The notes beneath the pieces were generated by a model. The model searched no databases, was not told the origin of the DNA, and saw only the letters and a list, made by a program, of their open reading frames with translations. From positions 62,001 through 126,000 of the forward strand of contig NZ_WBKR01000001.1 of assembly GCF_008868155.1 (NCBI RefSeq): 64,000 bases of DNA, read 5' to 3'. The translations under genes and the position numbers were made by a program. This DNA is from Micromonospora sp. ALFpr18c (GTDB taxonomy: Bacteria > Actinomycetota > Actinomycetes > Mycobacteriales > Micromonosporaceae). Of this stretch, positions 1-64,000 are shown piece after piece. Within the stretch, counting starts at the first letter, position 1. Each line of letters begins with the position of its first letter.

Positions 1-1236
1 CTGCTCTCCGGCAACCTCTACCTGCGCGGCGGCGGCGACCCGACCATGCTCGCGGCCGACTACGACGCGCTCGCCGCGCAGGTGGCCGCCGACGGCGTAC
101 GGGTCGTGACCGGCAACCTGATCGCCGATGACACCCGTTACGACCGCACCCGCCTCGGCCCCGACTGGACCTGGGACGACGAGCCCTACTACTACGCCGC
201 GCAGGTCTCCGCGCTGAGCGTCGCGCCGGACACCGACTACGACGCGGGCACCGTGATCGTGAACGCCGCGCCGGCCGCCCGGGCCGGCGCCCCGGCGGTG
301 GTCAGCACCACCCCGGCCACCGGGTACGTCCGCATCGACAACCGCGCCGAGACGGTCGCCGAGGGCGAGACCTCGATCTCGATCGAGCGCGAGCACGGCG
401 GCAACACGGTCGTGGTGACCGGCCAGATCGCGCTCGGTGACGACCCGGCCAGTGACTGGGTGACGGTCTGGGAACCCACCGGCTACGCGGCCGACGTGTT
501 CCGCGCGGCCCTGAAACGACACGGCGTAAGGGTGCTCGGCCGGACCGTGCTCGGTCAGCCCACCCCGGAGGCGGCCCACCCGGTGGCCCGGCACGACTCG
601 ATGAGCCTGGGCGAGTTGATGACGCCGTTCCTCAAGCTCTCCAACAACGGGCATGCCGAGGTGTTGACCAAGGAGATCGGCCGGGTGCTGTCCGGCTCGG
701 GCACCTGGTCCGCCGGCATCACCGCGATCAGCGAGTACGTCGCCGACACCGGCATGGACACCGGCTCGCTGCGCCAACGCGACGGCTCCGGCCTGTCCCG
801 ACGCAACCTGGTGCCGGCGGCGGAGTTCGTCGACCTGCTGGCCGCCGTCCGGGCCGAACCCTGGTTCGCCACCTGGTACGAGGCGCTGCCCATCGCCGGA
901 CAGCCGGAACGGTTCGTCGGTGGCACGTTGCGCAGCCGGATGGCCGGCACCCCGGCGGCGGGCAACGTGCACGCCAAGACCGGCAGCCTGACCGGCGTGT
1001 CCGGGCTGTCCGGCTACGTCACCAGCGCCGATGGCCACCTGCTGGCGTTCTCCATCCTGCTCAACAACTACCTGACCGCGTCGGTCAAGGCGTTGGAGGA
1101 CCAGATCGCGGTGACGCTGGCCGGCTACCGCGAGGGCGCGACGACCACGGCCCGGATGGCAGCCCCGGCGGTACCGGAGACGCCGCGGACGCCGGAGGGC
1201 GTGGAGTGCTCCTGGATCAAGCCGATCACCTGCTGA
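1..1236 (+). CDS. dacB: D-alanyl-D-alanine carboxypeptidase/endopeptidase (PBP4 type), 5' end outside window
   Basis: The frame is open from base 1 (LLSGNLYLRGGGDPTML), so the N-terminus with signal peptide and catalytic SxxK motif lies outside the window. The part seen holds the family's GNLYLxGGGDPTL segment, the SxN motif in KLSNNGHAEVL (about bases 637-663) and the KTGS motif in HAKTGSLTGVSG (about bases 970-1005). The family (peptidase S13) trims peptidoglycan stem peptides outside the membrane. The C-terminus (EGVECSWIKPITC) is a short tail after the conserved core. The gene ends 24 bases before the convergent gene at 1261. Confidence 0.92.
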   Translation: MLSGNLYLRGGGDPTMLAADYDALAAQVAADGVRVVTGNLIADDTRYDRTRLGPDWTWDDEPYYYAAQVSALSVAPDTDYDAGTVIVNAAPAARAGAPAVVSTTPATGYVRIDNRAETVAEGETSISIEREHGGNTVVVTGQIALGDDPASDWVTVWEPTGYAADVFRAALKRHGVRVLGRTVLGQPTPEAAHPVARHDSMSLGELMTPFLKLSNNGHAEVLTKEIGRVLSGSGTWSAGITAISEYVADTGMDTGSLRQRDGSGLSRRNLVPAAEFVDLLAAVRAEPWFATWYEALPIAGQPERFVGGTLRSRMAGTPAAGNVHAKTGSLTGVSGLSGYVTSADGHLLAFSILLNNYLTASVKALEDQIAVTLAGYREGATTTARMAAPAVPETPRTPEGVECSWIKPITC

Positions 1237-1260
1237 CCGCCCCCGCGGCCGGCGGGACGC

Positions 1261-1590
1261 TCAGGCCGGGCGGTCGGGTGGACGGACGACAGCCGTGGGA
1301 TCGCCGCGCTCGATGAGCGCGGCGATCTCAGCGGCCCGCAGCCCGCGCAACGCCAGCACGCGGGTGCCCCAGCGGTGCAGCCGGCACGGGTGTGGGCTGG
1401 CGTCGTTGCGGCAGACCACGCCACCGGACCACCGCCGGGGCGCGTGCACCACCACCGCCCGTACCGCGAACTGGGCGTCCTCCACAGTGACGTACGGCGG
1501 CAGGGGGATGTCGCGGAGCACCTCCCCGGACGCTTCGCCGGCGCCGGACGGGGCGGCGGGACGGACGCGGTGCGCGGTACTGCTGCTCAT
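1261..1590 (-). CDS. Conserved small protein of unknown function, paralogue of 6786..7196
   Basis: A protein of 109 residues with no function I recognise. Its core VRAVVVHxxxxW, CRND, PCRLHRWGxRVL and GLxxxxIxALIxxG is shared residue for residue with the product of 6786..7196, so the two are paralogues. Two Cys (CRND and PCRLH) and a His-Arg-Trp are conserved in both, which could be a metal or redox site (inference). No signal peptide or membrane segment is seen. The ATG at 1590 is chosen because GGAGG lies 8 bases upstream; an in-frame ATG at 1620 lacks a good site. Confidence 0.72.
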   Translation of the reverse strand: MSSSTAHRVRPAAPSGAGEASGEVLRDIPLPPYVTVEDAQFAVRAVVVHAPRRWSGGVVCRNDASPHPCRLHRWGTRVLALRGLRAAEIAALIERGDPTAVVRPPDRPA

Positions 1591-1688
1591 CTGCGCTGCC
1601 TCCACAATGGATGGTTGCACGGGGACAGCAGAAAGTTACGACGCCATCGACGGTACGCGACGGACAAACTGTCCCGCGGAGCAGTCGG

Positions 1689-2648
1689 TCAGCGCACCGC
1701 CACGGCCTGGAGGCCAACGTTGCCGCAGTGCGGGGTGAAGGACCTCTCCACCGTCCAGCTCAACAGCAGCCGGGCACCCTTCGGCAGCTGGAAACGGATG
1801 GTGAACTGGGCGCTCTGGCTGGTGTACGGGTCCTCCAACCGCACCTTGCTCACCGGCCCACCGGTGGACAGCCACGCGTCCAGCCGACCCCGTGCCATCC
1901 AGGTCCCGGCGTAGACCTGGACGGTGCGTGGTTCACCGCTGCCGGCGATCGCGAGGCTGAAGCCGTTGCCGGCACCGCAGGTGTAGACACCGTTCGAGCT
2001 GTCGCTCTCCGACCGCTCGGGCGTGCCGTCGCGCCAGCTGACGAGTTCCTGGTTGCCGTCCCAGCCGACCCTGGCACCCTTGCCTCCCCCGTCGACGATC
2101 TCCCCGGATCCGCCGCGTTTGCGGACCGTCGACGTGCCGCCGTGCAACCCCCAGTGCATCCAGTCCCGGCTGCCCACGGCGGTGAGATCGATCTCGCCGG
2201 GAGCCTCGGCCCGGCTCACCGACAGGGTGGGCGCCGTCGACGGTGGCGGGGCCGCGGGCGCGCTGGCCGACGGCGTCGGGTCGGGCGACGGTGGACGCTG
2301 GCGGGGGCGCAGGCCGGGCGTCGCCGGCCCGACGTCGCCGGTGCGTCCCTCGGCCGCGGGGAAGCCGGAGGGTCGGGTGGCCCCGGCGGGCACGCCCGAG
2401 CGACCCGCCAGGCCGTCGCCGGGCTCCGGGCCGGACCGGGTGGCCAGGTACGTGCCCAGCGCCGCTAGGCAGGCGAGGACGGCCAGCCCCTCCACCGCCC
2501 AGCGTCGGCGCTGCCGGGCGCGGGCGATTCGGCGCAGTGTGCTGCGGGTCTGCCCGGCGGTGACGGCCCGCCATCGGTGCGATGCCGGCACGTCGGACTG
2601 CTCGCCTCCGGCCCGGGAATCCGCCCGCACGCGGTCTTCGTCCGCCAC
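1689..2648 (-). CDS. Single-pass membrane-anchored extracytoplasmic protein, unknown function
   Basis: About 319 residues. An Arg-rich cytoplasmic part (RQRRRWAVEG) precedes one membrane helix (AVEGLAVLACLAALGTYLA). A Pro/Ser/Thr-rich linker (PRQRPPSPDPTPSASAP) follows, then a C-terminal domain of about 150 residues starting EIDLTAVGSRDWMHWGLHGG. That domain looks like an all-beta carbohydrate-binding or glycosidase-associated module (inference from its Trp/Gly pattern and the ending LLLSWTVERS...CGNVGLQAVAVR). The GTG at 2648 follows a GGAGGTGGAGG stretch; an upstream ATG at 2705 would add a Gly-rich leader. Exact function unknown. Confidence 0.7.
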   Translation of the reverse strand: MADEDRVRADSRAGGEQSDVPASHRWRAVTAGQTRSTLRRIARARQRRRWAVEGLAVLACLAALGTYLATRSGPEPGDGLAGRSGVPAGATRPSGFPAAEGRTGDVGPATPGLRPRQRPPSPDPTPSASAPAAPPPSTAPTLSVSRAEAPGEIDLTAVGSRDWMHWGLHGGTSTVRKRGGSGEIVDGGGKGARVGWDGNQELVSWRDGTPERSESDSSNGVYTCGAGNGFSLAIAGSGEPRTVQVYAGTWMARGRLDAWLSTGGPVSKVRLEDPYTSQSAQFTIRFQLPKGARLLLSWTVERSFTPHCGNVGLQAVAVR

Positions 2649-2835
2649 CGACCCTCCACCTCCACCGCCCGGCCACCATCGACCGTCGCGGATCGCACCA
2701 TCCACTGTGGGCCGTTTGACGTTTGCACCGGCGTGGACGACACGCTAGATCCGGACCGGCGGACCTGTCCAGTCCGGAACCGGACGGTATCGGACAACCG
2801 GGCCGCGCCCGGCGGCCCGCCCGCGCGGCCCCGCC

Positions 2836-3124
2836 TCAGCCGATCCGGAAGCCGAGCGCCTGCGTGATGAGCACCGCCTGATCGGCGTCGACGATGGCAC
2901 TGACCCGCTCGACAGTCGTGGGGTCGAGCGCCGTCAGGTCGCTGCGACGCAGGTCGGCACCGCCCAGCCGGCTGTGGTGCAGCTGCGCGCCGGAGAGGTC
3001 GACGCCGGTCACCGTGGCACCGGTGAGGTTGGCCCCGGTCAGGTCGGCCTCGCGCATCCGGACGTCGGTGAAGCGGACGCCGCGCAGATCCGCTCCGGCA
3101 TCCGGTCAGGCTAGTGGCGGCCAC
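2836..3124 (-). pseudogene. Pentapeptide-repeat protein remnant, 5' end lost or frameshifted
   Basis: The reading frame from 3057 down gives A(D/N)L-type pentapeptide repeats (EADLTGANLTGATVTGVDLSG, GGADLRRSDLTALD) and a C-terminal tail AIVDADQAVLITQALGFRIG. The repeat pattern continues upstream of the first ATG (GADLRGVRFTDVRM) until a stop at 3106-3108. One frame over, ATSLTG upstream continues the pattern. So the gene has lost its start by a frameshift near 3105 or is a 3' fragment. Pentapeptide-repeat proteins form right-handed beta-helices; no specific role can be assigned. Confidence 0.6.
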
Positions 3125-3185
3125 CGACAGCCCGTGGACGGGCAGGCTGAAGGCTGCCCCCTTCCGGTGCGGGCGTACCGGCTAG

Positions 3186-3191
3186 TAGGTT
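3186..3191 (+). promoter_or_regulatory. -10 box of a leaderless promoter
   Basis: TAGGTT ends 7 bases before the GTG at 3199, leaving no room for an untranslated leader or ribosome binding site. This supports that GTG as both transcription and translation start of the serine hydrolase gene. Confidence 0.6.
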
Positions 3192-3198
3192 CGGCGAC

Positions 3199-4431
3199 GT
3201 GAGTGTCGCTCGGAGCATGGACCCGGATCAGCTCGGTTTCGACCCGGCGCGGTTGGCGCGCATCGACGAGCACTTCGGCCGGTACGTCGACGACGGCCGG
3301 CTGGCCGGCTGGCAGGTGGTGGTCACCCGCCGCGGCGAGGTCGCGCACTCCTCGACGTACGGGCTGCGGGACCGGGAGTCGGGTGCCCCGGTCGAGGCCG
3401 ACACGCTCTGGCGGATCTACTCGATGACCAAGCCGGTCACCTCGGTCGCGGCGATGATGCTGTGGGAGGAGGGCCGGTTCGAGCTGACCGACGAGATCAG
3501 CCGCTGGCTGCCGGAGTTCGCCGACCTGCGGGTCTATTCCAAGGGTTCGACGCTCAAGCCGTACACCGTGCCGGCGGTCGAGCCGATCCGAGTCTGGCAC
3601 CTGCTCACCCACACCGCCGGCCTGACGTACGGCTTCATGCAGACCTCGGTGGTCGACGGGCTGTACCGGGCCGCCGGATACGACCTGTACCCGCCGGCGG
3701 ACGTCGACCTGGCGGGCGCCTGCGCGGCCTTCGGTGCGCTGCCGCTGCTGTTCCAGCCGGGCACCGCCTGGGGCTACTCGGTCGCCACCGACGTGCTCGG
3801 TCGGCTGGTCGAGGTGATCTCCGGGCAGAGTCTCGACGCGTTCTTCGCCGACCGGATCTTCGGCCCGCTCGGCATGACCGACGCCCGGTGGTGGGTGGAC
3901 GGCGACGAGGCGGACCGGCTGGCCGCGCTCTACGTACCGAACCCCCGCAGCGGTCAGGCGGTCCGCCACGACAGCCTCGGCGCGCTCGCGTACCGCAAGC
4001 CCGGCCTGCTCTCCGGCGGCGGTGGTCTGATCTCCAGCGCCGCCGACTACCACCGCTTCACCTCTATGCTGCTGCGCGGCGGCGAGCTGGACGGGGTCCG
4101 CCTGCTCGGGTCACGCACGGTGCGGTTCATGACCCGCAACCACCTGCCCGGCGGACAGGACCTGGGCACCCTGTCCACCGGCGGCTTCGCCGAGACGACC
4201 CTGGACGGGATCGGCTTCGGGCTCGGCTTCGCGGTCACCGGCGACCCGATCCCCAGCCGGGTCCCGAGCAGCGTCGGCGAGTACTACTGGGGTGGAGTGG
4301 CCAGCACCGCGTTCTGGGTGGACCCGGCCGAGGAGGTCACCGCGCTGCTGTTCACCCAGCTGATGCCGTCGAGCACGTACCCGCTGCGCTCGCACCTGCG
4401 CCAGCTCGTCTACTCCGCCCTGGTCGACTGA
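3199..4431 (+). CDS. Serine hydrolase, beta-lactamase class C / esterase EstB family
   Basis: A protein of 410 residues. The SxxK motif is SMTK at residues 76-79 (RIYSMTKPVTS). The second motif lies in GTAWGYSVATDVLGRL, matching the YxN/YxV region of the EstB branch. A late GGGGLISSAADYHRFTSMLL segment is typical of this family. There is no signal peptide, so it is probably cytoplasmic and an esterase or D-aminopeptidase-like hydrolase rather than a true beta-lactamase (inference). The GTG start is set by a leaderless -10 box at 3186. It is followed convergently, 10 bases on, by the PPOX gene. Confidence 0.88.
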   Translation: MSVARSMDPDQLGFDPARLARIDEHFGRYVDDGRLAGWQVVVTRRGEVAHSSTYGLRDRESGAPVEADTLWRIYSMTKPVTSVAAMMLWEEGRFELTDEISRWLPEFADLRVYSKGSTLKPYTVPAVEPIRVWHLLTHTAGLTYGFMQTSVVDGLYRAAGYDLYPPADVDLAGACAAFGALPLLFQPGTAWGYSVATDVLGRLVEVISGQSLDAFFADRIFGPLGMTDARWWVDGDEADRLAALYVPNPRSGQAVRHDSLGALAYRKPGLLSGGGGLISSAADYHRFTSMLLRGGELDGVRLLGSRTVRFMTRNHLPGGQDLGTLSTGGFAETTLDGIGFGLGFAVTGDPIPSRVPSSVGEYYWGGVASTAFWVDPAEEVTALLFTQLMPSSTYPLRSHLRQLVYSALVD

Positions 4432-4441
4432 CCGGCAGCGG

Positions 4442-4906
4442 TCAGTCGGCGAGGCGGGCGGGGAAGCCGCCGGTGGCGATCGGCCCCCACGAGTCGATGG
4501 TGACCCGGATCAGCGACTTGCCCTGGCGCACCATCGCCGCGCGGTAGTCGTCCCAGTCCGGGTGCTCACCGGAGATGCTGCGGAAGTAGTCGACGAGCGG
4601 CTCCAGTGCCTCGGGCAGGTCCAGCACCTCGGCGGTGCCGTCGATCTGCACCCAGGGGCCGTTCCAGTCGTCGCTGAGCACGCAGGCCGACACCCGGGGG
4701 TCGCGGCGGATGTTCGTCACCTTGGCCCGCTCGGGGTAGGTGGAGACGACCAGCCGACCCTGCTCGTCGATGCCGGCGGAGACCGGGGACGACTGCGGGC
4801 GGCCGTCGGCCCGGGTGGTCATCAGCACGACGCGGTGTCGCGGACGGAGGAAGTCGAGCAGGGTGTCCCGGTCGACCCGGGTGTTCTTCGCGATGCTGCG
4901 CGCCAT
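4442..4906 (-). CDS. PPOX-class F420- or flavin-dependent oxidoreductase
   Basis: A protein of 154 residues with the split-barrel flavin-binding fold of the pyridoxamine 5'-phosphate oxidase family. It shows the actinobacterial pattern VVLMTTRADGRPQSSPVSAGID, YPERAKVTNIRRDPRVSACVLSDDWNGPWVQIDGTAEV and a C-terminal RVTIDSWGPIATGGFPARL. Such proteins bind F420 or FMN and reduce varied substrates; the natural substrate is unknown. GAGGA lies just before the ATG at 4906. Confidence 0.88.
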   Translation of the reverse strand: MARSIAKNTRVDRDTLLDFLRPRHRVVLMTTRADGRPQSSPVSAGIDEQGRLVVSTYPERAKVTNIRRDPRVSACVLSDDWNGPWVQIDGTAEVLDLPEALEPLVDYFRSISGEHPDWDDYRAAMVRQGKSLIRVTIDSWGPIATGGFPARLAD

Positions 4907-4962
4907 TCCTCGTTCCTACCAGGCTGACGGCGCCGAGGTGGCGGCAGGGCGACGGCGACGGG

Positions 4963-5601
4963 TCAGCGGGGCGGGGCCGCCGTGCGGTGCACGGCCTGGG
5001 TGGGCACCCGGGGGCGGCCGGACGGGCGCCAGGCCCGGCCGTTGGCGTAGATCACCCGGAAGCCGAGGTACGAGGCGAGCGGCGCCCAGTGGGCCGAGCC
5101 CATCCGCAGCTCGGCGGCATTGTGTCGTTGCCCGTTGGCCAGCACGTCGAGGAGCACGGTTTCGAAGGCCGCCGATTCGACCCAGTCCACTTCTCGGGTG
5201 AAACCGCAGATCAGAGCGGCTCCGGTGACGTCCAGGAACTCGCGCAGCACAGCGTCCGAGGCGCGCAGCACGGAACAGCTGCCGAAATAGAGTCGGCGTC
5301 CCTCGCACCGGCCGGCCATCAGATCGGCGACCTCGCTCAACTCCACCGACTGCCAGTCGGTGAGGCAGAGTCGGCTCGGCTCGCCGTGCATGGCGAAGAA
5401 GCCGACGCGGTGGTCCGCGTACTGCTTGAGCAGCCACCGGTCCAGGAAGTAGAACAGCTCGTCGCGGGTGGCCGCGTCCTTGTGGATGAAGCGGATCTTG
5501 CCGAGCCGCTCCAGCAACTCGAGGGTGGGCAGCACCGAGCCCCGCTCGTTGAGGTCGCGGTGCCACTGACCCTCGACACAGAAGACACCACCGCGTGCCA
5601 C
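4963..5601 (-). CDS. Unknown protein with a possible caspase-like His-Gly/Cys pair (DUF6642-like)
   Basis: About 212 residues from the GTG at 5601, which has GGAGG 5 bases upstream; an ATG at 5700 would add a 33-residue poorly conserved leader. Two beta-strand-like segments end in candidate catalytic residues: HRVGFFAMHGEPSRL (His-Gly) and GRRLYFGSCSVL (Ser-Cys). That spacing and strand-HG / strand-C layout recalls clan CD cysteine peptidases (caspases, CHAT). I believe it belongs to an actinobacterial DUF6642-like family, but that is from memory. No signal peptide or membrane segment. The activity is untested inference. Confidence 0.6.
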   Translation of the reverse strand: MARGGVFCVEGQWHRDLNERGSVLPTLELLERLGKIRFIHKDAATRDELFYFLDRWLLKQYADHRVGFFAMHGEPSRLCLTDWQSVELSEVADLMAGRCEGRRLYFGSCSVLRASDAVLREFLDVTGAALICGFTREVDWVESAAFETVLLDVLANGQRHNAAELRMGSAHWAPLASYLGFRVIYANGRAWRPSGRPRVPTQAVHRTAAPPR

Positions 5602-5905
5602 GTGCACCTCCGCCAGTCCACCGCCCGCGCTGACGGTACCGCGCGCCGGACGCCGAGGAACATCACCCTCGGTGGGGTCGATTGTGACGTTCGGTGGCAC
5701 TTGGTCAACTCAGGGGTGATCGGGAGTAAATGGCTGTTTCGCAAATCAGCCGAATTCACAGCCAAGGCCCAGGGATCACGGTTCGTGAGGACAATTCTCG
5801 TTAATTGCCGCCAACCGCCGCGATCAGTGCGAGGGTGGAAATCGCGGGACGCCTCGGTCGATGTCCCGAAGCCACCCCATTCGCTCTCCTATCGGGAGGA
5901 CTTCT

Positions 5906-6685
5906 GTGCGCGTAAACACCTGGAAGCGAGCCGCCGTCGCATTCGCCCTGGCGCTGCCCGGGGCAGCGATCGCCGCGGTGGTCGCCGCGCCGGCGGCGCA
6001 TGCGGACGGCTGCTACACGTGGAACCGCACCCTGACCCAGGGGCGCTCGGGCGACGACGTCCGCCAGCTGCAGATCCGGGTCGCCGGCTGGGCCGGCTAC
6101 CGGGACATCGTGGAGAACGACGGCCGCTACGGACCCAAGACCGCCGCCGCGGTCAAACGGTTCCAGCAGGCGTACGGGCTACGCGCCGACGGGATCGCCG
6201 GCCCCCAGACCTTCACCAAGCTGTACCAGCTACAGGACAACGACTGCACGCCCGCCCACTTCAGCTACAGCGAGCTGGACAACGGGTGCGGCGCAAGCGG
6301 GTGGAGCGGCGGCCCCCTGTCGGCGGCCCAGACCAAGCAGAACGCGCTGCGCACCATGTGGAAGCTGGAGGCGCTGCGCAAGAGCCTCGGCGACAAGCCT
6401 CTCAACGTGTCCAGCGGATTCCGTAGCCGCACCTGCAACGACCAGGTCGGCGGGGTGTCGGACAGTCAGCACCTCTACGGCAACGCGGCCGACGTCACCT
6501 CGCGGACGTCGTCGCTGTGCCAGGTCGCCCGCGGTGCCCGCAACAACGGCTTCAGCGGCATCTACGGGCCGGGCTACCCCGACCACGACGATCACGTGCA
6601 CGTCGACTCGCGGCGGGAGAACAACAGCGACCGCAGCTCGAACACCACGAGTTGGTCCGCGCCGGACTGCGGCGTCGGCAACTGA
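5906..6685 (+). CDS. Secreted zinc D-Ala-D-Ala carboxypeptidase, peptidase M15A with peptidoglycan-binding domain
   Basis: About 259 residues. A signal peptide (MRVNTWKRAAVAFALALPGA...AHA/DG) is followed by a PG_binding_1 domain (LTQGRSGDDVRQLQIRVAGW...GRYGPKTAAAVKRFQQAYGL, residues about 45-110). The M15A catalytic domain carries the zinc motif SQHLYGNAAD (His and Asp) and the DDHVHVDS His motif. Conserved cysteines (NDCTPAHF, NGCGAS, SRTCNDQ, PDCGVGN) suggest disulfides. The enzyme cuts peptidoglycan cross-bridges or stem peptides outside the cell. The GTG at 5906 is preceded by GGGAGGA with 5-base spacing, better than the in-frame ATG at 5861. The 5602-5905 upstream region holds no gene I recognise. 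Confidence 0.92.
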   Translation: MRVNTWKRAAVAFALALPGAAIAAVVAAPAAHADGCYTWNRTLTQGRSGDDVRQLQIRVAGWAGYRDIVENDGRYGPKTAAAVKRFQQAYGLRADGIAGPQTFTKLYQLQDNDCTPAHFSYSELDNGCGASGWSGGPLSAAQTKQNALRTMWKLEALRKSLGDKPLNVSSGFRSRTCNDQVGGVSDSQHLYGNAADVTSRTSSLCQVARGARNNGFSGIYGPGYPDHDDHVHVDSRRENNSDRSSNTTSWSAPDCGVGN

Positions 6686-6700
6686 GCTGATCGGCCGGAG

Positions 6701-6749
6701 CGACGTCGGCCCGACGCGGAGGGGGAATCTTCGCGGCGGGCCGACGTCG
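6701..6749 (+). terminator. Hairpin after the M15 peptidase gene
   Basis: A perfect 13-bp inverted repeat (CGACGTCGGCCCG at 6701 and its complement at 6737-6749) with a 23-base loop, 16 bases after the stop codon. There is no T-run, as is usual in actinobacteria. It may also serve the convergent gene that ends at 6786. Confidence 0.55.
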
Positions 6750-6785
6750 TGTGCCCCGGGTCGGGCGGGCGGAGGGGTGCCGCGC

Positions 6786-7196
6786 TCAGCTCGCCCGGGG
6801 CCAGCGCGGCGCGGTGACGGGGGGAGTCACCGGCCGGCCAGCAGCGGTCGGTCGTACCCCGGGCGGGACGACCCGCGCGGCCTGCTGCCGCGACGGCCCG
6901 GTCGCCGTGAACGGGAAGGGTACGTGCACGAACGGGTTGCCGTGCCGGATCAACGCCTCGATCTGCCGCTCGTTGAGCCCGTGCGTCTCCAGCACCCGCC
7001 GCCCCCAGCGGTGCAGGCGGCACGGGTAGGAGGCGCCGTCGTTGCGGCACAGCGGCCCGGTCGGCCACTCCTCGGCGGTGTGCACCACCACCGCCCGGAC
7101 CGCGAGCCGAACATCCTCGGGCGTCAGCGGTGCCGGCACCGGCACCTCACCCAGTACCTGATCGATGGGATCCGTCGACTGCTCACCAACTCGCAC
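6786..7196 (-). CDS. Conserved small protein of unknown function, paralogue of 1261..1590
   Basis: A protein of 136 residues. Residues about 30-95 (VRLAVRAVVVHTAEEW, LCRNDGASYPCRLHRWGRRVL, GLNERQIEALIRHGNPF) match the product of 1261..1590 closely. The C-terminal extension (ATGPSRQQAARVVPPGVRP...) is low-complexity and not shared. The GTG at 7196 is chosen because GGGAGG lies 6 bases upstream. No function is known to me. Two copies 5 kb apart on the same strand imply an old duplication or a dispersed family. Confidence 0.72.
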   Translation of the reverse strand: MRVGEQSTDPIDQVLGEVPVPAPLTPEDVRLAVRAVVVHTAEEWPTGPLCRNDGASYPCRLHRWGRRVLETHGLNERQIEALIRHGNPFVHVPFPFTATGPSRQQAARVVPPGVRPTAAGRPVTPPVTAPRWPRAS

Positions 7197-7342
7197 GGCA
7201 GGCCTCCCGCAGTTCGGCAGCGGTACGGCGGACCCACCGCACCGACATCCTCTGCCATAGGTACGGCCGGCACCGGACGAAAGTTCAATTCCCCTACGCG
7301 GTAAGCAGATCCTCCGCAGCGGAATGACACGGATGAGGTTGC

Positions 7343-8077
7343 TCAGACGAGGCCGGCGTCGTGGACGAGCAGGGCCACCTGGACCCGGTTGTTGAGGTCG
7401 AGGCGGGTCAACAGCCGCGAGACGTACGCCTTCACGGTCGCCACGCTCATGAACAACTCCCCCGCGATCTCGGCGTTGGTACGGCCCCGACCCAGCGCGA
7501 CCGCGACCTGCCGCTCCCGCTCGCTGAGCCCGCTGAGCAGCCGCGAGGCACGCTCGCGGCGCGGGTCGGGACCGGCCGGGGTGCCGGGGGCGGTCACGTG
7601 GGCGATCAGCTTCCGGGTCACCGACGGGGACAGCGTCGCCTCACCGGCGGCCACCCGACGTACCGCGTGCACGATCTCCGCCGGCGGAGTGTCCTTGAGC
7701 AGGAACCCGGCGGCGCCGGCACGCAGCGCCCGTAACACCTGCTCGTCGGCGTCGAAGGTGGTCAACACCAGCACCTCCGGTGGGTGCGGCTGGGCGCGCA
7801 GCGCCTCGGTGGCGGTCAACCCGTCGACCCGTGGCATCCGGATGTCCATCAGCACCACGTCCGGGGCGTACGCGTCGACCGCGGTGGGCACCTCAGCGCC
7901 GTCGGCCGCCTCGCCCACCACGGTCAGGTCCGGCAGGCCGCCGAGGATCATCGAGAGCCCGGCGCGGACCAGTGCGTCGTCGTCGACGATCAGCACCCGC
8001 ACCGGCGACGCGACCGGTTCCCCCGCCGGGCCGGAGGGCCCGGCCACGCCGGAAGGCCCGCCGGACGGCCCGGTCAC
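7343..8077 (-). CDS. NarL/FixJ-family response regulator
   Basis: About 244 residues. The receiver domain begins VRVLIVDDDALVRAGL, with the phosphoacceptor Asp in PDVVLMDIRMPRVDG, conserved Thr in VLVLTTFD and Lys in FLLKDTPP. The C-terminal LuxR-type HTH is LSERERQVAVALGRGRTNAEIAGELFMSVATVKAYVSRLLTRL. The GTG at 8077 overlaps the kinase stop codon (GTGA), so the pair is translationally coupled. A 23-residue Pro/Gly-rich leader precedes the receiver; a later GTG (VASPVRVLIV) could be an alternative start. Likely target: the divergent ABC transporter at 9453 (inference from position). Confidence 0.93.
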   Translation of the reverse strand: MTGPSGGPSGVAGPSGPAGEPVASPVRVLIVDDDALVRAGLSMILGGLPDLTVVGEAADGAEVPTAVDAYAPDVVLMDIRMPRVDGLTATEALRAQPHPPEVLVLTTFDADEQVLRALRAGAAGFLLKDTPPAEIVHAVRRVAAGEATLSPSVTRKLIAHVTAPGTPAGPDPRRERASRLLSGLSERERQVAVALGRGRTNAEIAGELFMSVATVKAYVSRLLTRLDLNNRVQVALLVHDAGLV

Positions 8078-9321
8078 GCCGGCCACGGCAGCGACGCGGC
8101 CAGCCGGAAGTCGCCCGCGTCGTCGCGGCCGTACGCCACCCGGCCGCCCGCGAGGGTGACCCGCTCGGTGATACCGACCAGGCCGGTGCCGGCCCCCGGG
8201 AGGGTGTCGCCGGCCGGTGCGCCCACCGGCCACCGGTTGCAGATCGCCACGGTCAGCCCGGTGCCCGGCCCACCGGCCAGGTCCACCGTGACCACCGCCC
8301 CGGCCGCGTGCTTGCGGGCGTTGGTCAACCCCTCCTGCACGATCCGGTACGCGGCCCGGCCCAGCGCGGCGGGCACGTCCTGCGGCGCGACGACGCCGTC
8401 GTTCACGTTCACCCGCACCCCGGCCGCCCGCGACTCGGCGATCAGGGCCGGCAGGTCGGCGAGGGTGGGCTGCGGCGGTTCCGGGGCGTCGCCGCCGCCC
8501 TCGGCCCGGAGCACCCCGATGACCTCACGCAGGTCCTGCAGAGCGGCGTGGGCGCTGCCCCGGATCACCCCGGCGGCTCGGGCCACCTCGTCCGGCGGAG
8601 CGTCCGGGCGGAACTCCAACGCGCCGGCGTGCAGGCTGAGCAGCGAGATCCGGTGGGCCAGCACGTCGTGCATCTCCCGGGCGATGCGGGTGCGTTCGAG
8701 GTGGCGGGCCTGGGCGACCCGGAGCTGCTGCTCCGCCTCGGCCCGCTCGGCGCGCTCCCGCAGCGACACGATCAACTGCCGGCGGGCCCGGACGAACATC
8801 CCCCAGGCCAGCACCGAGAGGGTGATCACCACACCCCACGACACGGTGGCCCAGTACGGCCATGCCGGGTCCGGGCGCAGCCAACTGAAGACCAGGTTGG
8901 TGAGGAGGCCGACACCGGTGATCGCGATCGCGACGGCGGTCCGCCGGTGCACCACCACGGTGAAGTACATGATCAGCAGCGGGACGGCGGCGGCCAACGA
9001 GAAGAGGGTGAGCGGCAGGGTGGCCACCGCCAGCCCGAGCGGCCACCGTCGGCGCAGCCAGAGCAGCCCGCAGCAGGCCAGCCCGAGCAGCGCGTCCGCG
9101 CCGACCATCCAGTCGTGCGGCAGCGGGATCGCCGTCTCGGGAGCCGGCGACAGGCTGTCGACGGTGACGAACAGCACCCAGAGCAGCCCGAGCAGGAACG
9201 CCAGGCCGTCCACGATCCAGTCGCGGGTGGTGCGACGCGGATGGGTACGCGCACGGTCGACCGGCACGGCCAGCTCCCCTGGCAGCAGCCAGGGGTGCTC
9301 CGGGACGGCGACGCTGGTCAC
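8074..9321 (-). CDS. Sensor histidine kinase, HisKA_3 (NarL-partner) type
   Basis: A protein of 415 residues. Four to five membrane helices occupy the first about 170 residues (WIVDGLAFLLGLLWVLFVTV, ADALLGLACCGLLWL, VATLPLTLFSLAAAVPLLIMYF, VSWGVVITLSVLAWGMFV). A coiled coil (SLRERAERAEAEQQLRVAQARHLERTRIAREMHD) leads into the HisKA_3 phospho-His in EMHDVLAHRISLLSLHAGAL. The ATPase domain has an RIVQEGLTNARKHA N-box and GTGLVGITERVTLAGG. It is the cognate kinase of the overlapping regulator. Its start lies 132 bases from the divergent ABC operon. Confidence 0.93.
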   Translation of the reverse strand: MTSVAVPEHPWLLPGELAVPVDRARTHPRRTTRDWIVDGLAFLLGLLWVLFVTVDSLSPAPETAIPLPHDWMVGADALLGLACCGLLWLRRRWPLGLAVATLPLTLFSLAAAVPLLIMYFTVVVHRRTAVAIAITGVGLLTNLVFSWLRPDPAWPYWATVSWGVVITLSVLAWGMFVRARRQLIVSLRERAERAEAEQQLRVAQARHLERTRIAREMHDVLAHRISLLSLHAGALEFRPDAPPDEVARAAGVIRGSAHAALQDLREVIGVLRAEGGGDAPEPPQPTLADLPALIAESRAAGVRVNVNDGVVAPQDVPAALGRAAYRIVQEGLTNARKHAAGAVVTVDLAGGPGTGLTVAICNRWPVGAPAGDTLPGAGTGLVGITERVTLAGGRVAYGRDDAGDFRLAASLPWPA

Positions 9322-9452
9322 GCGCCCATGCTAGGCAGCACGGGCGCCGACAACCAGCTACCAAAGTCGAGACCCCGCGGTCGACCAAGGTCGGTGCGGC
9401 ACCGACCGGCGGCCGCTGCGGATGGCCGGGCGGCGCGGGCACGCTCGACCGC

Positions 9453-10349
9453 ATGATCACCGTGGAGAACCTCACCAAGCGGTACGGGCCACATCCGGCC
9501 GTCAACGACGTGTCCTTCCACTGCGAGCCGGGCACCGTCACCGGCTTCCTCGGCCCCAACGGCGCCGGCAAGTCCACCACCATGCGGATGATCACCGGGC
9601 TCACCGCGCCGACCGCCGGTCGCGCCACCGTCGCCGGCCGCCCCTACCGGGAGCTGCCCAACCCGGGACGGGAGGTCGGGGTGCTGCTGGACGCCTCCGC
9701 CCAGCACGCCGGGCGCACCGGCCGCGAGGCGTTGACGCTGTCCGCGTACACCATGGGTCTGGACCGGCGCGAGGTCGCCGCGAAGCTCGACCTGGTCGGG
9801 TTGAACGCGGTGGCCGCCAAGCGGCGGGTACGGGCGTACTCACTGGGCATGCGCCAGCGGCTCGGCCTGGCCCAGGCGCTGCTCGGCGACCCCCGGGTGC
9901 TGATCCTCGACGAGCCGGCCAACGGCCTGGACCCGGAGGGCATCTTCTGGATGCGCGGGCTGCTGCGCGACTTCGCCGACCGGGGCGGCACCGTGCTGCT
10001 CTCCTCCCACCTGCTACGCGAGGTGGAGGCGGTCGCGGACCGGCTGGTGGTGATCGGGGGCGGCCGGATCGTGGCCCAGGGCGACAAGAACGAACTGCTC
10101 GCCGGTGGCGGCACGCTCGTGCGGGCGCGCGACGGCGCGGCGCTGCGTCGGGCGTTGGACGCGGCCAACCTCAGCGCCGCCGACGGCACCGACGGCCTGC
10201 TCGTGCAGGCCGACGCCGAGACGGTCGGCCAGGCCGCCGCGGACGCCGGCGTCGCGCTGGCCGAGCTGCGGCCCGCCGGCAGCGGTGGCCTCGAACAGCT
10301 CTTCCTCACCCTGACCGCCGGCGAATCCACCAAGGAGGCCGTCCGATGA
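9453..10349 (+). CDS. ABC transporter ATP-binding protein
   Basis: A protein of 298 residues with Walker A GPNGAGKST, a Q-loop-like segment near VGVLLDASAQHAGRTG, signature YSLGMRQRLGLAQALLG, Walker B RVLILDEPANGLDPEG and H-loop SSHLL. The C-terminal extension is typical of BcrA/NatA-type exporters with a separate membrane subunit. The next gene overlaps by 4 bases (ATGA) and encodes that subunit. Position divergent from a NarL-type two-component system suggests the pair senses and exports an antibiotic-like or envelope-stress compound (inference). Confidence 0.93.
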   Translation: MITVENLTKRYGPHPAVNDVSFHCEPGTVTGFLGPNGAGKSTTMRMITGLTAPTAGRATVAGRPYRELPNPGREVGVLLDASAQHAGRTGREALTLSAYTMGLDRREVAAKLDLVGLNAVAAKRRVRAYSLGMRQRLGLAQALLGDPRVLILDEPANGLDPEGIFWMRGLLRDFADRGGTVLLSSHLLREVEAVADRLVVIGGGRIVAQGDKNELLAGGGTLVRARDGAALRRALDAANLSAADGTDGLLVQADAETVGQAAADAGVALAELRPAGSGGLEQLFLTLTAGESTKEAVR

Positions 10350-11140
10350 CCACCACCACCGCGCCCGCCGCCGGCGCCGTCGCGCCCCGGCAGCACGCCC
10401 CGGCAGACCGGCCGTCGCTGGTCCGGCTCACCGTCGTGGAGCTGCGCAAGCTCGTCGACACCCGGGCCGGCCGCTGGCTGCTGATCACCATCGGCCTGAT
10501 CGCCGCCGCGATCGTCACCCTTCAGTTGATCTACGCGAAGGACGCCGACCAGACGTTCGTCAACTTCTTCACGCCCTCGCTGCTGCCGGTCGGGGTGCTG
10601 CTGCCGGTGCTCGGCATCCTGTCGATCACCAGCGAGTGGTCGCAACGCACCGCCCTCACCACGTACGCGCTGGTGCCCCGCCGGGAACGCGTCGTGGCCG
10701 CGAAGCTGATCGCCGTGGTGCTGACCGCGCTCGCCTCGGTGCTGGCCAGCCTGGCCATCGCCGCCGCCGGGACGCTGGTCGCCGGTGCCACCGGCGGCGC
10801 CGGCACCTGGCGGGTCGAGGCCGCCCTGATCGGCAACGCGGTCATCTTCCAGGTGGCCAACGTGCTGATGGGCGCCGCCTTCGGCCTGCTCCTGCTGAAC
10901 CCGCCGCTGGCCATCGTCGGCTACCTGCTGCTGCCCACCCTCTGGTCGGTGCTCAGCGAACTGGTACGCCCGCTGCGCGGCCCGGCCGGCTGGCTGGACA
11001 CCAGCCGGACCATGGAACCGCTCTTCACCGACCACCTCACCGGCGGGCAGTGGGGCCGACTGGCCGTGTCGCTGCTGGTCTGGCTGGTCCTGCCGATGGC
11101 CGCTGGTCTGGTCCGGACGCTCCGTCGCGAGGTGTCCTGA
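10346..11140 (+). CDS. ABC transporter permease (ABC-2 type)
   Basis: About 264 residues with six predicted helices (GRWLLITIGLIAAAIVTLQLIY, LLPVGVLLPVLGILSI, LIAVVLTALASVLASLAIAAAG, LIGNAVIFQVANVLMGAAFGLLLL, LAIVGYLLLPTLWSVLS, LAVSLLVWLVLPMAAGLV). The motif TSEWSQRTALTTYALVPRRERVVAAK is typical of BcrB/NatB-like permeases. The start overlaps the ATPase stop by 4 bases, so the two form one transporter. Confidence 0.9.
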   Translation: MTTTTAPAAGAVAPRQHAPADRPSLVRLTVVELRKLVDTRAGRWLLITIGLIAAAIVTLQLIYAKDADQTFVNFFTPSLLPVGVLLPVLGILSITSEWSQRTALTTYALVPRRERVVAAKLIAVVLTALASVLASLAIAAAGTLVAGATGGAGTWRVEAALIGNAVIFQVANVLMGAAFGLLLLNPPLAIVGYLLLPTLWSVLSELVRPLRGPAGWLDTSRTMEPLFTDHLTGGQWGRLAVSLLVWLVLPMAAGLVRTLRREVS

Positions 11141-11142
11141 GC

Positions 11143-11880
11143 ATGGCCGGCGACGGCTACGGCCCACGCACCGTGGTCACCGGCGGGCCGCTGGAACTGG
11201 CGGTCCTGTGGGGCGGCTTCCCGCTGCTCGGCGCCGGCGCCGGATGGCTCCTCGCGGCCACGACGGGCTGGCTCGCCGGCCTGCCCTGGGTGCCGTTCCA
11301 GGATTTCATCACGCTGCTGGACCGGCTGCCCGAGCCGCAGGCCACCATCGGCACGACCGCGGTGGGCGTCCTGGGCGGTCTGGTCGTCGGCGCGATCGGC
11401 ACCGCCGAGCGGCTGATCGTCACCGTCGACGCGGCGCAGGTCCGGCTGCGCCGCGCCGGCAGCGACCGGAGCGTCGCACGGGCGGAGACCCGGGTCGTCT
11501 TCGTCGACGACAAGCACCTGGTTCTGCTCGACGCCGACGACGCGGAACTGGCCCGGGAATCGACGGACCTGCCGACCGCCCAGCTCGCGGCGGCGTTCCG
11601 CACCCACGGCTGGGGCTGGGCGGACGCCGACCCGCACCGGTCGGCGTACCGACTCTGGGTGCCCGACCTGCCCGGGTTGCCCGCCGGCGCGGACGCCCTG
11701 CTGCGGGCCCGCGAGCGGGCACTCGGACGGGACCGCCGCGACGACGCGAGGGAGCTGCGCCGCGAACTCGGCCGCATCGGGGTGGTGCTGCGCGACGAGG
11801 GCAAACGACAGTACTGGCGGGCCGTCACCCCGAGGTCGGGCCGGCCGACTTCGGCCGAGCGGGAGCCCGGAGGGCGGTAG
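11143..11880 (+). CDS. YqeB-like membrane protein
   Basis: About 245 residues. Two N-terminal membrane helices (LAVLWGGFPLLGAGAGWLLAA and IGTTAVGVLGGLVVGAIGTAERLIV) are followed by a soluble domain with a PH-like strand pattern (TVDAAQVRLRRAG...ARAETRVVFVDDKHLVLLDADDAELARES) and a C-terminal helix-rich part (RRDDARELRRELGRIGVVLRDEGKRQYWRAV). I recognise it as the actinobacterial YqeB-type family; its role is unknown. It starts 2 bases after the permease stop, so it is probably cotranscribed with the ABC genes. Confidence 0.72.
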   Translation: MAGDGYGPRTVVTGGPLELAVLWGGFPLLGAGAGWLLAATTGWLAGLPWVPFQDFITLLDRLPEPQATIGTTAVGVLGGLVVGAIGTAERLIVTVDAAQVRLRRAGSDRSVARAETRVVFVDDKHLVLLDADDAELARESTDLPTAQLAAAFRTHGWGWADADPHRSAYRLWVPDLPGLPAGADALLRARERALGRDRRDDARELRRELGRIGVVLRDEGKRQYWRAVTPRSGRPTSAEREPGGR

Positions 11881-11910
11881 CGTTCGTCCCAGAGATCCTG
11901 GGAGCGCGCG

Positions 11911-12474
11911 ATGACCGAACAGCAGCCGTACCGGGTGGTGTCCCGACACCCCGGCTTCGAGCTACGCCGTTATCCGGCCCACCTGGTCGCCGAGGTACGG
12001 GTCCAGTCGTCGTTCATCCGGGCGCCGATCGAGGCGCTGCGACCCCTGGCCGGCTACATCGGCGGCGCCAACCGGGTCCGCCAGCCGATCGGGACGACCA
12101 CCCCGGTGACGCGGGCGGCCCCCGGGACGACGAGGATCGCGATGACCGTACCGGTGGTCCAGGAGGAGGGTGAGCGGCCGGGCGCGTACCTGATCCAGTT
12201 CGTCATGCCAGCCGCCTTCACCGCCGCCACCCTGCCCGAGCCGGTGGATCCCCGGGTCCGGATCCGGGAGATCCCACCGCAGCTCGCGGCCGCGGTGCGC
12301 TTCTCCGGCCGGTGGACCGAGCGGGCGTTCGGCCAGCGGGCCACCGTGCTCGGCCGGTCGGTCACCGCGGCCGGCCTGCAACCCACCGGTGCCATCCGGT
12401 ACGCCCGCTACGACCCGCCGTGGAAACCGTGGTTCCTGCGCCGCAACGAGGTCGTCCTGCCGGTCGTGGAGTGA
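11911..12474 (+). CDS. SOUL/HEBP-family heme-binding protein
   Basis: A protein of 187 residues that covers the whole SOUL domain: an N-terminal YRVVSRHPGFELRRYPAHLVAEV, central GANRVRQPIGTTTPVTR and IAMTVPVVQEE, and a C-terminal YARYDPPWKPWFLRRNEVVLPV that is the family's usual ending. Family members bind heme or porphyrin; the bacterial role is not settled. A -10-like TAGCGT at 11878 and GGGAG before the ATG give it its own promoter. Confidence 0.92.
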   Translation: MTEQQPYRVVSRHPGFELRRYPAHLVAEVRVQSSFIRAPIEALRPLAGYIGGANRVRQPIGTTTPVTRAAPGTTRIAMTVPVVQEEGERPGAYLIQFVMPAAFTAATLPEPVDPRVRIREIPPQLAAAVRFSGRWTERAFGQRATVLGRSVTAAGLQPTGAIRYARYDPPWKPWFLRRNEVVLPVVE

Positions 12475-12480
12475 GCCGCG

Positions 12481-13473
12481 CTACCTCGGCGGGCCGGGCC
12501 GGTGGCCGAGCGCGGCCGGCCAGGCCAGCAGCAGCGCCATGCCGAGCCCGGCGAGCAGCCCGGCCAGCGAGAGCAGCACGTCGGAATCGGCGGAGTTGAT
12601 CGGGCTGTTGCCGGCCAGCGCGGTGAACGTCGGGCCGATCGGCAGCAGCCCCATCATGGCGACACCCGCGACCAGCAGCATCGGCACCGGCCCGACCAGC
12701 GAGGCGAAACCCGCCAGGGTGTGATGCCGCCAGACCGGCCGGCCTCCCGGCCAGTCCCAGGCCAGCAGGGTGACACCGGTGAGCAGCACCGCGCCGAGGG
12801 CGACCATCGGCAGGATTCGCGTGCCGGGCGGGACCGCCCGGATCAGCGCGACACCGGCGACGGCGACCGCGCCGAGCCCGGCGGCCAGCAGGCCGCGGCT
12901 CCGCGTGCGGGCCGGGGCCGCCGCCAGGGCGGCGACGGCGGTCAGGGCGACCAGGAGTACGCCGGTCACGAAGGCCGCCGGGGTCAGCTCCGGCTCCCGG
13001 TCGGTCGGTGACTCGATCCCGGCGGCCACCACCGCGAGCACCCCGGCCACGCAGGCCGTGCCGGTCACCGCCCTCCGGTCGGTGCTGGGCGGCGCGCCGC
13101 GCTCCCGCCACGACAGGACCGCCACCAGCGCACCGAGCACCGCGCAGCCGCCCGCGGCGAGCAGCACCGTCGACGGCGTACCGGCCGGGTCGGACCGGTC
13201 GATCGCCACGTCGGCCGCGATCCACACACCACCGAGCACCACCGCCGGGCCGCTCCACCTCAGCTGCCCCCGACCGGCCAGCAGCAGCCCGAGCACCACC
13301 GCGACGATCGCCACGAACCGCAGGTCCCGTGCCCAGTAGGCGTTGTTGCCCGGCAGCCGCTCCGACCAGGGGCCGATCGGCTCGGTCAACGGTTGCAGCA
13401 CCGTCATCCCGACCGCCCAGAGCAGCACGGCGGCACCGGAGAGAAGCAGCCCGATCGGGCGCGCGGATCGCAT
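12481..13473 (-). CDS. Polytopic membrane protein, unknown function
   Basis: About 330 residues with about ten predicted membrane helices and short loops (for example PIGLLLSGAAVLLWAVGMTV, FVAIVAVVLGLLLAGRG, VLLAAGGCAVLGALVAVLSW, ILPMVALGAVLLTGVTLLAW, LLSLAGLLAGLGMALLLAW). No transporter motif is recognised. The loop PIGPWSERLPGNNAYWARDL after helix 1 is the most distinctive soluble part. The ATG at 13473 (MRSARPIGLLL) puts the first helix at the N-terminus. It converges on the SOUL gene. Confidence 0.75.
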   Translation of the reverse strand: MRSARPIGLLLSGAAVLLWAVGMTVLQPLTEPIGPWSERLPGNNAYWARDLRFVAIVAVVLGLLLAGRGQLRWSGPAVVLGGVWIAADVAIDRSDPAGTPSTVLLAAGGCAVLGALVAVLSWRERGAPPSTDRRAVTGTACVAGVLAVVAAGIESPTDREPELTPAAFVTGVLLVALTAVAALAAAPARTRSRGLLAAGLGAVAVAGVALIRAVPPGTRILPMVALGAVLLTGVTLLAWDWPGGRPVWRHHTLAGFASLVGPVPMLLVAGVAMMGLLPIGPTFTALAGNSPINSADSDVLLSLAGLLAGLGMALLLAWPAALGHRPGPPR

Positions 13474-13571
13474 TCCTGGACGGTAGCCGTCAGAGGCTCG
13501 GCCCGGCAGCCCGCACATCTCGGGCCGGTCGCCCTACGCTGAGCGGGTCGGCCCGCACCGAGGAGGAGCCC

Positions 13572-14111
13572 ATGACCCGGTACGTCGCCCTGCTGCGTGG
13601 GGTCAACGTCGGCACCACCCGGCTCGCGATGGCCGACCTGCGCCGGATCGTCACCGACCTCGGGCATGACGACGTCCGGACGTACCTGCAGAGTGGCAAC
13701 GTGGTGTTCGGCAGCACCGTGCGTGACGCCGAGAAGCTGGCCGGCGGGATCGAGCGGGCGCTCACCGACGAGCTGGGCCTGACCGTGCCGGTGCTGGTGC
13801 GCAGCGCCCGGGAGCTGGCGGCGGTGGCCGGCGGCAACCCGTACGCCGAGGTCGAGGCCGACCCGACGAGGTTGCTGGTGGCCTTCCTCGCGACCGCTCC
13901 GGCGAAGGCCACAGTGGACGCGCTGACCGTGCCCGGGGGCGAGAACGTGGCGTTCACGGTGACCGGCCGGGAGGTCTACCTGCATTTCCCCGACGGCGGC
14001 TACGGCCGGTCGAAGTTCACCAACGCGTACCTGGAGAAGAAGCTCGCCGTCGTGGCCACCACCCGCAACGGGAAGTCGGTGCGCACCCTGGCCGACATGG
14101 CCGCCGCCTGA
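13572..14111 (+). CDS. DUF1697-family protein
   Basis: A protein of 179 residues beginning MTRYVALLRGVNVGTTRLAMADLRRI, with RTYLQSGNVVF and GRSKFTNAYLEKKLAVVATTRNGKSV, which together are diagnostic of DUF1697. The family is widespread in bacteria and its function is not known. A TACGCT -10-like box at 13533 and a GAGGAG site before the ATG support this start. Confidence 0.92.
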   Translation: MTRYVALLRGVNVGTTRLAMADLRRIVTDLGHDDVRTYLQSGNVVFGSTVRDAEKLAGGIERALTDELGLTVPVLVRSARELAAVAGGNPYAEVEADPTRLLVAFLATAPAKATVDALTVPGGENVAFTVTGREVYLHFPDGGYGRSKFTNAYLEKKLAVVATTRNGKSVRTLADMAAA

Positions 14112-14141
14112 GCCGGCAGCGGCCACGTCCGCCGGCACCGG

Positions 14142-14645
14142 TCAGAAGTGGTACGCGGTCTCGTACTCGGGCACCAGCACCCGACTCCGCGGTGAGATCC
14201 GGCGCACCGCCGCGATCATGTCGTCCAGGCGGGCGCGGTCGGCCGGCGCGACGACCGGCGGGTTCCGCAGCGGGGTCTCGAAGTTGTCGTAGTGCACCGG
14301 CACCACGACCTTCGGGTAGTCCAGGCCGGCCAGCAGCCGGGGCAGGTAGTCGCCGGTGGTGGTGGCGCTCTGCATGGCCACCATCGCCACGTCCGGCGCC
14401 AGCCCGGTGAGCTTGCGCTCGGCGACGTCGCTGGCGCCGGTGAAGTAGACCGACGGACCGTGCTCGACCCGCAGCAGGTAGCCCAGCGTGTCCCCCTCCG
14501 GCAGGTCCTCGATGGTCGCGGGCAGCGCCGGCTGGCTCACCCGCACCCCGGGGAACGCCACCGAGTACGACGGGTTGCGGCTGTGCAGCGAGCCGACCAC
14601 CTCGATGGTGTGGTCGCCGAAGTCGAGCACCTCCCCACCCTTCAC
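14142..14645 (-). pseudogene. MBL-fold metallo-hydrolase, N-terminal half missing
   Basis: The remaining about 167 residues match the C-terminal half of MBL-fold hydrolases: VKGGEVLDFGDHTIEVVGSLHS, a VYFTGASDVAE metal-ligand region (D in SD), YPKVVVPVHYDNFETPL (terminal His ligand region) and a C-terminal ISPRSRVLVPEYETAYHF. The HxHxDH motif that should come first is absent, because the gene stops abruptly at about 14645 where a LysR fragment begins on the other strand. No proper start codon or binding site is seen. The protein cannot be an active hydrolase as it stands. Confidence 0.8.
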
Positions 14646-14647
14646 CG

Positions 14648-15296
14648 CGCTCGCTGCGGGCGCTGCTGGACGAACTCACCACCCGAGCACCCGGCCTGGA
14701 CGTGGAGCTGCACGAGCTGACCACCGCCGAGCAGGTACGGATGCTCGGCGAGCGAACCCTGGACGTGGGTCTGGTGCACCATCCGGTGACGGCCGACGGG
14801 CTGCGCTTCGGCGCACCGGTCGACGTACCCCTGGGGGGTGTTGCTGCCGCGCGCCTCGCCGCTGGCCCGCGGCCGGGAGGTGCCGCTCGCCGCGCTGGCC
14901 GGCCTGGACCTGGTGGCCGCGCCCCGCGCCACCGCGCCCGGCTGGCACGACCACCTGCTGGCGGTGTGCCGCCGGCAGGGCTGGCGACCGGCCCGGGTCC
15001 GACCGGCCCGCAACCCGGAGTTCCTGTTCGGGTTGGTGCTGGCCGGCGGCGCGGCGGCCGTGGAGCCGGCGACGGTCGCCCGGCGGGAACCTCGGATCGC
15101 GTGGCGACCGATCGCCGACACGCCGGTGGTCAAGCGGACGTCCGCGGCCTGGCCGCACCGGTCGGCGCATCCGGCCGCGCCGATGGTCGGGCAGCTCGCC
15201 GCCGAGGTGCTGGCCGCCGCCGAGCCCACCCCGCTCGCGCCGCCCTCCGCGGCGGGGGCGCGGCCGTGGCCGGTGCTCTTCGACACGACAGGGTGA
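14648..15296 (+). pseudogene. LysR-family regulator, DNA-binding domain deleted and frame broken
   Basis: Frame one (from 14648) reads RSLRALLDELTTRAPGLDVE and on to VDVPLG, the start of a LysR substrate-binding domain. At a six-G run (14833-14838) the reading moves to the next frame, giving VLLPRASPLARGREVPLAAL and LAGGAAAVEPATVARRE to the stop at 15294. The N-terminal HTH is missing: the sequence runs straight into the truncated MBL gene. One deletion seems to have removed both divergent 5' ends. The extra G could also be a sequencing error. Confidence 0.78.
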
Positions 15297-15395
15297 ACCG
15301 AACCGCCGTTGCGCTCGTCACCTTGATTTGGGCGGTGAATCGCCCACCCGCGCGGGTATGGATGAACAGGTAACGAAAAAAGCGAAGGAGCCGCA

Positions 15396-16247
15396 GTGGC
15401 CAACACGATTCCCGACATCAGCCTGAACGACGGCACCACCATTCCGCAGCTCGGCTTCGGGGTGTACCAGATCGAGCCGAAGGACACCGTCGCGGCGGTG
15501 ACCACCGCGCTTGAGACGGGCTACCGGCACATCGACACCGCAGAGATGTACGGCAACGAGGCCGAGGTCGGCGAGGCGGTGCGCATGTCCGGCCTCGACC
15601 GGGCCTCGGTGTACGTGACCAGCAAGCTGAACAACGGCTTCCACCGCCCGGACGACGCGCGCAAGGCGTTCGACTCGACGCTCGCGGCGCTCAAGATGGA
15701 CTACATCGACCTGTTCCTGATCCACTGGCCGCTGCCGACGCTGTACGACGGCGACTACGTCTCGACGTGGAAGGTGCTGGAGGAGTTCCAGCGCGACGGC
15801 CGCGCCCGCTCGATCGGTGTGTCGAACTTCCAGGTGTCGCACCTGCAGCGGCTCGCCGACGAGGCGAGCGTCGTGCCGGCGGTCAACCAGATCGAGGCGC
15901 ACCCGTACTTCACCAACGACGAGGTTCGCGCGTACGGCCGCGAGCACAACATCCTGACCGAGGCGTGGTCACCCATCGCGCAGGGCAAGGTGCTGGACGA
16001 CCCGGCGGTGGTCGACATCGCCGAGCAGGTCGGCCGGACCCCGGCGCAGGTGGTGCTGCGCTGGCACGTGCAGCGCGGCGACATCATCTTCCCGAAGTCG
16101 ACCACCCCGAAGCGGATCGAGGAGAACACCCGGATCTTCGACTTCCAGCTGGACGACGCGGCGATGGAGCGGATCACCGACCTGAACAAGGGCGAGGCCG
16201 GGCGGCAGGGCCCGAACCCGGACACCTTCGCCTACGTCCCCCGCTGA
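15396..16247 (+). CDS. Aldo/keto reductase, 2,5-diketo-gluconate reductase type
   Basis: A protein of 283 residues with the full AKR tetrad: Asp and Tyr in HIDTAEMYGNE, Lys in VYVTSKLNN, His in LFLIHWPLP. The NADPH-binding end FPKSTTPKRIEENTRIFDF is present. The close match to AKR5-type enzymes suggests reduction of small ketones, aldehydes or keto-sugars with NADPH in the cytoplasm. GAAGGAG sits before the GTG-type start (GTGGCCAAC). It is intact between two decayed genes. Confidence 0.92.
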   Translation: MANTIPDISLNDGTTIPQLGFGVYQIEPKDTVAAVTTALETGYRHIDTAEMYGNEAEVGEAVRMSGLDRASVYVTSKLNNGFHRPDDARKAFDSTLAALKMDYIDLFLIHWPLPTLYDGDYVSTWKVLEEFQRDGRARSIGVSNFQVSHLQRLADEASVVPAVNQIEAHPYFTNDEVRAYGREHNILTEAWSPIAQGKVLDDPAVVDIAEQVGRTPAQVVLRWHVQRGDIIFPKSTTPKRIEENTRIFDFQLDDAAMERITDLNKGEAGRQGPNPDTFAYVPR

Positions 16248-16261
16248 CCGCTCGCTCCAAT

Positions 16262-16305
16262 GCGTGATGCCCCACAGTCATCTTGATGACTGTGGGGCAT
16301 CACGC
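16262..16305. repeat. Near-perfect palindromic repeat, copy 1
   Basis: Two 21-base arms pair perfectly around a TT loop (16283-16284). The arm reads GCGTGATGCC, then CCAC, then AGTCATC. The same outer 10 and inner 7 bases occur at 50545..50590, where the middle four bases are TGTG and the opposite arm has changed to match. It lies between convergent genes (aldo/keto reductase and an MmyB remnant), so it could also terminate transcription from both sides. Confidence 0.85.
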
Positions 16306-16333
16306 TCGTTGCGGTGCGGCTCCCCCGGACGGC

Positions 16334-16991
16334 TCAGGTGCCGACGCGCTCGGCGAGCCGACGGAACACCGCCTGGGTCGGCGAGTCGGGCGCGGGCACG
16401 TAGACGATCAGCCGCTGCTCGGTCTCCGGCACCAGCAGCACGCGGCACTCGAACTCCAGCGACCCCAGGTCGGGATGCGGCACCCGGTTGACGATGGGAC
16501 GGCGTTCCTCGACGTCGTGCTCCGCCCAGAGCCGGGCGAACCGGGGCGAGGTGCCCAGCAGCTCGGTGACCAGCTCACGAATCGCCGGATCGCCCGGGTA
16601 GCGGCCGTAGGCGGCCCGCAGGTCCGCCACCGTGCTGTGCACGAACCGGCGTGCGTCGGCATCGGTCCAGTGCGCGTCGGTCACCGGCTGGCGGAACGTC
16701 CAGCGAATCATGTTGCGGTCCGCGTCCGGCACGGCCGCGAGATCTCCCACGAAGTACGTGGCCAGACGGTTCCAGGCCAATACCTGGTACGCGGCGCGGC
16801 CCCCGGCCCTGCTCCAGCCGGATGTAGTAGTCGATCGACATCCCGGCGAGCTGGGCGACCTCCTGCCGACGCAGGCCGGGGGTGCGCCGACGTACCCCGT
16901 CGGGGAGGCCGACCTCGGCGGGGCGCAGGCGGGCGCGACGGGTACGCAGGAACGCCGCCAGCTCGTCACGCCGCAGGCCGCTGCTCGTCAT
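16334..16991 (-). pseudogene. MmyB-type XRE regulator with internal deletion
   Basis: The N-terminus from 16991 reads MTSSGLRRDELAAFLRTRRA and a normal HTH (LRRQEVAQLAGMSIDYYIRLEQGRG). After about 16805 the family sequence resumes in another frame in the middle of the ligand-binding domain (AAYQVLAWNRLATYFVGDL) and continues to the normal end (VYVPAPDSPTQAVFRRLAERVGT). About 50-60 residues that should link HTH and C-terminal domain are missing, with a frame change at the join. The product cannot be a full regulator. Confidence 0.82.
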
Positions 16992-17088
16992 GCGTCCAGC
17001 ATGCCCGGGGCAGGACCACCCAGGGTGGTACCGCCGGTCCCAGCCTCGGCCGGGCTCTTGGTGACCGGCGTGAACCGCCCCGCCGACC

Positions 17089-17604
17089 TCAGCCCCCGGT
17101 CGGCGGGGCGGCCAGGTCGAGCTGCCAGTCGTTGGAGCGCATCATCCGCCCCGGCGGGTACTCGAAACTCGTCTCGCCGAGCAGCGTGAACCCGGCCTTG
17201 CGGCAGACCGCGTTCGAGGCGTAATTGTCGACCGACGGGTACGCGTGCGCGTAGCGCCGGTCCCGCCGGGCGCGGGCCACGTCGAGCGCCGCGCGCACCG
17301 CGACGGTGGCCAGCCCCTGCCCCCGGTACGCGGGCAGCACCGCCCAGCCCAGCTCGTACACCGGCTGGTCGCGCCACTCGCGGGCCCAGTAGCCGACGCT
17401 GCCCACCCGCGCGCCGTCCGGCAACACCAGGGTGAACATGCACCCCTGCCCGGTGTCGGCGAAGTGCACGTACCGGTCGTGCCGGGCGAGCACCTGCTCG
17501 TCGGTCTCCGGGCCGCCGGTGTGCTTGCGGGTGTCCGGTGAGTTGAGCTGTCGCAGCAGGTCGAGATCGCTCTCACTCCACGGCTCGATGTGTGCCTGTG
17601 CCAT
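17089..17604 (-). CDS. GNAT-family N-acetyltransferase
   Basis: A protein of 171 residues with the acetyl-CoA-binding motif LPAYRGQGLATVAVRAAL (Q/RxxGxG/A) and the later DNYASNAVCRKAGFTLLGE, both typical of GNAT enzymes. The substrate is unknown; the layout resembles the RimJ/RimL side of the family. GGGGGA lies upstream of the ATG at 17604. Confidence 0.88.
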   Translation of the reverse strand: MAQAHIEPWSESDLDLLRQLNSPDTRKHTGGPETDEQVLARHDRYVHFADTGQGCMFTLVLPDGARVGSVGYWAREWRDQPVYELGWAVLPAYRGQGLATVAVRAALDVARARRDRRYAHAYPSVDNYASNAVCRKAGFTLLGETSFEYPPGRMMRSNDWQLDLAAPPTGG

Positions 17605-17666
17605 CCGATTCCCCCGTCCGTCGACCCCAGTCAAGCCGATCCCACCGACATCGCGGCCCCAAAACA

Positions 17667-17695
17667 CCGCCCGCTAGATCCGATCTAGCGGGCGG
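17667..17695. promoter_or_regulatory. 29-bp palindrome upstream of the FMN reductase/DrrAB operon
   Basis: CCGCCCGCTAGATC, one central C, and its exact complement GATCTAGCGGGCGG. It lies 42 bases before the GTG of the FMN reductase gene and 62 bases from the divergent GNAT gene. The lack of a loop fits an operator for a dimeric (for example TetR-type) repressor better than a terminator, though the repressor is not in the window (inference). Confidence 0.5.
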
Positions 17696-17737
17696 CGGCC
17701 GTCACCTCGCGCCTTCAGGAAGGGAGGAGGTGACGAT

Positions 17738-18292
17738 GTGACACCGTTGCGGATCGCCGTGATCGTCGGCAGCACCCGGGAGGGGCGGGCCGGCGACCGG
17801 GTCGCCAACTGGTTCGTCGAGCAGGCTGAACGGCACGACGACCTGACGGTGACGGTCGTTGACCTCAGCGAGTACGACTTCCCGGCCAGCTACCCGGCCG
17901 CGCCGACCGCGTCCATCAAGGCCTTCGTGCACGAGGTGGGCCGGGCCGACGCGTTCGTCGTGGTCACCCCCGAGTACAACCACAGCTTCCCGGCACCCCT
18001 GAAACAGGCGATCGACTATGCGTACGACGAGTGGCAGGCCAAGCCGGTCGGCTTCGTGTCGTACGGCTGCCGGTCCACCGGCCTGCACGCGGTCGATCAC
18101 CTACGGACGGTCTTCACCGCGTTACACGCGATGACGGTGCGCGACGTCGTCGGTATCGACCTGCTCGCCGGCGAACCGACACCGCAGTGCACCGACGAGC
18201 TGAGCCACGACGCCGGCGTCCTGCTCGACCAGCTGCGCTGGTGGGGTCTGGCGCTGCGCGACGGGCGCGCGGCACGGCCCTACGTCTCCTGA
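17738..18292 (+). CDS. NADPH-dependent FMN reductase family protein
   Basis: A protein of 184 residues with the flavodoxin-like start [22 protein letters not shown], the FMN-binding [21 protein letters not shown] and [13 protein letters not shown]. This is the typical length of the family. It probably reduces FMN or quinones with NAD(P)H in the cytoplasm. The GTG at 17738 follows AGGAGG. It precedes the DrrAB-type transporter by 25 bases, so they are likely one operon. Confidence 0.9.
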
Positions 18293-18317
18293 ACACGCCC
18301 GACGAAAGGTAAGGATC

Positions 18318-19331
18318 ATGAATAGACGCACCACCGGCCTGGCCATCGAGGCCGAGGGTCTCACCCGCTCGTTCGGGGAGACCCGGGCGTTGGCTGGCAT
18401 GGACCTTCAGGTCCCCGCCGGCACCGTCTACGGCCTGCTCGGCCCGAACGGGGCGGGCAAGACCACGGCCGTCCGGGTGCTCGCGACGCTGCTGCGCCCC
18501 GACGGCGGCACCGCCCGGGTCTTCGGGCACGACGTGGTCACCGAGGCCGACAAGGTCCGCAGCCGGGTCAGCCTCACCGGGCAGTACGCCTCGGTCGACG
18601 AGGACCTGACCGGTACGGAGAACCTGGTGCTCCTCGCCCGCCTCCTCGGCCTGCCCAGGCCGGCCGCCCGTGAACGCGCCGCCGCCCTGCTCGCCGCGTT
18701 CGGTCTGACCGAGGCGAGCGACCGGCAGGTGAAGAAGTACTCGGGCGGGATGCGGCGGCGCATCGACATCGCCGCGAGCATCCTCAGCACGCCCGACCTG
18801 CTCTTCCTCGACGAGCCGACGACCGGTCTGGACCCGCGCAGCCGCAACCAGGTGTGGGAGATCGTCCGGGCCGTGGTGTCGCACGGGACGACCGTGCTGC
18901 TGACCACCCAGTACCTCGACGAGGCCGACCAGCTCGCCGGGCGGATCGCGGTCGTCGACCACGGCCGGGTGATCGCGGAGGGCACCCCGGGCGAGTTGAA
19001 GTCGTCGGTCGGCTCCGGCACGGTCCACCTGCGACTGCGCGACCCCGGTCAGCGGCCCCAGGCGGAGAAGGTGCTCCGGGATGCGCTCAACGTGCCGGTG
19101 CAGCTCCCCGCGGACCCGGTGGCGTTGACCGCGCGTGTCGGCGAGGCCGGCAGCGACCTCGACGCGAGCGCGCAGGCCGCCCGCGCACTCGGCGACCTGG
19201 CCCGCGCCGGCATCGTCGTCGACGACTTCTCCCTCGGCCAGCCGAGCCTGGACGAGGTCTTCCTGGCCCTGACCGATCACCCGGCCGTGTCGGCCGACGA
19301 GCACGACGACGAGCTGGAGGCAGCCCGATGA
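18318..19331 (+). CDS. Daunorubicin-resistance-type ABC transporter ATPase (DrrA family)
   Basis: A protein of 337 residues with Walker [27 protein letters not shown], signature [12 protein letters not shown], Walker [16 protein letters not shown] and H-loop [15 protein letters not shown], all in DrrA form. The C-terminal about 90 residues match the DrrA-specific extension ending [13 protein letters not shown]. It pairs with the permease that overlaps it by 4 bases. The likely role is export of hydrophobic drugs or lipids; no biosynthetic genes lie nearby. Confidence 0.93.
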
Positions 19332-20185
19332 GCAACGCGACCACCACCACGACCGAACGCGCCCCGTCGGTCTACGTCCCGTCCGCCGAGGCGCTGGCGA
19401 CCGTCCTGGCACCGGGTGCCCGGCCGCCCCGACCGAGCGCGCTGGGCGCGTCGCTGACCTTCGGCTGGCGGGCCCTGCTGAAGATCAAGCACGTGCCGGA
19501 GCAGCTCTTCGACGTGACCGCGTTCCCGATCATCATGGTGCTGATGTTCACGTACCTGTTCGGTGGCGCCCTCGCCGACAGCCCGCGCGACTACCTGCAG
19601 TTCTTCCTGCCCGGCATCATGGTGACCAGCGTCGTGATGATCACCATGTACACGGGTATCGGCCTCAACACCGACATCGAGAAGGGCATCTTCGACCGCT
19701 TCCGCACGCTGCCCGTGTGGCGCCCGGCCGCCCTGGTCGGCATGATCTTCGGCGACGTGCTGCGCTACATCCTCGCCGCCCTGGTGATCCTGGGCGTCGG
19801 GCTGGCGCTCGGGTTCCGCCCCGGAGGCGGGGTCGCCGGAGTCGCCGCCGGGATCGGACTGCTGGTGATCTTCTCGTTCGCGTTCTCCTGGGTGTGGACG
19901 TTCTTCGGGCTGATCCTGCGCAGCGAGAAGTCGGTGATGGGGGTCAGCATGATGGTGCTGTTCCCGTTGACGTTCCTCAGCAACGTCTTCGTCGAGCCGA
20001 GCACCATGCCCGGCTGGCTCCAGGCGTTCGTGAAGGTCAACCCGGTCACCCAGCTGGTGGCCGCGGTCCGTGCGGTGATGGACGGCGCGTCGGACCCGTC
20101 GGCCATGATGTGGCTGCTGGCGTGGAGCGCCGGATTCGTGCTCGTCTTCGGCACGCTGACGATGTACCGGTACAACCGCCGCTGA
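19328..20185 (+). CDS. ABC-2 type permease (DrrB family)
   Basis: About 285 residues with six helices, including [74 protein letters not shown], and [34 protein letters not shown]. The last is the classic DrrB/ABC-2 signature. ATG overlaps the ATPase stop. Confidence 0.92.
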
Positions 20186-20200
20186 CCCGGTCGGCGGGTT

Positions 20201-23185
20201 TCAGAGCTGCCAGTGCGGTGGGTTGGCGGGCAGGTAGCGGCAGGTGTTGCCGGTGGAGACGGATTCGCGCAGGTGGCCTGCGAGGGCCGGGTGCCGGTCG
20301 TCGAGCTTGCGCAGCGTGTCCCTGATCCGCGCGGTGACCGTCTTGCGGGCCCGCTCGGCCTCGTCGCCCAGCCGGCGGCTCCGGCCGGCCAGCCCCGCCG
20401 CGGCGCGCAGCTCGTCGAGCAGCGCGCCGCGCTCGGCGTCCAGTGCGGCCACCTTCCGCTCGTCGTCGCGTGCGGCGGCCCGGTCGATCTCCTCATCGAG
20501 GCGTGCCAGGTGCCGCCGGTAGCGGGCCTTCGCCTCGTCGTCGAGGATCGGGTCGCCGCCCATCCGGCGGGCGGCCACCAGCTCCGGGCCGGCGGCCGGG
20601 TCGAGCAGCTCGACCGCCGGCACGTCGCTGCCGGGGCGGCTGAGCAGCAGGTGCAGGTCGTGCAGCCCCTTGGCGTCGGGCAGGTGCACCACGACACCGG
20701 CGTACGCGAGCTGCCACACCGGCCCGTCGCGCCGAAACTCGTACCCCTCGATGGCCGGCGCGACGGCCTGCCGTGCGGGGCTGGCCTGGGCCGCGGCCGG
20801 GGTCGGGTTGGCGAGCCGGTGCGGCACCTGCGTCATGCCGAGGGCGGTGGCCTCCCGGGCGGTGGTGGCGCGCAGCTCGGCCAGCGTCGCGGCGTCGCCC
20901 GGGTGGCCCCGGCCCGCCACGGCGTTGGCGAGGCCGGCCCGGGCGATGAGCGACCAGGGCCGGGAGCCCATCCGGTCGGCGGAGTCACGGGCGGCCGTGA
21001 AGCCGGCGATGGCGTCGTCCCAGCGTTCCTGGGCGGCGTCGATCAACGCCAGCCAGTGGTCGACGGGACCGCTGATGTCGCAGCCGAAGAGCCCCACCGC
21101 CCACTGGCCGCGGTGCGGGGCGAGCGCGGCCCGCACGTCGTCGCAGCGGCGCGGGTCACCGGACGCGGCGGCGACCTGCGCGCGTAACCGCAGCCAGAGC
21201 GGCGACACCGGACGCGGGTAGCGGGTGCCGGTCGCCTCGATGCCGGCGGTCAGCCGGATCGCCGTCTCGGCGTCGCCGCCTTCGGCGGCGGTGATGGCCC
21301 GCAGCAGCTCCCGGTAGGGGTAGTCGATGGGGGCCAGCGCGTCCAGCAGGGTGCCGGCCTCGGCGAACCGGCCCTGGAGCACCAGCCGGGACCAGCGCAG
21401 GTGATGACCCATGAACCCGAACTCGGCGTGGCTCGGGTCGGCGACGTCGGTGATGTCGGTGAACCGCTCGTCGGCCTCGGCGAAGTCACCTCGGAAGGCC
21501 GCGATGATCCCGCTGTCCACGGCCGCCGCCATCCGGTGTCGGGCGAGGTCGCCCTGCTCGTTGGCGGTGACGAAGGTGGTGAACTCGTCGACGAATCGGG
21601 GGTCGCCCAGCTCCAGGAGCGCCACCCAACGCAACGAGGTGGCCCACAGCTCGGTTTCCCGGTCTCCCGTACGACGGGCCACGTCCCGGATCTCGGTGGT
21701 CAGCGCGGCACGGGCCGCCGCGGTGCCCAGCCCCCAGGTGGTGTCGTGGCGGGCCCAGAGGCTGAAGGTGAGTGCCTCGTCGTCCTGCCCTCGCCGGGCG
21801 ATGGTCTCGGTGGCGGTGATCAGGTCGGCGATCAGCGTGCCGACCGACGCGGTGGCGTCCGGCTCGCCGATCAGTTGCCGGTACGCCTCGCGCACCAGCT
21901 CCGCCGCCTCGACGGAGTCGGCGGTCTCGACCTGGCGGGCGCGGTTCACGATGAGGGCGACGCGGGCCAGCAGCACCGGGTCGTCGAGTGTGCGGGCCAG
22001 CGTCGCGGCCTCGGTGAGCAGCTGGCCGGCCTCGTCCCGGCCGGCGTGGTGGTATTGCGCCTCACCGAACTCGACGAGGATCCGCACCCGTTGCGCCCGG
22101 TCCTCGACGACTTCCAACGCCCGGCGGAAGTGCACGGCCGCCTCGTCGGTGGCCAGCCGGGCGAACGCGTCCCGGCCGGCGGCGACCAGCAGGGTGGCCA
22201 CCCGGGCGCGGTCGAGCGCGGGGCCGGCGAGGTAGGCGTGGCGGGCGAGGTCGGCCGGGACCAGTCGATCGGTGAGTTCGCGGAGGTCGTCGACGGCCCG
22301 GACGACGTCGGCGTGCCGGGCCTGCCGGTCGTCGTCGGTCAACCCGTCGTAGAGGGTTTCCCGGACGAGGTCGTGAGCGAAGGCGAACCGGCCGCCACCT
22401 CGGGCGGCCACCAGCCGGGCGGTCACCGCCCGGTGCACCTCGTCGGCCAGGCCTGCGTCGGGCTCCCGTCCGGCCGTCCGTGCCATCAGGGCGGCGACCT
22501 CGTCACGGGCCAAGCCGGTGAGCGTGATCGTGGTGGACTTCGCGACCAGCGGCATGAGCAGTGGGCGCAACGGATGTTCGCCTGACTCGACCTCGGCGTC
22601 GCGGTAGGTGCCGATCAGCAGCAGCCGCTCGAACCAGGTGTGCTGGGCGGCGAACCCGAGCAGCCGCAGCGAGGCCGGGTCGGCCCAGTGCAGGTCGTCG
22701 AGCACGACCACGACCGGCCGGCGCTGGGAGACGGCGACCAGCGCGGCGGTCACCGCGTCGTACAGGGCGAACGCCTCCTGGTCGGCGACGTCCCGGCCGG
22801 CGTCCTCGGGCGCCCAGCCGTCGGCGAGCCTGCGCAGGTCGTCGGTGCTCGCCGTCTCGCCGAGCAGGGCCGCGAGGGCTGGTTCCGCGTCGGGCCGTGC
22901 GACCGCCCAGTCGTCGGCGGAGCGCCGCAGGGCGCGCAGCACCTGCACCCACGGCCAGTAGCCGGGAGCGCTGTCGGAATCCCAGCAGGCGGCGCCGAGC
23001 ACGAGCGCGCCGCGCTGGCGGGCCTGCCGCGCCGCCGACGTGACGAGGGTCGTCTTGCCGATGCCGGGCTCCCCGGTGACCAGGACGAGACCCCCGTGGC
23101 TGGTGGCGGCCCGGTCCAGCTCGGCGCGCAGCAGACCCGCGGGGTGATCCCGCCCGATGATGGCGTCGCCGAGCCGCGCGTCCAT
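20201..23185 (-). CDS. Large AAA/STAND-family ATPase with tetratricopeptide-like region
   Basis: About 994 residues from the ATG at 23185 (MDARLGDAIIGRDHPAG). Walker A is LVTGEPGIGKTTLV, Walker B PVVVVLDDLHWADPASL. A helical TPR-like region covers the middle. The C-terminal about 200 residues (YEFRRDGPVWQLAYAGVVVH...ARKTVTARIRDTLRKLDDRH) are a domain seen in actinobacterial ATPases without a LuxR HTH. The region where the STAND winged helix should lie is short: DEVHR passes straight to AVTARLVAARGGGRFAFAHDLVRETL. About 100 residues seem missing in frame. Divergent from the HTH gene at 23380. Confidence 0.82.
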   Translation of the reverse strand: MDARLGDAIIGRDHPAGLLRAELDRAATSHGGLVLVTGEPGIGKTTLVTSAARQARQRGALVLGAACWDSDSAPGYWPWVQVLRALRRSADDWAVARPDAEPALAALLGETASTDDLRRLADGWAPEDAGRDVADQEAFALYDAVTAALVAVSQRRPVVVVLDDLHWADPASLRLLGFAAQHTWFERLLLIGTYRDAEVESGEHPLRPLLMPLVAKSTTITLTGLARDEVAALMARTAGREPDAGLADEVHRAVTARLVAARGGGRFAFAHDLVRETLYDGLTDDDRQARHADVVRAVDDLRELTDRLVPADLARHAYLAGPALDRARVATLLVAAGRDAFARLATDEAAVHFRRALEVVEDRAQRVRILVEFGEAQYHHAGRDEAGQLLTEAATLARTLDDPVLLARVALIVNRARQVETADSVEAAELVREAYRQLIGEPDATASVGTLIADLITATETIARRGQDDEALTFSLWARHDTTWGLGTAAARAALTTEIRDVARRTGDRETELWATSLRWVALLELGDPRFVDEFTTFVTANEQGDLARHRMAAAVDSGIIAAFRGDFAEADERFTDITDVADPSHAEFGFMGHHLRWSRLVLQGRFAEAGTLLDALAPIDYPYRELLRAITAAEGGDAETAIRLTAGIEATGTRYPRPVSPLWLRLRAQVAAASGDPRRCDDVRAALAPHRGQWAVGLFGCDISGPVDHWLALIDAAQERWDDAIAGFTAARDSADRMGSRPWSLIARAGLANAVAGRGHPGDAATLAELRATTAREATALGMTQVPHRLANPTPAAAQASPARQAVAPAIEGYEFRRDGPVWQLAYAGVVVHLPDAKGLHDLHLLLSRPGSDVPAVELLDPAAGPELVAARRMGGDPILDDEAKARYRRHLARLDEEIDRAAARDDERKVAALDAERGALLDELRAAAGLAGRSRRLGDEAERARKTVTARIRDTLRKLDDRHPALAGHLRESVSTGNTCRYLPANPPHWQL

Positions 23186-23350
23186 GGTTTCCAGACGGTA
23201 CTGGAACGCTCCGACAGCGCGGGCGCGGTTGGTTTGGCGTACCCGGCGTTCTCGGCGCGCTCGACCTCGCCGTCTCAAGGGCGGGGTGGGGTTGTTGCGG
23301 GCCCTTTGGAGTTGATGCCGTCGACGAATCAGGCCGCGTCATTACCTAAA

Positions 23351-23378
23351 GTTCCCTAGCCGAGCTACCGTAGGGAAC
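23351..23378. promoter_or_regulatory. Inverted-repeat operator over the promoter of the HTH/DUF4180 pair
   Basis: GTTCCCTA and its complement TAGGGAAC are separated by 12 bases. The second arm overlaps a TACCGT -10 box (23366-23371) that lies 8 bases before the ATG at 23380. A repressor bound here would block the promoter. The HTH protein encoded just downstream is the obvious candidate for autoregulation (inference). The divergent ATPase gene starts about 165 bases away and could be under the same control. Confidence 0.55.
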
Positions 23379-23379
23379 G

Positions 23380-23832
23380 ATGACGGAAGACATGTACTCG
23401 GTGGAGCAGGTCGCCGACCGGCTCGGCCTACACGTGCGGACGGTGCGCGGCTACATCCGCTCGGGTCGGCTGCGGGCGGTGCGGATCGGCAAGCAGTACC
23501 GGATCGCCGCCACCGATCTCGACGCGCTCACCGGGCAGCGCCCGGCGGCGACCAGCGTCGTCGGGCCGGCGGAGGTGTCGAGCATCGTGCAGATCGACGG
23601 GGTCGACCGGGCCGCCGCCGACCGCCTCGGCACGCTCATGTTGGCCAGCGCCAACACCGGCCACGATCAGGCCAACCCGCTGCGGGTGCAGACGGTGCAC
23701 GACGAGGAGCGCCACCGCTTGAAGATCATCATTTTGGGTGCTCCCGCCGCCACCGCCGAACTGCTGCACCTGCTCGACGCCGTCCTCAACGCCGACAACG
23801 GCCTACTCGACCGGGAGGTCCCCGATGCCTGA
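23380..23832 (+). CDS. Helix-turn-helix (excisionase/MerR-fold) DNA-binding protein
   Basis: A protein of 150 residues. The first about 50 residues (MYSVEQVADRLGLHVRTVRGYIRSGRLRAVRIGKQYRIAATDLDAL) form a MerR/Xis-type winged helix. The rest (VSSIVQIDGVDRAAADRLGTLML...HRLKIIILGAPAATAELLHLLDAVLN) is a small alpha/beta domain of unknown ligand. It overlaps the DUF4180 gene by 8 bases and is led by a palindromic operator, so an autoregulated two-gene unit is likely. Confidence 0.85.
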   Translation: MTEDMYSVEQVADRLGLHVRTVRGYIRSGRLRAVRIGKQYRIAATDLDALTGQRPAATSVVGPAEVSSIVQIDGVDRAAADRLGTLMLASANTGHDQANPLRVQTVHDEERHRLKIIILGAPAATAELLHLLDAVLNADNGLLDREVPDA

Positions 23833-24193
23833 CGAGATCCAGAAACGCGCGGGCGTGCAGGTGCTGGTCTGCGACCCGGCCGGACCGACCGTCGCCACCG
23901 AGCAGGACGCGCTGGACCTGATCGGCGCGGCCTTCGCCGGCGCCCAGGTGGTTGCCGTGCCGGCTGACCGCTTCGACGAACGCTTCTTCTCGCTGGGCAC
24001 CCGCTTCGCCGGCGAGGTGATGCAGAAGTTCGTCAACTACCGGCTGCGCCTGGCCGTCGTCGGTGACATCTCGGCGCGGCTGGAGGGCAGCTCGGCGCTC
24101 CGCGCCCTGGTGCACGAGTCGAACAAGGCCGAGCACATCTGGTTCGTCCCCGACCTCGACGCCCTCGACGCCCGTCTCCGCGCCACGGCGTAG
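23825..24193 (+). CDS. DUF4180-domain protein
   Basis: A protein of 122 residues: VATEQDALDLIGAAFAGAQVVAVPADRFDERFFSLGTRFAGEVMQKFVNYRLRLAVVGDIS and ALVHESNKAEHIWFV match the DUF4180 family across its length. The family fold and function are not established. It overlaps the HTH gene by 8 bases, indicating coupled translation and a shared role, perhaps ligand sensing for the regulator (inference). Confidence 0.88.
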   Translation: MPDEIQKRAGVQVLVCDPAGPTVATEQDALDLIGAAFAGAQVVAVPADRFDERFFSLGTRFAGEVMQKFVNYRLRLAVVGDISARLEGSSALRALVHESNKAEHIWFVPDLDALDARLRATA

Positions 24194-24480
24194 CGCCATC
24201 TCCACCGCGTCCGTTTCCACGCCCCGGGCCTGGCCCTGAGCGGCCGCCCAGCGCAGATAGGCCAGCCACTCCTCGGCCGACCAGCCGTTCCGGCGGCCCA
24301 CACCGGCGTCGGCGGGGAGGCGGCTGGCGACGACGCCATATCGCGGTATCGAGCACGCTCTGCCCGACCCGGATCCGCAGCACGGTCAGATCGGCGGGTC
24401 GAACGCACCGCCGGGTACGGGGCCGGGCAAGCTGTTCGGCGCTGGTGACTAGCCGCCCGGTGACCGGGTACGCGCGAGCC
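24194..24480. other. Gap without a supported gene
   Basis: The minus strand reads WSAEEWLAYLRWAAAQGQAR near 24230-24290, which looks protein-like, but the frame runs antisense into the DUF4180 gene and has no start site. I therefore call it a possible gene remnant only. Confidence 0.3.
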
Positions 24481-24702
24481 ATGGGTAGCCACAAGCAGAA
24501 CAAACACGACAGCGGCGGCGAGTCGGCGCGAGGCCGGCGGCATTCGGGCAGCGGCGCTCCGGGCCGCCAGGGCTCGACCATGGAACACTCGCCCGACCAA
24601 CGGCACCGCCGTACCGCGACCGGCCCGGCCGGCACCGAGGGTGGCCTGGGCCGGGCCAAGGTCTCGGGCGACGGGCGGATTCAGCGCCAGGGCGGCTCCT
24701 GA
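24481..24702 (+). CDS. Small basic hydrophilic protein, unknown
   Basis: A protein of 73 residues (MGSHKQNKHDSGGESARGRR...RIQRQGGS), rich in Gly, Ser, Arg and His with no membrane segment; probably disordered. I do not know a function. The ATG at 24481 has no strong binding site; TACGCG lies just upstream and could be a -10 box. A terminator-like hairpin follows 15 bases after the stop. Confidence 0.5.
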   Translation: MGSHKQNKHDSGGESARGRRHSGSGAPGRQGSTMEHSPDQRHRRTATGPAGTEGGLGRAKVSGDGRIQRQGGS

Positions 24703-24716
24703 GCCGATCAGTCGAT

Positions 24717-24754
24717 GGTGCGGCCGCACCGCGCGTTCGCGGGGCGGCCGCACC
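24717..24754. terminator. Bidirectional hairpin between convergent genes
   Basis: GGTGCGGCCGC (24717-24727) and its complement (24744-24754) form an 11-bp GC stem with a 16-base loop, placed between the small basic protein gene and the three-repeat secreted protein gene. Confidence 0.6.
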
Positions 24755-24768
24755 GGTTGAGCGGTTTC

Positions 24769-25662
24769 CTACGCCGTCGCGCAGATGGCGTACGCCGTGT
24801 CGGACCAGTTGCCGGCGAACGCATCCTCCTCGTACGCGCCCGAATCGACGGTTGTCGGCGCGGTCGCGGGGCCGCCGTTGGGGCGGAAGTCGTCGACCAC
24901 GCCCTCGCCGGTGACGCCGTTCAGCTCGTAGCCGGCTCCCGTCATCACCTTGCCGGCCGGGCAGCCCGCGACGACGCTGCGGAAGTCGAGGGAGTTGCTG
25001 GCACCGACCGTGGACGCCCGCACCAGGCCGGGCAGCGGGTTCGCGCAGATCGCGTACGCGGTCACCGACCAGTTGAGCGCGGTCGCGTCGGCCTCGTACG
25101 CGCCGACGTTGACCGAGGTCGGCGCCGCGGCCACGCCGCCGTTGGGGCGGAAGTCGTCGACCACGCCCTCACCGGTGACGCCGTTCAGCTCGTAACCCGT
25201 GCCGGTCAGCACCTTGCCGACCGGGCAGGCGGCGGTGGTGGAGTGGAAGTCGGCCGAGTCGCTGACGCTGGCCGTGGAGACCCGCACCAGGCCGGGCAGC
25301 GGGTTCGCGCAGATCGCGTACGCCGTCACCGACCAGGTGCCGGCGAACGCCTCCGCCTCGTAGGCGCCGACGGTGACGGCCGTGGGCGCGGTCGCCGGGC
25401 CGCCGTTGGGGCGCAGGTCGTCGACGACGCCCTCGCCGGTGACGCCGTTCAGCTCGTAGCCGGTGCCGGTCAGCACCTTGCCGGCCGGGCACGTCGCCGT
25501 GGCGCTGTGGAAGTCGGCGGAGGTGTTGACGCTGGTCACGGCGATCCGCACCAGACCGGGGACTGCGGCGGACGCCGGGCTCGCCGGGGCGACCACCGCC
25601 CCGGCCACGACGAGACCGAGCACGAGTACGGACGCTCGCCGGGTCTGCTTCTGAGCACACAT
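24769..25662 (-). CDS. Secreted protein made of three 88-residue repeats, unknown function
   Basis: A protein of 297 residues. A signal peptide (SVLVLGLVVAGAVVAPASPASA/A) is followed by three near-identical repeats at residues 36-123, 124-211 and 212-297. Each reads GLVRxxT, then SxDFxS, CPxGKVxTGxGYELNG, VTGEGVVDD, FRPNGG, GAYExxA, WSxTAYAICA. Two Cys per repeat (CPAGK and AICA) could form a disulfide. Nothing else is attached, so the repeat itself is the functional unit. GGGAG lies before the ATG. The family is not one I recognise by function; adhesion or polymer binding is possible (inference). Confidence 0.82.
   Translation of the reverse strand: MCAQKQTRRASVLVLGLVVAGAVVAPASPASAAVPGLVRIAVTSVNTSADFHSATATCPAGKVLTGTGYELNGVTGEGVVDDLRPNGGPATAPTAVTVGAYEAEAFAGTWSVTAYAICANPLPGLVRVSTASVSDSADFHSTTAACPVGKVLTGTGYELNGVTGEGVVDDFRPNGGVAAAPTSVNVGAYEADATALNWSVTAYAICANPLPGLVRASTVGASNSLDFRSVVAGCPAGKVMTGAGYELNGVTGEGVVDDFRPNGGPATAPTTVDSGAYEEDAFAGNWSDTAYAICATA
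24772..25557 (-). repeat. Three tandem 264-bp intragenic repeats
   Basis: Units at 25294-25557, 25030-25293 and 24772-25029 (the last 6 bases short). Stretches encoding YELNGVTGEGVVDD and RPNGG are almost identical at DNA level, so the array arose by recent tandem duplication or is kept alike by gene conversion. Confidence 0.85.
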
Positions 25663-25846
25663 GTGTTTCTCCCGTCAGAGGCCCCGCGGCGGCCGTTGGG
25701 TCGCCGACGCCGAGGCCGTTGGTGATGACAGGGTTCACGGTAGGTAGTCGACTGACCAGGCATTATCTTCAAGCCGACTACGTCGTGTAACGGACGAGGC
25801 CCGTCCACATATTGACATGTGGCTATGAATTAGCTCCGGATCGCCC

Positions 25847-25852
25847 TAGCAT
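25847..25852 (+). promoter_or_regulatory. -10 box of a leaderless promoter
   Basis: TAGCAT ends 7 bases before the ATG at 25860, which fixes that ATG over the in-frame codon at 25812. Confidence 0.6.
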
Positions 25853-25859
25853 TCGGACC

Positions 25860-26741
25860 ATGTCCGCTCGCCGTGTCATCGCCGCCGTCGCCGTAGCCAC
25901 GGTGGCGAGCCTGCTCGCCGTCAACGCCGCACGCGCCGACGGCCCGGCGATCAGCACCCCCGGCAGCCCGACGGTGGTGGTGAACCAACCTCACCAGCTC
26001 ACCCTCAGCTGGGCACCCTCCACCTGGATCGGCGATCCGGCCGCCGAGCAGCCGATCAACTACGAGGTGCAGGTCCCGCTGGGCCCCAACACGTACCGCT
26101 GGCTCGGCACCACGACCGACACCACGATCACGCTGACCGACCTGGCGCCCGGCACGACGTACCGGATCGCGGTTGCCGCCCGCGCACTCGGCGGCTACTC
26201 CGACAGCTCGCCCGCCACCACCGTGCGCACCGCCTCCGGCCGCGCCACGGTCAACTACCTCAACCTCGACTGGGCGCCGACGAACAACCAGATCCAGCAC
26301 CTCCTGCGGGTCACCAACACCGGCACCGGACCACTGGACCTGACGACCGTGCGGGTGCGCTACCACCTGCGCTTCGAGGGCGGCAACACCTCGCTGGTGC
26401 CGAACTGTGACTGGGCGACGCTGGGCTGCGACAGGATCCGGCAGACCGTGCAGTTCTTCATCCCACCGGGCGCGCCGTCGACGATGTCGACGCCAGCGCC
26501 GCCCTACCCGCCGCCGGGCACGCCCGTCCCCGGCTGGGTCGAGCTGACCTTCACCAGCGGGACGCTCGCACCGGGCGCGTCGACCGGGCCGATCCAGCTA
26601 CGGCACCACCGGCACAGCTGGAGCGACATCGACGAACGCGACGACCCGAGCTGGCTCCCCGCCACCGGCCAGTGGACCGAGAACGGGCGGATCACGCTGG
26701 ACGTCGACGGGGTACGCGAGTTCGGTGACACGAACGCCTGA
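25860..26741 (+). CDS. Secreted fibronectin type III - CBM3 protein
   Basis: About 293 residues. Signal peptide MSARRVIAAVAVATVASLLAVNAARA/D. An FnIII domain (residues about 28-130: PTVVVNQPHQLTLSWAPS...LTDLAPGTTYRIAVAARALGGYS) is followed by a CBM3-like domain (VNYLNLDWAPTNNQIQHLLRVTNTGTGPLDLTTVRVRYHL...HRHSWSDIDERDDPSWL). The TNNQIxxxLxVxNTGxxPLDL and WSDxDxxDDxS signatures are those of cellulose-binding CBM3. There is no catalytic domain, so it is likely a cellulose-binding accessory protein. It starts leaderless. Confidence 0.85.
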   Translation: MSARRVIAAVAVATVASLLAVNAARADGPAISTPGSPTVVVNQPHQLTLSWAPSTWIGDPAAEQPINYEVQVPLGPNTYRWLGTTTDTTITLTDLAPGTTYRIAVAARALGGYSDSSPATTVRTASGRATVNYLNLDWAPTNNQIQHLLRVTNTGTGPLDLTTVRVRYHLRFEGGNTSLVPNCDWATLGCDRIRQTVQFFIPPGAPSTMSTPAPPYPPPGTPVPGWVELTFTSGTLAPGASTGPIQLRHHRHSWSDIDERDDPSWLPATGQWTENGRITLDVDGVREFGDTNA

Positions 26742-26809
26742 CGTACCCATTCGTCACGCCGGGCGGAGACAGCCCGCGGAGGCACCGACCCGTCCCTTGG
26801 AGTATTTCG

Positions 26810-27823
26810 ATGACCTGGCGTCCCACCATTGCCGCGCTGGCCGGCCTGTGCGTCGCGCTCAGCACCGCGTCACTGCCCGCCGGCGCGGCCCTCGCCAATC
26901 CGCCCGGCACACCACCGGGGGTCTGCCCGACGGGGACCGGCTACGGTCCGCCGCTGCCGACCAGTTCCGTGACGGCCACGAAGATCCAGAGTGGCTTCTC
27001 GTTCCTCGAAGGCCCGGTCTGGGTCGCCGACGGCGGCTATCTGCTGTTCTCCGACATGGCGGCCGGCACCGGGCCGTACAACGTCCAGCCGTCCACGATC
27101 CGCCGGTTCACCCCGCCGGCGACCTTCGACACGTTCCTCGCCAACGCCGGCAGCAACGGCCTGGCCCTCAGCACCGACGCCCAGCAGATCATCGCGGCCA
27201 CCCACGACCAGCGCAACGTGTCCGCGTACCGGATCAGCGACCGGGCCCGCAGCACCGTCGCCACGAATTACCAGGGTCGGGCGTTCAACACGCCCAACGA
27301 TGTGGCGGTCCGCTCCGACGGCGTCGCCTACTTCACCGACCCCACCTTCCAGCGCGGCAACCGCCCGGACCAATTGAGCGGGCGTACCAGCGTCTTCCGC
27401 GTCTCCGGTGGTCAGGTGTCCCTGGTCGACGACCGGTTGCGCCAGCCCAACGGCATCGCGCTCTCGCCGGACGGCACCGCGCTGTACGTGGGCGCCTACT
27501 CCGAGAACAGGATCTACCGGTACGCCGTCCAGCCCGACGGCAGCACCGGCGCCCGCAGCGTCTTCGTGAACTACCTCGGCGGGCCGGACGGCGTCACGAT
27601 CGACTGCGCCGGCAACGTGTACTGGGCGTCCGGCTCGGACTCCCTGATCCACGTCTACTCCCCCACGGGCACCCCGCTCGGCACGATCCGCTCCGGCACC
27701 TCCGGTACGACAAACGTGGCGTTCGGCGGCCCCGACCGGCAGACCCTCTACATCACCTCAGGCCCGAGGAACGACTCCGGCCTGTACAGCGTGCGACTCA
27801 ACGTCCCCGGCTATCCGTACTGA
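26810..27823 (+). CDS. Secreted SMP-30/gluconolactonase-like beta-propeller protein
   Basis: A protein of 337 residues with signal peptide (IAALAGLCVALSTASLPAGAALA/N). The SMP-30/LRE propeller is shown by FSFLEGPVWVADGGYLLFSD (metal Glu in EGP), FNTPNDVAVRSDGVAYFTDP (Asn), RQPNGIALSPDGTALYV and GGPDGVTIDCAGNVYWA (Asp). All metal-ligand positions of the family are kept. It may hydrolyse a sugar lactone outside the cell; the substrate is unknown. It follows the CBM3 protein gene by 68 bases. Confidence 0.88.
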   Translation: MTWRPTIAALAGLCVALSTASLPAGAALANPPGTPPGVCPTGTGYGPPLPTSSVTATKIQSGFSFLEGPVWVADGGYLLFSDMAAGTGPYNVQPSTIRRFTPPATFDTFLANAGSNGLALSTDAQQIIAATHDQRNVSAYRISDRARSTVATNYQGRAFNTPNDVAVRSDGVAYFTDPTFQRGNRPDQLSGRTSVFRVSGGQVSLVDDRLRQPNGIALSPDGTALYVGAYSENRIYRYAVQPDGSTGARSVFVNYLGGPDGVTIDCAGNVYWASGSDSLIHVYSPTGTPLGTIRSGTSGTTNVAFGGPDRQTLYITSGPRNDSGLYSVRLNVPGYPY

Positions 27824-27824
27824 T

Positions 27825-27871
27825 GAGGATGCCGTTCCCCGGTCAGTGTGATCTGTGGGAACGGCATCCTC
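27825..27871. terminator. Hairpin between convergent genes
   Basis: A perfect 15-bp stem (GAGGATGCCGTTCCC at 27825-27839, complement at 27857-27871) with a 17-base loop starts 1 base after the SMP-30 gene stop. It can stop transcription from both sides. Confidence 0.65.
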
Positions 27872-27922
27872 CGAACCAGCTATCGGGTATTCAGGCACCC
27901 GGTAACCGAGGGTGACCTTCGG

Positions 27923-28078
27923 TCACAGCTCGATCGGCCAGCAGTCCTGGTTCCAGACATTGCAGGGGTAGGCCGATGGGCCGACCTCGCCGCTGGCCAC
28001 AGCCCCGACATTCGACGTACCCGGCCCGAGCAGGGTGAGCGCGAACGCCGCCGTGGCCAGCGCGACGCTGCCGCGCAT
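27923..28078 (-). CDS. Small secreted peptide, unknown
   Basis: A product of 51 residues. MRGSVALATAAFALTLLGPG is a plausible signal peptide, and the mature part ends YPCNVWNQDCWPIEL with two Cys that could pair. Tiny secreted actinobacterial peptides of this form are common but uncharacterised. A weak GGCGGA site precedes the ATG. Could be chance, but the signal peptide pattern argues for a real gene. Confidence 0.5.
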   Translation of the reverse strand: MRGSVALATAAFALTLLGPGTSNVGAVASGEVGPSAYPCNVWNQDCWPIEL

Positions 28079-28126
28079 TCCGTATCCGCCTACCTGTGGG
28101 TCGTCCGACTCCGGCAAACTGCCAGC

Positions 28127-28645
28127 ATGACGGAACGCCCGGTGCTGTATCTGGTCGTCTGCGCTGCTGGTCCCGCGGAACACATCGACGAGCTGGTCGA
28201 CCTCCTGATCGCTGACGGATGGCGGGTGTGCCTGATCGTCAGCCCCACCGCCGCGCCGTGGCTCGACCGGGCGGCGTTGCACGACAAGACCGGCTATCTC
28301 GTACGCGTCGAATGGCGGATGCCCGGCGACCCGGAGCCGCACCCGCCGGCCGACGTGGTGGTGGCTGCGCCGGTCACGTTCAACACGATGACGAAGTGGG
28401 CACTCGGCATCAACGACACCCTGGCGCTCGGTGTCCTCAACGAGTCGCTGGGCGCGGGCCTACCGATCGTCGCCTTCCCACATGTCAAGGCGGAGTTGGC
28501 CGCGCATCCGGCGTACGCAGGTCACGTGGCGGTACTGCGCGCTGCCGGTGTTGTCGTCGCTGAGGGCAAAGTAGTGAACCCGGCGCCGGGGCGGCGCCGG
28601 TGGGACGTGGTCAACGAGGCTCTGCGATCACTTCACCCGCGCTGA
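28127..28645 (+). CDS. Flavoprotein-domain protein (Dfp/UbiX-like fold)
   Basis: A protein of 172 residues: VLYLVVCAAGPAEHIDELVDLLIADGWRVCLIVSPTA, ADVVVAAPVTFNTMTKWALGINDTLALGVLNESLG and PIVAFPHVKAELAAHP are the FMN-binding signatures of the flavoprotein family (PPC decarboxylase/UbiX group). It stands alone, so the substrate is unknown. A CAAACT box 6 bases before the ATG suggests a leaderless start. Confidence 0.85.
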   Translation: MTERPVLYLVVCAAGPAEHIDELVDLLIADGWRVCLIVSPTAAPWLDRAALHDKTGYLVRVEWRMPGDPEPHPPADVVVAAPVTFNTMTKWALGINDTLALGVLNESLGAGLPIVAFPHVKAELAAHPAYAGHVAVLRAAGVVVAEGKVVNPAPGRRRWDVVNEALRSLHPR

Positions 28646-28916
28646 ACAGCCGCCCCAGCGGAGCACCGAGTCGCACACCGGCGACCGGCCGATGCGCATC
28701 CTGTGGCAGCTCCACCACCCCCTGCCCGCCGACGTGTACGCCACCGCCGGGACCATCGCCGCGTAGCCCGCCGCACCCAGGGCAGAGCTACGCGGCGGTC
28801 CGGGCGGGACGCCGACCGCCGTCAAGGTCACGCTCGAACCAGGATGTAGTGGCCTCACCGACGCGCCGATACCACTACAACCAGGATCTTGCGCGATCTT
28901 GCCGGCGTCCGACGAG

Positions 28917-30211
<1,295 letters not shown>

Positions 30212-30217
30212 ACGAAG

Positions 30218-30646
30218 ATGGAGCAGCGGATCAGCCTGATCACCCTCGGAGTCACCGACGTGCCGCGCGCCAAAGCGTTCTACGAGCAGCTCGGCTGGCG
30301 GGGCCAGGAGGTCGAGGAGACGGTCTTCTTCCAGGCCGGCGGTCTGGCCTTGGTGCTGTGGAGCCGGGACAAACTGGCCGACGACGCCGGCGTCCGGAAT
30401 CCGGGTACGGGCGCGATGAGCCTGGCCCAGAACGTCCGTTCGCGGGAGGAGGTCGACGAGGTGATCGCCACCGCGAGCAAGGCGGGTGCCGAGGTGACCC
30501 AACCGGCGCGGGAGACGTTCTACGGCGGCTACGCCGGCTACTTCGCCGATCCGGACGGCCACCTGTGGGAGATCGCCTGGAACCCCGGCTTCCAGCTCGG
30601 CCCGGACGGCACCCTGACCCTGCCCGACTTCAGCGCCACCACCTGA
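30218..30646 (+). CDS. VOC-family (glyoxalase/bleomycin-resistance fold) protein
   Basis: A protein of 142 residues with the paired beta-alpha-beta modules of the VOC fold: ISLITLGVTDVPRAKAFYEQLGW and the C-terminal GGYAGYFADPDGHLWEIAWNPG with metal-ligand Glu. Such proteins act as small-molecule dioxygenases, isomerases or binding proteins; this one cannot be placed further. Divergent from the esterase gene. Confidence 0.9.
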   Translation: MEQRISLITLGVTDVPRAKAFYEQLGWRGQEVEETVFFQAGGLALVLWSRDKLADDAGVRNPGTGAMSLAQNVRSREEVDEVIATASKAGAEVTQPARETFYGGYAGYFADPDGHLWEIAWNPGFQLGPDGTLTLPDFSATT

Positions 30647-30664
30647 GGCCGGACAACAAGACGC

Positions 30665-31879
30665 TCACCGCGCTGCGGACCGGCACAGCAGCGGGAGCTG
30701 AAGGGGGTCCAGGCAGACCGTCACCAGCGTGGAGTCCGACGGGGACGGCGTCGGGCTCGCGGCGGGCGCGCTCGGTGTGACCGATGCGCTGGGCATCGGG
30801 AGCGCCGGCGTGGGCGAGGCCGTGGGAGCCGGGCCGGGGGTCGGCACCGGCGGGGGCGACGGTACGACCGCCGGGGTCGGAGCCACCGCCACCGGGCGGG
30901 CCGCCTGGACCACCGGCCGGGCGGGCGCACTCGGCGCGGCACGGCCCACCACACCGGCCGGAGGCACCACCGGCACCGGGGCGGCCGGCCCACCCGGAGC
31001 GGCCGGCCGGACCGGTGACGCCGGGCCGCCAGGCAGAACCGGCCCGATGGGACGGGCCGGCACCTGGACCTGAACGGCTGCCGGCACGTCCGCGACCGGG
31101 CTCGCCTGCGCCGAGCGTCCCTGCTGTTCCGCCCCGAAGGCACCCGGCCCCAACGTCGCGATCACCACCGCCGTGACGGCGGCGACGGCGGTCATTCGTC
31201 GATCGGGGCGTACCGCGGTCGGCGGTGCCTCGTCAGGCCCCACCATCGGCAGCGGTGTGGGCCGGGCGGCCTGGTGGGCCGACAGCAGCGCGTCGAGGTG
31301 GGCGGTGAGGGCGGCGCGGTCCCCGGTGGCGGCGAGCGTGAGGTAGAAGCGGAAGTTCACCACCGCGTTGACCGGGACGAGCAGCCCGGAGAGTCCACCG
31401 TGGTCGTGCAGCAGGGTCACCGGCACGTCGGGGTGATGGGCGGCGCCGACCAGGTCCGCGTACCGCCACTCGCGCCGGCACTCGCGGCCGGCGAACGCCA
31501 CCCGTCGGCTGGTCACGACGGCCAGGCCCGCGTCGACGACCCGCAGGCCCGTTGGCAGCGCTTCGCGCACAACGTCGGCGAAGGCACAGTGACCGCCCGG
31601 CGTGGGCAGCCCAGGAATATGCCGCGCCTCGGCCTCGACCAGTTCGGCGACGGGGACGACGCGGAAGACGAGTTCGTCGTCGTCGAGATCCACGGGCAGG
31701 CCGGTGCGCGGCTGCGTACACCCGAGGAAGCCGGCGGCTTCGATCCGCAGCCTGACCAGGTGGTCGTTTCGGCGCCGCCAGGAGTCGGTGGCGTCGCGGT
31801 ACGCGCGCCGACGCCGGTCGTTCTCGCGTTCGGCCCAGGCGGTCCGCCACGGTGAAGATGCCAGTGAGGTCACGGTCAC
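30665..31879 (-). CDS. Single-pass membrane protein with N-terminal cytoplasmic domain, paralogue of 32641..33783
   Basis: A protein of 404 residues. The N-terminal about 220 residues (WAERENDRRRRAYRDATDSWRRRNDHLVRLRIEAAGF...VVDAGLAVVTSRRVAFAGRECRREWRYADLVGAAHH) are cytoplasmic. Their TSRRVxFxGxxxxREWxY stretch recalls bacterial PH domains (inference). One membrane helix (MTAVAAVTAVVIATLGPGAFG) is followed by a long Pro/Ala-rich tail ending in TVCLDPLQLPLLCRSAAR. The N-terminal region aligns throughout with the product of 32641. Function unknown. The GTG at 31879 is likely; a second in-frame GTG lies 6 bases on. Confidence 0.75.
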   Translation of the reverse strand: MTVTSLASSPWRTAWAERENDRRRRAYRDATDSWRRRNDHLVRLRIEAAGFLGCTQPRTGLPVDLDDDELVFRVVPVAELVEAEARHIPGLPTPGGHCAFADVVREALPTGLRVVDAGLAVVTSRRVAFAGRECRREWRYADLVGAAHHPDVPVTLLHDHGGLSGLLVPVNAVVNFRFYLTLAATGDRAALTAHLDALLSAHQAARPTPLPMVGPDEAPPTAVRPDRRMTAVAAVTAVVIATLGPGAFGAEQQGRSAQASPVADVPAAVQVQVPARPIGPVLPGGPASPVRPAAPGGPAAPVPVVPPAGVVGRAAPSAPARPVVQAARPVAVAPTPAVVPSPPPVPTPGPAPTASPTPALPMPSASVTPSAPAASPTPSPSDSTLVTVCLDPLQLPLLCRSAAR

Positions 31880-31976
31880 ACGCGGTACAACCGCTCACGT
31901 ACGTGACAGGGAACGCGGACGCAATCGATGCTCCCCTTTGGTCCCGAAAGGAGAGAATTACAGGCAACGACCGGCA

Positions 31977-32013
31977 GCGGCGGAGCCGGCCACGCTGGGC
32001 TCGGCTCCGCCGC
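31977..32013 (-). terminator. Hairpin between the WapI-like gene and the membrane protein gene
   Basis: A perfect 12-bp stem (GCGGCGGAGCCG at 31977-31988, complement at 32002-32013) with a 13-base loop, downstream of the gene that ends at 32062. Confidence 0.6.
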
Positions 32014-32061
32014 CGCGCATCACCCGCGGAGCGAGGTGAAGAACTGCCTCAGCTCACACGG

Positions 32062-32595
32062 TCAACCGGCGCGCCGGCGGTGCGGTAGCGGGTCGCGGGC
32101 GGGAAACCGCGACCGGGTTCGCGGCGGGTACGCCTCGCAGTGCGCCGCCCACTGCTCGGCGGCGACGGCGAGGGCGTCCGCGGAGACGGTGAGGACCAGC
32201 GGGTAGACGGCGGTGACCGGGCGGCGCATCCACGGCGGCAACGACTCGGCGGAGAACTCGACGGTCAGCTCCAGCCGTCGACGGCGGATCATCCGGGTGC
32301 GCAGGACCAGGTTGGGTTCGGTGAAGCGGACCGTCGCGGGTGGCGAGTCGGACCCGAGCGCCGCGGATGCCTGCCCGTGCAGCCATCCGCCGAGCGCGCG
32401 GGCCTCCTCGACGAGGAGGCTCGGGTAGTGGTGCGACCAGGTCTGACCGTCCGCGGTGCGGGCGTCGACCTCGATGAGCAGCCAGTCGCGCCAGCCGGGC
32501 GCGGCCACGTCGGGGTCGTCGGGCGGGTCGATGCCGGGCTGGTAGCCGATCGGGCGGATCCGTACCCGCGCGCCGTCGTCAGACCGGATCTCCAT
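32062..32595 (-). CDS. WapI-family immunity-like protein
   Basis: A protein of 177 residues: VRIRPIGYQPGIDPPDDPD, WRDWLLIEVDARTADGQTWSHHYPSLLVEEARALGGWLHG, VRFTEPNLVLRTR and LELTVEFSAESLPPW follow the pattern of WapI immunity-like proteins (WDANWL...V..G.WS....CLLTWE....WL....FTEPNL). The central DPCL motif is altered to HYPSL. Such proteins are often orphan relatives of contact-toxin immunity factors. No toxin gene is recognised here. It lies between two paralogous membrane proteins on the same strand. Confidence 0.6.
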   Translation of the reverse strand: MEIRSDDGARVRIRPIGYQPGIDPPDDPDVAAPGWRDWLLIEVDARTADGQTWSHHYPSLLVEEARALGGWLHGQASAALGSDSPPATVRFTEPNLVLRTRMIRRRRLELTVEFSAESLPPWMRRPVTAVYPLVLTVSADALAVAAEQWAAHCEAYPPRTRSRFPARDPLPHRRRAG

Positions 32596-32640
32596 TCGAT
32601 CATTGTCGCCGACCGAAGGGGACGTTCGTCCCCAAATCGG

Positions 32641-33783
32641 TCACTTCGCGATGGTACGACGTACTCCCCGGTGGTCGGCGCAGGCGTTGGCCCGGCCGCC
32701 GGTCAGGCTGACCGAGCCGTCCCGGCACTGCACGAGGTACCCGCGACCGGCCCAGAAGCCGGGCACGCAGTCGAACCAGTCGCAGACCTCGGCAGCGGGC
32801 TGACGGATGCGGGTGCCGGCGCAGAAGTCGTACCCCAGGGGATTGTCCGGGGCGCCGCAGCGCGCGTCGCGGCTCGTGCTCGGCGACGGGCGGGGTGACT
32901 TCGTCGGCTTCGGCGTCGTGCCCTGCCGGGGAGCCGCCGGGCGGATCAGCGCGGGGGCAACGCTGGGCGTGAGCGCCGGGGTGGCGGCGGCGGCGACCTC
33001 GGCGCCTCCGGTCGGGTCGGACGGGTCCGACTCGATCAGCGCCGCCGGCACCAGCAACGCGACGGCCGCGGCCACCGCGACGGTCCGCCGCCCACCGGGC
33101 ACGAACGCCGTGAGCCGGGCCTGCGCCGGTGTGGCCACGGCCGGCCGGAACGGCTTGAGCTGGGCATGTTCGGCGATCAGCTCGTCGAGCTGCGCGAGCA
33201 CCGCGGCGCGTTGCTCGATCGCGTCGGCGAACGCCAACGTCAGCTTGAACCGGAAATCCGGTGCCGCGTCGGTGGGCAGCAGCAGGCCGGAGGTACGCCG
33301 CCGGTCCAGCACCTGGATCAGGGTGACCGGGGCCGCCGGGTCGTGGGCCAGGCCGGTCATCCTGCCGTACGCCCAGTCGCGCCGGCCGCGTCCGCCGAGC
33401 AGCACGAGCCGGCGGCTGGTGATGACCGCCATGCCGGCGTCGATGACGCGTACGCCGTCCGGGCGGCGCGGGCGCAGCGGCCCGGACGGCGGGGCGACCG
33501 TGAGGTCCGGGGCGGGCAGCACGGTGGTGTGCCGTACCTCGACGAGTTGCACGGCGGGCAGCGCCCAGAGCACCACCTCGTCGGCACCCAACTCCAGGGG
33601 CAGGCCCTCGCCGGCCGCGGCGGAGCCCGCGAAGTCGGCGGCGAGGGCGCGCAACCGGCGTAACTCGTCGTCGCGTCGCCGCCAGGCCGCCTCGGCGCCG
33701 CGGTACGTGCTGACCCGCCGCACGTTCTGCCGGTGCGCCCACCGGTACCGCCATGTGGAACCCGTCGAATCAGTCTTTGCCAC
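32641..33783 (-). CDS. Single-pass membrane protein with Cys-rich C-terminal domain, paralogue of 30665..31879
   Basis: About 380 residues from the GTG at 33783, which has GAAGGAG upstream. The cytoplasmic domain (WRRRDDELRRLRALAADFAGS...VIDAGMAVITSRRLVLLGGRGRRDWAYGRMTGLAHD...SGLLLPTDAAPDFRFKLTLAF) matches that of 30665. After one membrane helix (TVAVAAAVALLVPAALI) and a Pro/Ser linker comes a Cys-rich end (CGAPDNPLGYDFCAGTRI, CDWFDCVPGFWAGRGYLVQC, DGSVSLTGGRANACADHRGV). The CRDGSxSxxGGRxxxCxxHxGV part resembles DUF3761. The two paralogues thus share an inside and differ outside. Confidence 0.75.
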   Translation of the reverse strand: MAKTDSTGSTWRYRWAHRQNVRRVSTYRGAEAAWRRRDDELRRLRALAADFAGSAAAGEGLPLELGADEVVLWALPAVQLVEVRHTTVLPAPDLTVAPPSGPLRPRRPDGVRVIDAGMAVITSRRLVLLGGRGRRDWAYGRMTGLAHDPAAPVTLIQVLDRRRTSGLLLPTDAAPDFRFKLTLAFADAIEQRAAVLAQLDELIAEHAQLKPFRPAVATPAQARLTAFVPGGRRTVAVAAAVALLVPAALIESDPSDPTGGAEVAAAATPALTPSVAPALIRPAAPRQGTTPKPTKSPRPSPSTSRDARCGAPDNPLGYDFCAGTRIRQPAAEVCDWFDCVPGFWAGRGYLVQCRDGSVSLTGGRANACADHRGVRRTIAK

Positions 33784-34027
33784 GCCGACTCCTTCGCCGC
33801 GTAGGCCACCAATCTGGGTTGTCACCGTGTTAACAGGCGCGGCGTGGTGCCCGGAAACGCCAAGTACGGACGAATTACCCGATCGGCGGAGCAACCCGCA
33901 CGATAGGGCGATACTGCTGCGTCGATTCACATTTTGCTCTGTCGTGCGCGGCGGTCGCCGGCTCGGTAACGTCAGCCGCAGCCGGGTGGCGATGCCGCCG
34001 CACCGCCGTACGGAGGGGGTGAGCGTC

Positions 34028-35581
34028 ATGTCGCAGGGCACCCGGCCGGCCGTGGTCGTCGGCGTGGACATCGGCACCACCAGCACCAAGGCCGTCGCGT
34101 ACGACACCGAGGGGCGGCAGCTCGCCAGCCACTCGGTCGGCTATCCCCTCAATGACCCGCAACCCGGGTACGCCGAGCAGGACCCGCAGCTCATCCTCGA
34201 CGCGGTGCTCAAGTCGATCAGCATGGTCGTCGCGGAGCTGGTCGATCCGGTGGCCGGGCTGTCGTTCAGCTCCGCCATGCACAGCCTCATCGGGCTGGAC
34301 GCGGACGGCAACCCACTCACGCCGTCGGTCACCTGGGCCGACTCCCGGTCGACCCGGCAGGCCGAGCGGCTGCGGGCGGTGCCGTCCGGCCTGGCGCTGC
34401 ACCGCCGTACCGGCACGCCGATCCACCCGATGTCGCCACTGCCCAAGCTGCTGTGGTTCGCCGAGCAGGAGCCGAAGCTCTTCGAGAGCGTCGCCCACTG
34501 GGTCGGCATCAAGGACTGGGTGCTGCTGCGGCTCTGCGAGGCACTGGTCGTCGACCACTCGATCGCCTCGGCCACCGGCCTGATGGACATCCACCGGCTG
34601 GAGTGGGACAGCGAGGCGCTCCGCATCGCCGGCATCACCGAGGAGCAGCTCCCCCAGCTGGTCGCCACCACCGCCGTCCTGCCCGGGCTCACCGCGCAGG
34701 CCGCAGCCACGACCGGCCTGCCGCAGCGCACCCCGGTGGTCGTCGGCGCCGGCGACGGGCCATTGGCGAACCTGGGCCTCGGCGCGGTGCACCCCGGCAT
34801 GGTGGCCTGCTCGATCGGCACCAGCGGCGCGATGCGGGTGATGGTCGAGCAGCCCGGCGTGGACCCGCTGGGCGGGGTGTTCTGCTACGCGTTGACCGAG
34901 GACCGCTGGACGGTCGGCGGTGCCATCAACAACGGCGGCATCGTGCTTAAGTGGGCCGGCGAGGCGCTCGCCCCGGACCTGGGCGAGCACGCCGAGGAGG
35001 AGTTGGTCGCCATCGCCGCCCGTGCCCCGGCCGGCTCGGGCGGGCTCATCATGCTGCCGTACCTGCACAGCGAGCGGGCGCCACACTGGAGCGCCCTGCC
35101 GCGCGGCGCGTACGTCGGGTTGACCCACGGGCACCGCCGCGAGCATCTGGTGCGGGCCGCGCTGGAGGGGGTCTGCCAGCAGCTCGCGCTGGTGCTCAGC
35201 TCGGTACGCGCGGCCGGCAACGAGGTCCGTGAGATCCGCGCCGGTGGGGGCTTCGCCCGCAGCGGCCTGTGGCGGCAGATGCTCTCCGACGTGCTCGGCC
35301 TGCCGGTGAGCTTCCCGGCCGCGCACGAGGGGTCGAGCTTCGGCGCGGCGCTGCTCGGCATGCAGGCGCTGGGCCTGATCGCGAGCATCGACGTCGCCGC
35401 CGACCTGGTGCGGATCGAGGAGACGGTCCGGCCCGACCCGGCCGCGTCCGCCACGTACGCGGCGCTGCTGCCGCTCTTCGCCGAGCTGTACGACGCGCTG
35501 GTGCCCACGTTCACCTCGATGCGCCGGATGGCACCCGGCCTGCCCGCGGAGCCGGAGCCCTCAGCAGGACCCCCGATGTGA
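34028..35581 (+). CDS. gntK: Gluconokinase, FGGY carbohydrate kinase family
   Basis: About 517 residues. N-terminal phosphate-binding VVVGVDIGTTSTKAVAYD, central VTWADSRSTRQAERL and HPMSPLPKLLWF, the GAGDGPLANLGLGAV and SIGTSGAMR motifs, and a C-terminal GGGFARSGLWRQMLSDVLGLPV place it with FGGY gluconokinases. It phosphorylates D-gluconate to 6-phosphogluconate in the cytoplasm. GAGGGGG precedes the ATG. The next gene downstream is a decayed gluconate permease, so uptake must come from elsewhere or the pathway is idle. Confidence 0.88.
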   Translation: MSQGTRPAVVVGVDIGTTSTKAVAYDTEGRQLASHSVGYPLNDPQPGYAEQDPQLILDAVLKSISMVVAELVDPVAGLSFSSAMHSLIGLDADGNPLTPSVTWADSRSTRQAERLRAVPSGLALHRRTGTPIHPMSPLPKLLWFAEQEPKLFESVAHWVGIKDWVLLRLCEALVVDHSIASATGLMDIHRLEWDSEALRIAGITEEQLPQLVATTAVLPGLTAQAAATTGLPQRTPVVVGAGDGPLANLGLGAVHPGMVACSIGTSGAMRVMVEQPGVDPLGGVFCYALTEDRWTVGGAINNGGIVLKWAGEALAPDLGEHAEEELVAIAARAPAGSGGLIMLPYLHSERAPHWSALPRGAYVGLTHGHRREHLVRAALEGVCQQLALVLSSVRAAGNEVREIRAGGGFARSGLWRQMLSDVLGLPVSFPAAHEGSSFGAALLGMQALGLIASIDVAADLVRIEETVRPDPAASATYAALLPLFAELYDALVPTFTSMRRMAPGLPAEPEPSAGPPM

Positions 35582-35624
35582 CCCTTCGGCCGGCCCGACA
35601 AGGGTCGACCCCGTCCCGAAGGTC

Positions 35625-35851
35625 GTGATCCCCGTGCCGCCACACGCCGCTCTCACCCGCACCGAACCGTTGACCATCCTCGCCGCCCCGGCCGAACCGG
35701 TGACCAGCGCCGGCGACGCCCAACTCGTCATCGCCGCAAGGAGTACTTCGGACTGACCGTCGGGCAGACCATCAAGAGCTGGTCGGTGATGGAGACGATC
35801 ATCTCGGTGGCCGGCTTCCTGGGCGTTCTCCTGCTCGACCTGCTGCTGTAG
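35625..35851 (+). pseudogene. Gluconate permease (GntP/GntT family), large internal deletion
   Basis: The N-terminal part (35625-35753) reads VIPVPPHAALTRTEPLTILA and AAPAEPVTSAGDAQLVIAA. Then, in another frame from 35738, come the last 37 residues (KEYFGLTVGQTIKSWSVMET, IISVAGFLGVLLLDLLL), which are the characteristic C-terminus of gluconate:H+ symporters. Roughly 400 residues between them are missing, with the join in CGCCGCAAGGAG near 35737. It lies 43 bases after gluconokinase, as expected for an intact gntK-gntT operon. Confidence 0.85.
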
Positions 35852-35860
35852 CGGACCGGA

Positions 35861-36145
35861 TCAGGCCGCCTCGACGCCGGAGATCAGGTAACGGTGCACG
35901 TCGGCGTCGAGGATGGCCGCCGTCTGCGGATCGCTCGGCCCGGAGCCCCGGAACGCCGCCAACTGCTCGGCGGACTCCCAGCGTTCGTAGACGTGGATCC
36001 GCTCCGGGTCGAGCGGGTCGGCCGCGAGCAGGAAGTCCAGACAACCGGCGGTCGCCCGTGCCTGCGCGATGACCGCGTCGCACTCGGACAGGTAGTCGTC
36101 GCGCGCGCCCGGCTCGACGCGCAGACTCCCAGCAATGATCAACAC
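35861..36145 (-). CDS. Antibiotic biosynthesis monooxygenase (ABM)-domain protein
   Basis: About 94 residues: VLIIAGSLRVEPGARDDYLSECDAVIAQARATAGCLDFLLAADPLDPERIHVYERWESAEQLAAFRGSGPS is a complete ABM ferredoxin-like fold with the ERWES motif. Such dimers are cofactor-free monooxygenases or heme-degrading-like proteins; here the substrate is unknown. The GTG at 36145 gives a normal-length domain; an ATG at 36196 adds a basic leader. Confidence 0.85.
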   Translation of the reverse strand: MLIIAGSLRVEPGARDDYLSECDAVIAQARATAGCLDFLLAADPLDPERIHVYERWESAEQLAAFRGSGPSDPQTAAILDADVHRYLISGVEAA

Positions 36146-36176
36146 GGGCGCCCCTCGGGTCGGGGGACGCTGATGC

Positions 36177-36196
36177 GCGTGATGCCACAGAGTCAT
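36177..36196 (+). repeat. Half copy of the palindromic repeat
   Basis: GCGTGATGCC, ACAG, AGTCAT matches the left arm of the hairpin repeats at 16262 and 50545, with a third variant of the 4-base block. The right arm is not present. A second GAGTCATCAC follows at 36210, so the element looks rearranged or truncated. Confidence 0.6.
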
Positions 36197-36288
36197 ATTT
36201 ATACCCCTGAGTCATCACACCGATGGGGACAACGCCGCCCGGACGGGTGACGGCGTTCCCGGCGGCCTCAGCGACCTCTCGCGCTTCT

Positions 36289-36294
36289 TATCGT
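36289..36294 (+). promoter_or_regulatory. -10 box of a leaderless promoter
   Basis: TATCGT ends 6 bases before the GTG at 36301 and fixes the start of the beta-lactamase-like gene. Confidence 0.6.
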
Positions 36295-36300
36295 GCAAAC

Positions 36301-37626
36301 GTGAGTAAAAGCGACAAACATCCCCGCGTACCCCTGAAATGGCTGACGGCGGCGGTCGCGCTCGCGGTCGTCGCGACGACCGGGCCGGCCACCGCGGACG
36401 GCCCGGGGGCCTCCGCGGAGCCGGACCACCCGAGCACACCGGGGTACGCGGCCGAGGGGCAGAGCCACGAGCCCGGCCTGGAGCCGACGCCGGAGCGGGC
36501 ACCCACCAGCGAGGTGTCCTGGCTGTCGTTCCCCGGCGGCGCATTCGCCGTGGACCCGCTCGGGCACACCGTGCGCTACCGGGCGTGCGACGGGGACACC
36601 GGCCGGGTCGCCGACCCGGACCTGCGGGTCGCCGCCGGAGTGGCCAGCGGCGAGGTGACCGTCGAGGGCCGCAGCTTCCGTTACCGGGTGCCGCTCGTCG
36701 GGCGTACGCAGGGCACGGTCGTGGTGTCCGGGCCGCAGGCACAGCCGGTGGAGCTGACCGGCGTGGTGGTCACCAGCCCGCAGCCGCCCACCGACCCGGT
36801 CGCCGGAGCCCGGCTGTTCCCGCTCAGCGGGCAGCTCGCCCGGGTCGTCGCCGACGCCAGCCTCAACCCGGCCGGTGCCACCGTCCGCGACCTGTCCGGC
36901 CGGTACGGCGACCAGCAGATCGCGGTCAACGGCGCACTGCGCCCCAAGGCCGCCAGCGTGATCAAACTGTGGATCCTGGTCGAGCTGCTCCGCCGTGTCG
37001 ACTGTGGACAGGTCTCGCTCGACGAGGGTGTGCTGGTCACACCGGCCGACGTGGTCGGCGGCACCGGCCAGCTCCAGTTCGAGACGTTTCCGCAGGTGGT
37101 GACCCTGCACCGGCTCGCGCAATACCTGATCAAGTACAGCGACAACATCGCCGCGAACGTGCTCATCACCTACCTGGGCGGATTCGCCCCGGTCAACGCG
37201 CTGATCGACTCGATGAACCAGCGGTCCACCATCCTGGCCCGGCGGATGCTCGACAGCGCGGCCGCCCAGCGCGGCGAGGAGAACTACACCAGCCCGGACG
37301 ACGTGGTGTCCCTGCTCGGCGCGGTCTGGGACGGCGAGATCCTCACTCCCGCCTCCCGCGACCTGATGATCGGCTTCATGCGCGAGCAGACCCTGAACAC
37401 CAAAATTCCGGCGGCACTGCCACCCGGGGTGCCGGTCGCGCACAAGACCGGCGACCTGCCCGACGCCTCCCACGACGTCGGCTACTACCTGATCCCCGGC
37501 ACCGAGACCGCCGTCGCGTTCCTCACTGCCGGGCCGATGGCCACCGGCGACGAAACCGTCCGCCGGATGGCCCGCACCGTCTACGACTTCCTGGTCACCC
37601 CCGCCGACGGCGCGGTCGAAGAGTGA
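36301..37626 (+). CDS. Secreted serine hydrolase, class A beta-lactamase-like
   Basis: About 441 residues with signal peptide (KWLTAAVALAVVATTGPATA/D). The C-terminal about 270 residues carry SxxK (ASVIKLWILVELL), SDN (KYSDNIAANVLI) and KTG (VAHKTGDLPDASHDVGYY). The N-terminal about 160 residues include a beta-rich part (TVRYRACDGDTGRVADPDLRVAAG...FRYRVPLVGRTQGTVVVSG) not found in classical beta-lactamases. The Glu166 region is not clear, so it may be a penicillin-binding or esterase-like enzyme rather than a resistance factor. It starts leaderless. Confidence 0.82.
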   Translation: MSKSDKHPRVPLKWLTAAVALAVVATTGPATADGPGASAEPDHPSTPGYAAEGQSHEPGLEPTPERAPTSEVSWLSFPGGAFAVDPLGHTVRYRACDGDTGRVADPDLRVAAGVASGEVTVEGRSFRYRVPLVGRTQGTVVVSGPQAQPVELTGVVVTSPQPPTDPVAGARLFPLSGQLARVVADASLNPAGATVRDLSGRYGDQQIAVNGALRPKAASVIKLWILVELLRRVDCGQVSLDEGVLVTPADVVGGTGQLQFETFPQVVTLHRLAQYLIKYSDNIAANVLITYLGGFAPVNALIDSMNQRSTILARRMLDSAAAQRGEENYTSPDDVVSLLGAVWDGEILTPASRDLMIGFMREQTLNTKIPAALPPGVPVAHKTGDLPDASHDVGYYLIPGTETAVAFLTAGPMATGDETVRRMARTVYDFLVTPADGAVEE

Positions 37627-37633
37627 GCCGGCG

Positions 37634-38422
37634 TCAGGCGCCCGGGATGTTCGCCGGCGGGTCCTCGCCGATGAGGTCCGCGGCCGGCGGGTCGGCCGTC
37701 ACCGACAGCCCGAAATCCGAGTACGTCAGGTCGAGCTGGGCCGTCTGCGACTGCTCGCTGGCCAACTCGATGCGGTAGCGGACCAACCGCCCCTGCTCGT
37801 CGACGGACGCGGTGAACGGCACCGCGCCGGCCCGGTCACCCAGCACGGTGCCGACGCCACTGCCCAGCACCTCGCCGCTGCCCCGCAGGTCCAGGGTGCC
37901 GGCGTACTCCCGTACCCCGGTCTGCCGGACCCCCGCGGGCGCAGCCAGCGTGCCGGCCAACCGGGTGTTGTCCAGACCCTGCTTCGCGGCCGGCACACCC
38001 GGCGCGCCCACGTGCCACCAGGTCTTGCCGTCCCAGACCGGGACACGGCGGTCCGGCGCGGTGACCCGCACGTAGACGTCCGGCCCGGTGGTCAACCGCT
38101 CGATCTTCACCGCGCCGTTGGGCACCTTCAGCGACGTGGTCTCCAGACCACGCTTCGCCTTCGGATCCCAGAGCACCACCGTGCTGTCACCCCCGTCGGC
38201 CGTCCCGCCGGTGCCCACCGTCAACTTGTACGGCTGCTCGTCGGCCTTCGCGGCGGCCGCCTTCAGCACAGCGACCGGATCGCTGGGCAGCGGTGGGGCG
38301 TCGGCCGCCGGACGACCCGCGTCCGGCTCGTCGCCGGCGGCGACCAGTGCCCACACCCCACCGCCGACCACCACGGCGAGCACGGCGACAGCGGCGATCA
38401 GCTTCGGCTTCTGCACGGTCAT
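37634..38422 (-). CDS. Membrane-anchored extracytoplasmic protein, LppX/LprG-like
   Basis: A protein of 262 residues. One N-terminal helix (LIAAVAVLAVVVGGGVWALV) with no lipobox cysteine. The outer domain (DPVAVLKAAAAKADEQPYKLTVGTG...DVYVRVTAPDRRVPVWDGKTWWHVG...VPFTASVDEQGRLVRYRIEL...YSDFGLSVTADPPAADLIGE) has the half-barrel strand pattern of the LppX/LprG family, which carries lipids in mycobacteria. Role here unknown. Ends 8 bases from the convergent beta-lactamase-like gene. Confidence 0.72.
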   Translation of the reverse strand: MTVQKPKLIAAVAVLAVVVGGGVWALVAAGDEPDAGRPAADAPPLPSDPVAVLKAAAAKADEQPYKLTVGTGGTADGGDSTVVLWDPKAKRGLETTSLKVPNGAVKIERLTTGPDVYVRVTAPDRRVPVWDGKTWWHVGAPGVPAAKQGLDNTRLAGTLAAPAGVRQTGVREYAGTLDLRGSGEVLGSGVGTVLGDRAGAVPFTASVDEQGRLVRYRIELASEQSQTAQLDLTYSDFGLSVTADPPAADLIGEDPPANIPGA

Positions 38423-38499
38423 CTCCCCGGGGGCGGGTGCGGTCCGGCCAGACTAGCCGGACCGCCCGCACTGCTGTTCCGGGTCGGCCTCCCGGCCGA

Positions 38500-39258
38500 T
38501 CAGGCGCGGCTGATCGCGTTGGCGTGGATCGCCTCGTTCAGGTACGCCGCCAGGCCCGGCGCGAGGTTCTCGTAGTACGCGGTGAACCGCTCATCGGCCA
38601 GGTACATGTCGGCCAGGCCGGTGTGCGTCTCGTACGAGCACTCGTAGAACCAGCGGCTGATGCTCTGCCGGTGCTCCTCGGCCAGGTCCATCGCCTCCGG
38701 GCCGTCCGCCGGCGCACCCGAGGCCAGCGCGGCGACGATCCGCCGACCCCAGTCCTCGGTCTCCGCCTTGATCCGCAGCCAGTCCTCCTTGCCGTAACGG
38801 GACGCCCGCCGGTTCGACTCCCGGTACGCGTCGGTATCACCCCACCGCTGCTCCGCCTCGGCCTCGTGCTCCTCCGGCGTGAAGTCGCCGAAGACCTCGA
38901 ACCGCTCCTCGGGCGTGAGTTGGATGTTCAACTTGCTCGCCTCCATCGCGAACTCGATCGCCGTGACCATCTCCTGCAACCGTTTGATCCGGACCGTCAG
39001 CAGCTCGTGCTGACGGCGCAGGTGCGCGGCCGGATCGGCCGCCGGGTCGGCGACGATCGCGGCGATCTCCTCAAGCGGGAAACCCAGCTCCCGGTAGTAC
39101 AGGACGAGTTGCAGCCGTTGCAGGTCCGCGTCGTCGTAGCGGCGGTAACCGGCCGAGGTGCGCCCGCTGGGCGAGAGCAGGCCGATCTCGTCGTAGTGGT
39201 GCAACGTCCGCACCGTCACGCCGGCGACCCGCGCCACCTGACCCACCGTGTACGCCAT
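38500..39258 (-). CDS. MerR-family regulator, TipAL type
   Basis: A protein of 252 residues: MerR HTH (YTVGQVARVAGVTVRTLHHYDEIGLLSPSGRTSAGYRRYDDADLQRL), a coiled coil (HLRRQHELLTVRIKRLQEMVTAIEFAMEA) and a complete C-terminal TipAS domain (WFYECSYETHTGLADMYLADERFTAYYENLAPGLAAYLNEAI). TipAS captures thiopeptides and other drugs and switches on the promoter. A Cys in ECSYE is at the place used for covalent thiopeptide binding in TipA (inference). GGGAGGGG precedes the ATG. Confidence 0.92.
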   Translation of the reverse strand: MAYTVGQVARVAGVTVRTLHHYDEIGLLSPSGRTSAGYRRYDDADLQRLQLVLYYRELGFPLEEIAAIVADPAADPAAHLRRQHELLTVRIKRLQEMVTAIEFAMEASKLNIQLTPEERFEVFGDFTPEEHEAEAEQRWGDTDAYRESNRRASRYGKEDWLRIKAETEDWGRRIVAALASGAPADGPEAMDLAEEHRQSISRWFYECSYETHTGLADMYLADERFTAYYENLAPGLAAYLNEAIHANAISRA

Positions 39259-39308
39259 GGTTCCCCTCCCTTCCGGGAACCACGCTCCCGCCTGCCGCTA
39301 CGTCAGGG

Positions 39309-41564
39309 TCAAGCCCGATTCTGACCCACCGTGGCGGCGCCGTCCGGTCGCCCGTACAGATAGCCCTGACCTCGGGGGCAGCCGATCGCGGTGACCGCCT
39401 CGTGCTGGCGTTCGGTCTCCACCCCCTCGGCGACCACCGCCAGATCGAACGCCCCGGCCAGCCGGGTGACCATCTCCACCGTGGCGTACGCCCGGTCGTC
39501 GGTCCCGAGCCGGGCCACGAACGACCGGTCGATCTTCAGCTCGGTGGCCGGGATGCGGTGCAGGTAGCTCAGCGACGAGTAGCCGGTGCCGAAGTCGTCG
39601 ATGGCGATCGCGATGCCCAGCTCCCGGAGCTGGTGCAGCCGCTCCAGCACCGCGTCGGTGCCCTCGATCAGCGCCGACTCGGTCAACTCCAGGGTCAGGG
39701 CGCGCGGTGCCAACCCGGCGCCGGCGGTGGCCTCGGTGACCGTGGCGATGAGGTCCGGCCGGCGCAGGTGCGCGGCCGCGATGTTCACCGCCACGGTCGC
39801 CTCCGGTGCCCGCACCCGCCAGGTCGCCGCCGCCCGGCACGCCTCATGGATCACCCAGCGGTCGATCGGCAGGATCAGCCCGGTCTCCTCGGCCAGCGGC
39901 AGGAACCTCGCCGGCGGCAGCATGCCGAGCCGAGGATGCCGCCACCGCACCAGGGCCTCCGCGCTGCGGACCACGCCGGTGGTCAGGTCGACGATGGGTT
40001 GGAACTCCAGGTGCAGCTGCTCCTCGTCGACGGCCCGGCGCAGGTCGGCGATCAACTCGGCGCGGGACACGGCCGACTCGCGCAGTGCGGGGGTGCACGT
40101 CCGGTACGCGGACTTCCCGGCGGCCTTCGCCGCGTACATGGCGATGTCGGCGTCGCGTAGCAGGTCGGTGTGCGAGGTGTGCTGCGGGCCGTACTCGGCG
40201 ATGCCGATGCTCGCCGACGGATGCACGCCGACGTCGTCGTCGCCGTCGGAGGGGCGCAGGGCGTCCAGCAGCCGCTCGGCGAGCCGCTCCGGCGACACCG
40301 GCCGGTCACCGTCGACCAGCACCGCGAACTCGTCCCCGCCCAGACGGGCGATCATGCCGTCGTCGTCCACGGCGGCCCGCATCCGCGCCGCCAGGCCGGT
40401 CAACAGGGTGTCGCCGGTGGCGTGCCCGAACCGGTCGTTGACCTGCTTGAACCCGTCCAGGTCGAGCAGCAGCACGGCCACCGGTCGGCCATCGCGCAGG
40501 GCCAGCCGCAGCAGCCGGTTGAACAACAGCCGGTTGGGCAGCCCGGTGAGCTGATCGCCGTACGCGAGCCGACGCAGCCGGACCACCAGGCGCAGGTTCT
40601 CGTTGGACGCCAGCCCCTGGCGCAGGGCGAGGGTGGCGAGCAACGCCATCATCGTGACGAACACCAGCTGCGGGGTCTGCCCGGTGGGCCGCCGGGCCAG
40701 CAGCACCGCGATGATCGCCCCACCCACCGGCAGGTACGGCAGGGCGACCCGCCACCAGGGCGGCAACGGCGACTCGACGGTGTCGTCGGTGCCGTCGCAG
40801 TCCGGCGGCGGCGGGTACCGGGTGGCCAGCCCGATCAGCAGGTAACTCAACGGCCAGCACAGGTCGATCGGATGCCCGGCGGCATAGTCGCCGCGCGCCA
40901 CCAGCGAGACGTAGACGACGTCGGCGACCACCCGGATGGTGAGGCTCGCGGCGAGCATGCTCATGGGCCGCCACATCGGCCGCGCCGGGCCGGAGACCGC
41001 CACCAGGATGGTGAGCTGCATCAGGTCGAACATCGGGTAGAGCAACCCCAACGTGCGCGCCGGATCGGCCAGCTCGGCGGCGGCCACCCCCTGGAACACC
41101 AGCACCCAGCCGACCGGCACCAGGGCCAGCGCGACGATCACCCCGTCCAGCAGCGTCCGGGCCCGCCCGACCCCGCTCCGTGGCGCGGAGGGTGAGCTGA
41201 GCAGCGCGGCCGTGCCGGTGAGGATGCCGGCGGTGAAGACCACACCGACCAGCGGGGTGTGCGGCAGGTCACCGCCGACGAGCCGTTGCACGGTCCAGAT
41301 CGCCCGGCCACACGCGGCGAGGGCCATGGTGACGGCGAGCAGCGTCCAGAACCGGCGCAGCGGAGCCGGATGGCGACGGGCCACCCCGGCACAGGCGACG
41401 GTCGCCCAGCCGGCCACCAGCAGCGCGCCGACGTCACTGACCAGCGCGGCGCCGGGCAGGGCGGCGACCAGCCAGCCCGCCTCCAGGACGAGGACCGTGG
41501 CGGCGAGAATCGGGCCGGCGGGATGGAGCTGCCCCGCGGCCTGCTTCACGTCCTGTCGCGACAC
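39309..41564 (-). CDS. Membrane GGDEF-EAL protein (cyclic di-GMP turnover)
   Basis: About 751 residues. About nine membrane helices fill the first 280 residues. A GGDEF domain follows with intact active site (LGGDEFAVLVDGD) and GDQLTGLPNRLLF. The EAL domain keeps all key residues: SAEALVRWRHP, VNIAAAHLRRPD, TLELTESALIEG, AIDDFGTGYSSLSYL, LKIDRSFVARL, VAEGVETERQHE, QGYLYGRP. Both synthase and phosphodiesterase sites look competent; no RxxD inhibitory site is evident. The membrane part would sense an unknown signal. The GTG at 41564 has GGAG upstream. Confidence 0.92.
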   Translation of the reverse strand: MSRQDVKQAAGQLHPAGPILAATVLVLEAGWLVAALPGAALVSDVGALLVAGWATVACAGVARRHPAPLRRFWTLLAVTMALAACGRAIWTVQRLVGGDLPHTPLVGVVFTAGILTGTAALLSSPSAPRSGVGRARTLLDGVIVALALVPVGWVLVFQGVAAAELADPARTLGLLYPMFDLMQLTILVAVSGPARPMWRPMSMLAASLTIRVVADVVYVSLVARGDYAAGHPIDLCWPLSYLLIGLATRYPPPPDCDGTDDTVESPLPPWWRVALPYLPVGGAIIAVLLARRPTGQTPQLVFVTMMALLATLALRQGLASNENLRLVVRLRRLAYGDQLTGLPNRLLFNRLLRLALRDGRPVAVLLLDLDGFKQVNDRFGHATGDTLLTGLAARMRAAVDDDGMIARLGGDEFAVLVDGDRPVSPERLAERLLDALRPSDGDDDVGVHPSASIGIAEYGPQHTSHTDLLRDADIAMYAAKAAGKSAYRTCTPALRESAVSRAELIADLRRAVDEEQLHLEFQPIVDLTTGVVRSAEALVRWRHPRLGMLPPARFLPLAEETGLILPIDRWVIHEACRAAATWRVRAPEATVAVNIAAAHLRRPDLIATVTEATAGAGLAPRALTLELTESALIEGTDAVLERLHQLRELGIAIAIDDFGTGYSSLSYLHRIPATELKIDRSFVARLGTDDRAYATVEMVTRLAGAFDLAVVAEGVETERQHEAVTAIGCPRGQGYLYGRPDGAATVGQNRA

Positions 41565-41737
41565 GGTCGCTCCGGCTCTTCGTCGTGTGTGCACAGTCGG
41601 GCGGACCGCTCCACGGCAAACCCCGAAAGCCTAGCTACCGCCCGGTTAGGCCGCCAGGGCCGAACGTCCGCGCCGGTCCGGCCACGACCGACCGCGCCCC
41701 CGACCGGCCCGTCGGGGTACGCGTCGCGGCCGGTCGG

Positions 41738-41914
41738 TCAGCGGCCGGCGGAGCGGTTCCAGGGTGAGCGGGGCAGCGTGGTGCCGGCCGACGGACGGCG
41801 GGCGCGGCGGCGTCCGCGCCGGCCAGGGGTGCAGGGCGGGCGCGCCACGGTGTGCACGGCGGGGCCGGCCGACGGCGGTGGCCGGCCGATCAGCCAGCAG
41901 AGGAAACGTTCCAT
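41738..41914 (-). CDS. Possible small Arg/Pro-rich protein
   Basis: A reading frame of 58 codons (MERFLCWLIGRPPPSAG...SPWNRSAGR) starting 8 bases after the zinc-ribbon remnant. There is no recognised domain and composition alone could produce it. Together with that remnant it is the only content I see in 41595-42130. Confidence 0.25.
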   Translation of the reverse strand: MERFLCWLIGRPPPSAGPAVHTVARPPCTPGRRGRRRARRPSAGTTLPRSPWNRSAGR

Positions 41915-41921
41915 CGGCGGA

Positions 41922-42035
41922 TCAGCCGACCGGGAGGCGCTCGGCGTCGGACCGGGAGATCTCGTACTCCGCCCCGCAGAACGTGCACTGCTGCGCGTAC
42001 CGGGTGCGGATCGGGATGAGGGGGATGAAGAACAT
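41922..42035 (-). pseudogene. Zinc-ribbon protein remnant (C-terminal half)
   Basis: A stretch of 37 codons (MFFIPLIPIRTRY, AQQCTFCGAEYEISRSDAERLP) matches the last half of small actinobacterial zinc-ribbon proteins, with one CxxC pair. The upstream half with the first CxxC pair is missing; the frame runs on upstream (FSRWSGYWRA) without it. It may be a decayed gene. Confidence 0.5.
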
Positions 42036-42137
42036 CGCCCGCCAGTACCCACTCCACCGCGAAAAGTCACCGAATTCCGCAGGCGGATCAGCACAGCCCC
42101 GTCGCGCCGCCGACGCACGATCAAGGGGTGCGGCGCG

Positions 42138-43001
42138 TCAGCTGGCCGGCTCCAGGCCCGGCACCTCCTCAGCGATCCAGATCGGCTGCCAGGCCACCAT
42201 CTCGTGGTAGCGGCGCAGCTCGAACAGCCCGGCGACCGACCCGCTCCAGGCCGCGTACGGCGGGTTGGCCTCGTCGAAGCCGCTCTGCACGAAGGTCAGC
42301 GTGGTCTTGCCACCGGACTCGGCCAGCTCCCACGTGCTGACGCCGGTGGGTCCCCAGTCGACGGACATCTTCCGACCCGGCTCCAGGTCGACGATCTTGG
42401 CCGCGTACCCGGCCTCGAAGCCGCCCATGGCGTACCGGCCGCCGACCCACGGCTCGATGCCGATCGGGTAGCCGAACCAGGCGCTGGCCTGCTCGGAGTC
42501 GGTCAGCGACTCCCAGACCTTGTCGGCGGGGGCGGCGATGACCAGCTCGCCGCGCAGGTCGGCGGAGGTGAAGTCGGTGCGGGGCAGCAGCGGCTGGCCC
42601 TCCAGGTGGGCGGCCAGGTTGGCGATGGACAGCGCCCAGTACGTCTGGAGCACACCCCGGATGCTGGAGCCGCTCATCGCCTCGGCGAAGTCGAAGTGGC
42701 TCTGGGTCAGCGTCAGCACGGTGGCGTCCGGGCCGTCGGCGGTGAGCTGGAACTCGGTGGTGGTCTCCACGCCGTCGAGCAGCCAGCCGAAGCGCAGCGT
42801 GTCGTCGTCAGCGTGCAGCAGCCGCTGGTGCGGGGCGTCGCCCTCGGGCGTGTAGCGGCCCCAGAACTCGTACCGCTGCGGCAGCTCGACCTCGGCGTGC
42901 TCGGCCAGCCAGAGTCGCAGCGCGGCGGGGTCGGTCAGGGCCTCGCGGACGCGTCCCACCGACGCGGAGAGGCGGGCCTGCACCTTCAACGGTTCACTCA
43001 T
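42138..43001 (-). CDS. Tandem SRPBCC (AHSA1-type) domain protein
   Basis: About 287 residues with two START/AHSA1-like domains. The first is VQARLSASVGRVREALTDPAALRLWLAEHAEVEL...TQSHFDF (residues 4-125). The second is GELVIAAPADKVWESLTDSEQASAWFGYPIGIEP...TLTFVQSGFDEANPPYAAW (about 155-270). The domain binds hydrophobic ligands. Its ATG overlaps the stop of the upstream ArsR-type regulator by 8 bases, so the two are cotranslated. That layout is typical of ArsR-SRPBCC pairs. Confidence 0.88.
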   Translation of the reverse strand: MSEPLKVQARLSASVGRVREALTDPAALRLWLAEHAEVELPQRYEFWGRYTPEGDAPHQRLLHADDDTLRFGWLLDGVETTTEFQLTADGPDATVLTLTQSHFDFAEAMSGSSIRGVLQTYWALSIANLAAHLEGQPLLPRTDFTSADLRGELVIAAPADKVWESLTDSEQASAWFGYPIGIEPWVGGRYAMGGFEAGYAAKIVDLEPGRKMSVDWGPTGVSTWELAESGGKTTLTFVQSGFDEANPPYAAWSGSVAGLFELRRYHEMVAWQPIWIAEEVPGLEPAS

Positions 43002-43551
43002 GTTCGGTCCCTTTCGGATAGCAGGCCACGGCCAGCTTGAAGGCATCTCCTTCGCTGCCGCCGTAGCGGGTGAACAGATCCTGTAGTGCGGTCTGCAGGT
43101 CGTGCAGGAACTGCTGGCGCTGCTCCGCGGGCACCCGGATCTCGCCGGCCACCCCGATCGAGGGCAGCTCGGGCGCCGCCCGGTCCAGGGCGGCGATGTC
43201 GGCCTGGACCTCCTCCATCAGGTCGAGCAGGTAGCCCAGGCTCAGCTCGTCACGGGCGCGGCGCAGCCCGATCCGGCCGACCAGCCGCGGCGAGAGCCAG
43301 TACGACCGGGCGGCCGCCTGGTAGATGCCCTCGGTGATCCCGCGGACCTTGCGCTCGTTGACCAGCTCGACCAGGCCGGCCGCGACGAGCTGCTTGACGT
43401 GGTAGTAGACGCGCTGCGGCGTCTGGTCGAGTCGGGCCGCGACCTCGGTGCAGGTGCGCGGTTCGGCCAGTTGCCGCAGCACCTCGACGCGCTGCGGCTT
43501 GAGCAGGACTTCGGCCTGCTCGATCTGCTCCAGGTACAGGACATCTCTCAT
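42994..43551 (-). CDS. ArsR-type winged-helix regulator
   Basis: About 185 residues: winged HTH AEVLLKPQRVEVLRQLAEPRTCTEVAARLDQTPQRVYYHVKQLVAAGLVELVNERKVRGITEGIYQAAA. The C-terminal helical part (LGYLLDLMEEVQADIAALDRA...RQQFLHDLQTALQDLFTRYG) probably dimerises or binds ligand. There is no metal-binding Cys pair, so it is not a metal sensor. The ATG at 43551 is chosen over an upstream TTG. A 14-bp palindrome inside its own promoter implies autorepression. Confidence 0.87.
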   Translation of the reverse strand: MRDVLYLEQIEQAEVLLKPQRVEVLRQLAEPRTCTEVAARLDQTPQRVYYHVKQLVAAGLVELVNERKVRGITEGIYQAAARSYWLSPRLVGRIGLRRARDELSLGYLLDLMEEVQADIAALDRAAPELPSIGVAGEIRVPAEQRQQFLHDLQTALQDLFTRYGGSEGDAFKLAVACYPKGTEHE

Positions 43552-43560
43552 GGCAAAATA

Positions 43561-43589
43561 AGTTTGTACGTACAAAACTTGTTTGTCAA
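43561..43589 (-). promoter_or_regulatory. Promoter with overlapping palindromic operator of the ArsR-SRPBCC operon
   Basis: On the minus strand TTGACA (43584-43589), 17-base spacer, CAAACT (43561-43566). The perfect palindrome TTTGTACGTACAAA (43563-43576) covers the -10 end of the spacer, where a bound dimer would block polymerase. Confidence 0.65.
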
Positions 43590-43600
43590 TCGCTTCGCGA

Positions 43601-43631
43601 GAAGCCGCGCCGACTTTCTCGGCGCGGCTTC
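43601..43631 (-). terminator. Hairpin after the CFA-synthase-like gene
   Basis: A perfect 13-bp stem (GAAGCCGCGCCGA at 43601-43613, complement at 43619-43631) with a CTTTC loop, 20 bases past the stop at 43652. Confidence 0.7.
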
Positions 43632-43651
43632 AGGCAACGGTCAGCGGATGG

Positions 43652-44995
43652 TCAGGGCAACCAGTCGGGACGCAGCGGGTAGCCGTTCACCCCGTCCGGG
43701 CCGTTACGGGTCGCCAGCACCTGGTGCAGCTGGATGCCGTTGCGCTCGAACGCCATCCGCGACCCGGCCATGTACAGACCCCACACCCGGGCGGTGCCCG
43801 CGCCCACCTCGGAGACGCAGAAGTCCCAGTGCTCGACCAGGTTGCGACACCAGGCGGCCAACGTCAGCGCGTAGTGCTGACGCAGGTTCTCCTCGTGGTG
43901 CACCTCCAGCCCCGCGTCGTGCACCTCACTGATCAGGCGACCCGGGCCGGCCAGCTCACCGTCCGGGAAGACGTACCGGTCGATGAACGCCCCGGAGCGG
44001 TGCGGCGCCCGATTGTCCGCCCGGGTGATGCAGTGGTTGAGCAGCCGCCCGCCCGGTCGCAGCCGGTCCCGCAGAGCCCCGAAGTACGCCGGATAGTTGC
44101 GCACCCCGATGTGCTCGGTCAGCCCGATCGACGAGATGGCGTCGAACTGCTCCGCCGGCGCGTCCCGGTAGTCCAGGTGCCGCACCTCGGCCAGCCCGGT
44201 CAGCCCCTCCCGCTCGATCGCCGCCTGCGCCCACTGCGCCTGCGCCTTCGACAGGGTCACCCCGAGCGCCTTCACCCCGTACTCGCGGGCGGCGTGCCGC
44301 ACCATGCCACCCCAGCCGCAGCCCACATCCAGCAGCCGCATCCCCTGCTTGAGCGCCAACTTGGCGGCGACCAGGTCGTACTTCGCCGCCTGCGCCTGCT
44401 CCAGGGTGTCGTCCGGCGACCGGTACACCGCGCAGGTGTACGTCATCGACGGGCCGAGCACCTTCTCGTAGAAGGCGTTCGACACGTCGTAGTGGTGCGA
44501 GATGGCGGTGCTGTCGCGCACCCGCGAGTGCCGCAGCCCGTTCATCACCCGCTTCCACCGCGGCAGCGCCTCCTGCGGTGGAGCTGGCGGCGGCATCAGC
44601 CGCTCCCACCCCAACCCGCGGACCAGCGCCAGCCCGTCTGCCAGCGACGGTGGCCGCAACCGCAGCTCGTCCTTGAGCACCCGCAACGCCTCGTACGGGT
44701 CACCCGGGTGCACCCCCTGCAACGCCAGGTCGCCGCTGACGTACGCCCGGGCCATGCCCAGATCACCGGGGGCGGTGAGCAGGTAGGACAATCCCCGCTC
44801 ACTACGGATCGCCAGGGTGATGCCCGCGTCGGACGGGCCGACGGCGCTGCCGTCGTACCCCGTGATCCGCACCGGCAACGGCCCGGCGGTGACCGCGCGG
44901 ACGACATCCGCGACGGTCGGACCCGCGTGCCGGCCCCCCGCCGGCGGGGTGGCGGGGACGCTCGCCGCCCCCTGGTCTCGGTCGGTCAGGCTCAT
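43652..44995 (-). CDS. tmsB: CFA-synthase-like methyltransferase, probable 10-methyl fatty acid synthesis enzyme
   Basis: About 447 residues of the cyclopropane-fatty-acyl-phospholipid synthase family. The SAM site is LLDVGCGWGGMVRHAAREYG; other signatures are HHYDVSNAFYEKVLGPSMTYTCAVY, ISSIGLTEHIGVRNYPAYF, RYVFPDGEL and QHYALTLAAWCRNL. The N-terminal extension (VRAVTAGPLPVRITGYDGS...) is typical of UfaA1/TmsB. It overlaps the flavoprotein gene by 4 bases (ATGA). In actinobacteria this pair methylates oleoyl phospholipid at C10 (TmsB) and reduces the methylene (TmsA). The assignment rests on the pairing, as true CFA synthases look alike. Confidence 0.8.
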   Translation of the reverse strand: MSLTDRDQGAASVPATPPAGGRHAGPTVADVVRAVTAGPLPVRITGYDGSAVGPSDAGITLAIRSERGLSYLLTAPGDLGMARAYVSGDLALQGVHPGDPYEALRVLKDELRLRPPSLADGLALVRGLGWERLMPPPAPPQEALPRWKRVMNGLRHSRVRDSTAISHHYDVSNAFYEKVLGPSMTYTCAVYRSPDDTLEQAQAAKYDLVAAKLALKQGMRLLDVGCGWGGMVRHAAREYGVKALGVTLSKAQAQWAQAAIEREGLTGLAEVRHLDYRDAPAEQFDAISSIGLTEHIGVRNYPAYFGALRDRLRPGGRLLNHCITRADNRAPHRSGAFIDRYVFPDGELAGPGRLISEVHDAGLEVHHEENLRQHYALTLAAWCRNLVEHWDFCVSEVGAGTARVWGLYMAGSRMAFERNGIQLHQVLATRNGPDGVNGYPLRPDWLP

Positions 44996-46389
44996 GCTCG
45001 TGCTACCGCCTTTTCGTACAGTCCCGTCAGCCGGTGGTCCGGGTCGTAGCGGTCCTTCACCGCCCGCCACGTGTCGCCGCCGTAGAGGCGATCGAAGGCA
45101 TCCCGGTCGTAGTACGCGTCGGAGTAGAGCGACTTGTGGCCGCCCGACTCCGACACCCTGCGTTCGATCGTGCGGTTGACGTCGCCGTCGGCGGCGCCCG
45201 GCGCGATCGGCACGCTCCCCCAGAACCCAATGTTGACGTAGTCCTGACCCGCGTGGAGCGGATACAGCGGCCAGGACCGCGCGGAACCGGGACCCGCCGG
45301 TTCACGCAGTCGCAACGGACACAGCCACACCGGGTTCATCCCCACGTTGGCCGCGAACCAGCGCAGGAAGTCGGCGGTACGTTCCAGCGGGATCTCCACG
45401 TCCTGCACGACCCGTTCCCGGGCGGGCTGGCCGCGCAACCGGTCGATCCGTGCCGCCACCTGGTGCCGATGCTCCAGGCGCACCAGCCGGTGGTAGAAGT
45501 CGCTACGCCGATACCGCGACGGCCACAGCCGGCGCACCACCGGGTGCTGCGCGCCGAACGCCGCCGAACACCAGAACCAGTCGGTGTCCCAGCGCCACAG
45601 ATAGTCGTACGCGGTGAGCACGTCGCGGGTGCGCTGACGCAGCGACCGGTAGTAGATCGCCTGACCGGTGTAGTCGCTCGGCGGGTCCGCCGCGTCGGTG
45701 AACGTGGCCAGCACCAGGTACGCATCGCCGGGGCTGAACATCACCCCGTCCATCGCGTCGACCGGCTCACCGGCCCAGGCCCGGGTGGCGGTCACCTCGG
45801 CGATCGCGTCGGTGAGCGCCTCCAACTGGGTGAACCGGATGTTGCGCAACGCCACGTACCGACCGATCGGTTGCAGCTCGATGCGCAGCCGGGTGGCGTA
45901 ACCGAGGCTGCCCAGCGAGTTGGGGAACGCGGTGAACAGGTCGGCGTGCTCTCCGTCCGGGCGGGCCGTGATGATCTCGCCGGTGCCGGTGAGGATGTCC
46001 ATCTCCTGGACCGACTCGTGCGGCAGGCCGTTGCGGAACGAGGTCGACTCGATCCCGAGGCCGGTCACCGCGCCGCCCAGCGTGATGGTGCGCAACTGCG
46101 GCACCACCAACGGCATCAGCCCGTGCGGCAGCGTCGCGTCGACCAGATCCTCGTACGTGCACATGCCCTGCACATCGGCGGTGCGCCCGGTCGGATCGAC
46201 CGAGAGCACCCGGTTGAGGCCACTGACGTCGAGGCCCGGGGTCCGCAGAGCGGACCGGGGGCGGAACAGGTTGGAGGTGCGTTTGGCGAGCCGGACAGGT
46301 TCGCCCGTGGGCACCGCGGCGTACGACCGCCGCAGCGTGTCCACCGCTTGAACATGGTCAATGGGGTGATCCACACGCTCCGCGCGCAT
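44992..46389 (-). CDS. tmsA: FAD-linked oxidase, probable methylene-fatty-acid reductase
   Basis: A protein of 465 residues. The N-terminal FAD_binding_4 domain includes LNRVLSVDPTGRTADVQGMCTYEDLVDATLPHGLMPLVVPQLRTITLGGAVTGLGIESTSFRNGLPHESVQEMDILTGTGEI. The C-terminal part (GQDYVNIGFWGSVPI...SESGGHKSLYSDAYYDRDAFDRLYGG) matches the DWARF1-like flavoproteins that pair with CFA-type enzymes in mycobacteria and related genera. A leaderless promoter (46396) precedes the ATG. With the overlapping gene downstream it forms a two-gene operon for branched 10-methyl fatty acids. Confidence 0.8.
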   Translation of the reverse strand: MRAERVDHPIDHVQAVDTLRRSYAAVPTGEPVRLAKRTSNLFRPRSALRTPGLDVSGLNRVLSVDPTGRTADVQGMCTYEDLVDATLPHGLMPLVVPQLRTITLGGAVTGLGIESTSFRNGLPHESVQEMDILTGTGEIITARPDGEHADLFTAFPNSLGSLGYATRLRIELQPIGRYVALRNIRFTQLEALTDAIAEVTATRAWAGEPVDAMDGVMFSPGDAYLVLATFTDAADPPSDYTGQAIYYRSLRQRTRDVLTAYDYLWRWDTDWFWCSAAFGAQHPVVRRLWPSRYRRSDFYHRLVRLEHRHQVAARIDRLRGQPARERVVQDVEIPLERTADFLRWFAANVGMNPVWLCPLRLREPAGPGSARSWPLYPLHAGQDYVNIGFWGSVPIAPGAADGDVNRTIERRVSESGGHKSLYSDAYYDRDAFDRLYGGDTWRAVKDRYDPDHRLTGLYEKAVARA

Positions 46390-46395
46390 GTGATC

Positions 46396-46401
46396 ACCTT
46401 A
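46396..46401 (-). promoter_or_regulatory. -10 box of a leaderless promoter
   Basis: On the minus strand TAAGGT ends 6 bases before the ATG at 46389 of the flavoprotein gene. Confidence 0.6.
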
Positions 46402-46469
46402 CGCCTGCACTCCGGAAACGGTGGGATGTCGACGGTGGCCGTTTCCCGTCCGGCAGCGGATGCGGCGGT

Positions 46470-46475
46470 TACCGT
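46470..46475 (+). promoter_or_regulatory. -10 box of a leaderless promoter
   Basis: TACCGT ends 7 bases before the ATG at 46483. Confidence 0.6.
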
Positions 46476-46482
46476 GGCGGGC

Positions 46483-46953
46483 ATGCCATCGCCCGCGATC
46501 GTCGCCCTGGACTCCGCCGGACTGCCATACCGGCTGGTCAGCCACGGTGCGGTCGGCAGTCTGGCCGAGGCCGCCGCCGTCCGGGGCGTCGCCGTCGCCG
46601 ACGTGGTCAAGACGATCGTGGTCCGTCGGGGTGAGGATGACCACCTGTTCGTGCTCACCCCCGGGGACCGGGTGATCTCCTGGCCGAAGCTGCGCGCATT
46701 GCTCGGGGTGCACCGGCTCTCCATGCCCGACGCGGCCGGCGCCCTGGCCGCGACCGGGTACGAGCGCGGCACCATCACCCCGTTCGGCGCGAGCACGGCC
46801 TGGCCGGTGATCGCCGACGAACGGATTCGCGGCCGGCAGATCACCCTGGGTGCCGGCGAGCGTGGCCTCGCCGTCGCGATCGACGCGGATGCCGCGATCA
46901 CCGCCCTCGATGCCACCGTGGCCGACGTCACCGATCCGCAGCCCACCCGCTGA
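46483..46953 (+). CDS. YbaK/EbsC-family aminoacyl-tRNA deacylase-like protein
   Basis: A protein of 156 residues: LDSAGLPYRLVSHGAVGSLAEAAAVRGVAVADVVKTIVVRRGEDDHLFVLTPGDRVISWPKLRALLG and ITPFGASTAWPVIADERI show the YbaK/ProX fold with the catalytic Lys (VVKTIVV). The family hydrolyses mischarged tRNAs such as Cys-tRNA(Pro). The start is set by the leaderless promoter. Confidence 0.9.
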   Translation: MPSPAIVALDSAGLPYRLVSHGAVGSLAEAAAVRGVAVADVVKTIVVRRGEDDHLFVLTPGDRVISWPKLRALLGVHRLSMPDAAGALAATGYERGTITPFGASTAWPVIADERIRGRQITLGAGERGLAVAIDADAAITALDATVADVTDPQPTR

Positions 46954-47000
46954 GAGGTGCAGCCGACCCGCTGGGAGATGTCGTCGTCGGTGCGACGGCC

Positions 47001-47006
47001 TAGTGT
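47001..47006 (+). promoter_or_regulatory. -10 box of a leaderless promoter
   Basis: TAGTGT ends 7 bases before the ATG at 47014, which rules out the in-frame codon at 46957. Confidence 0.6.
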
Positions 47007-47013
47007 TGGGGGC

Positions 47014-47298
47014 ATGCCGAAAGCCGTGTGGAACGACCTGGTCATCGCCGAGAGCGACGACACCGTGCTGGTGGAGGGCAACCACTACTTCCCCCGCTCC
47101 GCCCTGCGCGACGACCTGATCCGCGAGTCCGCGACGCACACCGTCTGCCCGTGGAAGGGCACCGCCTCGTACTACACCCTCGCGCACGAGGGCAGCACCA
47201 GCGAGGACGCGGTCTGGTACTACCCGGAGCCCAAGCCGGACGCCGAGATGGTGCGTGACCGGGTGGCGTTCTGGAAGGACGTCCGGGTCGTCGACTGA
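47014..47298 (+). CDS. DUF427-family protein
   Basis: A protein of 94 residues: KAVWNDLVIAESDDTVLVEGNHYFPRSALRDDLIRESATHTVCPWKGTASYYTL and AVWYYPEPKPDAEMVRDRVAFWKDVRV cover the whole DUF427 domain, including the CPWKGxAxYY motif. The function is unknown; related plant and fungal proteins suggest a small-molecule role. Confidence 0.93.
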   Translation: MPKAVWNDLVIAESDDTVLVEGNHYFPRSALRDDLIRESATHTVCPWKGTASYYTLAHEGSTSEDAVWYYPEPKPDAEMVRDRVAFWKDVRVVD

Positions 47299-47345
47299 CC
47301 GCCCGGGCTGGCCGTGGCCGGCGGCGGTGGGTGAGGATGTCCCGT

Positions 47346-48062
47346 ATGCCCGCGCCCGAGAATCGCCCCGACCCCGCCGGCACCGTCTACGGCGGCAGCC
47401 GACGGGCGGCGCGCTCCGGCCCGCTGGCCGATCCGCTGCTGCGGGTGGCGCTGGCGGTCGGGCTGGTGGGCGTACTCCTCGGGGTGGTCTTCGCCACCGG
47501 GCTGCTCGGCGGTGACGACGAGCCGGTGGTGCCGTCCACGGTCGGCGTGCCGTCCAGTGCGGCGGAGCCCACCACGCCGGCGGCCGAGCCGAGCCCGACG
47601 CCCTCGGTCGAGCCGTCGCCGACCCCCTCGGCGACCACCCCGGCCGCGCCGGCCACCGGGCCCCGGGTGCTGCGGTCGGTCTCCGGGCTCTGCCTGGGGC
47701 TCAACGGTGACGGTGAGAAGGCCGAGGCCGAGTTGGCCGTCTGCACCGGTGGCCCGGAGCAGCAGTGGGTGGTCAGCCCGATCGGCCCGGACACGGTGAC
47801 GTTGACCAACGCCGCCCACGGGCAGTGCCTCGACGTCGAGGGCGGCAGCGGCGAGGACGGGGCACGGTTGCAGCAGTTCCCCTGCCACGGTGAGCCCAAC
47901 CAGCAGTGGCGGCTGCCCGCCACCGGCGCCGGTCCGGTGCTGCTCGTGGCGGTGCACAGCGGCAAGTGCGGGCAGGTCGACGACGACGGGGTCGAGGCCG
48001 GGGACGACGTCCGGCAGCGGCCCTGTGACGGACGGCCAGCCCAACAGTGGATCGTGGGCTGA
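47346..48062 (+). CDS. Membrane-anchored ricin-type lectin (CBM13) protein
   Basis: About 238 residues. One membrane helix (LLRVALAVGLVGVLLGVVFATGLL, residues about 34-57), a Pro/Ser/Thr linker, then a ricin B-type beta-trefoil with three QxW motifs (EQQWVVSP, NQQWRLPA, AQQWIVG) and paired Cys (GLCLGLNG, LAVCTGG). It would bind sugars at the cell surface. There is no catalytic domain. The ATG at 47346 is favoured because GAGGAT (-10-like) lies 7 bases before it. Confidence 0.82.
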   Translation: MPAPENRPDPAGTVYGGSRRAARSGPLADPLLRVALAVGLVGVLLGVVFATGLLGGDDEPVVPSTVGVPSSAAEPTTPAAEPSPTPSVEPSPTPSATTPAAPATGPRVLRSVSGLCLGLNGDGEKAEAELAVCTGGPEQQWVVSPIGPDTVTLTNAAHGQCLDVEGGSGEDGARLQQFPCHGEPNQQWRLPATGAGPVLLVAVHSGKCGQVDDDGVEAGDDVRQRPCDGRPAQQWIVG

Positions 48063-48070
48063 CCGCCCGC

Positions 48071-49375
48071 TCAGCCCCGGTAGCTCCAGGCCCGGGGTGC
48101 GGTCGCGGCGGCCAGGACGGCCTCCGACACCGGTCGGCCCGGCCGGTGACGCAGCAGCAACGACAGACCGGCGGCACCGATCGACAGGGCGCCGGCCACG
48201 TACCAGGCCAGCGCGTAGTCGCCGAGCCGGTCCCGCACCAGCCCCGCACCCGTCGCCGCGACCGCCGCCCCGAGCTGGTGCGCGGCGAACACCCAGCCGA
48301 ACACCACCGCTCCCGCGCCGCCGAAGTACTCGCGGCACAGCGCCACCGTCGGCGGCACGGTGGCCACCCAGTCCAGGCCGTAGAAGATGATGAACACCAG
48401 CATGCTCGGCCTGGCGGTGCCCGCGAACAGGCTCGGCAGCACCAGCAGCGACAGCCCGCGCAGCGCGTAGTAGGCGCCGAGCAGCAGCCGGCTGTCCACC
48501 CGGTCGGTCAGCCAGCCGGAGGCGATGGTGCCGACGATGTCGAGCAACCCGACCAGCGCGAGCAGCCCCGCCGCCGTGGTCTCGGCCATGCCGTGGTCGT
48601 GCGCGGCCGGCACGAAGTGCGTACCGACGAGGCCGTTGGTGGTCGCGCCGCAGATCGCGAACCCGCCGGCCAGCAGCCAGAACGGCCGGGTCCGGGCCGC
48701 GGCGGCCAGCGCGCCCAACGCCCGGCTCGCCGCGCCGCCGGCCGGCGGCGGCGCCGCGACGACCTCGGTCGCGCCATAGGCCGGCAGCCCGAGATCCGCC
48801 GGGTGCTCGCGCAGCAGCCACACCACCAGGGGTACGACCACCAGCGCGGCTCCGGCCACGACGAGCGCCGCCGTGCGCCAACCGTGGTCGCGCACCAGCA
48901 CGGCGATCAGCGGCAGGAAGACGAGTTGCCCGGCCGCGCCGCCGGCGGTCAGCACACCGGTGACCAGGCCCCGGCGGTGGACGAACCAGCGACCGGTGAT
49001 GGTGGCCACGAACGCCAGGGCCATCGAGCCGGTGCCCAGACCGACCAGCACACCCCAGCAGAGCCACAACTGCCAGCTCGCGGTCATGAAGACGGTCAAC
49101 CCGCTGCCCGCGGCGACCAGCAGCAGCGCCACCGAGACCACCCGACGGATGCCGAACCGGTCCATCAGCGCGGCGGCGAACGGCGCGGTGAGCCCGTAGA
49201 GCAGCAGGTTGACCGAGACGGCGGCGGAGATGGTGGCCAGTGGCCAGCCGAACTCCTCGTGCAGGGGGTGCAGCAGCACCGACGGTGTGGCGCGGAAACC
49301 GGCCGCGCCGACCAGCGCCACGAAGGCGACGGCGGCGACGAGCCAGGCGGGATGCAGGCGGCGGTTCTTGGTCAC
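48071..49375 (-). CDS. Major facilitator superfamily transporter
   Basis: About 434 residues with 12 membrane helices. The loop between helices 2 and 3 (AALMDRFGIRRVVSVALLL) is the MFS A-motif region; a second half starts at FWLLAGGFAICGATTNGLVGTHFVPAAHDHGM, as in oxalate/formate antiporter-like (OFA) and monocarboxylate-type carriers. Substrate unknown. The GTG at 49375 is 70 bases from the divergent GlxA-type regulator, which probably controls it (inference). Confidence 0.9.
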   Translation of the reverse strand: MTKNRRLHPAWLVAAVAFVALVGAAGFRATPSVLLHPLHEEFGWPLATISAAVSVNLLLYGLTAPFAAALMDRFGIRRVVSVALLLVAAGSGLTVFMTASWQLWLCWGVLVGLGTGSMALAFVATITGRWFVHRRGLVTGVLTAGGAAGQLVFLPLIAVLVRDHGWRTAALVVAGAALVVVPLVVWLLREHPADLGLPAYGATEVVAAPPPAGGAASRALGALAAAARTRPFWLLAGGFAICGATTNGLVGTHFVPAAHDHGMAETTAAGLLALVGLLDIVGTIASGWLTDRVDSRLLLGAYYALRGLSLLVLPSLFAGTARPSMLVFIIFYGLDWVATVPPTVALCREYFGGAGAVVFGWVFAAHQLGAAVAATGAGLVRDRLGDYALAWYVAGALSIGAAGLSLLLRHRPGRPVSEAVLAAATAPRAWSYRG

Positions 49376-49433
49376 GCGACAAGTCTGGGCGGCACCGAGG
49401 ACGGCGGCGAGTGGCCGGAAAGCCATCATGCGC

Positions 49434-49439
49434 AATAAT
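49434..49439 (+). promoter_or_regulatory. -10 box of a leaderless promoter
   Basis: AATAAT ends 6 bases before the ATG at 49446, in an unusually AT-rich spot for this genome. Confidence 0.5.
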
Positions 49440-49445
49440 CGGGCC

Positions 49446-50435
49446 ATGAGCGTACGCCCGCACCGGATCGCCGTCCTCGCCCTCGACCACGTCGTCGGCC
49501 TGGACCTGGGCACTCCGTCCCAGGTCTTCAGCACCGCCCGGGGCACCGACGGGGCACCCTTCTACGACGTGCGGGTGTGCACCCCGGGCGGGCAGCCGGT
49601 CCGCAGCACCGCCGGCTTTCAGGTGGTCCCCGACCACGGTCTGGAGCTGCTCGAGACCGCCGACACGGTGATCGTGCCGGGCATCCACGCCGGCAGCGCG
49701 TTGACCTCGGGCATCGTCGAGCCGGAGGTGGCCGAGGCGCTGCGCGCGGCGTACGAGCGGGGCGCCCGAATCATGTCGATCTGCACCGGTGCGTTCGTGC
49801 TGGCCGCCGCGGGCCTGCTCGACGGGCGTCGGGCGACCACCCACTGGGCGTACGCCGAGCAGTTCCGCCGCCTGCACCAGCGGGTGGACCTCGACCCGGG
49901 AGTGCTCTTCATCGTCGACGACCGGGTGCTCACCTCGGCCGGAGTGGCCGCCGGCATCGACCTCTGCCTGCACGTCATCCGCCTCGACCACGGCAGTGAG
50001 GTGGCCAACCGGGCGGCCCGCCGCTGCGTGATGCCGCCGTGGCGCGACGGCGGGCAGGCGCAGTACATCGAACAGCCGGTGCCGAAGGTCAGCGACGCCA
50101 GCACCGCGACCGCCCGCGAATGGGCCCGGCAGCGGCTGCACGAGCCGATCGCCCTGCGCGACCTGGCCGAGCAGGCCCGGATGAGCGTGCGCACCCTCAC
50201 CCGGCGGTTCCGGTCGGAGACCGGGCTGAGCCCGGCACAGTGGCTGCTGCAACAGCGCACGGACCACGCGCGGCTGCTGCTGGAGACGACGGACCTCACC
50301 GTGGACCAGATCGCCCACCGCAGCGGCTTCGGCACCACGGCCGCCCTGCGCCAACAACTCCACCAGCGCATCGGCGTGGCGCCCTCGACCTACCGCCGCA
50401 CCTTCCACCCCCGCGCCGAGCTGATCAACGGCTGA
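49446..50435 (+). CDS. GlxA-family AraC-type regulator (DJ-1/PfpI domain plus HTH)
   Basis: A protein of 329 residues. The N-terminal DJ-1/PfpI domain (HRIAVLALDHVVGLDLGTPSQVF...GARIMSICTGAFVLAAAGLLDGRRATTHWAYAEQF) has a Cys in SICTGA at the nucleophile elbow. The C-terminal AraC HTH pair is ALRDLAEQARMSVRTLTRRFRSETGLSPAQWLLQQR and TVDQIAHRSGFGTTAALRQQLHQRIGVAPSTYRR. Divergent from the MFS gene, its likely target. Confidence 0.92.
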   Translation: MSVRPHRIAVLALDHVVGLDLGTPSQVFSTARGTDGAPFYDVRVCTPGGQPVRSTAGFQVVPDHGLELLETADTVIVPGIHAGSALTSGIVEPEVAEALRAAYERGARIMSICTGAFVLAAAGLLDGRRATTHWAYAEQFRRLHQRVDLDPGVLFIVDDRVLTSAGVAAGIDLCLHVIRLDHGSEVANRAARRCVMPPWRDGGQAQYIEQPVPKVSDASTATAREWARQRLHEPIALRDLAEQARMSVRTLTRRFRSETGLSPAQWLLQQRTDHARLLLETTDLTVDQIAHRSGFGTTAALRQQLHQRIGVAPSTYRRTFHPRAELING

Positions 50436-50442
50436 CCCGCCA

Positions 50443-50484
50443 CCCGCTTCCCGCTTCCCGCTTCCCGCGACCCGCTTCCCGCGA
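50443..50484 (+). repeat. Six tandem 7-bp repeats
   Basis: CCCGCTT three times, then CCCGCGA, CCCGCTT, CCCGCGA. It starts 7 bases after the stop of the GlxA gene. A short variable-number type repeat. Confidence 0.8.
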
Positions 50485-50544
50485 CCGTGCACATGCTGTC
50501 GCCCGGTTGCCGGGCTTCTCCGGTCGGGGGGCAGTACTACTTCG

Positions 50545-50590
50545 AGCGTGATGCCTGTGAGTCATCTTGATGACTCACAGGCATCACGCT
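50545..50590. repeat. Near-perfect palindromic repeat, copy 2
   Basis: Two 22-base arms pair perfectly around a TT loop (50567-50568). The arm is A, GCGTGATGCC, TGTG, AGTCATC. Outer and inner blocks equal those at 16262; the middle four bases differ and the opposite arm has changed with them. It lies between convergent genes, as copy 1 does. Confidence 0.85.
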
Positions 50591-50642
50591 CAATAGACCA
50601 GGACGGCCCCACCCTGACCGGCCGGCGCACGACCGCCGCTGC

Positions 50643-51107
50643 TCAGGCCCGGAGCAGGTGTAGTTGGGACTGGTGTTTGGGGAGGTGGACCCGGGCGTGC
50701 AGGTCGAGGGTGCGGGACCAGGGCAGCGGCTCGTCGACGACGAGGTCGAAGCCCTCGCGTAGATGCGTCTCGACCGGGGTTTCCACGGCCAGGCCGAGCC
50801 GGTCGACCAGGGCGCACAGGCGGTCGCTGGTGCCGTGCAGCAGCGCCGTCACGCCGCGTAGACCGCCCTGCTCGGCGACCAGCGCGTCGAGCTGCGGCCG
50901 GTGCACGTCCTCCTCCAGCTCGTAGTAGGCGAACGGCGACCCGGCCAGCAACGCCTCGGTGGCCTGGATCATCAGCTCGTCGTTGGCCACCAGATGCGCG
51001 ACGATCTGCTCGGCGCTGAGCTGCCCCTCCGGCGCCGCCCCGAACGAACCCGCGTCAATCTCCGCGAACACCGCGCCGTAGGCCCGCCGCAAACCCCCGC
51101 TCTCCAT
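50643..51107 (-). CDS. DinB/maleylpyruvate-isomerase-like four-helix protein
   Basis: A protein of 154 residues: LRRAYGAVFAEIDAGSF, LSAEQIVAHLVANDELMIQATEALLAG and a C-terminal LHARVHLPKHQSQLHLLRA follow the DinB-like four-helix pattern with His residues (IVAHLV, LHARVHLPKHQSQL) placed as metal ligands. Mycothiol-dependent enzymes use this fold, but the substrate is unknown. Confidence 0.7.
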   Translation of the reverse strand: MESGGLRRAYGAVFAEIDAGSFGAAPEGQLSAEQIVAHLVANDELMIQATEALLAGSPFAYYELEEDVHRPQLDALVAEQGGLRGVTALLHGTSDRLCALVDRLGLAVETPVETHLREGFDLVVDEPLPWSRTLDLHARVHLPKHQSQLHLLRA

Positions 51108-51135
51108 CCCCCCAGTCAACCCGTCCCGGCGCGGG

Positions 51136-53088
51136 TTAGCGGCGGGATTGGCGGGAGCGGAGGTAGTCGCTGACCACGTACTCGCCCAGGTCGTCGGTGT
51201 CCGGGGTGAACATGCGGCCACGGCTGCGGCGGGCCACCGCGTCGACGAAGCGCCGCAGGCCCGGGTCGTCGCCGAGCATGAACAGGTTGAGCGTGGCGCC
51301 GTAGCGGCTGAGCCGGTCCACCTCACGGACCGTCGCCTCGATCGTCTCCGGCAGCGGCGGCCAGTGGAACAGCGCCTCCCCGTCGTCCGGGTCCAGGTGG
51401 GCGGTCGGTTCGCCGTCGGTGACCACCAGCACCACCGGCTCGGCGTCCGGGTGTCGACGCAGGTGCCGTCCGGCCAGCCGCAACGCATGCTGGAGGTTCG
51501 TGCCCTGCTCCATGTCCGGCTCGACGGCCGCCAACTCCTGCTGGGTGAGCGTCATCGCCTCCCGGCCGAACCCGACGATCTGCAACGCGTCCTGCGGGAA
51601 ACGGGTCTCCATCAGGTGCGCCAGCGCCAGCGCCGTCTGCTTCATCGGCCCCCAACGACCCTGGGAGATCATCGAGTACGACAGGTCGACGCAGAGCACC
51701 ACCGCGGCGGAGGCCCGCTTCTCGGTCTCCACCACCTCGAAGTCGTCCACGGCGAGTTGCAGCGGGACCGTCGGCCCGGCCCGGCGAACCGCCCGGGTCA
51801 GCGTGCGGACCACGTCCAGCGGCTGCTCGTCGCCGTACTCCCAGGGGCGCGACGCGCCGCTGACCTCGCCCGCCGCACCCGCCGAGCGGAGGTCGTGCTG
51901 GCCGCGTGGCCCGGCGGTCAGCTCGGCGAAGACCCGCCGCAGCGCGGTCCCGCCGAGCCGGCGCAGCGCCTTCGGGCTCAGCGTGAGCCCCTCCGCGTCC
52001 CGACTCACCCAGCCCTGCCGGCGCAGCTCGCGCTCCAGCTCGCGCAGGCGGCGGACGTCGTCGGCGGCGTCCCGGCCCAGTGTCCGGGCCACGGCGTCGA
52101 CGTCCACGTCGTCGAGGGTGGCCCCGGGGTGCTCCTGGTCGAGCTGATCCAGCAGGTCGTCCAGGTCGCCGATCTCACCCAACGCGCCGGCCGCGTCGGC
52201 GTAGCCCAGCGGCTGCTCGCCGCGGACCCGCTCGCCGCGCCCCCACCGCAGATCGGGCCGCAGCGCCCGCAGGTTCGCGTCGAGCGCGGACAGCTCCCCG
52301 GCGAGGCGGTCGCCGAGCGACTGCTGCATCAGGCCGGCCAGCTCGGCCCGCTGCCGGTCGGACAGCGAGTTCATCAGCCGCTCGCCGGCCGCCGAGCGGC
52401 GGGCGAGGACGTCGATCAGCTCGTCCACGGTCTCCGGCTTCTCCGGGAAGAAGTCGCCGTGCCGGCGCATGAACTCGGCGAACGCGTCGGTGGTGTCCTC
52501 CGCGCGGGCGTGCCGGGCCAGCAGGTCGTTCAGGTCGCCCATCATCTCGGCGAGCCGCTGCTGGGCGGCCGGGTCGGCCGAGGCGCGCACCGCGTCGCGC
52601 AGCCCGGCGAACCGCTGACCGAGGACGTCGTCGCGGAGCTGGTCGAGGATCTGCTGGTACGAGCGGCGGGCATCGTCGCTGGCCCACTGGTAGCCGGACA
52701 GCTCCTCCACCGCACGAGCGGTGGAACGGGGCAGGTTGTCCAGCACCGACTCGGCGAACCGCGCGGCGTCGTCGTCGCGACCCCGCAGCTCGTCCCGCTC
52801 GGCGGCGAGGGCCTGGTCGAGCAGTGCCTGTGCGCGGGTCACCGCGCCGTCCAGATCACCCCGACGCAGCGCCTCTCGGCGTAGCCGCCGGGCCCGGGCG
52901 GCCAGGTCGTCCAGGCCACCGCGTCCCTGCGGACCACGGCGCAGCAGATCACGCAGCGCCTCCCGCAGGCTGCCGCCGGCCAGCACCTCGGCGCCGACCG
53001 CGTCCACCGCCTCACGCACGTCGTACGGGGGTGCGAGCGGGTCGGGCCCGCCGTTCCACTGCCCGTACCGGAACCGGTTGCCGGCCAC
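51136..53088 (-). CDS. VWA-domain protein, partner of a MoxR-type ATPase
   Basis: A protein of 650 residues. The C-terminal about 200 residues form a von Willebrand A domain with an intact MIDAS (VLCVDLSYSMISQGRW, DLSYS; T in EQGTNLQHAL; D in VVLVVTDGEPTAHLD). The N-terminal about 400 residues are helical and charged. GTG at 53088 starts 2 bases after the ATPase stop, so the pair is coupled. MoxR-VWA systems act as metal-chelatase- or chaperone-like machines; the client is unknown. Confidence 0.9.
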   Translation of the reverse strand: MAGNRFRYGQWNGGPDPLAPPYDVREAVDAVGAEVLAGGSLREALRDLLRRGPQGRGGLDDLAARARRLRREALRRGDLDGAVTRAQALLDQALAAERDELRGRDDDAARFAESVLDNLPRSTARAVEELSGYQWASDDARRSYQQILDQLRDDVLGQRFAGLRDAVRASADPAAQQRLAEMMGDLNDLLARHARAEDTTDAFAEFMRRHGDFFPEKPETVDELIDVLARRSAAGERLMNSLSDRQRAELAGLMQQSLGDRLAGELSALDANLRALRPDLRWGRGERVRGEQPLGYADAAGALGEIGDLDDLLDQLDQEHPGATLDDVDVDAVARTLGRDAADDVRRLRELERELRRQGWVSRDAEGLTLSPKALRRLGGTALRRVFAELTAGPRGQHDLRSAGAAGEVSGASRPWEYGDEQPLDVVRTLTRAVRRAGPTVPLQLAVDDFEVVETEKRASAAVVLCVDLSYSMISQGRWGPMKQTALALAHLMETRFPQDALQIVGFGREAMTLTQQELAAVEPDMEQGTNLQHALRLAGRHLRRHPDAEPVVLVVTDGEPTAHLDPDDGEALFHWPPLPETIEATVREVDRLSRYGATLNLFMLGDDPGLRRFVDAVARRSRGRMFTPDTDDLGEYVVSDYLRSRQSRR

Positions 53089-53090
53089 GG

Positions 53091-54542
53091 TCAGCCCCGG
53101 CCGCCGTAGACGGTGCGCCCCGAGTCGGTGACGTCCTTGCCGAGCCGTCGGGTGAGGTGCAGTCCTTCCAGCACGAACTCGACGGCGGCGGCGGCCTCCT
53201 CCGGGGTGGGCGCGTCACCCAGGCCGAGCCGGTCCAGGACCTTCGCCAGGCCGGGTACGGTGCCGACCTGGCGCAGCAGTTCGGCGGAGCTGACCAGCTC
53301 TCCGGTCTCGATGGCGGCGCCGTCGTCGACCAGGGCGGTGAACCCGGACAGGTCCAGCCCGGCCAGGTGCGCCCGGAACGTCTCGGCGGTCGCGGTCCGC
53401 AGCAGGTGGGCGAGAATCTCGATCTCCCGCCCCTCCTCGCCGCTTTCGAACTCCACCTTGCCCCGCAACGTGCTGGTCACCGACACGGCGTCACCGACGC
53501 GCGCCACGGCGGCCTCGGGGCGGTCCTCCGGGGTGCCGACGGCGGCGAGCAGGCCGGCGCGGCGCAACGCGGCACCGGCGACGGTCTCGGCGGCGGCGAT
53601 GGCGAACCGGGCGGAGACGCCGGAGCGCGGATCCACCGACGGCGACTCCCGCACCGCGCGGGCGAAGCGCGCCAGCACCTCCAGTACGTGCTCCGGCACG
53701 TCGGCGACCAGGTCAGCCTCCTGGCGGATCAGCGCCAGCTCCAACTCCAGGTCGACCGGGTAGTGGGTACGGATCTCCGCACCGAACCGGTCCTTCAGCG
53801 GGGTGATGATCCGACCCCGGTTGGTGTAGTCCTCCGGGTTGGCGCTGGCCACCAGCAGCAGGTCCAGGGGGAGGCGCAGCTGGTAGCCGCGGACCTGGAT
53901 GTCCCGCTCCTCGAGCACGTTGAGCAGGGCCACCTGGATGCGTTCGGCCAGGTCGGGAAGTTCGTTGACGGCGAAGATGCCCCGGTTGGTGCGCGGCACC
54001 AGCCCGAAGTGGATCGTCTCCGGGTCACCGAGGGTACGACCCTGGGCGATCCGGATCGGGTCGACGTCACCGATCAGGTCACCGACGCTGGTGTCCGGGG
54101 TGGCCAACTTCTCGCCGTAGCGCATCGAGCGGTGCAGCCAGCCGACCGGCAGGTCGTCGCCGGCCTCCGCGACCTGGGCGCGGGACGCCGGGGTGAGCGG
54201 GTGCATCGGGTGCTCGTTGAGGACCGAGCCCGCAATCACCGGGGTCCACTCGTCGAGCAGGCCGCCGAGTGCGCGGATCAGTCGGGTCTTGCCCTGGCCG
54301 CGCTCGCCGAGCAGCACCATGTCGTGCCCGGCGAGCAGGGCCCGCTCGACCTCGGGCAGGACGCTGTCGTCGTAGCCGACGATGCCGGGAAAACGGGGCT
54401 CGCCGGAACGCATCCGGGCGAGGAGGTTGTCGCGGAGTTCCTGCTTGACGGTGCGGTACTGGTGACCGGCCGCCCGTAGCGCGCCGAGCGTGCCGGGCAG
54501 GTCGGCCGGTGGAACCGGGATTACCGGGTTAGGCGCAGTCAC
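53091..54542 (-). CDS. MoxR/ChlI-type AAA+ ATPase
   Basis: About 483 residues. Walker A VLLGERGQGKTRLI, Walker B GIFAVNELPDLAERIQVALLNVLEE (Asn-Glu in place of Asp-Glu), sensor 1 LLLVASANPEDYTNRG and arginine-finger region TPLKDRFGAEIRTHYP match the ChlI/MoxR group, with the long C-terminal part of sigma54-interacting/Mg-chelatase relatives. The start GTG at 54542 is fixed by a leaderless TAGCGT box at 54550. Upstream partner of the VWA gene. Confidence 0.9.
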   Translation of the reverse strand: MTAPNPVIPVPPADLPGTLGALRAAGHQYRTVKQELRDNLLARMRSGEPRFPGIVGYDDSVLPEVERALLAGHDMVLLGERGQGKTRLIRALGGLLDEWTPVIAGSVLNEHPMHPLTPASRAQVAEAGDDLPVGWLHRSMRYGEKLATPDTSVGDLIGDVDPIRIAQGRTLGDPETIHFGLVPRTNRGIFAVNELPDLAERIQVALLNVLEERDIQVRGYQLRLPLDLLLVASANPEDYTNRGRIITPLKDRFGAEIRTHYPVDLELELALIRQEADLVADVPEHVLEVLARFARAVRESPSVDPRSGVSARFAIAAAETVAGAALRRAGLLAAVGTPEDRPEAAVARVGDAVSVTSTLRGKVEFESGEEGREIEILAHLLRTATAETFRAHLAGLDLSGFTALVDDGAAIETGELVSSAELLRQVGTVPGLAKVLDRLGLGDAPTPEEAAAAVEFVLEGLHLTRRLGKDVTDSGRTVYGGRG

Positions 54543-54549
54543 CCGACCC

Positions 54550-54555
54550 ACGCTA
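54550..54555 (-). promoter_or_regulatory. -10 box of a leaderless promoter
   Basis: On the minus strand TAGCGT ends 7 bases before the GTG at 54542; the earlier in-frame GTG at 54551 would lie inside the -10 box and is rejected. Confidence 0.6.
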
Positions 54556-54608
54556 GCTCACATTTACCACGGCGCCCCGGGCATCGCGGGGCGCCCCCAC
54601 CGCCGGAA

Positions 54609-55686
54609 TCACGCCCGGTCGCAGCGCCGGCACGCGCCGCGGCGACGCAGGTGGTACGCGTACGTGGCCGCACCGAGCGCCACACCCCACACCGGCCAGA
54701 GCAGCATCGGCGCCCCGGTCAGGCTGATCCCGCCGGTGAGTTCCCAGAACGTGGGGTTGCTGAGCAGTCCCAACGAGGCCGCGGTCACCGCGATGGCGAC
54801 CAGCGTGGCCGGCACCACGGCCAGCGTCACCGGCACCCGGCGACCGGCGAGCCCGACCATCCAGCGGGGGAACCGTTCGCCCCAGCTCTGCACCAGCCCG
54901 AGGGTGAGGATCGCGCCGACGGTGGCGAACGCCCCCAACCCGAACCCGGCCCACACCAGCCCGGTGTCCTGCATCTCGGTCAGGAACTCCCGGGAGATGC
55001 CCAGCGGAATGCCGGCCGCCCAGGCGAACCGGGTCGACGCGTACGCCAGCGGGATGGCCGCGGCGATGCCGGCGGCCCACCGACCCCAGCGCGTGGCGGC
55101 GGCCGGGGTGGTCCAGCCCTGGTCGGTGTCGTCGCGGCCGCACCCGACGCAGGATCCGGCGGTACGGCGCTGCCAGGCGAGCACCGCACCGGCCAGCAGC
55201 AGCCCACCCGCCGTCCCGCCCGTCCAGCGGGCCGAACTGTTCCCGGCTGGTCAGTTCGACGCCGATGCCGAACTGCTGGGCGATGAACGCCAACGCCATC
55301 GGCAGGGCGCTGAACAGCGCGATCATCACCAGAGCGCCGACGATGAGGTGCGTGGCGATCCAGAGCGCGCTGCGCAGCCGGGTCTCCCGGTCGCCACGGT
55401 GGCCCGGTGCGGGTTCGGGCAGATCGACGCCGAGCAACGCCCGTACGGCGGCGATCTCCAGGGCCCGGCTGCCGTCCAGCAGCAGCGGCACCACGGCGAT
55501 CAGCGCCGCGATCACCAGCAGGGCGTACACGAGGGGGCGGGGGATCTCCGAGTCGGCGAGCAGCTGGGCGAAGATCACCGCGAGCAGCCCGTACGGCAGC
55601 GCCAGCACCCCGCCTAGCAGCAGGAACACTCCGCGCCGCCAGGTGGTGCCGGCAACCAGCGGGCCCAGCGCCGCTCGGAAGCTCAT
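54609..55686 (-). pseudogene. Polytopic membrane protein with a frameshift
   Basis: The first frame (from 55686) reads MSFRAALGPLVAGTTWRRGV, four helices (VFLLLGGVLALPYGLLAVIF, ALLVIAALIAVVPLLL, IATHLIVGALVMIALFSALPMALAF) and stops making sense after QFGPLDGR near 55222. The next frame then gives TAGGLLLAGAVLAWQRRTAG and five more helices to RRRGACRRCDRA at 54609. Joined by removing one base in the G-run at 55208-55222, it is a protein of about 358 residues with CVGCG and CRRC ends. It may be a real inactivation or a base-calling error. Confidence 0.72.
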
Positions 55687-55740
55687 CCGGTCATTCTGCT
55701 GCCGCGTCCCGGGGTGCGACTCCCCCGCACCGGGGAGATC

Positions 55741-56256
55741 TCAGCGGTGGTCGGCGACGTACTCCTTCGGGTCCTTGTCGCGGAACGGCAGGTTACGGCC
55801 GTTCTTGTGCTCGCCGTAGAAGGTCAGCCAGCGTTGGCCCAGCTCGGCGCGCAGTTCGAAGCTGGCGTGCCGGCGGAAGTCGGGCAGCGCCTCGTCCTCC
55901 TCCTCGGCCAGGTGTTCGCTGTTCTCCCGGCGGGCCGTGCCGACCGCCTCCCACCAGGGCTTCGAGCCGACCGGGTGCAGCTTCGACTCGGCGATGGCGT
56001 CGCGGATCTTGTTGTGGTCGCCGATCGCGTCGGCGGTCTCGTCCTCGCCGTCGTCGCCGTGCTTCACCAGGTGCGGGTAGAGGATCGCCTCCTCCGCCTC
56101 GGCGTGGATGTCGAGGTGCAGGTTGAGGGCGTCCCAGATGGCGAGCAGTTCCTGCTCGTCGCGGGCATCGTCGAGGCGGGCGAAGCCGCGCCGGAAGGCG
56201 GCGTGGTCGTCCAGGATCAACGCGGTGATGTCGTCCACTGTGCTCACTTTCCCCAT
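55741..56256 (-). CDS. Hemerythrin-domain (HHE) protein
   Basis: A protein of 171 residues: LILDDHAAFRRGFARLD, HLDIHAEAEEAILYPHLVKHG, AIGDHNKIRDAI and ENSEHLAEEEDEALPDFRRHAS hold the His/Glu iron ligands of the HHE domain. It binds O2 or senses oxygen/nitric oxide through a di-iron site. The start is uncertain: ATG at 56256 or an in-frame GTG at 56238 or 56247 near GGGGAAAG. Confidence 0.9.
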   Translation of the reverse strand: MGKVSTVDDITALILDDHAAFRRGFARLDDARDEQELLAIWDALNLHLDIHAEAEEAILYPHLVKHGDDGEDETADAIGDHNKIRDAIAESKLHPVGSKPWWEAVGTARRENSEHLAEEEDEALPDFRRHASFELRAELGQRWLTFYGEHKNGRNLPFRDKDPKEYVADHR

Positions 56257-56345
56257 GGCCCGGCGAGGCGGGCGAACCGCATGGCGTCGAAACTACCCCG
56301 ATGTCCCGGTTCGCACACCCGATCCCCGGCACCATCGGCCGGAGC

Positions 56346-56351
56346 TAGGCT
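56346..56351 (+). promoter_or_regulatory. -10 box of a leaderless promoter
   Basis: TAGGCT ends 7 bases before the GTG at 56359. The ATG at 56353 is only 1 base from the box, so the GTG is the start. Confidence 0.65.
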
Positions 56352-56358
56352 CATGATC

Positions 56359-57348
56359 GTGACCTACCTCGCCGCGGATGACCGCTACGACACCATGACC
56401 TACCGGCGCAGCGGACGCAGTGGCCTGCGGCTGCCCGCCGTCTCGCTCGGGCTGTGGCACAACTTCGGCCCGGATCGCCCGTTCGACCGGCAGCGTGACA
56501 TCGTCCGGCGCGCCTTCGACCTGGGTGTCACCCACTTCGACCTGGCCAACAACTACGGGCCGCCGCCCGGCTCGGCGGAGCAGAACTTCGGCCGGCTGCT
56601 CGCCACCGACCTCAAGCCGTACCGCGACGAGCTGGTCATCTCCAGCAAGGCCGGCTACCTGATGTGGCCCGGCCCGTACGGCGAGTGGGGCTCGCGCAAG
56701 AACCTGATCTCCTCGCTGGATCAGTCGCTGGCTCGGATGGGGCTCGACTACGTCGACATCTTCTACTCGCACCGCTTCGACCCGGACACCCCGCTGGAGG
56801 AGACGATGGGCGCGTTGGACGCCGTCGTGCGCTCCGGCAAGGCGCTCTACGTGGGCATCTCGAACTACAACTCGGAGCAGACCGCTCGTGCCGCCGCGAT
56901 CCTGCGTGAGCTGGGTACACCGCTGCTGATCAACCAGCCGTCGTACTCGATGCTCAACCGCTGGACCGAGGACGACGGCCTGCTCGACACGCTGGAGCAG
57001 GTCGGGGCGGGGTGCATCGCGTACAGCCCGCTGGCCCAGGGCCTGCTGACCGACCGTTACCTGGGCGGCATCCCGGCGGACTCGCGGGTGCGCACGAGCG
57101 TCTTCCTCAACGAGAGCGACCTCAGCGAGGACAGGATGGCCACCATCCGGGGGCTCGGCGCGGTCGCCGAGCGGCGCGGCCAGTCCCTCGCGCAGCTCGC
57201 TCTCGCGTGGGCGCTGCGGGACCCGCGGATGACCAGCCTGATCATCGGGGCGAGCAGCGTGGAGCAGCTGGAGACGAACATCGCCGCGCTCGACAACCTC
57301 GACTTCACCGGCGAGGAACTGACCGAGATCGACGGCCTCCTGGGCTGA
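56359..57348 (+). CDS. Aldo/keto reductase, YghZ (L-glyceraldehyde 3-phosphate reductase) type
   Basis: About 329 residues starting [19 protein letters not shown]. It shows the AKR14-type pattern [19 protein letters not shown] (Asp, Tyr), [24 protein letters not shown] (Lys), [18 protein letters not shown] (His) and [40 protein letters not shown]. It reduces L-glyceraldehyde-3-phosphate or methylglyoxal with NADPH. The start is fixed by a leaderless promoter. Confidence 0.93.
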
Positions 57349-57367
57349 TCGGTGCGGGCGGCCCGGG

Positions 57368-58282
57368 TCACCAGATCCGGCGCCGCCCGGCCCGGTGGTT
57401 GCGTACCTCGCACTGCCGGCCGACCGGGGCGGCGGCGCTGCGACGTCGCCGGCTCGCGCCGATCAGCAGTGCCAGCACGAGCACGACAGCGGCGCCGGCC
57501 AGCACCGGCCAGCGGGCGCTGAGGTTGGTCACCGACGCCACCGAGACGCCCGGGTCGGCCGCCGCCGCCACCGCCTGCTCGGTGGCGGGCGGCCGGCTCG
57601 CGGGGGTACGCGGAGCAGCCGGCGCGCTCTTCGCCGCGCCACTTTTCGCCGTGCCGCTCTTCGCCGTGCGGAACACCACGTCCGAGCAGGAGTAGTAGGT
57701 GTCCGGGGTGTTGGAGTTCTGCCAGATCGTGTAGATGAGGTGCCGCCCCTCGCGGCCCGCCGGCAGTCGACCCGCCAACTGGTACGCCCCGGCCCGCACC
57801 GGCGGGTCGGTCACCGTCAGGAAGGGGCGCGCCTCCAGGTCCGCCCAGGTGAGCCGTGCGCGGGGGTCGTAGTCGGGCCGGGTGACGTAAAGCCGGAAGG
57901 CGCCCCGGTGCTCGATGGTGGTCCGGTACCGGAAGGTGAACGTCGCGCCGCTGGTCACCTCGGTGGACGGCCAGTCGGTCCGGGGCAGGTCCAGTCCCCG
58001 GTACGCGGACAGCCCGCCGCTGCACAGCTCGCCGTCCGGGATCCGTTCCCGGTCCCGGCCGTTGATCGCGGCGACCCGCACGTTGTCCCACTCGCGGACG
58101 GCGGCGCCCGCCTGGACAGCGGCCCGGCAGGCGGCGGTGGCCGCGTACCGGCCCTCGGGTCCGCAGGCCGCGGCCCGGCTGATCGGGTCGGTCGGGGCGC
58201 CGTGCGCGGCGGCGGGCGTGGCGGACAGCGGCACCGTCGCGGCAGCGACCAGTACGGCGGCGAGCACTCGGCGCATGGTCAT
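57368..58282 (-). CDS. Membrane-anchored lytic polysaccharide monooxygenase, AA10 (chitin/cellulose-binding)
   Basis: About 304 residues. The signal peptide ends AAA/HGAP, which leaves the copper-brace His at the mature N-terminus. The second brace His lies in [20 protein letters not shown]. Conserved [29 protein letters not shown] and [20 protein letters not shown] follow. After a linker with AKSG repeats ([16 protein letters not shown]) comes a C-terminal helix ([17 protein letters not shown]) and a basic tail, which would hold the enzyme on the membrane. ATG at 58282 has GGGAGG upstream. It cleaves crystalline chitin or cellulose oxidatively. Confidence 0.9.
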
Positions 58283-58405
58283 GACGTGACCTCCCAGCAG
58301 TGGTACGGGCGCGGGGGGCCAAAGGTTCGACGCCGGATGGCCGGGAATCCGGCGGGGGTGCCCAGCGTTTCGATACTCGGAACCGCTTGCACCGAGGAGG
58401 CAGAC

Positions 58406-58528
58406 ATGAAGGTACGTAGCTCGTTGCGTGCACTGAAGCAGAAGCCGGGTTCGGTGGTGGTCCGCCGTCGTGGCCGGGTGGTCGTGGTGAACCGCGCGAA
58501 CCCGCAGTGGAAGAGCCGCCAGGGCTGA
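58406..58528 (+). CDS. rpmJ: 50S ribosomal protein L36, zinc-free (YkgO/L36B) form
   Basis: A protein of 40 residues ([40 protein letters not shown]). It lacks the four zinc ligands of ordinary L36, so it is the C- paralogue used under zinc shortage. GAGGAGG precedes the ATG. No Zur box was recognised upstream. A strong terminator follows. Confidence 0.93.
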
Positions 58529-58557
58529 TAACCCCCCAACCGGACACACAGTCGACG

Positions 58558-58594
58558 AACGCCCCGACCGGGTCACTCCGGTCGGGGCGTTTTC
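58558..58594 (+). terminator. Rho-independent terminator after L36
   Basis: A perfect 14-bp stem (AACGCCCCGACCGG at 58558-58571, complement at 58578-58591), six-base loop, then TTT. One of the few with a T-run in this window. Confidence 0.85.
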
Positions 58595-58630
58595 GCGTAC
58601 CCGGACGCCCGTGACAACGGGGGAAAGACC

Positions 58631-58636
58631 TACCGT
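58631..58636 (+). promoter_or_regulatory. -10 box of a leaderless promoter
   Basis: TACCGT ends 7 bases before the ATG at 58644. Confidence 0.55.
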
Positions 58637-58643
58637 TGGTGGC

Positions 58644-59084
58644 ATGGACGGCGACAACCCGCTCGGGGAGTTCCTCCGGGCCCGACGTGAGCTGGTCCGG
58701 CCGGACGACGTCGGCATCGGCGCCGGCGCGGGCCTGCGCCGGGAAGAGGTCGCCCTGCTCGCCGGCATCAGCTCGGACTACTACCTGCGGCTGGAGCAGG
58801 GCCGGGACCGCAACCCGTCGGTGCAGGTCCTGGAGGCGCTCGCCCGCGTGCTGCGACTGGACCCGGACGCCACCGCCCACCTGGTCCGCCTGGGCCAGCA
58901 GCGGGTCTCACGCCGGTCGACCCGGGCGGCCGCCGCCCACGCCCGGACGTCGCCGCCGGCCCAGGTCCCGCTGAGCATCCGGCAGCTCATCGACGGCTGG
59001 CCCAGCAACCCGGCGTACGTCCAGACCCGGTTCTTCGACGCCGTCGCGGTGAACTCCCTGGCGACGGCGCTGTCGCCGAACTAG
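58644..59084 (+). pseudogene. MmyB-type XRE regulator, C-terminal half lost
   Basis: The N-terminus MDGDNPLGEFLRARRELVRP, HTH LRREEVALLAGISSDYYLRLEQGRDRNPSVQVLEALARVLRLD and linker are normal. The ligand-binding domain begins (PAYVQTRFFDAVAVNSLATALSPN) and ends at a TAG at 59082, after 146 of about 280 residues. The following bases read as the leader of the YciI gene, so the C-terminal half was deleted. A short product with a working HTH is possible, but family function needs the lost half. Confidence 0.72.
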
Positions 59085-59121
59085 GGTGCCTCGGAAGAGT
59101 CGGCCCGGTGAGGGGGACCTC

Positions 59122-59382
59122 GTGTTCATCTTGGAGCTGTCCTTCGGCGACGACCCCGACCGGCTCGCCGCCCGACCGGCGCACCGGGAGCGTCTCCAGG
59201 CCCTGCACGGGGAGGGCCTGCTCGTGATGGCCGGGCCGTTCTCCGACGATTCCGGCGCGCTGCTCGTCTTCGACGTCCCGGACGCCGAGGCGTTCGCCGC
59301 GATCGTCGCCGAGGACCCGTATTACCGCACCTCGGGAGTGACGATCGTCAGCCAGCGGGAGTGGTCACCGATCATCCGCTAG
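59122..59382 (+). CDS. YciI-family protein
   Basis: About 86 residues: VFILELSFGDDPDRLAARPAHRERLQALHGEGLLVMAGPFSDDSGALLVFDVPDAEAFAAIVAEDPYYRTSGVTIVSQREW has the YciI alpha-beta barrel half with the catalytic-type His (PAHRERL) and Asp (EDPYY). GGGGGA precedes the GTG at 59122. The function of this small family is not firmly known. Confidence 0.9.
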   Translation: MFILELSFGDDPDRLAARPAHRERLQALHGEGLLVMAGPFSDDSGALLVFDVPDAEAFAAIVAEDPYYRTSGVTIVSQREWSPIIR

Positions 59383-59434
59383 GTGCCGGCCGCGCCCGCG
59401 CGGCCTCGCGGATCCAGTCACAGCCATCGATGGC

Positions 59435-59463
59435 TTGTCAATGTTAGCGGTAACAGCTACCGT
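59435..59463 (+). promoter_or_regulatory. Promoter of the endoglucanase with a central LacI-type operator
   Basis: TTGTCA (59435-59440), 17-base spacer, TACCGT (59458-59463). The operator TGTTAGCGGTAACA (59442-59455), an inverted repeat TGTTA-GCGG-TAACA, fills the spacer, so a bound repressor excludes polymerase. The rest of the 328-base gap (59383-59710) holds a long 5' leader and nothing else recognised. Confidence 0.65.
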
Positions 59464-59710
59464 CGCCGCAGAGGCGAAGGGCACGCTTCCACGCTTCACC
59501 GGGCCCGCACCGGCCGCCGACGCGGCCCACGGGCAACACGGCAGGTCACTCCGGGCGTCCCGGTCGGCGTCGCACGCCACCGGGTCAGGCTGACCGCCCG
59601 ATTCACCGCGAGCCAACTCCGCACACCCCCCTCGGGTCCGCCGCGACGGCACATGCCGTCGGGACGGCCGGACCACCATCACAGGCGCCACCATGGCGAG
59701 GAGTTCCCTG

Positions 59711-61777
59711 ATGAATTCGCAGTACCTCCGAACAGCACGCCGGCGGGTCGCCCTCGTCGTCGGCGCGGTGCTCGCGCTGCTCACAGCGGGCCTGATGGTC
59801 GCCGGCAACGCCCAGGCGGCGGCCGGCTGCCAGGTGACGTACGCCGTGCCGTCGCAGTGGCAGGGTGGCTTCACCGCCGACGTGAAGGTCACCAACCTCG
59901 GCGACGCGGTCAACGGCTGGAGCCTGACCTGGACGTTCCCGTCCGGCCAGCGGGTCACCCAGGCGTGGAACGCGACGGTAACGTCGTCGGGCGACCAGGT
60001 CACCGCGCGGAACATGAGCTACAACGCGGCCATCGCCACGAACGCGACGGTCTCCTTCGGCTTCAACGGATCATGGTCGGGCGGTAACACCGCACCGACG
60101 TCGTTCGCCCTCAACGGGGTCACCTGCACGGGGACCGTCGGCACGCCGACCCCGACACCGACCCCCACCGATCCCCCACCACCGGCCGGTGACGCGATGG
60201 CGACGGTGGCGGCAATGCAGCCCGGCTGGAACCTCGGCAACACCCTCGACGCCATTCCCGACGAGACAGCGTGGGGCAACCCGCTGGTCACCCAGGCCCT
60301 GTTGCGCCAAATCAAGTCGCAGGGCTACAACAGCATCCGGATCCCGGTGACCTGGAGCAACCACCACGGACCGGCCCCGACTTACACCATCGACGCGGCC
60401 TGGATGGGCCGCGTACGCCAGATCGTTGACTGGGCGCTGGCGGAGGGCCTGTACGTGCTGGTCAACCTGCATCACGACTCCTGGCAGTGGATCAACGGCT
60501 ATCCCGGTGACCGGACGACCGTCATGAACCGCTACACCGCGCTGTGGACCCAGATCGCCACCACGTTCCGCAACCACTCATCGAAGCTCGTGTTCGAGAG
60601 CATCAACGAACCGCAGTTCACCGGCACGTCCGGCGACGCCCAGAGCGACGAGGTGCTGCGCGAGCTGAACGTCGCGTTCGTCCTCCTCCTGCGCCAGTCC
60701 GGCGGGAACAACGCCACCCGGCTGCTGGTGCTGCCCACCCTGAACACAAACTCCAACCAGGCCCAGCTCGACGCGTTGGCGACCACGATCAGCCAGCTGG
60801 GCGACAGGAACATCGCGGCGACCGTCCACTTCTACGGATGGTGGCCGTTCAGCGTCAACATCGCCGGCGGCACCCGCTACGACGCCAACGTCGAGCAGGA
60901 CATGGTCGACGGCTTCGACCGGGTGCACGACACCCTCGTCGCCCGGGGCATCCCCGTGATCGTCGGCGAGTGGGCCCTGCTCAGCTACGACTACACCCGC
61001 CCCGGCATCATCGAACGCGGCGAACTGCTCAAGTACTTCGAGGCGGTCGGCTACCAGGCGCGGATCCGCAAGCTCACCACCATGCTCTGGGACGCCGGCT
61101 CGTTCCTCAACCGCAACGACCTGCAGTGGCGCGACCCCGGCCTGTACGCGCTGATGAAGGCGAGCTGGACCACCCGTTCGGCCACGGCGTCGTCGGACCA
61201 GATCTACGTACGCCGGAGCGGCACCATCACCAGCAGGTCCCTCACGCTGAACCTCAACGGCGCCTCGTTCCGGAGCCTGCGCCACGGCAGCACCGTCCTG
61301 ACCAACGGCACCGACTACACCGTGTCCGGCAACACGTTGACCCTGACCAGCGCGGCGCTGACCCGGCTGGTCGGCAACCGCGCGCCGGGCGTCAACGCCA
61401 GCCTGGAAGCGACCTTCTCGCAGGGTGTGCCGTGGTCGATCAGCATCATCTCCTACGACCCCCCGACGCAGACCGCTGCAAACGGGACGACCAGCTCACT
61501 CGTCATCCCCACCCAGTTCCGCGGTGACCAGCTCGCCACCATGGAGGCCACGTACGCCGACGGCAGCCCCGCCGGCCCGGCCAACTGGACCTCGTACAAG
61601 GAGTTCTGGAGCAGCTTCCAACCCGACTACGGCGCGAACACGATCATCATGAAGCCGGAGTTCTTCGCCGAGGTCAACGACGGTGTGGTCACCCTGACGT
61701 TCCACTTCTGGAGCGGCACGCAGATCACGTACCGCGTGACGAAGGCCGGTACGTCGGTGACCGGCAGCCCCGCCTGA
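59711..61777 (+). CDS. Secreted multi-domain endoglucanase: CBM2 - GH5 - Ig-like X2 - CBM46
   Basis: About 688 residues. Signal peptide to AQA (residue 37); CBM2 at 39-140 (CQVTYAVPSQWQGGFTADVKVTNLG); PT linker 145-158; GH5 at about 160-480 with acid/base Glu300 (ESINEPQF) and nucleophile Glu420 (IVGEWALLS). X2/Ig-like domain follows (SLTLNLNGASFRSLRHGSTV...VNASLEATFSQG) and a C-terminal CBM46-like domain (SSLVIPTQFRGDQLATMEAT). GH5-Ig-CBM46 is the layout of GH5_4 beta-glucanases, here with an N-terminal CBM2. GAGGAG 7 bases upstream supports the ATG at 59711. It degrades cellulose or xyloglucan. Confidence 0.93.
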   Translation: MNSQYLRTARRRVALVVGAVLALLTAGLMVAGNAQAAAGCQVTYAVPSQWQGGFTADVKVTNLGDAVNGWSLTWTFPSGQRVTQAWNATVTSSGDQVTARNMSYNAAIATNATVSFGFNGSWSGGNTAPTSFALNGVTCTGTVGTPTPTPTPTDPPPPAGDAMATVAAMQPGWNLGNTLDAIPDETAWGNPLVTQALLRQIKSQGYNSIRIPVTWSNHHGPAPTYTIDAAWMGRVRQIVDWALAEGLYVLVNLHHDSWQWINGYPGDRTTVMNRYTALWTQIATTFRNHSSKLVFESINEPQFTGTSGDAQSDEVLRELNVAFVLLLRQSGGNNATRLLVLPTLNTNSNQAQLDALATTISQLGDRNIAATVHFYGWWPFSVNIAGGTRYDANVEQDMVDGFDRVHDTLVARGIPVIVGEWALLSYDYTRPGIIERGELLKYFEAVGYQARIRKLTTMLWDAGSFLNRNDLQWRDPGLYALMKASWTTRSATASSDQIYVRRSGTITSRSLTLNLNGASFRSLRHGSTVLTNGTDYTVSGNTLTLTSAALTRLVGNRAPGVNASLEATFSQGVPWSISIISYDPPTQTAANGTTSSLVIPTQFRGDQLATMEATYADGSPAGPANWTSYKEFWSSFQPDYGANTIIMKPEFFAEVNDGVVTLTFHFWSGTQITYRVTKAGTSVTGSPA

Positions 61778-61801
61778 CCCGCAGGTCGGGTGCAGCACAG
61801 A

Positions 61802-61837
61802 CAGCGGCCCGGTTGATGATCATCAACCGGGCCGCTG
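61802..61837. terminator. Hairpin between the endoglucanase and tRNA-Ala
   Basis: A perfect 17-bp stem (CAGCGGCCCGGTTGATG at 61802-61818, complement at 61821-61837) with an AT loop. It can stop transcription from both the endoglucanase (+) and the tRNA gene (-). Confidence 0.7.
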
Positions 61838-61853
61838 GCCTGTCTTCGCAAGG

Positions 61854-61926
61854 TGGAGCCGAGGGGACTCGAACCCCTGACCCCCACACTGCCAGTGTGG
61901 TGCGCTACCAGCTGCGCCACGGCCCC
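61854..61926 (-). tRNA. tRNA-Ala (anticodon GGC)
   Basis: A sequence of 73 bases folding as a cloverleaf: acceptor GGGGCCG/CGGCTCC, D-loop GCAGCTGGTAGCGC, anticodon stem CCACA/TGTGG with loop CTGGCAG, T-loop GGGGTTCGAGTCCCC, discriminator A. The CCA end is not encoded. It reads GCC (and GCU) alanine codons. Confidence 0.95.
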
Positions 61927-62015
61927 TTGCGGTCGTCCCGGTCGCCCGGGCACTGGGAAACTATACACAGACCGGCCGGCATGGTCATCTCGCGGGGGTC
62001 ACCGCCGGGCCGGGG

Positions 62016-62570
62016 TCAGTTCAGCGCCACGTCCGGAGGGAAGTGGGCGACGGCGGCCATCATCCCGCCCTGCCGGCGCAGCACCATCGGCCACAGGTCG
62101 TCCGGCCGGTCGACGAAGGCGTCACCGGGCAGCGCGTCCAGCACGAACCAGGAGCCGTCCGCGATCTCCTGCTCCAACTGCCCGCTGCCCCACCCCGAGT
62201 AGCCGGCGAACACCCGGATGCCGCCGATGCTCTCCCGCAGCCGCTCCGGGTCGACCGACAGGTCGATCGTGCCGACCGCCCCGGAGACCTGGTGGAACCC
62301 CTTGACCCGGCGCATCGGGTGCCGCATCCGGGCCAGGCAGATCGCCGAGTCGGGCTGCACCGGGCCGCCCTCGAAGAGCACCGCCGGGTGGCGGGCCAGG
62401 TCGCTCCAGTCGCCGAGCACGTCGGCCACCGGCACCTCGGTGGCCCGGTTCAGCACCACGCCGAGCGCGCCGCCCGGCTCGTGGGCGACCAGCAGCACCA
62501 CCGTACGGTCGAAATTCGGGTCCTTGAGCGCCGGAGTCGCGACCAGCAGCCGCCCGGTCATCGACTCCAT
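62016..62570 (-). CDS. AlgH/YqgE-family (DUF179) protein
   Basis: About 184 residues: MTGRLLVATPALKDPNFDRTVVLLVAHEPGGALGVVLNRATEVPVADVL, LFEGGPVQPDSAICLARM, GGIRVFAGYSGWGSGQLEQEIADGSWFVLDA. This is the complete YqgE fold. The role is unclear in actinobacteria. The ATG at 62570 (MESMTGRLL) matches family N-termini; a GTG at 62615 is also open. Confidence 0.9.
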   Translation of the reverse strand: MESMTGRLLVATPALKDPNFDRTVVLLVAHEPGGALGVVLNRATEVPVADVLGDWSDLARHPAVLFEGGPVQPDSAICLARMRHPMRRVKGFHQVSGAVGTIDLSVDPERLRESIGGIRVFAGYSGWGSGQLEQEIADGSWFVLDALPGDAFVDRPDDLWPMVLRRQGGMMAAVAHFPPDVALN

Positions 62571-62778
62571 CGCTCGTCCGCCGATCGCCTGGCCCTCTCC
62601 CTGCATCTCACACACCCGTCAACCGTGAGCCCGCACCGGGGATCCGTCACCCACCGGATCCGCACGGTGCACCGGGATCAGCCGCGCTGTCAACGCCATG
62701 CCTGGCACCATAGCCTGCGTCCCGGGCGCTGGCTAAGGTCTGACCGGCAGGTGATCGGACAGTTGAGACGGAGGGTCA

Positions 62779-63579
62779 ATGGCACCGACGGCGGACGTGG
62801 CGGTGATCGGCGGTTCGGGCCTGTACGCGCTCCTCGACGGCACCACGCATGAGCTGGACACCCCGTACGGCCCACCGTCGGATGCGGTGACCATCGCCGA
62901 GGTCGCCGGGCGGCGGGTCGCGTTCCTGCCCCGGCACGGTCGCGACCACCGGTATCCACCGCACCTGATCCCCTACCGGGCCAATCTCTGGGCGTTGCGC
63001 TCCCTGGGCGTACGCCAGGTGCTCGCCCCGTGCGCGGTCGGCGGGCTGCGCCCTGAGCTGGGGCCGGGCACGTTCGTGGTGCCGGACCAGCTGATCGACC
63101 GGACCAGCGGTCGGGCGCAGACCTACTACGACCGGGGCGCGGTGCACGTGCCGTTCGCCGACCCGTACTGCCCGAACGGCCGGCGTTCGCTGCTCACCGC
63201 CGCGGTGGGCCGGGACGTCTCAGCCGTGGACGGCGGCACGGTGGTGGTGGTCGAGGGCCCCCGGTTCTCCACCCGGGCCGAGTCGCGTTGGTTCGCCTCG
63301 ATCGGCGGCACTGTCGTCAACATGACCGGCCACCCGGAGGCGGTCCTCGCCCGGGAACTGGCCGTCTGTTACTCGTCGATTGCGCTGATCACCGATCTGG
63401 ACGCCGGGGTGCAGGCGGGCGAGTCGGTGACGCAGGACGAGGTGTTCCGGGTCTTCGCGGCGAACACCGACCGGCTGCGGGACGTGCTGCTGGACGCGCT
63501 GGCGGCGTTGCCGGCCGCTCAGGACTGCGCCTGTGGCCGGGCGCTGGACGGCATCACCCTGCCCTTCGCGCTGCCCTGA
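62779..63579 (+). CDS. mtnP: S-methyl-5'-thioadenosine (or purine nucleoside) phosphorylase
   Basis: A protein of 266 residues of the MTAP/PNP family: VAVIGGSGLYALL phosphate site, FLPRHGRDHRYPPHLIPYRANLWAL, TVVVVEGPRFSTRAESRWFASIGGTVVNMTGHPEAVLARELAVCYSSIALITDLDAGV with the substrate Met (NMTG). It cleaves methylthioadenosine or a related purine nucleoside with phosphate. In actinobacteria such enzymes may favour other purines. A TAAGGT -10 box lies 40 bases upstream. Confidence 0.9.
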   Translation: MAPTADVAVIGGSGLYALLDGTTHELDTPYGPPSDAVTIAEVAGRRVAFLPRHGRDHRYPPHLIPYRANLWALRSLGVRQVLAPCAVGGLRPELGPGTFVVPDQLIDRTSGRAQTYYDRGAVHVPFADPYCPNGRRSLLTAAVGRDVSAVDGGTVVVVEGPRFSTRAESRWFASIGGTVVNMTGHPEAVLARELAVCYSSIALITDLDAGVQAGESVTQDEVFRVFAANTDRLRDVLLDALAALPAAQDCACGRALDGITLPFALP

Positions 63580-63582
63580 GCC

Positions 63583-63602
63583 GACGCGCCCACGAGCGCG
63601 TC
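63583..63602 (+). terminator. Short hairpin after the phosphorylase gene
   Basis: A 7-bp stem GACGCGC/GCGCGTC with a 6-base loop, 3 bases after the stop. No T-run. Confidence 0.45.
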
Positions 63603-63660
63603 GCCACGGACGCCCGGGAAACGCCCGAAAGGTCCGTCACATCCCGATAGATTCGGTTGA

Positions 63661-64000
<340 letters not shown>

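Follow-up and report, generated by a model that had tools for sequence, protein, structure and literature searches.

This locus raises the question of what kind of element forms long, perfect hairpins between facing genes in Micromonospora sp. ALFpr18c. In the window, which is the whole stretch of 64,000 nucleotides analysed here, a preliminary description had placed two such hairpins and proposed a terminator family, a RAYT-like REP element or a nucleoid-protein site. Both hairpins were found where they had been placed, and both lie between convergent genes as described (Table 1). The arms of copy 1 (16262-16282 and 16285-16305, 21 nt each) and of copy 2 (50544-50566 and 50569-50591, 23 nt each) were 100% complementary, with 2 nt between them. 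The four-base blocks by which the copies differ also paired as stated, CCAC with GTGG in copy 1 and TGTG with CACA in copy 2. The stop codons that flank copy 1 are 12 nt away on its left and 26 nt away on its right. Folded as RNA, the two strands of copies 1 and 2 gave -41.1 to -45.3 kcal/mol (z -9.4 to -12.4), and 0 of 200 shuffles folded equally well. Moreover, the arm motif with up to 3 mismatches matched the window five times against 0.18 expected, a number reached by 0 of 100 shuffles.

Table 1. Elements of the hairpin family in the window and the genes on both sides of them.
Feature	Position	Strand	Remarks
Copy 1, two-unit palindrome	16260..16307		Hairpin of ~20 bp, CTTG loop
Copy 2, two-unit palindrome	50544..50591		22-bp hairpin, identical to the 48-bp family consensus
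Copy 3, two-unit element	36175..36222		Units more alike directly than inverted; weak hairpin
Aldo/keto reductase gene	15396..16247	+	PF00248; 3' end faces copy 1
MmyB-like regulator ligand-binding domain gene	16334..16780	-	PF17765; convergent at copy 1; start approximate
DJ-1/PfpI-AraC type regulator gene	49428..50435	+	PF01965, PF12833; 3' end faces copy 2
Convergent partner gene at copy 2	50643..51107	-	No Pfam match; start approximate
Antibiotic biosynthesis monooxygenase (ABM) domain gene	35861..36145	-	PF03992; divergent at copy 3
Beta-lactamase-family enzyme gene	36301..37626	+	PF13354; divergent at copy 3

Two full copies had been counted previously, while the window holds three. The third had 0 mismatches to the whole-element pattern GTGATRMC-N5-GKYAT-N4-ATRMC-N5-GKYATCAC, which gave three copies at 0 mismatches and no further match in the window up to 6 mismatches. 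With a family matrix built from 196 distinct copies, the scores were 84 and 60 for copies 1 and 2 and 55 for copy 3; the next-best score, -21, came from an offset of copy 1, and shuffled windows reached -10. Copy 3 sits between divergent genes, its arms are mismatched, and it folds poorly (-8.7 and -18.6 kcal/mol on the two strands). An element was present at its position (group 2) in 6 of the 7 genomes compared. The genes were called by a purpose-written codon-score script, whose starts and short genes are uncertain. When the window was scanned with Rfam, one tRNA alone passed the gathering cut-off and no family was found at the hairpins; the best bacterial sub-threshold match at copy 2 was Ms_IGR-8 (22.4 of 44 bits). 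The near matches were mostly microRNA families, which are expected of any long perfect stem. A simple terminator scan around copy 1 gave no match.

The hairpins are members of a genome-wide family. The draft genome of the strain (6.7 Mb, 581 contigs) contained 29 copies, which disposes of the possibility, raised in the preliminary description, that the copies in the window are the only ones. Most counts for this genome use 28 of the 29; the copy left out (C199, at L038) is a distinct copy between convergent genes, identical to C46 over 56 bp. The exact search pattern proposed at first matched 9 of the 28 copies, with the N4 blocks fully paired in 7 of the 9 and carrying one mismatch in 2; N4 blocks that do not pair, which had been named as evidence against the idea, do occur in a minority of copies. 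At least one copy was found in 45 of 101 genomes of the genus, with a range of 0 to 29 per genome, and a reversed control pattern gave 0 matches in all 101. Copy-rich Micromonospora genomes carry some 20 to 30 copies each, and the counts for G004, G034 and G056 come from a stricter search pattern. In a sample of 200 genomes of the taxonomic family, own genus included, 35 matched, from 7 of 44 genera. Among the 80 loci listed of 103 in a collection of named genomes, 78 were from Micromonospora and 2 from Plantactinospora. In a class-wide sample (246 genomes, up to 2 mismatches) no convincing match was obtained outside the genus: the 3 matching genomes were that of the strain, one congener, and an incomplete small genome with a single 2-mismatch match that looks like chance. 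A search of the open-access literature, with subscription papers outside its reach, returned no description of the hairpin family.

The element consists of two 15-bp units, ATRMC-N5-GKYAT, which are 19 bp apart and usually inverted, and its 48-bp consensus core reads GAGCGTG ATGCC TGTGA GTCAT CTTG ATGAC TCACA GGCAT CACGCTC. Seven positions (G7, A8, T9, C12, G18, A21 and T22) and their mirror positions were invariant in 70 copies from three genomes, an invariance that is partly imposed or inflated by the search pattern. The central triplet of each unit, which the pattern leaves free, was nearly always S-W-S, with G/C or A/T swapping strands. The central dinucleotide of the element was self-complementary in 5 of 133 copies, against about 51 expected from shuffling. 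Beyond the core there was weak signal, e.g., G at -17 and -18 and C at -7. With up to 1 mismatch, 48 single-unit matches were obtained in the own genome, and on inspection all fell in two-unit copies; no single units outside two-unit copies were seen in the own loci examined. In 23 of 156 copies the units were more alike directly than inverted. These direct-type copies made up 10 of 20 divergent and 6 of 68 convergent copies, or 3 of 8 and 2 of 26 when counted by position.

The half-sites of the units follow rules of their own. In 240 of 312 units one half-site was ATGAC and its partner was ATGCC, ATGTC or ATACC. Within a copy the outer half-sites mostly agreed (59 ATGCC, 22 ATGTC and 17 ATACC pairs against 4 mixed), and 23 further copies paired one of these three with ATGAC; inner boxes were mismatched more often than outer ones. 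Between orthologous copies the outer half-sites shifted one way, ATGCC in G000 standing against ATGTC in G024 (16:0), G002 (14:0), G030 (8:0) and G034 (6:0) and against ATACC in G004 (9:0), counted as two half-sites per copy in relatives that share some of them by descent. The preliminary description had held that pairing rather than sequence is under selection, which is not supported, as the invariant columns and the S-W-S triplet indicate that sequence is kept too. This constraint, together with the half-site shifts and the lack of a G-U bias described below, makes a candidate factor acting on DNA plausible. The conserved sequence and the lineage-wide shifts would then reflect recognition by that factor, or some other homogenising process. 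Separately, G245 carries a divergent dialect with symmetric units (ATGCCGCTGTGGCAT CTAG ATGCCACAGCGGCAT) and ATTCC half-sites; its centre is self-complementary, of the kind mostly avoided in other copies.

Pairing between the two units is maintained across the family, in agreement with the earlier claim. In 67 distinct copies from three genomes (G000, G004 and G024), the long hairpin had 87.6% standard pairs compared to 80.8% after shuffling, double-sided changes at 15 of 22 pairs compared to 10.7, and 102 double-changed cells compared to 42. Slid controls of the hairpin reached at most 46% standard pairs, 8 pairs and 27 cells (17-27). The covariation score was 0.208, against 0.105 for shuffles and at most 0.085 for slid controls. 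A fold into two small hairpins, each unit on itself, was rejected: all 500 shuffles paired better, since a unit typically combines one ATGAC half with a partner of another sequence. Not every copy pairs fully in the long hairpin. The 18-bp inner stem was perfect in 9 of 28 own copies, and in 5/25, 0/19, 10/23, 5/24, 3/19 and 4/18 copies of G002, G004, G024, G030, G034 and G056, respectively. At orthologous positions, 3230 of 4158 cells were unchanged, 656 had changed on one side, 179 were compensated, and 93 had changed on both sides without being Watson-Crick in both copies. Both sides had changed in 6.5% of cells compared to 2.1% if the sides were independent, in comparisons that are not independent of each other and whose rates differ between columns. 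Among co-directional copies read along transcription there was no RNA wobble bias (26 G-U and 29 A-C, p = 0.79).

Placement relative to genes was also biased. The 133 copies comprised 60 in convergent, 48 in co-directional and 16 in divergent gaps, 4 in called genes and 5 without a called gene on one side; 1 of the 28 placed own copies lies in a called gene. The 119 background gaps, which are few and were taken from the same flanks as the copies, were 29 convergent, 66 co-directional and 24 divergent. Thus 60 of 124 placed copies compared to 29 of 119 background gaps were convergent (odds ratio 2.9, p = 1e-4 in a Fisher test that left out the 4 in-gene copies and the 5 with no gene on one side). 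The convergent placement noticed earlier is therefore real as a bias, but confinement to convergent gaps is not. The median distance to the stop codon was 68.5 nt in convergent and 80 nt in co-directional gaps, with 164.5 nt to the next start in the latter. Most copies, though not copy 3, form a stable hairpin shortly past a stop codon. Moreover, pairing varied with orientation (Kruskal p = 0.024): by position, 16.52 of 18 pairs were formed in convergent (26), 15.87 in co-directional (32) and 14.44 in divergent (8) gaps, with p = 0.015 for convergent against divergent and p = 0.12 against co-directional. This dependence is a modest argument that pairing is selected and not only made by mutation. 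A U-tract (at least 3 T in the 8 nt past the stem) was present at 11.8% of 406 strand ends and in 8.8% of 1210 background windows, so that the family lacks this trait of a canonical intrinsic terminator.

Many elements were stable at orthologous positions. From seven genomes, 121 of 156 copies fall at 34 positions common to at least two genomes, the set of 156 leaving out one copy each of G002 and G024, two of G004, and L038. Of the 28 own copies, 19 have a counterpart at the orthologous place in one or more of six relatives, a comparison that uses positions where both copies match the family pattern and so overstates conservation. The ungapped identity between orthologues, per 4-nt step, was 0.73 to 0.91 in the core, where the search pattern inflates it, about 0.5 to 0.65 over the next 20 nt and about 0.35 beyond. 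This profile was used instead of a flank alignment with free end gaps, which gave 0.796 against 0.779 for shuffled flanks. At the position of copy 2, relatives carry ATGTC/GACAT or ATACC/GGTAT against ATGCC/GGCAT in the own copy. At that of copy 1, family hairpins were found in G002, G024, G028 and G030, while G034 has lost the family motif and kept a long stem. Within 90 nt past the stop codon there, 4 of 29 relatives had a family match and 25 had none. Among these 25, 20 folded at least 2 sd better than mononucleotide shuffles; the gene thus usually ends in some sort of hairpin.

Gain, loss and copying were observed as well. At two positions without grouped orthologues the element was nearly absent from relatives. 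The own copy at L014 was common to 1 of 18 relatives searched (G039), taking the best-matching place in each; in several the flanks have no more than 74-77% identity, and these places may be paralogues. In many of the other relatives the two flanking genes overlap or directly adjoin each other. At L027 the element was absent from 20 relative loci, of which 5 span the gap and the rest reach one flank. The genes at L014 and L027 can therefore do without it. Comparison with the empty sites at both loci revealed no clean 48-bp footprint and no target duplication, and the own sequence without counterpart was about 140-290 nt. L011:1444-1545 (C46) and L038:1028-1129 (C199) have 102 bp in common at 97% identity, extending about 35 and 27 bp beyond a 40-bp core into surroundings that are otherwise unlike, and no target duplication was seen at this pair. 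Judged by its sequence, the pair is a recent copying event with a unit larger than the hairpin, and L011 is probably the source because its position (group 6) is common to four relatives. Three own places that are not orthologous also carry identical 48-mers, and a fourth has the same sequence inverted. In G002 (C1:4094543 and 4436070; L369 and L371), the position of copy 2 is duplicated together with its flanks (416 bp at 95%), and the two 48-bp elements are identical; here a segmental duplication carried the element along.

We tentatively favour, at somewhat less than even confidence, the explanation that the family is a REP-like palindrome serving as a U-poor 3'-end hairpin for transcription in both directions; a terminator family is then the best of the three options first proposed. 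Since the two units usually stand head to head, either DNA strand, or its RNA, could form a ~20-bp stem closed by a loop of 4 nt. As the polymerase leaves either gene, the transcript would fold, and the polymerase would stop and/or 3' exonucleases would be blocked. In this way an element at a gene end would form 3' ends in both directions and terminate transcription or define RNA ends without relying on a strong U-tract, like the U-poor terminators of other high-GC actinobacteria. The convergent bias and the orientation-dependent pairing, lowest in divergent places, fit a hairpin that matters at gene ends. The stable folds of copies 1 and 2 on both strands, the covariation far above controls, the many orthologous positions with their compensated changes, and the strong folds of most motif-free relatives at copy 1 are consistent with this. 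The stop distances are close to the medians of Streptomyces transcript ends, which lie 66-76 nt past the coding sequence in the accessible text of PMC12207403. Other features fit less well. There is no U-tract and no RNA wobble signature, and the invariance of many columns goes beyond what a terminator, which can do without a fixed sequence, requires. Divergent gaps hold 16 of 133 copies, direct-type copies exist, the elements of L014 and L027 are missing from almost all relatives examined, and copying also happens.

The absence of a U-tract is usual in Streptomyces according to the accessible parts of PMC12207403 and PMC8269248, and U-poor ends are common among the structured ends of S. clavuligerus (353 of 535 in the accessible part of PMC8269248). 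Such U-poor terminators, called 'I-shaped' or HS-U-lack, have a strong stem, a short loop and a weak or no U-tract (same parts of PMC8269248 and PMC12207403), as does the family; copies 1 and 2, at -41 to -45 kcal/mol with few T, have the very stable, U-poor stem of this type. U-poor terminators are defined by RNA ends, whereas this family is known from sequence, by an exact grammar across unlinked genes and species. To our knowledge, no shared sequence grammar has been described for U-poor actinobacterial terminators. Bidirectional terminators between convergent genes likewise fold on both strands between facing genes, but the family has no T-rich tail. A-tracts, which are described for bidirectional terminators, hardly occur in Streptomyces either, according to the accessible text of PMC12207403.

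The foremost alternative, which we regard as rather unlikely, is a double-stranded DNA site for a putative sequence-specific protein, with the hairpin as a by-product of the inverted unit order. Two dimers or a tetramer could occupy the four half-sites (ATGAC and its variable partner) side by side, and once in place the protein could obstruct polymerases in the gaps between genes or help to shape the chromosome. Such a site would explain why ATGAC is combined with one of three partners in most units, why units come in pairs, and why pairing within units falls below all shuffles, indicating that asymmetry is favoured; the strand swaps within S-W-S triplets are what a minor-groove or shape reader would allow. 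The unit grammar also outlasts the hairpin, in direct-type copies and at position group 2, and the outer half-sites differ between lineages in one direction, with no G-U bias. The agreement between the outer half-sites of most copies, in contrast, would not be required by independent protein contacts, and pairing varies with gene orientation. In addition, no candidate protein was found, and the search pattern fixes the grammar and inflates its apparent constancy. The grammar conserved at unrelated sites, the half-site shifts and the lack of G-U bias point to a DNA-level binding protein or to arm-to-arm mutational copying, and both may act.

A combined explanation is less probable than the DNA site taken by itself. 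A putative Micromonospora protein would occupy two adjacent asymmetric 15-bp sites downstream of genes and, jointly with the hairpin, end or insulate transcription on both sides, and the half-site dialects (ATGCC, ATGTC, ATACC and ATTCC) would record its coevolution with about 25 sites per genome, forming a dispersed gene-end regulon.

Equally improbable is a REP- or MITE-like mobile palindrome without function in place, whose symmetry is preserved by hairpin-templated mutation, in which one arm is copied onto the other, and by lineage-specific spread. The copying event between L011 and L038 led us to raise the weight of this explanation and to lower those of the gene-end hairpin and of a parS-type site. 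The identical 48-mers at non-orthologous places, the range of 0 to 29 copies between congeners and the two own copies without an orthologous element in almost all relatives examined suit spread, and the scarcity of mixed intermediates suits arm-to-arm copying. However, most own copies are kept in position in at least one of the six relatives, orthologues differ by substitutions, and pairing depends on gene orientation. Neither a clean 48-bp insertion nor a target duplication was found at L014 and L027, and no target duplication was seen at L011/L038.

REP elements are, like the family, short repeated intergenic palindromes for which roles in termination or mRNA stability have been proposed, and those of the GTAG and CGTC super-families are mostly located downstream of genes, between convergent and co-directional ones (Di Nocera, 2013; accessible text of PMC3733652). 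The words Micromonospora, Streptomyces and actinobacteria are absent from the main text of that paper. The family agrees with REPs in being a repeated short intergenic palindrome. The unpaired GTAG/CGTC tag at the foot of REPs was not seen in the family profiles outside the 48-bp core, which pool both orientations so that a rare tag could be missed; the GAGCG..CGCTC at the foot of the stem is paired and symmetric. Unlike REPs, the family has two units at a fixed pitch, and many of its positions are fixed across species. G-U pairs are not favoured in it, whereas frequent GT pairing is cited for REPs in the accessible text of PMC3733652. The RAYT-like option of the preliminary description was rejected, as the draft genome has no match to the Y1 transposase (PF01797). 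This domain was present in 28 of 101 genus genomes and, among the 17 with at least 10 copies, in G002 and G038 only; no positive link with copy number was found across the 101. A gene acting in trans was also sought between two G034 copies 1.8 kb apart, where by eye there were an alpha/beta-hydrolase-like gene and an uncertain call, nothing transposase-like. Although it resembles REPs and would behave as a gene-end hairpin, the family thus lacks two of the traits by which REPs are defined, namely the foot tag and an accompanying RAYT gene.

A chromosome-organising site of the parS, matS or Noc type is very improbable. Copy-rich genomes do have about 20-30 palindromic copies, many at conserved positions, but the 26 copies of the closed genome G002 are unclustered by distance from dnaA (Kolmogorov-Smirnov p = 0.13), and 56 of 101 genus genomes have no copies by the pattern used. 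Comparison by eye revealed no bias of loop polarity relative to the replication strand in G002. Least credible of all is a folded single-strand recombination site resembling integron attC, in which outer and inner boxes, 5-nt spacers and a short loop follow in the order box-spacer-box-loop-box-spacer-box: the family shares this order, the four quasi-palindromic boxes foldable as a single strand and the more frequent mismatches of inner boxes, but its box sequences differ, the consensus lacking the RYYYAAC/GTTRRRY boxes of attC; an integron integrase scored over the model cut-off in 0 of 7 genomes, with sub-threshold matches also in all 14 control genomes; and no exchange was seen, since matching DNA is retained on either side in most of the orthologous pairs listed.

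How high-GC actinobacteria end transcripts without U-tracts is unsettled. In several species the family supplies some 20 to 30 natural replicates in each copy-rich genome, many of which occupy conserved positions, and at matched positions relatives have other hairpins or none at all. Two constraints act on the palindrome, one on pairing and one on the unit grammar, and at some positions they come apart: at group 2 the units persist although pairing is poor, while G034 at copy 1 has retained a stem but not the motif. The roles of structure and sequence are therefore directly testable. A protein that reads the element would represent a novel type of gene-end factor; should there be none, the family would be a clear example of how a REP-like repeat has been co-opted to form hairpins at gene ends.

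Other inverted repeats were noticed during the analysis. A second intergenic one, with arms like GATCTTGCACTT .. AAGTGCAAGATC, occurs in Micromonospora relatives at L155, L156, L160, L170 and ten other loci (14 of 445 examined), sometimes in the same gap as the hairpin family; it was absent from the window and from the own-genome loci examined. In the window, a perfect 18-bp inverted repeat with no loop (61802-61837) lies 16 nt past the 3' end of a minus-strand tRNA gene (61854-61926) and is probably its terminator, though it has no T run. Furthermore, an imperfect inverted repeat at 43551-43588, AT-rich in a manner unusual for this high-GC window, stands immediately upstream of the start of a called minus-strand gene (42994-43551) and might be an operator.
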